Shown piece after piece: positions 1 to 36,669 of a stretch of DNA of 36,669 nucleotides. This stretch comes from Candidatus Falkowbacteria bacterium RIFOXYD12_FULL_34_57. Lineage in GTDB: Bacteria; Patescibacteriota; Patescibacteriia; Patescibacteriales; UBA12075. The stretch lies in the NCBI GenBank assembly GCA_001780285.1, contig MFGN01000021.1:75122-111790 (forward strand), written 5' to 3'. Under the pieces are notes generated by a model. It was not told the origin of the DNA, searched no databases, and saw only the letters and a list, made by a program, of their open reading frames with translations. The position numbers were made by a program, and so were the translations under genes. Numbering within the stretch: the stretch's first letter is position 1; every line of letters starts with the position of its first letter.

Positions 1-684
1 CCAAAAAATACGCCCATATTTTAACAATTCAATATCTTGTGTTTTACAATCCGGCCAATATTTATACATCTCCCTCAATCTATCCGCAAAAGAGGGATCA
101 GTTAAAAGACACCCCCCGGCCGGAGAAGGATATTTTTTTATTTTATATCTTCTTATCAACTCTTCTTGTTTTTCTCTGGATCTACCATGTATATCTAATA
201 ATTTTTCCCTATTTACAAGTCCTTCTTTTTCTATTTCAGTCTCTTCTAAAAGTTTAGCAGAAAGAGGACGTAAAACAGGAACTCCCGCCAATTTTGCCAC
301 TTGTCTGAGCGCTTCTCTGTTTTGGGACATCGGACGCTGGCCAAGCACTTCGCCGGTAGCCACAAAATCATATCCTTTTTCCTCTGCAATCTGACCGGCT
401 ATTTTTATCATATTAGCATGACAATCAATGCATGGATTCATATTCTTGCCATATCCAAAAGAAGGATTCTTGGTAATTTCAATCATCCCGTCTTTAACAT
501 CCACCACTTTTAATTTTACCCCCAACTGTCCCACATTTTCTCTGGCCTTTTTAGCATTAAAAAAATTACTCTCAAAAGTAAGAGCTAACACTTCTATTCC
601 CTGTTCTTGTAACACTTTAATAGCCAATATGGAATCCAATCCGCCGGAGAATAAAACTATTGCTTTAATATTATTTTTGAACAT
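1..684 (-). CDS. PP-loop ATPase, tRNA thiouridylase-like (partial, continues past left edge)
   Basis: The first 228 codons of a minus-strand gene are present; its 3' end lies outside the window. The N-terminus carries the PP-loop SGGLDS (about residues 13-18), which adenylates the target base in the MnmA/ThiI/TtuA superfamily. A Cys pair in NPCIDCHA (about residue 84), the motif ATGEVLGQRPMSQ and a PSPAGGCLL segment follow. This combination marks the TrmU/ThiI-like group often annotated as tRNA 2-thiouridylase or 4-thiouridine synthase; which nucleoside is thiolated cannot be told from sequence. The ATG at 684 is the first start after an in-frame TAG. It lies 19 bases after the rhodanese stop codon, so the two are probably cotranscribed and the rhodanese is a plausible persulfide donor. 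Family confidence is high, exact substrate low. Confidence 0.85.
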   Translation of the reverse strand, partial: MFKNNIKAIVLFSGGLDSILAIKVLQEQGIEVLALTFESNFFNAKKARENVGQLGVKLKVVDVKDGMIEITKNPSFGYGKNMNPCIDCHANMIKIAGQIAEEKGYDFVATGEVLGQRPMSQNREALRQVAKLAGVPVLRPLSAKLLEETEIEKEGLVNREKLLDIHGRSREKQEELIRRYKIKKYPSPAGGCLLTDPSFADRLREMYKYWPDCKTQDIELLKYGRIFW

Positions 685-703
685 AAACTTAATAGAATAA
701 ATT

Positions 704-1027
704 CTATTTCTCTAAGCCTTCCCAGTCTCTCTCACACGCCATAATTCCTTCTTTTAAATTATAAATATCCTGGCCTTGATTTTCTATAGATTTGGATATC
801 ATACGACTACGCGCTCCTGAGCGGCAATAAAATATCACTTTCTTATTCCAATCTATTTCTTGCAGGCGACTTTGTACTTCATTCATAGGAATAAGTTTTG
901 CGCCCTTAATATGAATTTCTTGATATTCCATCGGTTCCCGCACATCAATTATTTCCAAATCTTCTTTATTTTTATAAAGCTCGGATAAATCTTTAAAATT
1001 AATTTCTTTTATCATAAAAATTATCAC
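704..1027 (-). CDS. Single-domain rhodanese (sulfurtransferase)
   Basis: A 107-residue protein consisting of one rhodanese domain. It has the IDVREPMEYQEIHIKGA segment typical of GlpE/PspE-like domains and the active-site loop CRSGAR with catalytic Cys68. There is no signal peptide, so it is cytoplasmic. The family moves sulfane sulfur as a cysteine persulfide. It lies immediately upstream of a PP-loop tRNA thiolase on the same strand, which suggests it delivers sulfur to that enzyme; this is inferred from context. The start could be Met1 or Met5 (MIKEINFKDL), the latter fitting the usual family start better. Confidence 0.92.
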   Translation of the reverse strand: MIIFMIKEINFKDLSELYKNKEDLEIIDVREPMEYQEIHIKGAKLIPMNEVQSRLQEIDWNKKVIFYCRSGARSRMISKSIENQGQDIYNLKEGIMACERDWEGLEK

Positions 1028-1029
1028 TC

Positions 1030-1112
1030 AAACACACAAACACTTTAAAACTCAAGCATTGTTTATGTGTGTGTTTGTGTGTGTTTGTGTGTTTGTGTGT
1101 TTGTTTGTTTAA
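1030..1112. repeat. GT-rich microsatellite with short complementary CA arm
   Basis: Between ileS and the rhodanese gene, the plus strand runs through GTGTGTTTGTGTG-type units from 1061 to about 1110. A short complementary arm, AACACACAAACACTTTAAA, sits at 1031-1049. The two can fold into a long imperfect hairpin. It lies directly 3' of the ileS stop codon, so it may act as a processing site or weak terminator; it may equally be slippage-prone simple sequence. Confidence 0.6.
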
Positions 1113-1115
1113 GTG

Positions 1116-4100
1116 TTATTGTGATTTGATTCCCACCCAAACATCTACCTCGTTAACTTTTACTTCTTTCTCTAAGCTAACTTCCCGCTTCTCATTCTTA
1201 AGATTATCTGCCAAACAATCTTTTTTAATATCTTCCGCAAATTTTAATATTGCTTCTTTGGTAAATTTATCTTCAGTCTCAAAATATAAATCAACCCGAT
1301 CATTAATACTAAGTCCGGCATTCTTACGCAAAGAATTCACAAAACGAACCACTTCTCGTTTTATTCCCCCTTGCTTTAAATCGTCAGTAATCCCTATATC
1401 CAATTCCACCATCAAATTTCCATTACCTTTTTCAAAAACTACTTCTTTCACATTAAGCTCATCTTTAATCAATTCTAAATAATCATCATTCGAAAATCGA
1501 AAATCGAAAATCGAAAATCGATTAAGCGGTTGTCTTACCTTTATTCCAGATTCATCGCGCTTCGCAAGTCCCATTTCAACTACTTTACGAACTTCCTGCA
1601 TCTCCTCTATCACATTCTGTAGAGACGCGCCATAGCGCGTCTCTACAATGACGGGCCATGATTCAAGATGAACTGATTTTTCCTTATCCTTAAAATTATT
1701 TCCGGTAACCTTTTGCCAAATCTGTTCAGCTAAAAAAGGAATAAATGGAGCCATTACTTTGGATAATTGCAACAATATAAAACCGGTAATCTGAATTGCC
1801 TGTTCTTTGTCGTGCTTATCCTCGCCCTTAAATCTATCCCTGGATCTTCTGATATACCAAGTAGAAAAATCGTCAATGAATTCTACAATTGGCCTCGTTG
1901 CTTTTGGCAAATTATATTTATTCATCCCCTCTGTTACTTCGGTGATTAATTGATTCAAACGGGCAATAATCCATTTATCTAAAACATTACAACTATCAAC
2001 TTTTAAATTTTGACTTTCAATTTTTGACTCGCCATGGAACATAGCATAAAAATTGTAAACATTCCACAAAATTGTATTCACCTTTCTACCGGATTCTCCC
2101 ACTCCTGATTCTGAAAAATTCAAATTATCAGCCAACATTACAGGAGAAGTCAAAAGATAATAACGCAGGGCATCGGCTCCGTATTTATCCAATAATTCTG
2201 TCGGATCAGGATAATTTTTTAATTTTTTAGCCATTTTCTTGCCGTCTTCAGCTAAAACTATTCCATTCACAATCACATTATTAAAAGCTCGGGTCTTTCT
2301 AATGCCATTAGCCAAAATGTGCAGATAATAAAACCAACATCGGCATTGATCAGACCCTTCTGCAATAAATTCTGCCGGGAAATTATTATCAAATTTCTCC
2401 TTATTCTCAAATGGATAATGCATTTGTGCATAAGGCATAGATCCGGATTCAAACCAACAATCCAAAACATCCGGAATACGAGTCATTTCTTTTCCGCAAC
2501 TGCAAGGTATTTTAATCTCATCAACAATATGTTTATGAAGGTCATCCACTTTTTTACCGCTAAGTTCTTCTAATTCAGCCACAGAACCAATCACTTTTCG
2601 TTCTCCGCATTCACATTCCCAAATAGGCATAACTGATGCCCAAAATCTCTGTCTGGAAATTGACCAGTCGCGCGCACCAGAGAGCCAATTACCCCAGCGT
2701 CCTTTCTTGATATGTTCCGGTGACCAGTTAATATCCTTAGCAGTTTCCAGCATTTGTTCCTTAATCTTTTCAACATTCACAAACCAGGAACTAGTAGCAT
2801 AATTGAGTAGCGGAGAATCGCAGCGCCAGCAATGCGGATAACTATGCTCATATTTTTCCTTTTCAAAAAGTAAATTATTATGCGCTAAGTATTTAATAAT
2901 TTCAATGTCGGTTGCCATGTGATTACCCCTGGGCTTTACATTTAGCCCCCTAAAATCCACTACCTCATCTTTAAAATTACCATCCATACCAACATGCTGA
3001 ACGAACGGCAAATTATATTTTTCTCCTAATTTCAAATCATCTTCACCAAAAGCCGGCGCAATATGCACCACTCCAGTCCCCTCTTCGGTAGTTACAAAAT
3101 CTCCGGCCAATATCTGCCAACCATTTTCCCGATGTTTCAAATTCTCATCTTCAGCATAATAATTAAATAAAGGTTTATATTTCTTACCAATTAATTCTTT
3201 ACCTTTAATTACCTTAATAACTTTATATCTTCCTCCCTTAGAAATAATAAATTTTGGTTGACTCGTAAATATTTCTTTTCTAGATAATTCTGTTTCATTT
3301 TCCTCAAGATAATCTTTATCCCTTAATACATTTATCATTATTGGGTCTTCATGTGCAAAAATCATTTTTTCTCCTTTTTTAAGTTTTTCAAAATCATCTG
3401 TTGCTTCTAAAATTATATAATTAATATCTCGTCCAATAGCCAAAGCAACATTTCCAATCAAAGTCCAAGGAGTGGTAGTCCAAGCGAGTACATAGGTTCT
3501 CGATTCATCTACCAACTCAAACTTAGCTATCGCCGATAAATCCTTAATGTCTTGATAACCCTCTGTAACCTCAGATTGTGAAAGAGTGGTTTCACAGCGC
3601 GGACAAATATGCATGGAACGATATCCTTTATAAATCAACCCCTTATCCCAAAGTTCTTTAAATACGTACCAAACAGATTCCATAAAATTTTTATCCATAG
3701 TCTTGTAATCATTCTCCATATCCACCCAGCGGCCCAGCTTATTTACCACTTTTTTCCAATCATCAACATAAGTCAAAACCTTGGATCGGCACATTTCATT
3801 AAATTTAGCCACACCCACATCTTCTATATCTTTTTTACTTCTAGAACCAAGCTCTTTTTCTACAATATTCTCAATAGGAAGTCCATGACAATCCCAACCC
3901 CATTTACGTTCCACTCGGTAGCCCTGCATAGTCCAATATCTCGGCACTGCATCTTTCATAATACTGGCCACAATATGTCCATAGTGCGGAGTACCGGTCG
4001 CAAAAGGAGGCCCGTCATAAAAAACATAATCCCCTTTTTTGGGGTCACGTTCCACACTTTGTTCAAATATTCTATTTTTCTTCCAAAAATCATTAACATC

Positions 4101-4163
4101 CTGTTCCATTTCCGGAAAAGGACTCTTCCAAACCGGTTTATTTTGTTTATTTTTTTCTTGCAT
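1116..4163 (-). CDS. ileS: Isoleucyl-tRNA synthetase, long eukaryote-type (IleS2-like)
   Basis: Class I aminoacyl-tRNA synthetase charging tRNA-Ile. The HIGH motif is HYGH (about residues 60-63) in the context GTPHYGHIVASIMKD, and the KMSKS loop reads KMAKK (about 643-647) in DGKKMAKKLKNYPDP. Both contexts match the eukaryote-like IleS2 branch, which in other bacteria is associated with mupirocin tolerance. The CP1 editing domain (AWTTTPWTL), Zn-binding Cys pairs (CECGE, CSCGKE) and the tRNA-binding GIKVRQPL region are all recognisable. The ATG at 4163 gives 1015 residues; a TTG at 4178 would add five. A good promoter ends about 30 bases upstream. Two repeat-derived peptides interrupt the C-terminal part: VETRYGASL near residue 840 and FSIFDFRFS near 881. 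Confidence 0.97.
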   Translation of the reverse strand: MQEKNKQNKPVWKSPFPEMEQDVNDFWKKNRIFEQSVERDPKKGDYVFYDGPPFATGTPHYGHIVASIMKDAVPRYWTMQGYRVERKWGWDCHGLPIENIVEKELGSRSKKDIEDVGVAKFNEMCRSKVLTYVDDWKKVVNKLGRWVDMENDYKTMDKNFMESVWYVFKELWDKGLIYKGYRSMHICPRCETTLSQSEVTEGYQDIKDLSAIAKFELVDESRTYVLAWTTTPWTLIGNVALAIGRDINYIILEATDDFEKLKKGEKMIFAHEDPIMINVLRDKDYLEENETELSRKEIFTSQPKFIISKGGRYKVIKVIKGKELIGKKYKPLFNYYAEDENLKHRENGWQILAGDFVTTEEGTGVVHIAPAFGEDDLKLGEKYNLPFVQHVGMDGNFKDEVVDFRGLNVKPRGNHMATDIEIIKYLAHNNLLFEKEKYEHSYPHCWRCDSPLLNYATSSWFVNVEKIKEQMLETAKDINWSPEHIKKGRWGNWLSGARDWSISRQRFWASVMPIWECECGERKVIGSVAELEELSGKKVDDLHKHIVDEIKIPCSCGKEMTRIPDVLDCWFESGSMPYAQMHYPFENKEKFDNNFPAEFIAEGSDQCRCWFYYLHILANGIRKTRAFNNVIVNGIVLAEDGKKMAKKLKNYPDPTELLDKYGADALRYYLLTSPVMLADNLNFSESGVGESGRKVNTILWNVYNFYAMFHGESKIESQNLKVDSCNVLDKWIIARLNQLITEVTEGMNKYNLPKATRPIVEFIDDFSTWYIRRSRDRFKGEDKHDKEQAIQITGFILLQLSKVMAPFIPFLAEQIWQKVTGNNFKDKEKSVHLESWPVIVETRYGASLQNVIEEMQEVRKVVEMGLAKRDESGIKVRQPLNRFSIFDFRFSNDDYLELIKDELNVKEVVFEKGNGNLMVELDIGITDDLKQGGIKREVVRFVNSLRKNAGLSINDRVDLYFETEDKFTKEAILKFAEDIKKDCLADNLKNEKREVSLEKEVKVNEVDVWVGIKSQ
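1491..1521. repeat. 7-bp tandem repeat inside ileS (about 4.4 copies of CGAAAAT)
   Basis: Four consecutive copies of CGAAAAT plus a partial fifth lie inside the ileS coding region. On the coding strand they are translated as the aromatic, repetitive stretch FSIFDFRFS. Because the unit is 7 bp, gain or loss of one copy would shift the frame, so the present copy number is the one that keeps ileS open. Confidence 0.9.
1619..1646. repeat. Perfect 12-bp-stem hairpin element, translated within ileS
   Basis: GTAGAGACGCGC and GCGCGTCTCTAC flank a 4-base loop. On the coding strand this reads Val-Glu-Thr-Arg-Tyr-Gly-Ala-Ser-Leu, located in the linker between the anticodon-binding helices and the WP segment of IleRS. 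A related hairpin read in the same frame is found in uvrC at 9763-9790. Confidence 0.9.
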
Positions 4164-4194
4164 ATAATTAAAAATCAATAGTAAATATAAGGTT

Positions 4195-4223
4195 ATTCTA
4201 GCCTAATCAAAGCTTTTTGTCAA
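4195..4223 (-). promoter_or_regulatory. Promoter of ileS
   Basis: Minus-strand TTGACA (4218-4223), 17-base spacer, TAGAAT (4195-4200). The predicted transcript starts near 4188, about 25 bases before the ATG at 4163. No Shine-Dalgarno sequence is visible in that short leader. Confidence 0.7.
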
Positions 4224-4245
4224 AAATTTAATATAAAAAAATCCC

Positions 4246-4367
4246 CCTTAAAAAGGAGGTACTTAGAAGGGGTGGGGGATGGTGTTCGTGACAATAAAAT
4301 TTAAAGTTTATTCTGCTCTTCACTCTTTTTACATCCCTCCCCCTAATGGGTACTCCCTTTTCCAAGG
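4246..4367. repeat. Imperfect inverted repeat, about 36-bp arms (MITE-like)
   Basis: The left arm (4246-4281, beginning CCTTAAAAAGGAGG and ending GGGGGATG) is imperfectly complementary to the right arm (4332-4367, beginning CATCCCTCCCCC and ending CCAAGG). About 50 bases separate them. The whole lies between the ileS promoter and the gdhA terminator and carries no open frame, so it looks like a non-autonomous palindromic insertion. Confidence 0.6.
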
Positions 4368-4384
4368 TAGAATTTAGTTTATTA

Positions 4385-4411
4385 AAAAAGGATGCATTTT
4401 GCATCCTTTTT
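4385..4411 (-). terminator. Intrinsic terminator of gdhA
   Basis: A perfect 12-bp stem (AAAAAGGATGCA / TGCATCCTTTTT) with a 3-base loop starts 10 bases after the gdhA stop codon, and the run of T completes it. Its symmetry would let it work on both strands. Confidence 0.85.
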
Positions 4412-4420
4412 ATTTTTCAC

Positions 4421-5776
<1,356 letters not shown>

Positions 5777-5814
5777 TTAAAAACGCCAAAAAAACATGAA
5801 CATAAAAACACCGC

Positions 5815-5829
5815 ACAAACAGTGTTTGT
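5815..5829. promoter_or_regulatory. Palindrome in the gdhA leader (possible operator)
   Basis: ACAAACAGTGTTTGT is a perfect 6+3+6 inverted repeat between the predicted gdhA start point and its ribosome-binding site. It overlaps one of three TTTGTCAA or TTGTCAA words in this intergenic region (near 5825, 5871 and 5884). A regulatory protein site is possible; no regulator gene is adjacent. Confidence 0.35.
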
Positions 5830-5848
5830 CAAAGAACTTCTCTCCTAG

Positions 5849-5877
5849 AATCTACATAAGTATAAGATATTTGTCAA
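5849..5877 (-). promoter_or_regulatory. Promoter of gdhA
   Basis: Minus-strand TTGACA (5872-5877), 17-base spacer, TAGATT (5849-5854). The predicted leader is about 86 bases before the gdhA ATG. Confidence 0.6.
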
Positions 5878-5904
5878 AAAATATTGTCAAACTATTTTTT
5901 TGTA

Positions 5905-5933
5905 TTGTAAAATTTCATTTTTTCTGCTACAAT
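5905..5933 (+). promoter_or_regulatory. Promoter of uvrB (near-leaderless)
   Basis: TTGTAA (5905-5910), 17-base spacer, TACAAT (5928-5933). The -10 box ends only 9 bases before the ATG at 5943, so the transcript would begin 2-4 bases before the start codon; there is no Shine-Dalgarno sequence. A second, weaker match (TTGTCA, 18 bases, TAAAAT) lies just upstream. Confidence 0.55.
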
Positions 5934-5942
5934 TAGCGCGTT

Positions 5943-7766
5943 ATGAATAAATTTATACTAAAAAGTAAATTTGAACCGACCGGAGATCAACCTCAAGCTA
6001 TCCAGAAACTCGTCTCAGGACTCAAAAAAGGCTACCACGACCAAACCCTTTTAGGGATTACCGGGTCCGGTAAAACTTTTACTATGGCCAAAATTATCGA
6101 AAAGGTACAACGCCCCACCCTAATCATTTCTCATAATAAAACTTTGGCTGCACAGCTCTATAATGAATTCCGCCAATTTTTCCCTGATAATGCCGTGCAT
6201 TACTTTGTCTCCTATTATGACTACTACCAACCCGAAGCCTATATTCCGCAAACCGACACCTATATTGAAAAAGAAGCGACCATTAACGAAGAGATTGATC
6301 GTCTGCGCCATGCTTCTACCCAGTCTTTAATAAACAGAAATGATGTAATTATTGTCGCCAGCGTCTCCTGTATTTATGGACTAGGCGAAAAAAAAGATTA
6401 TGAGGCTCTTGGCGTCAATTTTAAAAAAGGTGAGAATATTAAACGCAACGAGCTTTTAATGCGGCTGGTAAAAATCCAATATGAAAGAAACGATACTGCT
6501 TTTTATCGCGGACAATTTCGAGTAAAAGGCGGTAATATAGATATACATCTGGCAACCGGCGAAGCTGTAATCCGCATGGAATTATTAGGTGATACAATTG
6601 ATTCCATAAAAATAATTACGGTAAAGCCCGACGGTAAAAAACCAATATGGACTACTGATCTAAAAAATGCCAATTTTCAGTTGTTGGAAACAGTAAATAT
6701 CTTGCCAGCTAAACACTTTATGACTCCGGAAGACAGAATAAAAAAAGCATTGGAATCAATCCGTGCAGAACTCGGGAAAAGATTAAAGGACCTTTACAAA
6801 CAGGGAAAAGAGTTTGAGGCGCATCGCCTGGAGAGTAAAACCAACTATGACTTGGAAATGATGGAAGAGGTTGGATACTGCAACGGCATTGAAAACTACT
6901 CTCGCCATCTTTCTGACCGTGAAGCGGGAAGCCCTCCGGCAGTTTTAATTGACTTTTTCCCAAAAGATTTTCTACTTTTTATCGATGAATCCCATGTTAC
7001 AATTCCGCAAATCGGCGCTATGTACGCCGGAGACCAGTCCCGCAAGCAAACCTTGATTGATTTTGGTTTTCGCTTGCCCAGCGCCCGCGATAACCGTCCT
7101 TTGAATTTTGATGAATTCTATAAAAAAATAAACCAGGTAATCTATGTAGGGGCTACTCCGCGAGAATTTGAAATACATAATTCCAGTCAAATAGTAGAAC
7201 AGATCATCCGCCCTACAGGACTTCTTGATCCGGAAATAGAAGTACGAAAGAATGAAGGACAAATACAGGATTTAATAAAAGAAATTGAAAAAAGAACTCA
7301 CGCCGGAGAAAGAGTTTTGGTTACCACTCTAACCAAAAGAATGGCGGAAGAATTGAGTGAATTTCTAAAAGAAGAAGGAATTAAAGTAGAATACCTGCAT
7401 TCTGAGATAAACACTCTGGAAAGAGTGGATATATTAAAAGATTTACAAACAGGAAAATACGATGTACTAGTCGGCATCAATCTTCTGCGCGAAGGACTTG
7501 ATCTACCGGAAGTATCCCTTGTTGCTATATTAGATGCGGATATCGGTGGTTTTCTGAGAAACGAAACATCTCTCATCCAAACAATTGGCCGCGCAGCGCG
7601 CCATAAAAACGGCAAAGTAATCATGTATGGCGACAAAATAACTCCGGCCATGCGCTACGCGATTAACGAGACTAAAAAAAGAAGAAAAAAACAAGAGGCC
7701 TACAACAAAAAACACGGCATTGTGCCGCGTTCTATAAAAAGCAAAGACTATGAAAATATAATCTAA
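5943..7766 (+). CDS. uvrB: Excinuclease ABC subunit B, lacking the C-terminal UVR domain
   Basis: DNA-damage-verifying helicase-like subunit of nucleotide excision repair. The Walker A is GITGSGKT (38-45), the damage-probing beta-hairpin contains [12 protein letters not shown] (91-102), the Walker B is DESH (348-351), and the C-terminal RecA lobe has [19 protein letters not shown] and QTIGRAAR. At 607 residues it is shorter than the usual 650-680. It ends at [18 protein letters not shown], just where other UvrB proteins continue into a linker and the about 35-residue UVR coiled coil that binds UvrC. The stop codon is clean and no UVR remnant is seen downstream. The damage-recognition core looks intact; how it recruits UvrC is unclear. 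Confidence 0.97.
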
Positions 7767-7788
7767 CTATTAATCTTCTTAACTTTAT

Positions 7789-8776
7789 TTAACTTTTTTT
7801 AATAACTTCATTTTCTTTTTTTATGTCATCTAACTCTAACTTCTCCTGCATAGTAATACGTAAAGTATAAAAATCTTCCAAAGTTCTCTCTAACTCTTTA
7901 TTCTTTTCATCTAGTTCTTTTGTCCTTTCTTTTACTTTTTCCTCTAACTTTTTTGAATACTTTTCTAGCTCAAATTTCTTTTTTATATCATCAAGCATAG
8001 AATCAAATATAAAAGACAAATGACCAAATTCATCATCAGAATCAATATTAGACTTTAGATCAAAATTACCCTTACTAACCTCAACTGAAACATCCTCTAT
8101 TTTTTTCAAAGGAATCAATATTGATCTAGAAAGTAAAAATCCCACCAATAATAATAAAAGGATAAAGAAAAAAATAATTACAAAAATAATTCTTATAGAT
8201 TTAAAGACAGTAACATTAACAAAAGATTCTCTTTGATCAATTTCACTTATTTCTACTGCCAAAGATTCATCTATAACCCCCAAAAGTTCTTCTTCTGCTT
8301 CTTCAAACTCTTCTTTTAATTCCAATATCCCTGTTCCGGAAACTCCTTCTTTTTTATTTTTTACTATTTTATCTGAAATATCAATAAATTCTTCCCATTT
8401 ACTTTTAATATTATTCTTTAAATTACTTCTATTGGGAAAAAAACTCTGTACTAAATGGTCATAATCATCTAAAGCATTTAAAACAAAATCTTACCATTTG
8501 TGATTAAATTCTCCTCAACTTCTTCAATTTCTCCTTTATTACTAAATTTATTCTGATTTTCACAATTTATTAGACCAAATTCCATTGTAGAAGACAAAAC
8601 TCTTAATACTCCGATCTTCATATCCTTCAAAGAATCAATAATAGGCATTGTTTCTTTATTCACAGAATCAAAACTATTATGAATTTTATTAATATTTAAT
8701 AAACTAAAATATCCGATACATATCAAAGAAACAATAATGATCAAAATAATAAAATAAATCTTGAATTAATACTCAT
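7789..8776 (-). pseudogene. Broken membrane sensor: four-helix sensor plus HAMP plus coiled coil (two frameshifts)
   Basis: Read through two one-base corrections, this is a single protein of about 328 residues. It starts at ATG 8776 (MSINSKIYFIILIII), shifts frame near 8755, runs through an N-terminal sensor helix bundle resembling 4HB_MCP, shifts again near 8488, and continues (DFVLNALDDYDHL). A second membrane segment (IIFVIIFFFILLLLLVGFLL), a HAMP domain (SILIPLKKIEDVSVEVSKGNF) and a long coiled coil follow. Each shift is repaired by one extra A before an AAG, so both look like single-A deletions. There is no histidine kinase or MCP signalling domain. Either the gene is decaying or the assembly has two homopolymer errors. 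It converges on uvrB. Confidence 0.75.
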
Positions 8777-8955
8777 ATAACAATATTTTTTAAATAAATA
8801 TATATATTTATTTTATCATCAAAAATCATAAAAATAAAAATATTTTTCCAAATTATGATATTTCTAAATTGCTTTAATAAATATTTTTCCAAACATAAAA
8901 ACACATTAATTAAAAACATGGTTATAACTACTCCTTGGTTCACTATACGCATCAC
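8773..8955 (-). CDS. Possible small ORF upstream of the sensor gene
   Basis: A 60-codon frame beginning GTG-ATG after AAGGAGG (about 13 bases upstream, a long spacing), rich in Ile, Phe and Lys, with no recognised domain. Its TGA overlaps the ATG of the broken sensor gene (ATGA), the geometry of translational coupling. Its composition matches AT-rich noncoding DNA, so it could be accidental. The rest of 8956-9046 shows only AT-rich sequence. Confidence 0.25.
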   Translation of the reverse strand: MMRIVNQGVVITMFLINVFLCLEKYLLKQFRNIIIWKNIFIFMIFDDKINIYIYLKNIVI

Positions 8956-9046
8956 CTATGATATTTTTCCTCCTTATTTTATTAAAAAAACTTTAATTAA
9001 ATTAAATATTAACTTATTTATTTAATATCAGTAAGATAATTAATCT

Positions 9047-10417
9047 TCATCTCAACATATTCTTCCTCTTCAACTCCCTGTGATATTTAACGGCAAATCT
9101 ATGCGCTTCATCGCGTACTCTTTTTATTATATGCAAAGCCGGAGAAGACAAAGGAAGTTCTAAGGGTTTTTTTTCTCCCGGAAAAAATATCTTATCCGGA
9201 GCCATTGCGCTCCTGAGACCTGCCCCTTTGGAAACCGCTAAAACAGGGGTGTCTATTTTATTTTTTTTAAATATACTTAATACTGTATTTAATTGTCCCT
9301 TACCACCGTCAATAATAATTAAATCTGGATCCGGCCATAAATTTTTGTCATTCTGAGCGTAGCGAAGAATCTCGCCACCCTTGCTACTGTGGGATTCTTC
9401 ATTGCGCTCCGCTTCATTCAGAATGACATTAGCGTCGGAACGCTTTAATCTTCTTTCTAAAACTTCCCTTAACATCCCCGTATCAGAAGCTTTACCCTGT
9501 CCGATCTTTATTTTAAATTTTCTATAATCTTTTTTGCTTGGCTCTCCGCCGGCAAATACTACCATTGAACCGACAGCCTGATTCCCGAAAATATTGGAAA
9601 TATCATACCCCTCTATCCTTTCCGGTATCTTAGCCAGACCCAAAACCTTTGCCAGTTCTACTACATCTGCCGCATATTTATCCGTCAAACTCAAAATATT
9701 GGCATGTGCTAATACTTTGTTTAAATTTATTAATTGATATTTCAAGATTCTTGCGTCATTCACCAAAGACGCACCGCCGTGCGTCTCTACACTTTTTATT
9801 TCTTTTTCCATTTCTTTGATTACTTTTTGTTTCTTACCTTCTAAAAATAAAATAATCTGCTTAATTATTTTTTGATAATCATTTTCGCTTATTTTATCTT
9901 CACACATTCCTTGGCACCTGCCGATACGATAATACAAACAAACCTTTTCCGGTAAATGAACACAAGATCGATAGGGCCATATTTTTCTTATCACTTTCAG
10001 AGTTTCTATTACCGCTTCAGTGCTGACAAAAGGTCCGAAATATTTACCGCTTTTTTCTAAATTACGAACCATAAAAACTCTTGGCCATTTCTCTTCCGTA
10101 GAAACCTTGATATAAACATGACGCTTATCGTCGCGCATTACAATGTTGAATTGAGGCTGATGCTTCTTGATTAAATTCGCCTCCAGAAGCAAAGCTTCTA
10201 TTTCGCTATCAGTCTCAATCCATCTTATTTTATAAATCTTTTTAAGCATCGCATATTTAGCAGAAGTATGCGCGGTTCCTTTTTGCCAATAAGAAACAAT
10301 CCGATTGCGCAAATTAACAGCTTTGCCGACATAAATAATTTTTTTATCTTTGTCGAAAAACTGATAACAGCCGGATTTATTTGGAATATTTAATTTTTTT
10401 ATATCTTTGATAGTCAT
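9047..10417 (-). CDS. uvrC: Excinuclease ABC subunit C, short form with repeat-derived insertions
   Basis: The dual-incision nuclease of excision repair. The GIY-YIG domain is intact (GCY 16-18, YVG 29-31, R39, EIEALLLEANLIKKHQP). The Cys-cluster region is present (CVHLPEKVCLYYRIGRCQGMC), followed by a UVR-like segment and the RNase H-like nuclease domain with GYDISN, IIIDGGKGQLN and RDEAHRFAVKYHR, keeping the Asp/Asp/Asp/His set. It has 456 residues against about 600 usually. It stops at HRELKRKNMLR, exactly before the (HhH)2 DNA-binding domain. VETHGGASL (about 210-218) interrupts the UVR segment and an insertion derived from an 82-bp palindromic repeat (about 330-357) sits before PDLIIIDGGKG. 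Both are read in frame. The nuclease centres look functional. Confidence 0.95.
   Translation of the reverse strand: MTIKDIKKLNIPNKSGCYQFFDKDKKIIYVGKAVNLRNRIVSYWQKGTAHTSAKYAMLKKIYKIRWIETDSEIEALLLEANLIKKHQPQFNIVMRDDKRHVYIKVSTEEKWPRVFMVRNLEKSGKYFGPFVSTEAVIETLKVIRKIWPYRSCVHLPEKVCLYYRIGRCQGMCEDKISENDYQKIIKQIILFLEGKKQKVIKEMEKEIKSVETHGGASLVNDARILKYQLINLNKVLAHANILSLTDKYAADVVELAKVLGLAKIPERIEGYDISNIFGNQAVGSMVVFAGGEPSKKDYRKFKIKIGQGKASDTGMLREVLERRLKRSDANVILNEAERNEESHSSKGGEILRYAQNDKNLWPDPDLIIIDGGKGQLNTVLSIFKKNKIDTPVLAVSKGAGLRSAMAPDKIFFPGEKKPLELPLSSPALHIIKRVRDEAHRFAVKYHRELKRKNMLR
9347..9428. repeat. 82-bp palindromic repeat inserted in frame in uvrC
   Basis: Terminal inverted repeats GTCATTCTGA (9347-9356) and TCAGAATGAC (9419-9428) bound an imperfect internal palindrome (AGCGAAGAATCTC / GGGATTCTTC). 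It is translated as a hydrophilic segment ending LRYAQND between two conserved UvrC motifs. Related elements lie at 13835-13911 and 15788-15867. Confidence 0.88.
9763..9790. repeat. Hairpin element translated in the UVR region of uvrC
   Basis: On the coding strand GTAGAGACGCAC and GTGCGTCTTTGG flank a GGCG loop. It is 28 bases, the same length and reading frame as the ileS element at 1619-1646, and encodes VETHGGASL against VETRYGASL. A G:C pair of the ileS stem is replaced here by A:T on both sides, a compensatory change. Confidence 0.85.
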
Positions 10418-10435
10418 ATAGCAGGTAACACAAAA

Positions 10436-10464
10436 ATATTAACACGAGAAAATAAAAAAAACAA
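10436..10464 (-). promoter_or_regulatory. Promoter of uvrC
   Basis: Minus-strand TTGTTT (10459-10464), 17-base spacer, TAATAT (10436-10441), placing the transcript start about 12 bases before the uvrC ATG. Its -35 overlaps the T-run of the upstream ferredoxin terminator. Confidence 0.5.
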
Positions 10465-10483
10465 TCCCGATTTTATCAGGATT
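10463..10483 (-). terminator. Intrinsic terminator after the ferredoxin gene
   Basis: The minus-strand hairpin AATCCTGAT / ATCGGGATT with a 3-base loop and one mismatch is followed by GTTTTTTTTATT. It lies about 50 bases after the ferredoxin stop codon and before uvrC. Confidence 0.7.
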
Positions 10484-10532
10484 ATTTTTAAAATACTACT
10501 TGTTACCTATTACTTACTGCTTGCTACCAAAC

Positions 10533-10709
10533 CTAGCTTACTATAATAGCTTTTACCGGACAGCTGTCCTCTGCTTGTTTGGCACACTCCAGATTTTCCT
10601 GAGTAATTGGTTCTGACTTTCCATCATCATTAAGTTTAAAACCGCTTGGACAAAGAGAAACACATGTTCCACATCCGATGCAAGTTTCTTTGTTGACGCT
10701 AATAGGCAT
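10533..10709 (-). CDS. Small [4Fe-4S] ferredoxin
   Basis: A 58-residue protein beginning MPISVNKETC. It has CIGCGTCVSLCP (C-x2-C-x2-C-x3-CP) near the N-terminus and a second Cys-Pro near the end (CAKQAEDSCPVKAI), the pattern of short single-cluster ferredoxins of the Fer4_13 type. It is a cytoplasmic one-electron carrier; its redox partner is not evident nearby. A terminator follows. There is no clear Shine-Dalgarno sequence (CTATAAAATTT before the ATG). Confidence 0.9.
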   Translation of the reverse strand: MPISVNKETCIGCGTCVSLCPSGFKLNDDGKSEPITQENLECAKQAEDSCPVKAIIVS

Positions 10710-10812
10710 AAATTTTATAGTTCAAAACGCAAAGTGTAAAAATCAAAACTAATAATTAATTTAATTTTTAGTTATAATTTTAAATTTTGAGTTTTAAATT
10801 TTGGGTTAATTT

Positions 10813-11196
10813 TTAAATATATTCCCTTACTTTATCTACTACTTCCGAGGGAGTCATGTGAATTTTGATTAAATAATCTTTCGCACCCAAATCCATAGCC
10901 TTTTTAATCTTATCATCTACATTAATATTAGATAACATGATAACTGGAACATTCTTTGTTCTTTTTTCTGCTTTTAATTCTTCTAATATCTTTAAACCAG
11001 TCATATCGGGAAGCATTAAATCCAATAAGATAATATTCGGAATTTCATCAAAAGCTTTTTGAAGTCCCGCTTTTCCGTTATCAGCATCTAAAACCATAAA
11101 GCCTTCTGCACTAAATCTTTCAACATATATTCTACGCAAAAAATTATCATCTTCGATTAATAAAATTTTAATATTATTGTTTTCAAGATTAAGCAT
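10813..11196 (-). CDS. Single-domain response regulator (CheY-like receiver)
   Basis: A 127-residue stand-alone receiver domain. The acidic pocket is E15/D16/D17, the phosphoacceptor is D59 (ILLDLMLPDMTG), the switch residue is S89 (VIMLSN) and the conserved Lys is K111. There is no output domain, so it would signal by protein contact or phosphorelay. It lies 57 bases after asnS on the same strand. No histidine kinase is encoded in the window; the only sensor-like gene (7789-8776) is broken and lacks a kinase domain. Confidence 0.93.
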   Translation of the reverse strand: MLNLENNNIKILLIEDDNFLRRIYVERFSAEGFMVLDADNGKAGLQKAFDEIPNIILLDLMLPDMTGLKILEELKAEKRTKNVPVIMLSNINVDDKIKKAMDLGAKDYLIKIHMTPSEVVDKVREYI

Positions 11197-11252
11197 AAAT
11201 CAATAATTATCTATGGTTTATATGCTTATATATTAACATATTTAATAAAAAA

Positions 11253-12641
11253 TTAAAAATCAGCATTTTTCGGCACCCTGGGAAAAGGTATCACGTCGCG
11301 GATATTTTCCATGCCGGTCAGATACATAATCAATCTTTCAAAGCCAAGCCCGAATCCGGCATGCTTCACACCCCCATAACGGCGCAAATCCATATACCAC
11401 CAATAATCTTTTTCATTTAAACCGCATTCGGATATTCTTTTTTTCAGGACATCCAGCCTTTCTTCTCTTTGGCTTCCTCCGATTATTTCGCCAATTCCCG
11501 GAACCAGCAAATCCATAGCCGCTACAGTTTTACCGTCATCATTCATGCGCATATAAAAAGCTTTAATGTCTTTGGGATAATCGGTTACAAAAACAGGGCC
11601 CTTGACCACTTCGTCGGTAATATATCTTTCATGCTCGGTTTGCAAGTCAATGCCCCACTCAACCGGGTATTCGAATTTTTTACCGCTTTTTTCCAGTATT
11701 TCAATAACTTCCGCATAGGTCATATGTTTAAATTCCGCATCTTTCAGCTTATTCAACCTTTCTAATAATGTAGTGTCAATGAATTTATTAAAAAAATCCA
11801 TCTCTTCCCTGCAATTTTCAAGCACATAATTAATTAAATATTTCATCATATCTTCTCCCAATTTCATATTATCTTTCAAATCAGCAAAAGCTATTTCCGG
11901 CTCTAGCATCCAAAATTCGGAAGCATGCCTCGTAGTGTTGGAATTCTCCGCCCTGAAAGTAGGTCCGAAAGTATAGGTGTTTTTAAAGGCATGCGCGAAG
12001 GTTTCAGTATTCAGCTGTCCGGAAACCGTAAGCGAGGCTTCTTTGCCGAAAAAATCTTTTTTATAATCTATTTCCCCATTTTCGGTTTTCGGCGGATTTT
12101 TCATATCTAGGGTAGTAATATGAAACATTTCTCCGGCTCCTTCGCAATCGCTGGTCGTGATAATCGGCGAATGCAGATACACAAAATCTCTTTCCTGAAA
12201 AAAGGTATGGATAGCGTGGCTCAATTTGGAACGCAATCTAAAGACAGCTGAAAATGTATTAGATCTTCCCCTGAGATGTGCAATGGTTCGCAAAAACTCA
12301 AAACTATGTCTTTTTTTCTGCAAAGGATAATCACTATCAGCCATGCTAATTATGTTTATCTTGAAAGCTTTTATTTCAAAAGCTTGTCCGCCTCCTTGTG
12401 ATTCTACCAATCTGCCCTCAATCTCCAAAGCTGACCCAATAGTGGTTTTAATTATTTCTTCAAAATTATTCAAATCCCTTTCAAAAACAACTTGAATCCC
12501 CTTGAAAAAAGTTCCGTCATTTAATTCAATAAATCCAAAAACATTGGAAGAACGAATAGTGCGCACCCAAGCTTCAATCTTGATATCTTGACCCAAATAT
12601 TTATCCGTATTCTTGTATATTTCTTTTATAATAGTTTTCAT
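11253..12641 (-). CDS. asnS: Asparaginyl-tRNA synthetase
   Basis: Class II synthetase of the AspRS/AsnRS group, 462 residues. The N-terminal OB-fold anticodon-binding domain (about 1-110) is followed by the catalytic core with motif 2 [25 protein letters not shown] and motif 3 [15 protein letters not shown]. The ENSNT-RH sequence and the DVIPFPR ending are characteristic of AsnRS rather than AspRS, so tRNA-Asn can be charged directly. No T-box or other leader structure like that of aspS precedes it, only AT-rich DNA and a short hairpin. The start ATG is at 12641. Confidence 0.95.
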
Positions 12642-12660
12642 ATGTTATTTATTTCACGAA

Positions 12661-12678
12661 TCCCGATAACTATCGGGA
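12661..12678. repeat. Short palindromic hairpin upstream of asnS
   Basis: TCCCGATA-AC-TATCGGGA is a perfect 8-bp stem with a 2-base loop, 20 bases before the asnS start. It could form in the asnS leader; it also resembles short dispersed palindromes. Confidence 0.5.
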
Positions 12679-12781
12679 ACATGTGAATTAAAATTTTATA
12701 TGTAATTTAATAATTTATTTTTACTGTTCTTTTTTTATTAATACCTTATTATTAAAATTACCGCTTTTCATTTAATTACGA

Positions 12782-12838
12782 GTGGATCCCGGGTTCTTTC
12801 CACTTTGTTCTAAGCCCCTAGGATAACAAAATGGGAAA
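12782..12838. repeat. Two adjacent hairpins between asnS and the NlpC/P60-like gene
   Basis: GTGGA/TCCAC (around 12782-12803) and TTTGTT/AACAAA (around 12806-12833) form two consecutive hairpins in a locally GC-richer patch of an otherwise AT-rich spacer. No open frame is present; the function is unknown. Confidence 0.35.
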
Positions 12839-12849
12839 TAAGATTTTAT

Positions 12850-12880
12850 GGGTCGGATTTTTTAATCAAAAATCCGACCC
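12850..12880 (-). terminator. Strong hairpin after the NlpC/P60-like gene, probable terminator
   Basis: A perfect 13-bp stem GGGTCGGATTTTT / AAAAATCCGACCC with a 5-base loop, 6 bases after the stop codon at 12886. The T-tract is inside the stem and only AT-rich sequence follows, so termination is likely but not certain. Confidence 0.6.
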
Positions 12881-12885
12881 TTGTT

Positions 12886-13683
12886 TTATTCCCTAATCCT
12901 CACTATCCACACCATATCTCCTTCTAAAAAAAATCCATCATATCTTATCTTCCCGTAATTATGATCTGTGTAACTGCCAGCACTCAAAGCTCGTGTAACA
13001 ATAACACCAGCATGTCCTTTGGAGTTAATAACCGTTTCAGGAAAACCATTTTTATTCACAGACTCTACAATTCCCGTATGCCAACCTGTCCACCCGCTTT
13101 TCTCTTTGTTGTGCATGGTAACAATAATATCCCCCGGTAACACCTTTGGAAAAAAATCTATATCATTATAACCAAAAAATTCCAATTTAATAATATAGAA
13201 ATCATTTTTGTTCTTCCTAAAATATTCTTTTAAAACTGTCTTAATTCTTCTTTTATCAAAGCCTTCAAGGAATATTTTATATCCCGCATCCTCTAGGGCT
13301 TGTACTACTAAATCAGTACAAACTAATGGTCTTTTTCCATCTGGCAATTTAATCTTATAAACCTTACCTGTATTATTATCTTTCAAAAGATAATCCCCAT
13401 CTTCATCCTTGATGCTTAAATTTTGCTGGCTTTCTCCTGAGTCATAGGGCAATCCCAGATAATTTAAAGCATTTTTTATAATATCCTGTCTTTTTTGAGA
13501 ATATTTCTTATAATTATTCTGAGGCTTAATACCAATTTCTTTCTGTACTACCAAATAAAAAGGTTCGCCCCTTTTTTCTTTTTCCCAAATATCATTGTTT
13601 AACACTTTTTTCTCCTTAGCTGATATTTTATCGGTTAATAAACTAATAATAATCACCAAAAAAAGAGCTTGATGGTTTTCCAA
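12886..13683 (-). CDS. Secreted NlpC/P60-like (DUF1287-type) cysteine hydrolase
   Basis: A 265-residue protein with a short hydrophobic N-terminus (LFLVIIISLL) that may be a signal peptide, then a papain-like amidase fold. The candidate nucleophile is the Cys of PLVCTDLVVQALEDAGY, and the candidate base is the His of GWTGWHTGIVESV within a GDIIVTMHN context. The arrangement (NALNYLGLPYDSG, C-T-D, W-H-T-G-I-V) is that of DUF1287/NlpC-P60 proteins, which cleave peptidoglycan peptides or related amides; the substrate here is unknown. The only start in frame is TTG at 13683 or codons just downstream, with a stop directly upstream, so the true N-terminus may be altered. Confidence 0.7.
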   Translation of the reverse strand: MENHQALFLVIIISLLTDKISAKEKKVLNNDIWEKEKRGEPFYLVVQKEIGIKPQNNYKKYSQKRQDIIKNALNYLGLPYDSGESQQNLSIKDEDGDYLLKDNNTGKVYKIKLPDGKRPLVCTDLVVQALEDAGYKIFLEGFDKRRIKTVLKEYFRKNKNDFYIIKLEFFGYNDIDFFPKVLPGDIIVTMHNKEKSGWTGWHTGIVESVNKNGFPETVINSKGHAGVIVTRALSAGSYTDHNYGKIRYDGFFLEGDMVWIVRIRE

Positions 13684-13790
13684 ATAAAATTATTGTGGGA
13701 TATTTTATTAATAGACATCCCCACCTCCCAATCACACAATATAAAATTATAAAGAACAAACTATTGTTCGCTTCGCTAGCCAGCACTACT

Positions 13791-13804
13791 CCGCCAGCTG
13801 GCGG
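13791..13804. repeat. Perfect 14-bp GC palindrome upstream of the NlpC/P60-like gene
   Basis: CCGCCAGCTGGCGG is a perfect palindrome in an otherwise AT-rich spacer, next to a GTTCGCTTCGCTAGCC patch. It is probably part of a dispersed repeat. Confidence 0.5.
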
Positions 13805-13834
13805 ATGCGGGGACATGCAAATATATAATATGGT

Positions 13835-13911
13835 GTCATTCTGAATAAAATTAAAAATCTCGTTGATAATAATAAAAAATTCCTAAATTCTTCGCCTATA
13901 CTCAAAATGAC
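13835..13911. repeat. 77-bp diverged copy of the GTCATTCTGA palindromic element
   Basis: It begins GTCATTCTGA, keeps AATCTCG at the same distance as the uvrC copy, and ends TTCTTCGCC...TCAAAATGAC. It lies between aspS and the gene to its right, where it interrupts nothing. Confidence 0.75.
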
Positions 13912-13919
13912 AATGTTGT

Positions 13920-15716
13920 TTACCTTAATTTTATATTCAATTCTTTTAACTGCTTCTCATTTACCTCACTCGGTGAATCCATCATCAAATCTCTTCCCTG
14001 TCCGTCTTTAGGAAAAGCATAAATATCTCGGATAGATTCCCAATCATTTAAAACCATTAGAATCCGATCAATTCCGGGAGCATTACCTCCGTGTGGCGGC
14101 GCACCATATTTAAAAGCATTAACCATGGCGCCGAAACGACTATCCACTTCACGCTTTTCGTAACCGGCAACCTCAAAGGCTTTATACATAATCTCCGGAT
14201 CATGATTACGAATTGCGCCACTTGATGCTTCAAAACCATTTATCACTAAATCAAATTGCCACGCTAAAATCTCAAAAGGATTTTTTTCTTGCAGGGCCTT
14301 AAGTCCTCCCTGGGGCATGGAAAATGGATTATGCCCAAAATCAATTCGTCCTTCTTCTATTTCTGAATATTCATACATTGGAAAATCAACCACCCAAGCC
14401 CAGGCAGCTTTAGTGTTATCTTTGAGTCCTAATCTGGCGCCACACTCATTTCTCACTACCCCCAATATTTCACATACTTCCCGCCATGCGCCTGCCCCAA
14501 AAAATATCACATCCCCTGTTTTAGCTTCCAATTTTTCCACTATTCTTTTTGCTAAATCTTCTCCTAAAAATTTGACGATTGGGGATTGTAATTTATCTCC
14601 TTTAACCTGAATATAAGCAAGTCCTTTTGCTCCTTTATTTTTTGCTAAAACCTCCAGATCATCTATTTCCTTTCTGGTAAAATTCCCCGCTCCTTCCACC
14701 TTCAAAGCATGAACTACATGCCCTTCTTTGGCGGCCATATCGGCAAATACCTTAAATTCGCAGTCTTTTACAATTTCTGTAATATTTTTAATCTCCATAT
14801 CAAATCTGAGATCTGGTTTATCGCTGCCATATCTATTCATAGCATCTCTCCAAGAAATCTGTTTGAATCTACCACCATCATTCAAGCCGACAATTTCTTT
14901 ACTACTGAATATTTTTGTTAAATTTATCATCAATGGTTCCATGATATTAAAAATATCGTCCTGCTCCACAAAACTCATTTCCATATCCAGCTGATAAAAT
15001 TCTCCATAATGCCGATCAATTCTGGTATCTTCATCGCGAAAGCATGGCGCAATCTGAAAATATTTATCTATTCCGCCGACCATTAAAAGTTGTTTGAACT
15101 GCTGGGGGGCTTGCGGCAGAGCAAAAAATTTACCGGGATAAAGCCGAGATGGAACCAAAAAATCCCTTGCCCCCTCCGGAGAAGAATTAGCCAGAATCGG
15201 TGTTTGAATTTCAGTAAAATCTTTATCTTGAAAATATTTTCGGATATAACGAATAAATAAATCTTTAGTCTTAAGCATGGTTTGAATTTTTTCGCGCCTG
15301 AGATCAATATACCGATATTTTAAACGTAAAGCTTCATTCGCAACACCCACCTTCTCTTCATCCAATTCAAAAGGAGGGGTCTTAGACTTATTTAAAATAA
15401 TTAATTCTTCTACTTGCATTTCTATTTCTCCGGTTTTCATTTTAGAATTAATCATATCATTGGGACGACCGATAACTTTACCTTTTACGGAAATAACCCA
15501 TTCACTACGCAAACTTTCCGCTTGTGCGTGCGCTTCTTTGTTTATCTCCGGATCAAACTTAATTTGTGTTAATCCATGAGAATCGCGAAGATCAACAAAA
15601 ATAATGCCACCATGATCGCGTCTTCTGTGCACCCAGCCGGCTAAAGCAACCTTCTGTTCAATTTGTGATTTATTTAATTCACCGCAATTGTGTGTTTTAT
15701 ACATAGTATATATCAT
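13920..15716 (-). CDS. aspS: Aspartyl-tRNA synthetase, bacterial type
   Basis: A 598-residue class II synthetase with the N-terminal OB domain (WVHRRRDHGGIIFVDLRD), motif 2 (QIAPCFRDEDTRIDRHYGEFYQLDMEMSF), the bacterial GAD insertion (about 290-400) and motif 3 (PPHGGNAPGIDRILMVL). Length and domains match the bacterial family. It charges tRNA-Asp; since asnS is also present, a discriminating enzyme is expected, but this is not proven from sequence. Met1 at 15716 or Met5 at 15704 (MYKTHNCGEL) could be the start; the latter fits the family. It is preceded by a 372-base leader containing a T-box riboswitch, so expression should rise when tRNA-Asp is uncharged. Confidence 0.97.
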   Translation of the reverse strand: MIYTMYKTHNCGELNKSQIEQKVALAGWVHRRRDHGGIIFVDLRDSHGLTQIKFDPEINKEAHAQAESLRSEWVISVKGKVIGRPNDMINSKMKTGEIEMQVEELIILNKSKTPPFELDEEKVGVANEALRLKYRYIDLRREKIQTMLKTKDLFIRYIRKYFQDKDFTEIQTPILANSSPEGARDFLVPSRLYPGKFFALPQAPQQFKQLLMVGGIDKYFQIAPCFRDEDTRIDRHYGEFYQLDMEMSFVEQDDIFNIMEPLMINLTKIFSSKEIVGLNDGGRFKQISWRDAMNRYGSDKPDLRFDMEIKNITEIVKDCEFKVFADMAAKEGHVVHALKVEGAGNFTRKEIDDLEVLAKNKGAKGLAYIQVKGDKLQSPIVKFLGEDLAKRIVEKLEAKTGDVIFFGAGAWREVCEILGVVRNECGARLGLKDNTKAAWAWVVDFPMYEYSEIEEGRIDFGHNPFSMPQGGLKALQEKNPFEILAWQFDLVINGFEASSGAIRNHDPEIMYKAFEVAGYEKREVDSRFGAMVNAFKYGAPPHGGNAPGIDRILMVLNDWESIRDIYAFPKDGQGRDLMMDSPSEVNEKQLKELNIKLR

Positions 15717-15787
15717 TTTAACATGTTAATATTTTAGCATATTAACATAATTTAATTACAATATTTTATTAATAAATATTCTCCTCC

Positions 15788-15867
15788 GTTATCCTGAACT
15801 TGATTCAGGATACACCAAGTAATACTGGATCAAAACGTCATGGATTCTGAATCAAGTTCAGAATGAC
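15788..15867. repeat. 80-bp copy of the palindromic element in the aspS leader
   Basis: GTTATCCTGAACTTGATTCA and TGAATCAAGTTCAGAATGAC are its arms, about 24 bp and nearly complementary. It lies between the T-box terminator and the aspS start, so it is transcribed only when the T-box reads through. Confidence 0.8.
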
Positions 15868-15883
15868 ACGAAAAAGAAATAAT

Positions 15884-15945
15884 AAAAAAATTCGTCTCCG
15901 GGTATTATAAATATAAAAATATTTCATAATACTCAGGGACGAATT
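15884..15945 (-). terminator. T-box-controlled terminator upstream of aspS
   Basis: The 20-base arms at 15926-15945 and 15889-15908 (AATTCGTC...AGTATTAT with ATAATACCCGGAGACGAATT) pair with about three mismatch or wobble positions and are followed by seven T on the minus strand. The 5' arm contains CGTCCCT, the conserved 3' part of T-box antiterminators, so the two folds are mutually exclusive. Confidence 0.88.
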
Positions 15946-16088
15946 CTGGAAATTACTAAATAATTTCCGTATTCCGCGGTGCCACCCCGCTTGTTTTATT
16001 TGGTTATTTAAATAAAACCTCTTTTGATATTCTATTGTATTCCTCCTCCAGTGTCACATCTGGAATCAAGGGAATTTGTCGGCTGTTA
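15884..16088 (-). promoter_or_regulatory. T-box riboswitch (tRNA-Asp sensing) controlling aspS
   Basis: Reading the minus strand from the predicted start near 16088, a short Stem I comes first: outer helix 16071-16075/16039-16043, inner helix 16060-16064/16047-16051. Its 8-base apical loop contains GACA, a candidate Asp specifier (GAC, 16053-16055). A perfect 9-bp Stem III follows (16010-16018/15993-16001), then the hallmark T-box sequence GGGTGGCACCGCGG (15987-15974), then CGTCCCT and the terminator. The acceptor-end bulge is UGGC, complementary to GCCA, which fits the G73 discriminator of tRNA-Asp (and tRNA-Asn). Stem I is much shorter than in the classical Firmicutes form, so the specifier assignment is an inference. 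The T-box call itself is strong. Confidence 0.9.
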
Positions 16089-16094
16089 ATTTAA

Positions 16095-16123
16095 ATATTA
16101 ATAAAAATAATAAAAATAGTCAA
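16095..16123 (-). promoter_or_regulatory. Promoter of the T-box/aspS transcript
   Basis: Minus-strand TTGACT (16118-16123), exactly 17 bases, TAATAT (16095-16100). It lies directly upstream of the T-box leader. Confidence 0.8.
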
Positions 16124-16150
16124 CCCTCCTACGGCAAAGGCTTCGGAGGG
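16124..16150. repeat. Dispersed-type hairpin abutting the aspS promoter
   Basis: CCCTCC (16124-16129) and GGAGGG (16145-16150) enclose a partly complementary TACGGC/GCTTCG core, next to the -35 box. It carries no coding sequence. Confidence 0.5.
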
Positions 16151-16190
16151 CAGGATTCCGCTATTTTGCTCAACATCTCTTTAACTTAAA

Positions 16191-16211
16191 AAACCAGCCT
16201 TTTGCTGGTTT
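16191..16211 (-). terminator. Terminator closing the adk-to-small-gene cluster
   Basis: AAACCAGC / GCTGGTTT with a 5-base loop; on the minus strand it is followed by TTT and AT-rich DNA. It lies 23 bases after the stop of the 51-residue gene. Confidence 0.75.
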
Positions 16212-16233
16212 TGTTAAATTAATTAAAAAATAA

Positions 16234-16389
16234 TTATTTAATATCTTTTTCCATTTGTTCAATGATAAAAAGACACATTTCTGTTTTTTCTTCCGGGGTC
16301 AACTGATCCACCATTTCCTGCTTGGTTTGTTCAGAAATGCCCGAATCAGAAATTCTGGCATACAATCTCTCTAATTTAATATTATCCAA
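16234..16389 (-). CDS. Small acidic helical protein, unknown
   Basis: A 51-residue frame starting with TTG (MDNIKLERLYARISDS) and preceded at 5 bases by GGGAGG, a strong ribosome-binding site. The sequence is amphipathic and helical (EQTKQEMVDQLTPEEKTEMC), with no known domain. It is the last gene before a terminator and 45 bases after a decayed gene of the same small-gene cluster. Confidence 0.6.
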   Translation of the reverse strand: MDNIKLERLYARISDSGISEQTKQEMVDQLTPEEKTEMCLFIIEQMEKDIK

Positions 16390-16434
16390 AACTACCTCCC
16401 TATTTTAAATCTGCCTGCCTATCATCTAAATATA

Positions 16435-16640
16435 TTATCTAAATTCGAAGATTACTTCATCAATATTAATATCTTTCTCGTCTTCATACGCTTCTTCCAT
16501 TTGTTTCCGCAGATCCTTTTCTGTCAGCGGCCAATCAGGATCAAAGAAGTTCAGAATGTGTATTCCTCTAAAATATTGATCAACTCATCACTGGGCTAAA
16601 AAAGAATCTCTCCGGTTTTTTCATCCAATTTCTCAAACAT
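16435..16640 (-). pseudogene. Decayed small gene (nonsense plus frameshift)
   Basis: The ATG at 16640 overlaps the preceding stop codon by 8 bases (ATGTTTGA) and opens MFEKLDEKTGEILF, which ends at TAG (16596-16598). The same frame continues for another 14 codons (PSDELINILEEY) and then a one-base shift leads into NFFDPDWPLTEKDLRKQMEE and a natural stop at 16435. The total of 206 bases is one short of a whole number of codons, as expected for one deletion. The repaired protein would be about 68 residues, acidic and helical, with no recognised family. Confidence 0.6.
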
Positions 16641-16818
16641 CAATCACCTCTTTTTTTAAAAAATACGACTCAAAATGCTCAAGCATTTTATCAATATCTT
16701 TTTCGGTAAACAAGCCTTTTATTTCCGGGTCGTTACAAAAAGCGTTTTCAATATCCCGGCGGATCACCTCTTTGTCCAAAACGATTTTATTTTCCGCTTC
16801 ATGCAGTTTTTCAGGCAT
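16633..16818 (-). CDS. Small helical protein, unknown
   Basis: Starting at ATG 16818 it encodes 61 residues (MPEKLHEAENKIVLDKEV), charged and helical, with no known domain. An upstream start at 16842 exists, but 16818 gives an 8-base overlap ATGCCTGA with the preceding stop, exactly the geometry used again at the next gene junction. That suggests translational coupling of the cluster. Confidence 0.6.
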   Translation of the reverse strand: MPEKLHEAENKIVLDKEVIRRDIENAFCNDPEIKGLFTEKDIDKMLEHFESYFLKKEVIDV

Positions 16819-17386
16819 AAATCCGTTCCGCATTTTCATCACCGTAAACTTCTACATCAAATTCACGAAGAGCTTCCTGGAGATATTCTACTTGTTGTTC
16901 GTTGGCAAACAGATAAATTTTACCACTTTCAAATAATATTGAACATTCTTTGATGCCTATATTTTTTAAAAAATTCATAACAATATCATCCAGTTGTAAC
17001 ATTTCAAAAAAACTTTCCCCCTCTTTAAAATCTTCAATATCAACATAATCAGCGCCCCACATGCCAATAGCCTGTAAAAAACTCACTTGCTTTTCTTCAT
17101 AAATCCTGAAAAATACGCTATACAGAAATATTTCTTTATTTCTTTGCAATATTTTTTCATATTCGCTTTTTTCAAAAAAACACATGACACAATATACCGG
17201 TCCGGCAAAAAACCACCACAAAATAAACAGGGGAAATAAAAAAATTTCCAAAAATTTATCACCAATATTGATGATTAAATTCTTCATCCGATAAGTAAAG
17301 CATTTTTCCCATAAAAAATAATTCGGATTTTCCATAAAATGATCATCAAGATAATCATGATAATTCCGATAAAAATTAATCCTCAT
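16811..17386 (-). CDS. Membrane protein of unknown function
   Basis: 191 residues with one strongly hydrophobic hairpin-like stretch around residues 47-70 (FLEIFLFPLFILWWFFAGPVYCVMCFF) and a soluble acidic C-terminal part. That part ends in an alpha/beta-looking segment (ECSILFESGKIYLFANEQQV, then EVYGDE). There is no family I recognise. The start is supported by AAGGAG six bases upstream. It lies 22 bases after the PTH2-like gene and overlaps the next gene by 8 bases, so it belongs to the same transcript. Confidence 0.6.
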   Translation of the reverse strand: MRINFYRNYHDYLDDHFMENPNYFLWEKCFTYRMKNLIINIGDKFLEIFLFPLFILWWFFAGPVYCVMCFFEKSEYEKILQRNKEIFLYSVFFRIYEEKQVSFLQAIGMWGADYVDIEDFKEGESFFEMLQLDDIVMNFLKNIGIKECSILFESGKIYLFANEQQVEYLQEALREFDVEVYGDENAERIYA

Positions 17387-17408
17387 CGCGTTCTCCTTTT
17401 TATTTTTT

Positions 17409-17771
17409 TTATATAAAATCCCTATCTTTAATTGTAGGCAAATGCTTCACGATTCCGGGAATTTTTTCCTCGTCTATCGGAGCAATAACTATTCCGGTAC
17501 AGGTCATTTGAAAAAATTCAGTAAAACCCATGTCAAAAATTTTAAAAAATATGATTTCCTTTTCTTTTAATTTATCGATTATTTTATTAAAAATCTCATC
17601 ATTTTGCGCTATTAAAAATATTTTTCTTCTATGTTTACAAGACCAATTCCTGTAATCACGGATCAAATGCCTGTGTTCGTGAATCAAATCCGTTCCGTGG
17701 CAGGCCTGAATAATCATCTTAGGAATAGACATTTGCACACTTCTATTAAATATCCAATACGCTTTAATCAT
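17409..17771 (-). CDS. PTH2-like protein (peptidyl-tRNA hydrolase 2 family, divergent)
   Basis: 120 residues matching the PTH2 fold by motif. MSIPKMIIQACHG corresponds to the family MS-GK-AAQ-AHA segment. A central RKIFLIAQNDEIFNKIIDKL strand-helix unit follows. DMGFTEFFQMTCTGIVIAPIDEEKI matches the family DAG-T-GT-TVLAIGP region. PTH2 enzymes release peptides from peptidyl-tRNA and are typical of archaea and eukaryotes; bacterial relatives are scattered. The Lys and His of the first motif are kept, but activity is unproven. The gene follows recO by 45 bases and leads a train of overlapping small genes. Confidence 0.6.
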   Translation of the reverse strand: MIKAYWIFNRSVQMSIPKMIIQACHGTDLIHEHRHLIRDYRNWSCKHRRKIFLIAQNDEIFNKIIDKLKEKEIIFFKIFDMGFTEFFQMTCTGIVIAPIDEEKIPGIVKHLPTIKDRDFI

Positions 17772-17816
17772 GATTTGTTTCCTTATTATTTATTTGTAAA
17801 TGAACTTCTGGTTATA

Positions 17817-18554
17817 TTATTTAAAATTATACTGATACAATAGTTGCACTATGCGAATTAATTCTTTTTTCTGCTCTTCCGCCATATTCAGTTTTTGAAT
17901 ATCAACAAAGTCATTATACAATGAAAATCTTATTACTTTAACACAGGAATCACTAATTGTCAATTTTTTGCTGCCGACATTATCACAATTAATGCAGACC
18001 ACTCCGCCACTGGCAAAACTAAAATAATTCATGCCGGGAATAATTTTTCGGCCGCATTTCGTGCATTTATACATCTCTGGCAAAAAACCGATAATAGCCA
18101 AAAATTTTAATTTAAAAAAAGCATAAAACAACAAATAGTCATTTATGCTTTTATTAAAATCATTTAAAAAATTTAAAAATTCTGCCAATAAAGAAAAGAT
18201 TTCATAAGAATCATTAGTATCGCTTCTGAAAGTATACTTTTCTACAGTTTTAAGCGCTTGAGATGAAAATCTTATCTTATCAAAATCAGTCTTAATATTG
18301 CGGAAATTACGCTCATTATCAATACCGCCTAAATAATCACAATTTCTACCACGCACAATCATTACTTTGCCCAAATTCATCGGTTCAATATGCGCGGATA
18401 ATTTAGAGGTGTTTTTTTGCGCGCCCCGAACCACTAAATCAATCTTGCCTAGTTCAGGACTAAAAGCTAAAATTTTACTGTCATGCTCTCTGTGTATCCA
18501 GCGATTCAATACAATTATCTTGGTAATATATGTTTCTTCCATAACATTTAACAT
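17817..18554 (-). CDS. recO: DNA repair protein RecO
   Basis: 245 residues with an N-terminal OB fold (ITKIIVLNRWIHREHDSKIL, SPELGKIDLVVRGAQK), a helical middle region, and a zinc site formed by C164/C167 (YKCTKCGRK) and C187/C190 (VVCINC). The domain order and length are those of RecO, which loads RecA onto SSB-coated DNA with RecR. It begins 7 bases after the map-ruvX stop codon, so it is cotranscribed with map-ruvX. Met1 or Met5 (MEETYITK) may be the start. Confidence 0.9.
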   Translation of the reverse strand: MLNVMEETYITKIIVLNRWIHREHDSKILAFSPELGKIDLVVRGAQKNTSKLSAHIEPMNLGKVMIVRGRNCDYLGGIDNERNFRNIKTDFDKIRFSSQALKTVEKYTFRSDTNDSYEIFSLLAEFLNFLNDFNKSINDYLLFYAFFKLKFLAIIGFLPEMYKCTKCGRKIIPGMNYFSFASGGVVCINCDNVGSKKLTISDSCVKVIRFSLYNDFVDIQKLNMAEEQKKELIRIVQLLYQYNFK

Positions 18555-18561
18555 CCAACAA

Positions 18562-19782
18562 TTAACTTATTCGGTCCAAATACTGCTGCAGAATCAGCAT
18601 GGCGGCAATTGAATCACGAGGCGCTTTTGTTCTCTTGTCACCAATCAAAGCATCGGCTTCCTTGCTGGTTAATCTTTCATCTACAAACTCCATCGGGATA
18701 TCTAAAATACTTTTTAATTTTTTTATAAAAATTTCAAATTCTTTGGTAGTATTTTTTTCTCCGGACATTTTAATCGGATTTCCAATTATTAACCGATTAA
18801 TATTTTCATTCTTAATTACTTTCATTAGGCTGTTTATATCACCAACCACATCAAAAGGAATTGCCATATTTGATCCTCGTTCGCCAATAGCAAGTCCTAT
18901 TCGCTTCTCCCCCCAATCGATTCCTAAGTATTTTTCTTTATTTTTTTGCCCGGATTGAAATTTAGTAATAATTTCACAACCCTTCTCGGTTACAGCTATA
19001 GTATGCTCAAAGTGAGCGCTTAAGCTGTCATCCTCTGTCTCAAAAGTAAAGCCATCAACCGCCTCTTTAATTTTCCATGAACCCACATTAACCATCGGTT
19101 CAATTGCTAAAACCATTCCTGGTTCTAAAATTATATTCTTAATACTTTTATTGGTAATCGCATAATGCGGTACTTGTGGCGCTTCATGCACTGCATATCC
19201 CACTCCATGACCCACTAATTCACGCACTACTGAAAAACCATTTTTTTCTACATATCCCTGAATAGCCTTGCCGATATCATTAAGCGTGTTTCCCGGTTTT
19301 ACTTGTTCTAATCCTAAATACAATGATTGTTCTGTTACTTCTACTAATTTTTTAATTTCAGGCTTTACATCTCCCACTAAAAATGTCTGGGCCATATCCG
19401 TATAATACCCCCCTCCGCGAGAATATTTATTGCGCGGATTTCTTGTAGCATTATAAGGATACTCCATTCCTACATCAATACCCACAATATCACCTGACTC
19501 TAAAATACGAGAAGGAATAGCGGGAGCATGAACGATTTCATGGTTAATAGAAGTGCAAAGCGCCGTAGGGAATTTTTCACCATTGGGCATCACAAAGTTT
19601 TTGAAAGCAGGCCGTGCACCAATAGCTTGCATTATTTTATTAGCCTTCTTTTCCAGTTCTCCAGTATTCATTCCCGGATAAATCATAACAGAGATTTTTT
19701 TCATTATCTCAGCTAAAATAACCCCTCCTTCGCGAATTAATTTTATCTCTTCTTTGGTTTTTATCATCTTGTTTAATTTCAT
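18562..19782 (-). CDS. map-ruvX: Fusion protein: methionine aminopeptidase type I plus RuvX/YqgF nuclease
   Basis: One uninterrupted 406-residue frame. Residues 1-275 are a MetAP with the catalytic His85, metal ligands D103, D129, H192, E228 and E259, and a normal end at TEKGCEIITK. An extra loop of about 15 residues (YNATRNPRNKYSRGGG) separates the first two metal Asp residues. Residues 284-406 are a complete RuvX/YqgF RNase H-like domain with D289 (YLGIDWGEKRIGLAIG), E369 (VDERLTS) and D390 (PRDSIAAMLILQQYL). The linker is only about 9 residues. MetAP trims initiator Met from nascent proteins; RuvX acts in 16S rRNA 5' processing or on Holliday junctions. The gene follows adk, the classical spc-operon order. 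No stop or start codon remains at the junction, so a fused product is expected. Confidence 0.92.
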   Translation of the reverse strand: MKLNKMIKTKEEIKLIREGGVILAEIMKKISVMIYPGMNTGELEKKANKIMQAIGARPAFKNFVMPNGEKFPTALCTSINHEIVHAPAIPSRILESGDIVGIDVGMEYPYNATRNPRNKYSRGGGYYTDMAQTFLVGDVKPEIKKLVEVTEQSLYLGLEQVKPGNTLNDIGKAIQGYVEKNGFSVVRELVGHGVGYAVHEAPQVPHYAITNKSIKNIILEPGMVLAIEPMVNVGSWKIKEAVDGFTFETEDDSLSAHFEHTIAVTEKGCEIITKFQSGQKNKEKYLGIDWGEKRIGLAIGERGSNMAIPFDVVGDINSLMKVIKNENINRLIIGNPIKMSGEKNTTKEFEIFIKKLKSILDIPMEFVDERLTSKEADALIGDKRTKAPRDSIAAMLILQQYLDRIS

Positions 19783-19826
19783 ATACTTTTTTTATATATT
19801 TTCTCATAAGCAAAGAGGGTAATAGG

Positions 19827-20498
19827 TTATTCAATCTCATTCTTCACTATCTTAATAATCTCATTCTTAGTATCCTTTATACTTAATTCTCCGTTAATTT
19901 TTACTATCTTATAATATTTTTCTAAATATTTATTTATTTTTCTTACTCTGGCATGAAAATGCTTCAGTCTGTCGGCAATAACATTATGTTTATCATCATC
20001 TCTTTGGTACAATTTTAAACCGCACAAATCACAAACATCTTTCTTTTTAGGTGGATTGTTTACTAAGTGATAAGTAGCTCCGCAATCACAAACTCTCCTG
20101 CCGGTAACCCTTTCTTTTATCACTTTGTCTCTGATAATAATATCAATAACCAAAACGCTATTCTGGGAAGTTATTTTTTTCAACCGATCTTTAAGCAAAG
20201 ATGCCTGCTTTAAGCGTCTTGGATATCCGTCCAAAATAAAACCATTTTGTGTATCTTTTTTTGATATTCTTTTGTCAATTATTTTTTCCACAATATCATT
20301 AGCCACCAATTGCCCTTTTGATAATTTTTTCTTTATTGATCTGCCCAAAAGGCTCTTTGTTTCAATTTCATGTCGCAAAAGCTCCCCCGGAGATATGACC
20401 GGAATATTTAAATATTCCCCAAGCATATCAGCCTGAGTACCCTTACCTGAACCAGGTGCTCCTAAAAAAATAATATAAATTTTATTTTTTGTTTTCAT
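19827..20498 (-). CDS. adk: Adenylate kinase, zinc-containing long form
   Basis: 223 residues from ATG 20498 (MKTKNKIYIIFLGAPGSGKG); an upstream start at 20525 adds an unlikely leader. The P-loop GAPGSGKGTQ is at residues 13-22, the AMP-binding region reads DGYPRRLKQA (usually DGFPRT), and the LID has a Cys set (CDCGATYH and CDLCG) that binds structural zinc. It interconverts ATP plus AMP with two ADP. It sits 44 bases before map-ruvX and probably heads this transcript. Confidence 0.95.
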   Translation of the reverse strand: MKTKNKIYIIFLGAPGSGKGTQADMLGEYLNIPVISPGELLRHEIETKSLLGRSIKKKLSKGQLVANDIVEKIIDKRISKKDTQNGFILDGYPRRLKQASLLKDRLKKITSQNSVLVIDIIIRDKVIKERVTGRRVCDCGATYHLVNNPPKKKDVCDLCGLKLYQRDDDKHNVIADRLKHFHARVRKINKYLEKYYKIVKINGELSIKDTKNEIIKIVKNEIE

Positions 20499-20742
20499 AA
20501 TAAAATTAAAATAAAAAAATATCAAATCACAAGAATTAAATTACAAATAAATTTCAAACTCAAAATAATAAATTTAAAACTTTTATGATTAAATAATAAT
20601 TTAAATTAAATGTTTTGAATTTCGAATTTGTTATTTCGGATTTATTTGTTATTTGAAATTTGTTATTTGAATTTTCTAATTAAAAGTATTTAATTAAAAC
20701 AAATTATTATATATTTATAAAAAATTTAATACTTTCCTTGTC
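20499..20742. other. AT-rich spacer with self-complementary TTTGAATTT-type words
   Basis: No gene is seen. The right half repeats ATTTGTTATTT and GAATTTG-like words (for example near 20620-20675), and the left half carries the complement (CAAATAAATTTCAAA near 20541), so a long loose hairpin can form. The adk promoter is presumably here, but no clear -35/-10 pair stands out. Confidence 0.4.
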
Positions 20743-21714
20743 TTATCCCCGAAATATGATAAATATTAAATAAATAATATACAAAAATATTAAAAATGAA
20801 CCTTCCACCCTACCAAGTATATTTCTTTTTCCAACAAAAATCAAGAACAGAAGCAATATGGTGACGGCGAATAGAATAAAAAAATCAACATTCAAAATAG
20901 TAGAAAAAGGAATGGGGGCAATTACTGAACTTATTCCTAAAACCCATAAAATATTAAAAATATTAGAACCTACTACATTACCCACCGCAATATCTGTTTT
21001 GCCCCGATAAGCCGCCACTGCCGATGCGGCAAGCTCGGGAAGCGAAGTTCCTACGGCTATAATCGTCAAGCCAATCAAAGTTTCACTGATGTTAAAAATT
21101 TTAGCAAAATTTATTGCGCTGCCCACAATCCATTCCCCCCCGAAATACAAGCCCACAAGCCCAGCCATAATTAATGCGGCAGAGTGGTAAAATTTATATG
21201 TTTCAATCTTTTCTTCTGAAATACTCTCCAAAATAGTAGATTCGTCCTTACTGATTCCAAAAGTATAATATATAAATATTACAAAAAATAATATTAAAAC
21301 AAAACCATCAATTCTGGTCAGTATACTGCTCTGGAACCCATCAATAATTTTATCATTTACCAAAAAACCAACAGCCAAAACAGCTAAAAGCGAAAAGGGT
21401 ATTTCTTTATTTACGGTATTTTTTTTAACAAGCAAGGGGCGAATTACAGCTGAAATTCCCAAAATCAACAAAGTATTAGAAATATTAGAACCAATAATAT
21501 TTCCCAAAGCAACACCGGCACTGCCTTTAAAAGAAGCAAGGGTGCTTACCAAAAGTTCCGGCATAGATGTTCCAAAGGCCACAATGGTTAAACCGATAAC
21601 AAAATTTGATATCCCATATTTTTTAGCAATAGAAGAAGATCCATCCACTAATAAATCGGCACCCTTGATTAAAAATATAAAACCTAGTAGAAAAAAAATT
21701 GTATCAATTAACAT
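20743..21714 (-). CDS. Calcium/sodium:cation antiporter (CaCA family, YrbG-like)
   Basis: 323 residues, highly hydrophobic, built of two inverted halves. The alpha-1 repeat reads TIVAFGTSMPELLVSTLA followed by GNIIGSNISN; the alpha-2 repeat reads TIIAVGTSLPELAASAVA followed by GNVVGSNIFN. These hold the ion-binding Glu and Asn residues of bacterial Na+/Ca2+ and K+-dependent exchangers. It is an inner-membrane protein, and the exact ion pair is not deducible. It stands alone, with about 50 bases to the next upstream gene. Confidence 0.93.
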   Translation of the reverse strand: MLIDTIFFLLGFIFLIKGADLLVDGSSSIAKKYGISNFVIGLTIVAFGTSMPELLVSTLASFKGSAGVALGNIIGSNISNTLLILGISAVIRPLLVKKNTVNKEIPFSLLAVLAVGFLVNDKIIDGFQSSILTRIDGFVLILFFVIFIYYTFGISKDESTILESISEEKIETYKFYHSAALIMAGLVGLYFGGEWIVGSAINFAKIFNISETLIGLTIIAVGTSLPELAASAVAAYRGKTDIAVGNVVGSNIFNILWVLGISSVIAPIPFSTILNVDFFILFAVTILLLFLIFVGKRNILGRVEGSFLIFLYIIYLIFIIFRG

Positions 21715-21768
21715 ATTATAAATTATTAATTATTAAGCAATTCTAAAAACTATCCCCTTTATACTTAA

Positions 21769-22518
21769 TCAAAATCCAATTGGTTTATTGCCTTTTAGAT
21801 TTGTATTATTTAGAGGCGCATTAATTCCAACTTTCTTATTTGCCCCAATACCAGATGCTACTCCCTGGGCCTCTTTTCCTGATTGTACAGATGCTCGAGG
21901 AGCAGAAAAATCATCCTGAGAAAAATTATTACCAAGAGCTGAAATTCCGTAAGTTTGCCCTTTGGTAATTCTGGTGTGATCAATTTTTACATTATCACTG
22001 TCACTGCTTTTGGTTAAAGCTTTTTTTACAGCCTCTTCTCCTTGTGCCCTAGAAGCTTCTCGTTCGTAGCTATATCTACTAGCAATAACATTTCTGGCTC
22101 GCTCCCCCTTTAATCTCTGTGACATATCATTCTTAATATTTGACCAGGATTTTGTTCCGATTCTTACATCTCTTTCTATTTCTTTTATTTTCGCTTCACT
22201 GATATTTCCCAAATTTTTTACTATCTTGTTTACTTCTGATTTTATTTCTGTTTCAGATTTTTGTCTATCCTCCAACCCGCTCACTATTTTTTTAGCCTTT
22301 CTGTCTTCAAAGCCCCATTTGTTTTTCAAAGTCTCTAATTTTTGTCTTTTAAACGGAAGCTTGCTCAAAACCCCGGCCAATGCTTTTCGAGCCCCGAAAC
22401 CATATAGTTTTTTACCAGAAACAGGATCTAAAATTCTAGCATATCTTAATTCGGGATTTTCATTTAATTTTTTATATGCTTCTTCTTTGGTTATTTTTTG
22501 TCTTGTATTTAATGTCAT
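21769..22518 (-). CDS. Highly charged hypothetical protein downstream of the ABC permease
   Basis: 249 residues, Lys/Glu/Arg-rich and without membrane segments. The N-terminal third has KITKEEAYKKLNENPELRYARILDPVSGKKLYG; the middle is helical and coiled-coil-like (ETEIKSEVNKIVKNLGNISE). The C-terminal 80 residues are Gly/Ser/Asn-rich and probably disordered. I recognise no family. The 21-base gap to the ABC permease upstream places it in the ABC operon and suggests an accessory cytoplasmic role. Confidence 0.6.
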   Translation of the reverse strand: MTLNTRQKITKEEAYKKLNENPELRYARILDPVSGKKLYGFGARKALAGVLSKLPFKRQKLETLKNKWGFEDRKAKKIVSGLEDRQKSETEIKSEVNKIVKNLGNISEAKIKEIERDVRIGTKSWSNIKNDMSQRLKGERARNVIASRYSYEREASRAQGEEAVKKALTKSSDSDNVKIDHTRITKGQTYGISALGNNFSQDDFSAPRASVQSGKEAQGVASGIGANKKVGINAPLNNTNLKGNKPIGF

Positions 22519-22539
22519 AAATTTTACTAAAAATATAAA

Positions 22540-23757
22540 CTACTTATATCTAAGCGCTTCTAAACAATTAATATTGGCGGCACGGCGAGCCGGATAAAAA
22601 CCAGTCATGAGGCCGACAATTGTTGAAAATATTATAATTGTAAGTCCAAACCAAAGAGGAGTATAAAACAAATCAATTTTTTCTCCGCCGAGCGCTCCCG
22701 CCAAGAAATTCAAGCCATAATTAAATATTTCACCCCCAATGATTCCGATTATAATTCCACCTAGTCCTCCCAAAAATCCAATCACCACAGATTCAGCTAA
22801 GAACATATTCCAGATATCAACACTGGTAGCGCCCAAGGCTTTCATAATACCAATCTCCTGAGTGCGCTCAAGCAGCGCAATAGTCATTGTGTTAAACATG
22901 CCGATGGCGCTAACAATCAAGGCCACTATTCCAAAAGAGGCGAGCACTATTTGCACTACTTTAAAAATCTGATTAGCCTGTTCAATAATATCCGATAAAG
23001 CGCTAACCATAAAACCTTTATCAATAATACTTTCTCTTATAATATCCAAATTCTCTTTTTTGTCAGCCTTTACTTTTATCTTGCTATAATTATCAATTCC
23101 CAAATCCTGACTTACGGAAAAAGGCAGATACACATAGCTGGAACTTTCTTCTTCTACAATTCCTATAATCTTAAATTCTTGTTCAAGCTCCACGAAGCTT
23201 CTGGTTATTTTTTCTTGCGCTTCTTCGTCCCCGGAAACAAAAATAGTAAATTTAACAATTTTTCCAAAAGCATCTTCTTCTGATAAATTAAACAATTGCA
23301 GGGCTGCGGAAGAAATAATGATTTTGTTTTTATCTTTAAATTCATCTGTATAAAAATTTCCCTTTTTTAAAACTGTACCATCCAAGAGAAAAAATTCATG
23401 ATTCACAAAGTTCATTAAAAGCTCTGAGGAAATATCATCAATTCTGATTTGCGCTTGAGACGTAACCATGGGACTTGTTTTATCAACTCCGGTAATCGCG
23501 CTTATTTGTTTTTCTGATTCACTATTCATTCTCAAACCAGAAACATCAGCCGTAGTCACATCCAAACTAAGCAGGGCATCAGAGGTGGTAATTCTGTTTA
23601 AAATCAATTGCTGCAAGCCATAACCCAGAGACACCAAAAAAAGAATGGCGCCAATCCCTACGCTAATTCCCAGAATAGTCAATATTGTTCTGGAACGATT
23701 AGTCCTGAACATTCTTGTTGATAATCTTAAAATATCAATAACTAACATAATAGACAA
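22540..23757 (-). CDS. MacB/FtsX-type ABC transporter permease
   Basis: 405 residues. An N-terminal membrane helix (TILTILGISVGIGAILFLVSLGYGL) is followed by a periplasmic-type MacB_PCD domain (about 45-270). Three C-terminal helices (from VVQIVLASFGIVALIVSAIGMFN onward) include the conserved FtsX segment ERTQEIGIMKALGA, and the protein ends with PARRAANINCLEALRY. This is the mechanotransmission family that exports or extracts substrates rather than importing them. The ATPase gene lies 112 bases upstream on the same strand. Confidence 0.92.
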   Translation of the reverse strand: MSIMLVIDILRLSTRMFRTNRSRTILTILGISVGIGAILFLVSLGYGLQQLILNRITTSDALLSLDVTTADVSGLRMNSESEKQISAITGVDKTSPMVTSQAQIRIDDISSELLMNFVNHEFFLLDGTVLKKGNFYTDEFKDKNKIIISSAALQLFNLSEEDAFGKIVKFTIFVSGDEEAQEKITRSFVELEQEFKIIGIVEEESSSYVYLPFSVSQDLGIDNYSKIKVKADKKENLDIIRESIIDKGFMVSALSDIIEQANQIFKVVQIVLASFGIVALIVSAIGMFNTMTIALLERTQEIGIMKALGATSVDIWNMFLAESVVIGFLGGLGGIIIGIIGGEIFNYGLNFLAGALGGEKIDLFYTPLWFGLTIIIFSTIVGLMTGFYPARRAANINCLEALRYK

Positions 23758-23869
23758 AATGCAAAGTGCTCCACTCTGGACGGATTAGCCAAAAAATAAA
23801 TTTAATATTTGCCGGCTAAAAGTGCGAAGTACAAAATTATGGAATCGCTATGCGATATATTTAATAAAT

Positions 23870-25645
23870 CTATTTATTCTTCATTTCATCTTCCCGCTCT
23901 TGCAGGGCCTGCATTATATCCTCCATGGATTTATGTTTCTCTTCATGGGTTTCATTTGTTTCTTTTTTTTCTAAATCTTTTGAGGAAATTTCCGGTTTTT
24001 CTTTATCGCTTAACCCTGATTCACTGTGCGGAAAAAATTTATTTAAAATCTGAAGGCCCCCTTGAATATCCTTGTTATTCAAACCTTCATCTTCTTTTTT
24101 TTCTTCTTTTTTCTTTTCTTTATCATTCTCCATGGTCGCTATTTGAGAAAATTCTCCATCTGAAGATGAAATTTCTTTCAATATTTTATCCTTATCTGTC
24201 AATTCTTGGTTTGTCTGCTGTTTATTTTTTTCTGCATTTTGTTTTATATCTGAAAACTCTGTATTGCCGGAAAATTTATTATCACTCTGCACCATACCAA
24301 ACCCTAAAATTAATATCAATTCCATTTCCTCCGTTATAGCTTTGGCTGTTTTACTATTTAAACCTACTCCTCCATCATTAAAAGGAGTGTCTAACTTGCT
24401 GAAAAATTCCATTTTTTGGATATCGCTATTCAAGCGATTCATAACCGCTCCGCGCAATCTATCAATTTGTATTTTATCTAAATGTTGAAAATATTCATGA
24501 TAGCAGGTCATTAATAAATAATCCGTAATCTTTTGCGCCTTTTCTTCTATGGTTATTTTTTCATGTTTTCCCGCTTCATCTTTCTTTTGTCTTCCTTTTT
24601 GATATACAAAAAAGGCCATTCTCACAACACGATTTACCCTTCTCAGAATCTTTCCGGCAGTTTGTTTGTTAAATCCTACCCCGCCTTCCCGCGAAGATCT
24701 TTTTAAAATATCATAAACCTCATCTTCGGAAATAGTTCCAAGCATCCTTCTTTGGATTATTTCTTCAAAAACCCTTGTTTCTTCCAAAGTCCTTGAAGTA
24801 ATAAAATGATGCGCAAATATTTTAGCTTTATAGGGCATAATCAAAATATTAATCTGCTCCGGTGAAAGACCCCGATAAGAGCGCATCATATTGGATATTT
24901 GAGCAATAGGATTTTCTTCTGTTGCCTCTTTCTTTAGTTTTTTCTTGTACTTATCGCGATTAATAACCTCACGGGTAATAATTCCGTCTTTCATGTAAAT
25001 GATTCGGTCGCCATAATGAATATGTTCCGGATTATGGGTTACCATTACGATTGTTTTCTTTTCTTTCTTGTTTAAATTATCCAGAATTTCCAAAACATTT
25101 TCAGCGGAAACTGAATCCAGATTTCCCACAGGCTCATCAGCCAAAACCATTTGCGGATTATTAACTATTGAACGCGCGATTCCGATCCTCTGCTGCTGTC
25201 CGCCGGATAGCTCGGTCGGGATCTTATCGGCATGATCCAGTATTCCAAAACGATCCAGAAGATTTCTGGCCCATTTGTTTCTTTTTCCTTTTCGAATATT
25301 TATAAAAATCTGCGGCAAAGCCACATTATCCAAAACAGTCAGGCTGGTAATCAGGTTATACTGCTGATAAATCATGCCGACATTATCACGATGATACATG
25401 GCAAAATCATTTCTGCTCATTTTGGTTAAATCTCGTCCAAACACAAAAACACTCCCATTGTCAGGGACCTCTAGGCCGGCTAAAATATTTAAAAGAGTGG
25501 ATTTGCCGCAGCCAGAAGGACCAAAAAATATAATAAATTCTTCGGGATAAACCTCCAAATCAATATTAATCAAAGCCTGATATTCATTAGTCTTTCCCGG
25601 ATTATAAGTAAAGTTTACTTTTTTAAGAGTAATAATTGGATCCAT
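23870..25645 (-). CDS. MacB/LolD-type ABC ATPase with a long duplicated C-terminal extension
   Basis: Residues 1-230 are a standard LolD/MacB ATPase: Walker A GPSGCGKST (42-50), Q-loop QQYN, signature LSGGQ (146-150), Walker B MVLADEP (166-172), H204. Family members normally end near here; this one runs to 591. Residues 265-345 and 372-450 are two copies of an unrecognised helical domain. They share a pattern of M-x2-Y...F-x-H, then I-x2-R, then GGVGFNKQTAGKI in copy 1 and GGVGLNSKTAKAI in copy 2. Residues 455-591 are a Lys/Glu-rich, probably disordered tail. The extension is cytoplasmic by topology. Its partner permease is the next gene. Confidence 0.9.
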   Translation of the reverse strand: MDPIITLKKVNFTYNPGKTNEYQALINIDLEVYPEEFIIFFGPSGCGKSTLLNILAGLEVPDNGSVFVFGRDLTKMSRNDFAMYHRDNVGMIYQQYNLITSLTVLDNVALPQIFINIRKGKRNKWARNLLDRFGILDHADKIPTELSGGQQQRIGIARSIVNNPQMVLADEPVGNLDSVSAENVLEILDNLNKKEKKTIVMVTHNPEHIHYGDRIIYMKDGIITREVINRDKYKKKLKKEATEENPIAQISNMMRSYRGLSPEQINILIMPYKAKIFAHHFITSRTLEETRVFEEIIQRRMLGTISEDEVYDILKRSSREGGVGFNKQTAGKILRRVNRVVRMAFFVYQKGRQKKDEAGKHEKITIEEKAQKITDYLLMTCYHEYFQHLDKIQIDRLRGAVMNRLNSDIQKMEFFSKLDTPFNDGGVGLNSKTAKAITEEMELILILGFGMVQSDNKFSGNTEFSDIKQNAEKNKQQTNQELTDKDKILKEISSSDGEFSQIATMENDKEKKKEEKKEDEGLNNKDIQGGLQILNKFFPHSESGLSDKEKPEISSKDLEKKETNETHEEKHKSMEDIMQALQEREDEMKNK

Positions 25646-25824
25646 AACAAAAAAACAGCAAATTTTTCCGCCAATAATCAGAAAATTTGCAAATTAAAAA
25701 TTTTTAAAGTTATAAAGCCAAAAATGGTTATTATTTAATAATTCCAAACTTTTGACTTTGCAAACTTTAAACTTTTTACTAATTAATATTATACCATAAA
25801 AAGATTAATTATCACAAAACTAAA

Positions 25825-25847
25825 AACGGCTATTTTATATAGCCGTT
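25825..25847 (-). terminator. Intrinsic terminator of the 136-residue gene
   Basis: AACGGCTA / TAGCCGTT with a 7-base loop; the minus strand continues with TTTTTAGTTTTG. It lies 13 bases after the stop codon at 25861. Confidence 0.85.
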
Positions 25848-25860
25848 ATAATGTATAATT

Positions 25861-26271
25861 TTAAAGTCCAAATCTGGCTTTTAAATTTTTTTCTGCTTCT
25901 TGTTTTTCTTGGTCTTCTTCCTTCTTAAATGGGGAAAAAAGAGAATTAATTATTTTTTCCCATACTTTTCCGGGTGCATAAGCATTAATTTCTTCGGGTT
26001 TGTCACAGTATTGTTCACACTTATATACAATTTTATCCTGATATTTAATGATTAAAGTATAATGACCAAAATGTCCTTGATGCAAACTAATATTTAAACC
26101 CTTTTTTTGATATACCCATAAATCTTCATAAAAAATTTCTCCGCTATCTTGATAGCTCGGCCTTGTGTGATTCCCGAATTCTTTCATGATTTTTTTAAGC
26201 TTGGCAAAAATCTGTTTATCCAGTGCTTCTTGTTGCCGTTCCTTAATCTTTCTTTCTAAATCTTTATCCAT
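25861..26271 (-). CDS. Hypothetical protein, 136 residues
   Basis: The ATG at 26271 (MDKDLERKIKERQQEALDKQ) is chosen because AAGGGAGGTG lies five bases upstream; an earlier frame start at 26301 lacks this. The protein has a helical N-terminus, a central beta-rich part (DLWVYQKKGLNISLHQGHFGHYTLIIKY divided over two strands) and an acidic/basic helical tail. It resembles no family I can name. It has its own terminator. Confidence 0.65.
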   Translation of the reverse strand: MDKDLERKIKERQQEALDKQIFAKLKKIMKEFGNHTRPSYQDSGEIFYEDLWVYQKKGLNISLHQGHFGHYTLIIKYQDKIVYKCEQYCDKPEEINAYAPGKVWEKIINSLFSPFKKEEDQEKQEAEKNLKARFGL

Positions 26272-26328
26272 AACCACCTCCCTTGTTGTTAAAATACTCA
26301 ATTTAAAGCAATTATAAAAGAAAAATTA

Positions 26329-26415
26329 TTAACTGTCAAACATTTTATACTCCTGATTAATCCCGGAAATAAAAGAACTCTTGGTTATATTCCGGCCATA
26401 ATCATTAAAACCCAT
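26329..26415 (-). pseudogene. Duplicated scrap of the helicase 3' end
   Basis: A 28-codon frame (MGFNDYGRNITKSSFISG and onward, ending MFDS) repeats the last residues of the helicase at 26514. The core 26353-26405 is identical over 53 bases to 26538-26590, while both flanks have diverged. Nothing else of a helicase is found here, so it is a remnant of a local duplication or recombination. Confidence 0.7.
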
Positions 26416-26513
26416 CTTCCCCTCTGTTATTCTGTAATTTTTACGGAATACAATGAAGTAAAAATATCCGGAATCCATGCTATAAATCCTAGATAAACTT
26501 AATTAATAAAAAA

Positions 26514-28982
26514 TTAATTATCAAACTTAATATAATTCTGATTAATCCCGGAAATAAAAGAACTCTTGGTTATATTCCGGCCATAATCATCAAAACGACT
26601 GTATGATAAAAATATTTTTTTGCGGGCCCGGGTCAAGGCTACATAAAAAAGCCTTTTTTCTTCTTCCAAGTCGCCCTTGAAAACAGGAAATTTAAATTCG
26701 TTCATCCCGACCACAAAGACATAATCAAATTCCAAGCCCTTAACCTGATGCACGGTAACGATTGGAATCTTGCCCCTGTCAATTCCTAAAAAATTAATGT
26801 CCCGCACCAAAGCCGCGTAATTTATCAATTCCCGAAGCACAATATCTCCCGGACGACTCAAATCATCTTTTTGCTCAAAAAGCCGCATTAACATATCTAT
26901 GGATTTTAATCTTTTGTCCCCGTCCTCTTTTTCACTATAATATTTTTGCAGCCCAGACTTTTCCCAAATATATTTTAAAATTTCAGCCGGTCTTTTATTA
27001 ACTATCCCTTTATTCCACATGCTTATCTCCGAGGCCAACTTAATAAATTTCTTCGAAACAGAGAAAAATATTTCCATCCGTTCTCTCTGGTTCTCTTTTA
27101 ATTTTTCTACTAACACTCCCAAAAGCCCGACTGTTGCCAGCACATCATCGCGCGCATCATGTGTAGCCGTGGCCAAATTAAATTTTTTTGCCAAAGTGCT
27201 TAATTTATAATTCTCACTTTCCACCAATCTGCGGGAAATATCCAAAGTATCATAATATTCTTTTAAATCAAAGTTTATCTTATGCCTTTTGCCGTTTTCA
27301 ATAATCATTGAAAGATCAAAATTTACATTATGCCCGACTATAACATTGCCGCTAATAAAATTTTGCAGTTCCTGCAGCACTACACGCGGATTCCGGCCCT
27401 CTTTTTCTAAAAATTCATCTGTAATGCCGTGTACCTCCCCTGATATTCCTACCGGAATCGTATTTTTTAAATAAAAATGAAAATCCTTGCCGAGCTTACC
27501 ATCCACCACTTCTATCGCGTAAATCTGAATAATCTCATCTTTCAAGACATTGGTTCCGGTGGTTTCCGTATCTAGAACCACCACTCGTCCTTTTTCATGA
27601 TTACGAATTAAATTCTCGAAAGGTTCTTTAAAATTAAAATTTTTAAAATCCAAAAAATCGGAAATTCTAAGACCTGTGCGTACGCCGTCCTCTCTAATAT
27701 TTTTTAAAACAGCATCACTAATATTCCTGCTTGGACGCTGAATGATCCGATAAGCGCTCCCCATGTCAAACTTATTAAAAAGTATCTTTAAATAAGCAAA
27801 AATATCCCTTATCTCCTGCCGCCGGAAAAAATCATATTTATCAACGGTAATATGCGCGATGCCCTTTTGGTTGAACACTTCCGCGATGCTGGTAATAATA
27901 TAATTAGCGCGCGCCAGCACCGCGATGCCGGCATTTTTATCGCTATTTTTAATATTTTCTATTTCGCTTATCACCCATTCTATCTCCTCCCGCAAATTAT
28001 ACCCGCCAAAAACATTTATGCATTTTTTTTCTCCTTCTTTTTCTTTTTCAGTATTAATATTTTTTGTCGCCCTTCTCTCCAGATTATCCAAAAAACTTTT
28101 TATCGCATCCAAAAGATGCCTGTTGAAACGGTAATTTATTTCCAGGTGAAGCTCCGTAACCGGTTTAAAATGCGCGCGAAAAAGATCGGCTATCAAAAAG
28201 GGCTCGCTTCCCCGAAAGGAATAAATAGTCTGGTCCAAATCCCCGATTAAAGAAATATTTTTATGTTTTTTGGCCAGTTCCTTCACGACCAAATATTCGG
28301 ATAAATGCGTATCCTGAAACTCATCCAGCTGGATAAACCTGAATCTCTTAGACCATTTTTTCTGCAGCTTCTTATCCCGATACAAACCTTCCATGGTAAT
28401 TAAAACCAAATTATTAAAATCAAGGGCATTCTGCATTTTTAATTCCTCCAGATATTTCTCACCTATTTTATCCATCACTTTATCCTGTTTTATTTCCGGT
28501 ACAAGACAGCCGATATTCTTCTCCAATCTGGACAGATTTCTTTTGTAAACTTCTTCTATTATGTTTATAATCTCCCTTTTGCTCTTTTGCTCATCAATGA
28601 TTACCTGCGGAAATTCCTCCAAAACCTTTTTCATTACCTCAAATTGTTCGGCTTCGTCAAATATGACAAAATCAGAACTGATTCCCAGCCGCTTAGCTTC
28701 CGCGCGCGCAAAAAAAGCGCAAAATCCGTGAAAGGTAGAAATCATAATTTTATCCGCCACATTTTTTTTGTTGATTCTTTTTTTGATTCTTTCGGTCATT
28801 TCTTCCGCTGCCCGATTGGTAAATGTCAAACACAAAATCTCTTCCGGCCTGATTCCTTCTTCCATGGCCATGACCACTCTCTCCGTCAAAACAGTAGTTT
28901 TGCCGGTACCCACCGGAGCCGAAACCAAAAAAGCCCCGAAAATACTGTCAATTATTTTTTGTTGTTGTTGATTAAATTTCAT
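26514..28982 (-). CDS. UvrD/PcrA-type SF1 helicase with internal DnaQ-like 3'-5' exonuclease
   Basis: 822 residues from ATG 28982 (MKFNQQQQKIID, which starts at the Q motif); 29033 would add 17. Helicase motifs: Walker A APVGTGKTT, TFTNRAAEEM (Ia), LDEFQDT (II, about 220), GDLDQTIYSFRG (III), VTVHQVKGLEFD (V, about 745) and LFYVALTRAR (VI, about 783). Between about 465 and 625, in the 2A/2B part, lies a full DEDDh exonuclease: LDTETTG (ExoI), HNVNFD (ExoII) and HDARDD (ExoIII). All catalytic acids and the His are present. The product should unwind DNA and degrade 3' ends, acting in repair or replication restart. It is divergent from glnA. Confidence 0.93.
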   Translation of the reverse strand: MKFNQQQQKIIDSIFGAFLVSAPVGTGKTTVLTERVVMAMEEGIRPEEILCLTFTNRAAEEMTERIKKRINKKNVADKIMISTFHGFCAFFARAEAKRLGISSDFVIFDEAEQFEVMKKVLEEFPQVIIDEQKSKREIINIIEEVYKRNLSRLEKNIGCLVPEIKQDKVMDKIGEKYLEELKMQNALDFNNLVLITMEGLYRDKKLQKKWSKRFRFIQLDEFQDTHLSEYLVVKELAKKHKNISLIGDLDQTIYSFRGSEPFLIADLFRAHFKPVTELHLEINYRFNRHLLDAIKSFLDNLERRATKNINTEKEKEGEKKCINVFGGYNLREEIEWVISEIENIKNSDKNAGIAVLARANYIITSIAEVFNQKGIAHITVDKYDFFRRQEIRDIFAYLKILFNKFDMGSAYRIIQRPSRNISDAVLKNIREDGVRTGLRISDFLDFKNFNFKEPFENLIRNHEKGRVVVLDTETTGTNVLKDEIIQIYAIEVVDGKLGKDFHFYLKNTIPVGISGEVHGITDEFLEKEGRNPRVVLQELQNFISGNVIVGHNVNFDLSMIIENGKRHKINFDLKEYYDTLDISRRLVESENYKLSTLAKKFNLATATHDARDDVLATVGLLGVLVEKLKENQRERMEIFFSVSKKFIKLASEISMWNKGIVNKRPAEILKYIWEKSGLQKYYSEKEDGDKRLKSIDMLMRLFEQKDDLSRPGDIVLRELINYAALVRDINFLGIDRGKIPIVTVHQVKGLEFDYVFVVGMNEFKFPVFKGDLEEEKRLFYVALTRARKKIFLSYSRFDDYGRNITKSSFISGINQNYIKFDN

Positions 28983-29085
28983 ATCACAATAAGCTAAATT
29001 CATTTTACCATACATAACACTTATAACAAACAAAAAACGCTAAAAAACTATTTTTATTATTTATATAATAATTAATATAATATTA

Positions 29086-29114
29086 TTGTATTTTATATTA
29101 AAATAATATATAAT
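29086..29114 (+). promoter_or_regulatory. Promoter of the glutamine synthetase gene
   Basis: TTGTAT (29086-29091), 17-base spacer, TATAAT (29109-29114), 36 bases before the ATG at 29151. The spacer DNA is nearly all A/T, which raises the chance of coincidental matches. No Shine-Dalgarno sequence is seen. Confidence 0.5.
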
Positions 29115-29150
29115 TATAATAAATATATTAATAATTAAAATAAAAAGTAT

Positions 29151-30593
29151 ATGAATAATGAAAAAACTACTAATTTAAAAGATTTTTTGGAAATCCCTTA
29201 TGACAAACTGGAAAAAATGAACCAAAAAATGATCCAAACAGCCGAAACCAAAGAGATATTCGAAATCCAAAAAGAAATCATTGATTATTTAAAAAAGGAA
29301 GAGCGCATCAAGGCGGTTACGATCTGCTTTTCTAATATCGAAGGGCGCCTGCACATGCTGGACTATAACAAAAAATATTTTTTAAATTCTTATTCAAATC
29401 TCACCTTTGACGGTTCTTCTGTTCGCGGATTTTCAGATATCTCCGAATCAGACCTGCGCCTGGAAGTCGATTGGACCAGTTTTCTGCATTTGCCGGCTGA
29501 TGTTTTCGGAGCCGGAAAAGTAATCATCTTTGCTTTTGTCTTAAATACCGATAAAAGCAAGCATCCGTCGGACTTCCGCGGCCGATTGCAGGATTATCTG
29601 GAAAAAATCAAAAAAGAAAAAAACATCATTGCCAATGCAGCTGCGGAAATAGAAGGATTTTTACTGCAAGGAACAAACGCCGAAGTAAACTACGACAAAA
29701 ACAAAGGCTTTTCTCTGATTTCCAGCGGCGGCTACTATCATTCCCTTCCCTTGGATATTTTGAGAAAATTTATCGATAAATCCGCCGAAACCCAAAGAGC
29801 CCTCGGATTCAATAATGAAAAAGACCACTGCGAAGTCGCGCCGGCCCAGTTTGAATTGAATTTCTCCTACTCCAACCTTCTGCGGGCCTGCGACCAGATA
29901 CAGCTTTATAAGCTGGTTTGCCGGCAAATCGCGGCCGACATGGGCATGACCGCCTCGTTTCTGCCCAAGCCCATATCAAACATTAACGGCAACGGCATGC
30001 ATATCAATCTATCCCTCTCCCAAAACGGAAAAAACATCTTCTATGATAAAAAAGGCAAAAACAATCTTTCCAAAATCGCCTGGGATGCCATTAATAAAAT
30101 ACTAAACCACGCCCCGGAATTGAGCCTGATATTAAATTCCAGCGTCAATGCCTACAGAAGGCTTGATCCGAATTTCGAAGCGCCCAACAAAATAAAAGTT
30201 TCTTCCCGCGACCGCAGCTCCATGATCCGCATTCCGGAAGGCAATGAAAAAACCACCCGCATAGAAATACGCTCTGTAGCGCCTGACGCCAATCCTTACA
30301 TGACCCTCTTTGCCGTCATTAAAACTATCTTTGAAGGAGAAAAGCTGAAACAGGAAAAAAATAAAAGGCCACGATCCAGATATCTGCCGGGCGATATCAA
30401 CGATGCCATCAAGATATTTAAAACCAACGAGTTTATAGACAAAATTATTTTTCCAGAAGCCAAAGAAAAATATCTGAAATATAAAAAAGCAGCGGCTGAT
30501 CGCAGCCCCCGCAAATTAGGCAGTATTGTAAAAACCTCCGAAATAATCTTCCACCATGAAATAACTAATCAGATACTCTGGAACATGTTTTAA
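29151..30593 (+). CDS. glnA: Glutamine synthetase, divergent
   Basis: 480 residues. The N-terminal beta-grasp contains FDGSSVRGFSDISESDL. The catalytic domain has AEIEGF (metal Glu pair), DHCEVAPAQFEL (two further metal Glu), NGNGMHINLSL (metal His kept; the second His of the usual M-H-x-H is Asn), AYRRLDPNFEAP, RDRSSMIRIP and RIEIRSVAPDANPYM. It should make glutamine from glutamate, ammonium and ATP. The usual adenylylation-loop sequence NLYDLP is not present (SRYLPGD at that place), so GlnE-type control is unlikely. The gene is visibly richer in G+C than its surroundings. An N-terminal extension of about 50 helical residues precedes the domain. Confidence 0.9.
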   Translation: MNNEKTTNLKDFLEIPYDKLEKMNQKMIQTAETKEIFEIQKEIIDYLKKEERIKAVTICFSNIEGRLHMLDYNKKYFLNSYSNLTFDGSSVRGFSDISESDLRLEVDWTSFLHLPADVFGAGKVIIFAFVLNTDKSKHPSDFRGRLQDYLEKIKKEKNIIANAAAEIEGFLLQGTNAEVNYDKNKGFSLISSGGYYHSLPLDILRKFIDKSAETQRALGFNNEKDHCEVAPAQFELNFSYSNLLRACDQIQLYKLVCRQIAADMGMTASFLPKPISNINGNGMHINLSLSQNGKNIFYDKKGKNNLSKIAWDAINKILNHAPELSLILNSSVNAYRRLDPNFEAPNKIKVSSRDRSSMIRIPEGNEKTTRIEIRSVAPDANPYMTLFAVIKTIFEGEKLKQEKNKRPRSRYLPGDINDAIKIFKTNEFIDKIIFPEAKEKYLKYKKAAADRSPRKLGSIVKTSEIIFHHEITNQILWNMF

Positions 30594-30659
30594 AAAAAAT
30601 CCCCTCTTTTGTCATTCACTACCATTAATTTGTATCCAACTCATATCATAAAACTAAAT

Positions 30660-31073
30660 TTACAAATCATCTTCTGTTTCTACTTTGATGCCATTCTCTT
30701 TTAACAGCTTGGTTGTCAGACCATCGCCCTCAATTACCACGCCTGAAAAAGTCCCGTCATATATCTTGCCGCATCCACAAGAAGGGCTTTTTTGTTTCAA
30801 AATCGCCCCTCTGATATCGTAAAATTTGGCAATCTTTAAAACCTCACCGGCTCCTTGCCGGAACTCTGCAGTAACATCTTTTCCGTCTTGATTAATAACT
30901 CGTCCGTCTTTAATTTCCGCAACCGCGCGCGGAGTCGCCAAGCCGCCCAATTGTTCTGGACAAACAGGAATCAAGAGTTCATCCTTGGCCATTTGGATTA
31001 TTTTATCATTTGGTTTGCCTTTCTGGTTATAACGGCAATCAATACCAAGCAGACACGCGCTGCATAATTTTAT
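30660..31073 (-). CDS. DUF523 family protein with non-canonical start
   Basis: Reading from 31073 gives 137 residues in one frame with the complete DUF523 N-terminus (KLCSACLLGIDCRYN) and body (PVCPEQLGGLATPR, KQKSPSCGCGKIYDGTFSG). The conserved Cys residues suggest metal or Fe-S binding; the family function is not established. No ATG, GTG or TTG exists at or upstream of this N-terminus before a stop codon; the codon at the expected place is ATA. The first ATG (30992) would delete the SACLLG motif. Either ATA is used, or a start-codon mutation has crippled the gene. Confidence 0.75.
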   Translation of the reverse strand: MKLCSACLLGIDCRYNQKGKPNDKIIQMAKDELLIPVCPEQLGGLATPRAVAEIKDGRVINQDGKDVTAEFRQGAGEVLKIAKFYDIRGAILKQKSPSCGCGKIYDGTFSGVVIEGDGLTTKLLKENGIKVETEDDL

Positions 31074-31184
31074 ATATCTATATAAATAATTTTTATTTTC
31101 AAATTATATATTTATTATAATAAGATTACATTTGCCTGTGTTAAATTTTTATTACAGGAAACAAAACGATAGTTGAATTATTTC

Positions 31185-31697
31185 TTAAATTGGACATTTA
31201 TCTTTTTTAAAATAAGTACAAAATTCATCTCTTAAATCAGTATTTCTCCAATCCCAACCAGAATCACATTTATTGCCTTTCATTACCAGACCTTCAGACA
31301 TTCTTTTAAAATCAATTTTCCATTCATCATTTTCTCTTGTGAAGAAAAAAGGATTTTCTTTTTCTTGATTAAAAGGGTCAATATATAATACCCCCTGATT
31401 ACCTTTATAATTTATTTTAAATAATCTCTCCTGATAACATTTTTGTTCTGCATCCATATTAGCACAAGTAAACTTTACGACTTTTTTTGAGTCCTCGGTT
31501 ATCAATTTATTTGCTGTTGTAATATCACAATATGCCTCTGCAGCAATAAACTCTGAAAAAACTTTATTTATTGCTATTTTTTCTTCATCAATATTAACTT
31601 GTTTACTTTCTTCGTTTTTGGGAATTTTGTTTACATCAAAAAAAGAATAACCTATAAATAACAATATTATAAAAATAAATAATATTATTTTTTTCAT
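31185..31697 (-). CDS. Membrane-anchored or secreted protein, NTF2-like fold suspected
   Basis: 170 residues. The N-terminus KKIILFIFIILLFIGYSFF is a membrane anchor or uncleaved signal, with no lipobox Cys. The outer part (about 40-140) alternates helix and strands ending in ENDEWKIDFKRMSEG, a layout like the DUF4878/NTF2-like proteins, but similarity is weak. Six Cys residues, three of them in the last 30 residues, could form disulfides. It is on the same strand as the ASCH gene, 86 bases downstream of it. Confidence 0.6.
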   Translation of the reverse strand: MKKIILFIFIILLFIGYSFFDVNKIPKNEESKQVNIDEEKIAINKVFSEFIAAEAYCDITTANKLITEDSKKVVKFTCANMDAEQKCYQERLFKINYKGNQGVLYIDPFNQEKENPFFFTRENDEWKIDFKRMSEGLVMKGNKCDSGWDWRNTDLRDEFCTYFKKDKCPI

Positions 31698-31783
31698 TTT
31701 GTTAAATTTATTTTTGATAAAATTTAGATAAATATTATAAAATTAATTAAAATTTTAAACACAACTCTCAAATAACTAAAAAT

Positions 31784-32221
31784 TTAGAGACTTACCTTTA
31801 TTAAATTAACATCTTCAACAGAAATCCAGGCAGACATCGCACCAAATCCGGATTTGTCAATTTCAAAAGGTTTTATTCTTTGGGGATTTTTCAAAAAAAT
31901 TAATATGCAATATTTCTTGTCTTTGAGCATCTTAAAAAATTCCGGGATTTTATCAATACCAAGCCCATCAGCTCGGCTATATTGATACAGAATTTTTTTA
32001 ACATTTTTCGGAGTTAAATCAGAAAACTGAATCACCTTATCAACTTCTGTTTTAATGGTAACCGGCGCCCCTGAATCTTTGAAATAAACAGCTTCACCCG
32101 TTTTTATTAAATCCCAGGGAGCACGCTTCACCTTATACCATCTTGATTCAATTTTTTTCTGGCCAGACAAAATTTTCTGGGTCAATCTCCATGATTTTTT
32201 CATTATTGCTATATGTTCCAT
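31784..32221 (-). CDS. ASCH-domain protein
   Basis: 145 residues with the PUA-like ASCH pattern: KKSWRLTQKILSGQKKIESRWYK at the N-terminus (the Lys-x-Glu-x-Arg core, split here across two motifs), IKTGEAVYFKDSG and a valine-rich strand VDKVIQFSDL. ASCH proteins bind RNA or nucleosides; one branch (YqfB) deacetylates N4-acetylcytidine. The gene begins one base after the MazG/dCTPase-like stop, so the two are coupled. The specific activity is unknown. Confidence 0.75.
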   Translation of the reverse strand: MEHIAIMKKSWRLTQKILSGQKKIESRWYKVKRAPWDLIKTGEAVYFKDSGAPVTIKTEVDKVIQFSDLTPKNVKKILYQYSRADGLGIDKIPEFFKMLKDKKYCILIFLKNPQRIKPFEIDKSGFGAMSAWISVEDVNLIKVSL

Positions 32222-32222
32222 A

Positions 32223-32591
32223 TTATTTGCCCTTGAACCCCTCTATCGGATTTGTGTGAATAGATTTCGATTTATTAATAGGATATTTTTTTCTATTTTT
32301 ATCCAGTTTTTTTTCAATCGCATCAAAAATATCAATATCAGTTTTGTATGAGATAATCAAAAGGTAAATCAAAACGTCTGCTATTTCTTCTTCGATATTC
32401 TTCTTTTTCTCTGAATTTGAATGAATTTTACAAATTTCATCTTCAGATAACCAACGGTAACACTCAGCCAATTCTCCAACCTCTGAAATTAACGCGATAA
32501 TCAAATCTTTAACATTATGGAATTTATCCCAATCTCTCTCCAGATTGAACTTTTTTATTTCTTCTTTTAGCTGGTTAAAATCTTTTGTCAT
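32223..32591 (-). CDS. MazG-like NTP pyrophosphohydrolase (dCTPase/iMazG type)
   Basis: 122 residues, all-alpha. RDWDKFHNVKDLIIALISEVGELAE followed by WLSED matches the DCTPP1/iMazG signature (family: RDW-x2-FH...EVGELAE-x2-QW) but is divided here by a short variant stretch. The second acidic helix EEEIADVLIYLL supplies the remaining Mg2+ ligands. Such enzymes hydrolyse dCTP and modified or non-canonical dNTPs to the monophosphate. It directly precedes the ASCH gene. Confidence 0.85.
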   Translation of the reverse strand: MTKDFNQLKEEIKKFNLERDWDKFHNVKDLIIALISEVGELAECYRWLSEDEICKIHSNSEKKKNIEEEIADVLIYLLIISYKTDIDIFDAIEKKLDKNRKKYPINKSKSIHTNPIEGFKGK

Positions 32592-32727
32592 ATAATAAAT
32601 TACTGGTTATATGAATTTATTCATAACACCTTAAATAATTAATAAACTGTAAATTTTTATTTATATTATATTTTTTATAAGCCGCCCATCCTATTTCCTT
32701 CTTTTTAAGACAAAAAACAGAATGCTT

Positions 32728-33921
32728 TTATCTAACTTGAAAACATTTCTTTGTCCCCCAAAAACTTACTAATAATGCAACCGCCGAAATAGAAACAATA
32801 AACAGATAGGCATTGGGCTGACTAATAGAATCTAATAAAAATCCAAACAAAAGCGGTCCAACCACCGCGCCAACCGCGGAAACCCCATTTAGTGAACCAT
32901 CAATTTCTCCCAAGTGAGTTCTATCTGCAAATCTTGCAATCATTCCTTTGTTTGTTAAAGAAATTAACTCAAAAATTGCACTCGATAAGAACATTATAAT
33001 CAATAGTAAAAAATAATTTTTAGTAAACATTAAACTTACTAAAATTAAAACAACAAAAGAAAAACTGATAAAATAGATGTTCTCCCTCTTTTCATCCGCA
33101 ATCTTGCCGAGAATTTTTCCAAAAAGTATAGGCATTGCGTACACTAATGCTAAAATTGTAGAGTTAACCAAACCATCCCCATTAAGATAAGCAAAAACAG
33201 GAATAAAAAAATAAATTACTGAACTTAAGATACCTGTAATAAAAGTCAACACAAGAATAAATTTCAAACCCGTACTAAAATTTTTTATATCTCTAAATAA
33301 ATTTGAATAAACCTTTAAAAATAGAATTCCTTTATTATGGTTCCTTTCCCCTTCTTTTAATCTCAATACAATTAAAAAAGAAATTATTGAAGTGGGCGTA
33401 ATAAAAAATAACAACCAATGGATTGGCAAAAATGCAAACTTAACAAGCAAAAGTCCTATGATAACCGCAATAATCCACCAAAAATTTGTAATAACATCAA
33501 ATTTTCCAAAAATTTTAGAAATTTTATCTTCAGGATAATGCCTGATAAAATAAGATTCTCGCCCTACTTGGTCAAGAGAATATGCAATACCGTTTAATCC
33601 TCTTGCTATAACTATAAAAATTATTGCGCCTGTAGCTCCGGCAAGAAAATATCCCAGCCCAATAAAAATATAAATAATTAACCCGGCGAGAATCATACTT
33701 CTTATCTTAATGTTATCTGCTAAATATCCTGCAAAAGGGATTGAAAGGAAAAAGGTAATATTGTAAATAGATGCTAACAAGCCTGTTTCTGAAAAATTTT
33801 CCGAAAAAGACAGCAGAAAAATTGGGACAAAAGCCTCACCAAGCCCCCAACCGAACCATCTAACAGAAGTACTCCATGTAAGAATTCTTATTCCTTCAGG
33901 TATTTTTTCTTTTTTAAACAT
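32728..33921 (-). CDS. Major facilitator superfamily transporter
   Basis: 397 residues with about 12 predicted membrane helices and the MFS signature after helix 2 (GYLADNIKIRSMILAG). The second half repeats a similar loop (FGKILGKIADEKRENIYF). The N-terminus (MFKKEKIPEGIRILTWSTSVRWFGWGLG) faces the cytoplasm. The substrate is not recognisable; the general look is of a drug or sugar efflux type. No terminator is evident and the gene stands alone between spacers. Confidence 0.85.
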   Translation of the reverse strand: MFKKEKIPEGIRILTWSTSVRWFGWGLGEAFVPIFLLSFSENFSETGLLASIYNITFFLSIPFAGYLADNIKIRSMILAGLIIYIFIGLGYFLAGATGAIIFIVIARGLNGIAYSLDQVGRESYFIRHYPEDKISKIFGKFDVITNFWWIIAVIIGLLLVKFAFLPIHWLLFFITPTSIISFLIVLRLKEGERNHNKGILFLKVYSNLFRDIKNFSTGLKFILVLTFITGILSSVIYFFIPVFAYLNGDGLVNSTILALVYAMPILFGKILGKIADEKRENIYFISFSFVVLILVSLMFTKNYFLLLIIMFLSSAIFELISLTNKGMIARFADRTHLGEIDGSLNGVSAVGAVVGPLLFGFLLDSISQPNAYLFIVSISAVALLVSFWGTKKCFQVR

Positions 33922-33989
33922 AAGAATAATTTATTTGTTTTATTTATATGCATATTAATTTAAAAATTTATTAATTATAAATCCTGCTA

Positions 33990-34185
33990 AATATTTGACT
34001 AGCTATGAATTGTGCACAGATTTAAATTGCATATTACCCTTAAGAGCATGCAAGGCTTATTGCCACTATTGCGGCGAAGCTAAAACAAGGATAGCAAGAC
34101 TTGTGCATCAGCGTAAGCATCCGCTATTGTGCGTCTTGAACATAGTAAGATAAACAAAGATCCTGCAGGGAGCGATAAAATTTAT
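33990..34185. other. GC-richer unexplained block in an AT-rich spacer
   Basis: The 297-base spacer between the MFS and CYTH genes holds a block of markedly higher G+C. On the plus strand a frame without ATG stays open for about 55 codons to TAA near 34153 (LTSYELCTDLNCILPL, then a CHYCGEAKTR stretch). CAAGAC/GTCTTG with GCG/CGC and GCA/TGC can fold as an interrupted hairpin near 34098-34141. A short AAAATTTA/TAAATTTT hairpin lies near 34178-34198. It could be a gene remnant or a structured RNA; I cannot decide. Confidence 0.3.
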
Positions 34186-34218
34186 AAAATAAATTTTCAG
34201 TTAAAAAATTTCGGAGCG

Positions 34219-34746
34219 CTAGACTAAAGATTTCCAATTCTCTTTATAATAAAGAAACTTTTTATTGAATTCCTCTTTGGGAGTTATTTCCACATTTAAA
34301 GATTCGAGCTTTTGTTCAAGATTTTTAAACTCTTTGATTTTTATATCTTCTGTACACATCTTCTCAAGTTCAATAATGTAACCATAACCTTTTGTAAAAT
34401 CCAAACAAACAGTTATGTCATTCCATTTAAATTCAAATCTTTTTCTAAACCATTTTATTTCAATATTATATCCCAAATAAATAAACAATTTTTCCAAATT
34501 TTCAAATTCATCTCTATCAAACTTTATTTCAATTTCTTCTCTATAGTCATCATGAATTTGACCTTTTTTCATCCAAATTTTAGAAAAAAAATTATTTCTT
34601 TGAATTCTCAAATCTTCATCGCAATCAAAATAAAAAGTTTCTTGATAATCTTCTTTTTCCAAAGAAGCATTTTTTTTGAAGAAATCAAGAAGTTCATCAA
34701 ATTTTTCTTTTGAAATAAAACTTCTGATTTCGGTTTCTATTTTCAT
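34219..34746 (-). CDS. CYTH-domain protein (CyaB/ThTPase-like)
   Basis: 175 residues. The N-terminus carries the alternating-acid motif of the CYTH tunnel fold (IETEIRSFIS, a variant of E-x-E-x-K). It is followed by KIWMKKG, REEIEIKF, WFRKRFEFKW, VCLDFTKGYGYIIELEK, giving the expected order of charged strands. CYTH proteins bind triphosphates (thiamine triphosphatase, class IV adenylyl cyclase, tripolyphosphatase); which reaction occurs here is unknown. It starts with ATG 34746. Confidence 0.8.
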   Translation of the reverse strand: MKIETEIRSFISKEKFDELLDFFKKNASLEKEDYQETFYFDCDEDLRIQRNNFFSKIWMKKGQIHDDYREEIEIKFDRDEFENLEKLFIYLGYNIEIKWFRKRFEFKWNDITVCLDFTKGYGYIIELEKMCTEDIKIKEFKNLEQKLESLNVEITPKEEFNKKFLYYKENWKSLV

Positions 34747-34808
34747 AATATTAAAAATATTTGGAGTATAAATAAAAATTTGGATTTTTAGCGCCGTTTT
34801 ATAATTAC

Positions 34809-34866
34809 ACTTAACATGACCAATAAGCGAAGCCCGCCGAATTGAAGGGTTTGAATGGAGTTAAAA
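34809..34866 (-). repeat. attC-like imperfect palindrome (tentative)
   Basis: On the minus strand the 58-base segment starts TTTTAAC, ends GTTAAGT (a full GTTRRRY match), and has inner arms CCATTCAAACCC and GGGCTTCGCTTATTGG. This resembles a short integron attC site, but the first core has T instead of a purine and no integrase is in the window. Confidence 0.25.
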
Positions 34867-34882
34867 AACTAAAAATTGTGTC

Positions 34883-34910
34883 TTGACATATCGATTAAAT
34901 GTTGTAAAAT
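34883..34910 (+). promoter_or_regulatory. Promoter of the 111-residue gene
   Basis: A consensus TTGACA (34883-34888), 16-base spacer, TAAAAT (34905-34910). The leader is about 75 bases and ends in AAAGGAGG seven bases before the ATG. Confidence 0.65.
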
Positions 34911-34990
34911 CATAATATCAATCTTTTAAGAATAAAATTCGTATAGATAATAGCAATATTTTTAAATTAAGCCAAAAAGGAGGTAAGAAC

Positions 34991-35326
34991 ATGGATTTAA
35001 AAATTAGATTCGAAGTAACAAGAAATGGATTGGGGCTAATAAACGGGGTTAAATTAAAATCGCAAGAAGGTCATGAAACAAAGACAAGTATTTTTTGCGA
35101 AACATTTCCAGTAGCTTTCCTAAATGGCACAGCCAACATTAGATTTGAAGATGACAAAATAATTTTTGAACATCCTAAATGCGACCCTTTAACAGAATGT
35201 TATTTTAAACTCAAGCCACAAGTCATAAATGAGTTGAGGCTAGCTTTTAATCAGAAAAACGAATTCAATATGGAGAAATGGACAAATTGGGGTTTTGGCT
35301 TTGGTCTTTATGTAAAAGACATTTGA
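34991..35326 (+). CDS. Hypothetical protein, 111 residues
   Basis: The only plus-strand gene of the right-hand region, with its own promoter, a strong ribosome-binding site (AAGGAGG, 7 bases) and its own terminator. The protein looks all-beta at first (LKIRFEVTRNGLGLING) with a helix near the end (INELRLAFNQ) and ends WTNWGFGFGLYVKDI. Two Cys residues (CETF, KCDPLTEC) are not in a known motif. I recognise no family. The complete transcription unit of its own suggests an independently acquired gene. Confidence 0.65.
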   Translation: MDLKIRFEVTRNGLGLINGVKLKSQEGHETKTSIFCETFPVAFLNGTANIRFEDDKIIFEHPKCDPLTECYFKLKPQVINELRLAFNQKNEFNMEKWTNWGFGFGLYVKDI

Positions 35327-35352
35327 ACATTTTTTAACCGTGAACTTCATCT

Positions 35353-35377
35353 CGGAGGTGATAATATATCGCCTCCG
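35353..35377 (+). terminator. Intrinsic terminator of the 111-residue gene
   Basis: CGGAGGTGA / TCGCCTCCG (9 bp with one G-T pair, 7-base loop) followed by TTTTTTATTT, 26 bases after the stop codon. Confidence 0.9.
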
Positions 35378-35439
35378 TTTTTTATTTAAAAATTTCTAAA
35401 AATAATTATTTCTCGAATGGGAAATTTTTTTATTATTTT

Positions 35440-35551
35440 CGATAACGTCTATATATCATCTGAAGTTTCGACACCTCCTTATAAAAATACAATGGGGGTG
35501 TCAAAATTTGGATTGAAAAAAATTTTTGGAACCAGATATACGTTGTTATCT
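35440..35551. repeat. 112-bp nested inverted repeat between genes
   Basis: The outer arms CGATAACGTCTATATATC and GATATACGTTGTTATCT are complementary apart from small offsets. A strong inner hairpin GACACCTCC / GGGGGTGTC lies at 35469-35501. It sits just after the SemiSWEET stop on the minus strand. It could be a MITE-like element, a recombination site or a structured RNA. Confidence 0.5.
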
Positions 35552-35566
35552 GATGTTTATTTTTCC

Positions 35567-35821
35567 TTACCCGAACTTTAGTTTTAAAGATACCATAAAA
35601 ATATTCATTATTAGGGTGATACTACTCATAACAACAAGTGAATAACTATTAATATAGAAACCGTAAATAACCCACAAAATTTGACCAGTAAGATTTATAA
35701 CACTCCAAGCCAGAGCAACATCTTTAGTTGATCTTGTTTTCCAAGACTTAATAACTTGAGGAAGAACTGAGATCGCTACAAGAGTGCCGGCTACAAAACC
35801 GATAATTTCTACATTGTTCAT
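35567..35821 (-). CDS. SemiSWEET-type sugar transporter (PQ-loop)
   Basis: 84 residues forming one three-helix bundle: helix 1 IIGFVAGTLVAISVLPQVIK with the PQ motif, a basic loop KTRSTKDVALAWS, helix 2 VINLTGQILWVIYGFYI and helix 3 LVVMSSITLIMNIFMVSL. Size and motifs match bacterial SemiSWEETs, which dimerise to pass small sugars by facilitated diffusion. The key Asn of helix 3 is present. The start ATG is at 35821. Confidence 0.92.
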   Translation of the reverse strand: MNNVEIIGFVAGTLVAISVLPQVIKSWKTRSTKDVALAWSVINLTGQILWVIYGFYINSYSLVVMSSITLIMNIFMVSLKLKFG

Positions 35822-35948
35822 AATATTTTTATTAGATTAAAATAGTAAAAAAAATAAATTTCACATAACGTTGGTGAGAAGCGAAGTTTTTGAAATTCAT
35901 ATTTAATTAATATTTATTTCAAAAATTTGGGTATAGATTGAATAATAA

Positions 35949-36527
35949 TTATTTTTTTATTTTTAAACACGTTTTTATTGCTTTGAATGTTTCCGTGTAA
36001 GTATTTATGTTAATTTCACTTGTATCAATAGAAAACTTTTTGCTTTTAATATCTAAAAAATTTAATTTTTCTTTTATTTTTCTTGTACCTTTTAATTCAG
36101 CAATAAATTCATCATCAAAATGACCTGGGTGTCTGTCTTTTGAATCACTTCTTTCTTGATATCGTTTTTTAATAATGTCTTTGTCTGCTGACATTTGAAT
36201 TTGCAATATAATTGGATTATGTTTTTTAAGTTGGTTTTTTAGTTGCTTGATGTGTTTTGAAGATACTAAAACACCTTCTAGAATATGTGATGCTCCAACT
36301 TTCAACATGTTGTTAGAGATGTAATACATGATATTAATACTTGCGTCACTTAATTTTTTGTCCCATTTTTTATCTCCAATTTTAAAACCAACTTCATCAA
36401 ATAATTTTTCCTTGATTTCATCAAGGCAGACAAAAGGTAAATTAAATTTTTTAGATATTAGATATCCCGCAGAAGTTTTTCCCGTGGCTGGAGGTCCTGA
36501 TATTATAATTAACACAGTTTTTCTCAT
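35949..36527 (-). CDS. P-loop kinase (AAA_33/zeta-like), substrate unknown
   Basis: 192 residues from ATG 36527 (MRKTVLIIISGPPATGKTSAG); an upstream start at 36623 adds an implausible leader. Walker A is GPPATGKT, a DEIKEKLFDEVG segment follows beta-strand 2 as in small-molecule kinases, and an arginine-rich lid (KKRYQERSDSKDRHPGHFDDE) follows. It resembles AAA_33 kinases that phosphorylate nucleosides, sugars or antibiotics, and more distantly the zeta toxin fold. No antitoxin-like gene is next to it. The substrate cannot be assigned. Confidence 0.75.
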   Translation of the reverse strand: MRKTVLIIISGPPATGKTSAGYLISKKFNLPFVCLDEIKEKLFDEVGFKIGDKKWDKKLSDASINIMYYISNNMLKVGASHILEGVLVSSKHIKQLKNQLKKHNPIILQIQMSADKDIIKKRYQERSDSKDRHPGHFDDEFIAELKGTRKIKEKLNFLDIKSKKFSIDTSEININTYTETFKAIKTCLKIKK

Positions 36528-36669
36528 AGAGTTTAAAAATAAAAAATAATTATTATTCAATCGTAACCGTTTATCACTTGTTGGTATATTAAACCCATCA
36601 GATATATAATAAAACCAAGTCAAGTAAAAGGGGGCTGCGAACAGCGTGTTTGAGGAAGCCGTGAGTTTG
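36528..36669. other. Right-edge spacer with GC-rich end
   Basis: No gene is seen. The last 40 bases (GGGGGCTGCGAACAGCGTG and onward) are GC-richer, with CTG/CAG and GGCT/AGCC self-complementarity, similar in style to the other spacers of this region. The feature may continue beyond the window. Confidence 0.3.

Follow-up and report, generated by a model that had tools for sequence, protein, structure and literature searches.

Most T-box riboswitches described so far come from Firmicutes and Actinobacteria, and small numbers are known in Chloroflexi, Deinococcus and Deltaproteobacteria (PMC2494555). Those acting on transcription generally need a long Stem I with a module that binds the tRNA elbow, and an ultrashort Stem I is typical of translational T-boxes, where Stem II becomes essential (PMC7583486, section 6.2); tRNA binding is known to be stabilised by three elements: the elbow module, Stem II and the IIA/B pseudoknot (PMC7583486). 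In the TBDB survey, use of the ultrashort (class II) model was restricted to Actinobacteria and to class I hits that were truncated (PMC7778990). We found no report of T-box riboswitches in the Candidate Phyla Radiation (CPR) or Parcubacteria in the open-access literature searched, and we provisionally regard T-boxes in CPR as unreported, with the proviso that this rests on open-access literature only, without the TBDB table or the full Rfam member list.

Here we describe a leader upstream of aspS in a stretch of 36,669 nucleotides (the window), which is the contig segment 75122-111790 of a 1.6-Mb genome that is 97% complete. The leader is very likely a transcription-attenuating T-box riboswitch coupling aspS expression to the charging of tRNA-Asp, a function that is inferred and has not been measured.

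Anatomy of the aspS leader

The first-pass annotation had proposed a T-box upstream of aspS with its elements in the right order, and all of those it claimed were found, in order, on the minus strand within 15884-16123 (Table 1). Its naming of aspS as the regulated gene held (the gene matches both protein models), as did its UGGC bulge matching G73 of tRNA-Asp, which the genome's own tRNA-Asp carries, and its view of the genome as CPR-like, the contig not being from a Firmicute by aspS kinship. The claim of a Stem I of about 37 bases with GAC in the apical loop also held, and is refined here to a kink-turn of canonical form with no Stem II; the likeness it drew to actinobacterial ileS T-boxes held for Stem I (kink-turn and apical specifier; PMC10651847). 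The promoter that it described is present, but the hexamer match by itself is at chance level, and support comes from its position before the leader.

Table 1. Coordinates of the aspS leader, its gene and the second T-box of the same genome
Feature	Position	Strand	Remarks
Sigma-70-like promoter	16095-16123	-	-35 TTGACT 16123-16118, 17-nt spacer, -10 TAATAT 16100-16095; lies ahead of the leader
Ultrashort Stem I, 37 nt	16039-16075	-	kink-turn capped by specifier loop
Specifier GAC in Stem I apical loop	16053-16055	-	matches anticodon GUC of own tRNA-Asp; relatives have GAC or AAC in this position
Stem III, 9 bp	15993-16018	-	flanks AAGAG (16023-16019) and AA (15992-15991)
T-box GGGUGGCACCGCG (DNA GGGTGGCACCGCG)	15975-15987	-	13-nt core; bulge UGGC 15984-15981
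Antiterminator 3' strand AAUUCGUCCC	15936-15945	-	also part of the terminator 5' arm
Intrinsic terminator hairpin, then UUUUUUU	15884-15947	-	-23.4 kcal/mol, z = -7.4
aspS, aspartate--tRNA ligase (gene under control)	13920-15716	-	TIGR00459 661 bits, NF001750 802 bits
Second T-box of the window genome, upstream of thrS	1501-1664 of L001, contig C6	-	loop ACUACCAAC with ACC, bulge UGGA, terminator

Stem I begins about 10 nt from the expected transcription start and has the sequence AUUCC-cuu-GA-UUCCAG[AUGUGACA]CUGGAG-GA-GGAAU, the apical loop being ATGTGACA as DNA. The layout, an outer helix, a 3-nt bulge, tandem G-A pairs, an inner helix and a loop with GAC then A, is that of a canonical kink-turn as read from the sequence. 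Just a short linker (16038-16024) leads from Stem I to the AAGAG side of the Stem III motif, and the two flanks of Stem III, again as read, fit RRRNG-Stem III-AA, a motif of T-boxes (PMC7778990). The window leader has neither Stem II nor a IIA/B pseudoknot in this interval, and it is likewise without the distal part of Stem I that bears the tRNA-elbow module, Stem I closing in the specifier loop after 37 nt. The antiterminator, with its UGGN-bulge T-box core, spans 15987-15936 (GGGUGGCACCGCG ... CGUCCC) and bears an extra hairpin on top (15969-15947); CGTCCC lies at 15941-15936, inside its 3' strand, and the competing terminator has one strand in common with it. The UGGC bulge is complementary to the GCCA 3' end of tRNA-Asp (G73). 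The parts of the leader, their order and the antiterminator/terminator overlap are directly established, as are the codon and discriminator matches and the conservation in relatives given below.

Scanning with the Rfam T-box model and folding of the leader had both been proposed in the first-pass annotation. The folding z-score is -4.2 for the 240-nt leader and -3.1 for the Stem III-antiterminator part (-22 kcal/mol), in addition to that of the terminator. The Rfam model (RF00230) matches the leader with 37.5 bits (E = 1e-6), under its gathering score of 93 bits, which is a search threshold and not a biological feature, and the alignment reaches both ends of the model while skipping 87 positions, most of Stem I. 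Folding, this match and the recurrence of the pattern in the order (below) show that the arrangement is not due to chance. We do not hold the low score against membership, because clostridial aspS T-boxes with a long Stem I (n = 7) also miss the cut-off with 62-88 bits, and the score as an argument against a T-box was dropped.

The aspS product is 61-73% identical to those of Parcubacteria, Moranbacteria and Falkowbacteria metagenome-assembled genomes (MAGs) and about 48-49% to those of Clostridia; the source genome is therefore that of a Moranbacteria-like member of the Patescibacteria (CPR), not a Firmicute, and the gene is no recent Firmicute import. Its start codon is probably the ATG at 15704. 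The leader does not meet the criterion for a ribosome-site sequestrator, having instead a U-tract terminator that ends 167 nt ahead of the first possible aspS start codon. Inverted repeats lie in this spacer, among them two exact inverted copies of CTGAACTTGATTCAG (15794-15808 and 15847-15861). Elsewhere in the window, two minus-strand genes have unusual domain arrangements: a UvrD-type helicase (26514-29033) has an RNase_T (DnaQ-like exonuclease) match at residues 485-637, within the span of its UvrD_C match, and one reading frame (18562-19782) matches both a peptidase M24 domain and RuvX, a possible gene fusion.

T-boxes and their specifiers across the order and phylum

We searched genomes with the exact pattern GGTGGNACCGCG-N(4-34)-CGTCC, using the reversed pattern as control and taxonomic ranks as assigned by the search tool; the counts for order and phylum are lower bounds since the pattern is exact. 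It occurs in at least 69 of the 111 genomes of the order (reversed control, 1) and in at least 35 of 380 drawn across the phylum (control, 6). That a T-box would be unexpected in CPR, as the first-pass annotation had remarked, holds against the literature found, yet T-boxes proved common in this order. The sites lie mostly ahead of aminoacyl-tRNA synthetase genes. The first gene downstream of the 95 order-level sites is thrS (47), aspS-type (15), trpS (5), trpB (4) or glyS (2), together 73, the rest being various or unclear; elsewhere in the phylum the downstream genes resemble, judging N-termini by eye, glyS, thrS, asnS, ileS or valS, trpS and argininosuccinate synthase. A terminator-like hairpin follows at 122 of 126 sites, compared to 28% of shuffles, and its 5' arm overlaps CGTCC at 120 of them. 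One T-box of the same order (L155, 1496-1721, minus strand) reaches 109 bits, over the Rfam cut-off; it precedes a GNAT acetyltransferase gene, and similar leaders occur in L151 and L154. We consider it very likely, jointly with the T-box identity itself, that a compact, transcription-terminating T-box form is widespread in this CPR order, its function again being inferred.

The thrS leaders give the largest single set. A gapless alignment of all 47 contains GATTG, a 6-bp hairpin and a 7-nt loop CNACCAA, with ACC in the loop and UGGA in the bulge of every one. The Stem I helix shows all four Watson-Crick pair types, with 95.7% of cells paired versus 58% in shuffled alignments, and a covariation score of 1.07 versus 0.29 when shuffled and at most 0.16 in slid versions. 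This hairpin also occurs outside the order (L257, L258 and L259); it was not found in 16 genomes of Clostridia and Actinobacteria holding other loci, a small comparison.

When the remaining 79 non-thrS leaders are considered, a strict kink-turn plus hairpin pattern matches 10, compared to 0.13% of dinucleotide shuffles, and in nine of the ten the loop contains an Asp- or Gly-system codon, namely GAC ahead of aspS and GGC in glyS leaders and in both leaders of a tandem pair. The tenth, in a trpS leader, is probably accidental. The tandem T-boxes lie on the minus strand of L253 (oriented offsets 1347 and 1500), each with a short, kink-turned Stem I that carries GGC, ahead of an unidentified gene. 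The glyS leaders elsewhere in the phylum have GGC in a kink-turn hairpin like that of the window leader. A reduced aspS layout like the window's, with loop GUGACA, is found in a related genus of the same family (L192), and several glyS leaders share the layout of these two. A Stem II-like region (GAA...AGUA and ACGGGUAAGCCCGUUAUAGC) is present in many of the relatives' aspS leaders, and Stem II was therefore probably lost in the window's lineage. The apical-loop form does not apply to the trp leaders, whose UGG seemingly lies in an internal loop within a compact Stem I; those of trpS, trpB and trpE-like genes (L170, L182, L198, L203, L224, L230) have UUGG in the apparent internal loop and several extra hairpins.

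The specifier fits the regulated gene throughout these classes (GAC before aspS, ACC before thrS in 47 of 47, GGC before glyS), and the tRNAs agree with it. In the window genome, the tRNA-Asp has anticodon GUC and G73, fitting specifier GAC and bulge UGGC, and the ACC and UGGA of its thrS leader are matched by a tRNA-Thr with anticodon GGU and U73. In further genomes G73 was found in every tRNA-Asp and tRNA-Asn read, and U73 in tRNA-Thr(GGU) of all 16 genomes read; the 3' CCA is not gene-encoded in most of these tRNA genes. The expectation that relatives would conserve UGGC was partly met, as the bulges of aspS leaders are UGGC or, in five, UGGU, which would form a G-U pair with G73.

Conservation of GAC was likewise only partial. 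The Stem I loop of the aspS leader holds GAC in seven genomes and AAC (Asn) in eight (L035/L181, L158, L159, L165, L179, L187, L228 and L233), the loops of L159 and L192 being read by eye. For L035 we considered GAC of the second hairpin as the specifier and rejected it: that GAC is part of a hairpin with a GCGA tetraloop, and Stem I there has the loop UAAACA. Four of the fifteen genomes, all of them GAC genomes, yielded a canonical asnS and none of the eight with AAC leaders did, several of the fifteen MAGs being just 74-88% complete; gatB is present in all but one. By our own count the association has a one-sided Fisher p of about 0.03, uncorrected for kinship. This is suggestive and not proven, but if the loop were not read as a codon, the pattern would be difficult to account for. 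The AAC leaders fit an AspRS that is non-discriminating and acts on tRNA-Asn as well in genomes without AsnRS, again a suggestion short of proof, and AAC before or near aspS could be a marker of such an enzyme. As a separate observation, one genome (G105) has three AsnS-like paralogues (L270, L276, L282), each under the asnS cut-off.

Alternative explanations

The rival that survives best, and still a very unlikely one, is a decayed T-box in which the 3' half was kept, Stem II and the distal Stem I were lost and a now constitutive terminator is bypassed by a promoter nearer aspS. The absence of Stem II and the elbow module, and the long spacer with inverted repeats ahead of aspS, speak for it. 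However, the window leader retains an intact kink-turn, codon, bulge, Stem III motif and overlapping terminator, and decay is not expected to spare a canonical kink-turn together with a matching codon and bulge. Moreover, the same reduced aspS layout with its GUGACA loop recurs in the related genus (L192), and reduced layouts are also seen in glyS leaders of other families.

A plain attenuator or protein-binding leader with a codon-like loop by chance is all but excluded. In its favour, tRNA binding is so far without measurement, but codon, gene and bulge agree across specificities (Thr ACC/UGGA, Asp GAC/UGGC, Gly GGC/UGGA) and with the tRNA discriminators, and the 13-nt T-box core is present. 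Equally remote is a mis-binned Firmicute contig, or a T-box recently gained with its gene from a Firmicute: T-boxes are described mostly from Firmicutes (PMC2494555), but aspS kinship refutes a Firmicute origin of the gene, and T-boxes occur across the order, including a second on another contig of the window genome. It is still possible that only the RNA element was transferred, long ago.

Proposed mechanism and comparison with known T-boxes

In the T-box reading that we prefer, GAC in the apical loop of the kink-turned Stem I would pair with the GUC anticodon of tRNA-Asp during transcription of the leader. The free GCCA end of an uncharged tRNA-Asp would then pair with the UGGC bulge and hold the antiterminator, so that RNA polymerase would read into aspS; with charged tRNA-Asp the 3' end would be blocked, the antiterminator 3' strand would join the terminator hairpin and transcription would stop. 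Binding of tRNA, sensing of aminoacylation and changed readthrough in the cell are inferred by analogy with the T-box family. Affinity for tRNA could be low, because the leader lacks the elbow module, Stem II and the IIA/B pseudoknot, and a downstream promoter may bypass the switch, since the terminator and the start codon are separated by 167 nt that contain inverted repeats.

A bolder reading is that the transcriptional T-boxes used by Patescibacteria form a compact class of their own, in which a codon hairpin loop (with or without a kink-turn) and a 3'-end-sensing core suffice to decode tRNA, without an elbow module and sometimes without Stem II. We lean towards it, though only by a narrow margin; if true, tRNA can be sensed co-transcriptionally by less than the accepted minimum. 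Transcriptional T-boxes without the elbow module in any case appear common in one CPR order, the window copy also being without Stem II, which poses the testable question of the least RNA needed to read a tRNA's anticodon and charging before polymerase reaches the terminator. Uncultured, genome-reduced bacteria would thereby gain a readable amino-acid starvation response, and specifier codons may tell genomes that use AsnRS from those that take the indirect route to Asn-tRNA.

Among described systems, glyQS T-boxes are without Stem II, as is the window leader, but they compensate via a long Stem I with an elbow-binding module (PMC7583486); the window leader lacks Stem II and this module alike. 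Firmicute transcriptional T-boxes (RF00230; clostridial aspS leaders L089 and L100) resemble it in the antiterminator/terminator logic, UGGN bulge, specifier, Stem III and target gene, but they align with the model's long Stem I (62-88 bits), where the window leader skips 87 positions (37.5 bits). The actinobacterial translational ileS T-boxes of Nocardia farcinica and Mycobacterium tuberculosis share with the window leader an ultrashort kink-turned Stem I, an apical specifier and the lack of an elbow module, as well as Stem III and the T-box core (PMC10651847, PMC7583486), a likeness judged against the description in PMC10651847 without direct alignment. They have Stem II with an S-turn and IIA/B pseudoknot, which the window leader lacks, whereas many of its relatives' aspS leaders retain a Stem II-like region; the window leader in turn has a transcription terminator in place of a ribosome-site sequestrator, and its target is aspS. 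Set against the scheme of PMC7583486, the window element, without Stem II or IIA/B, is transcriptional yet ultrashort.
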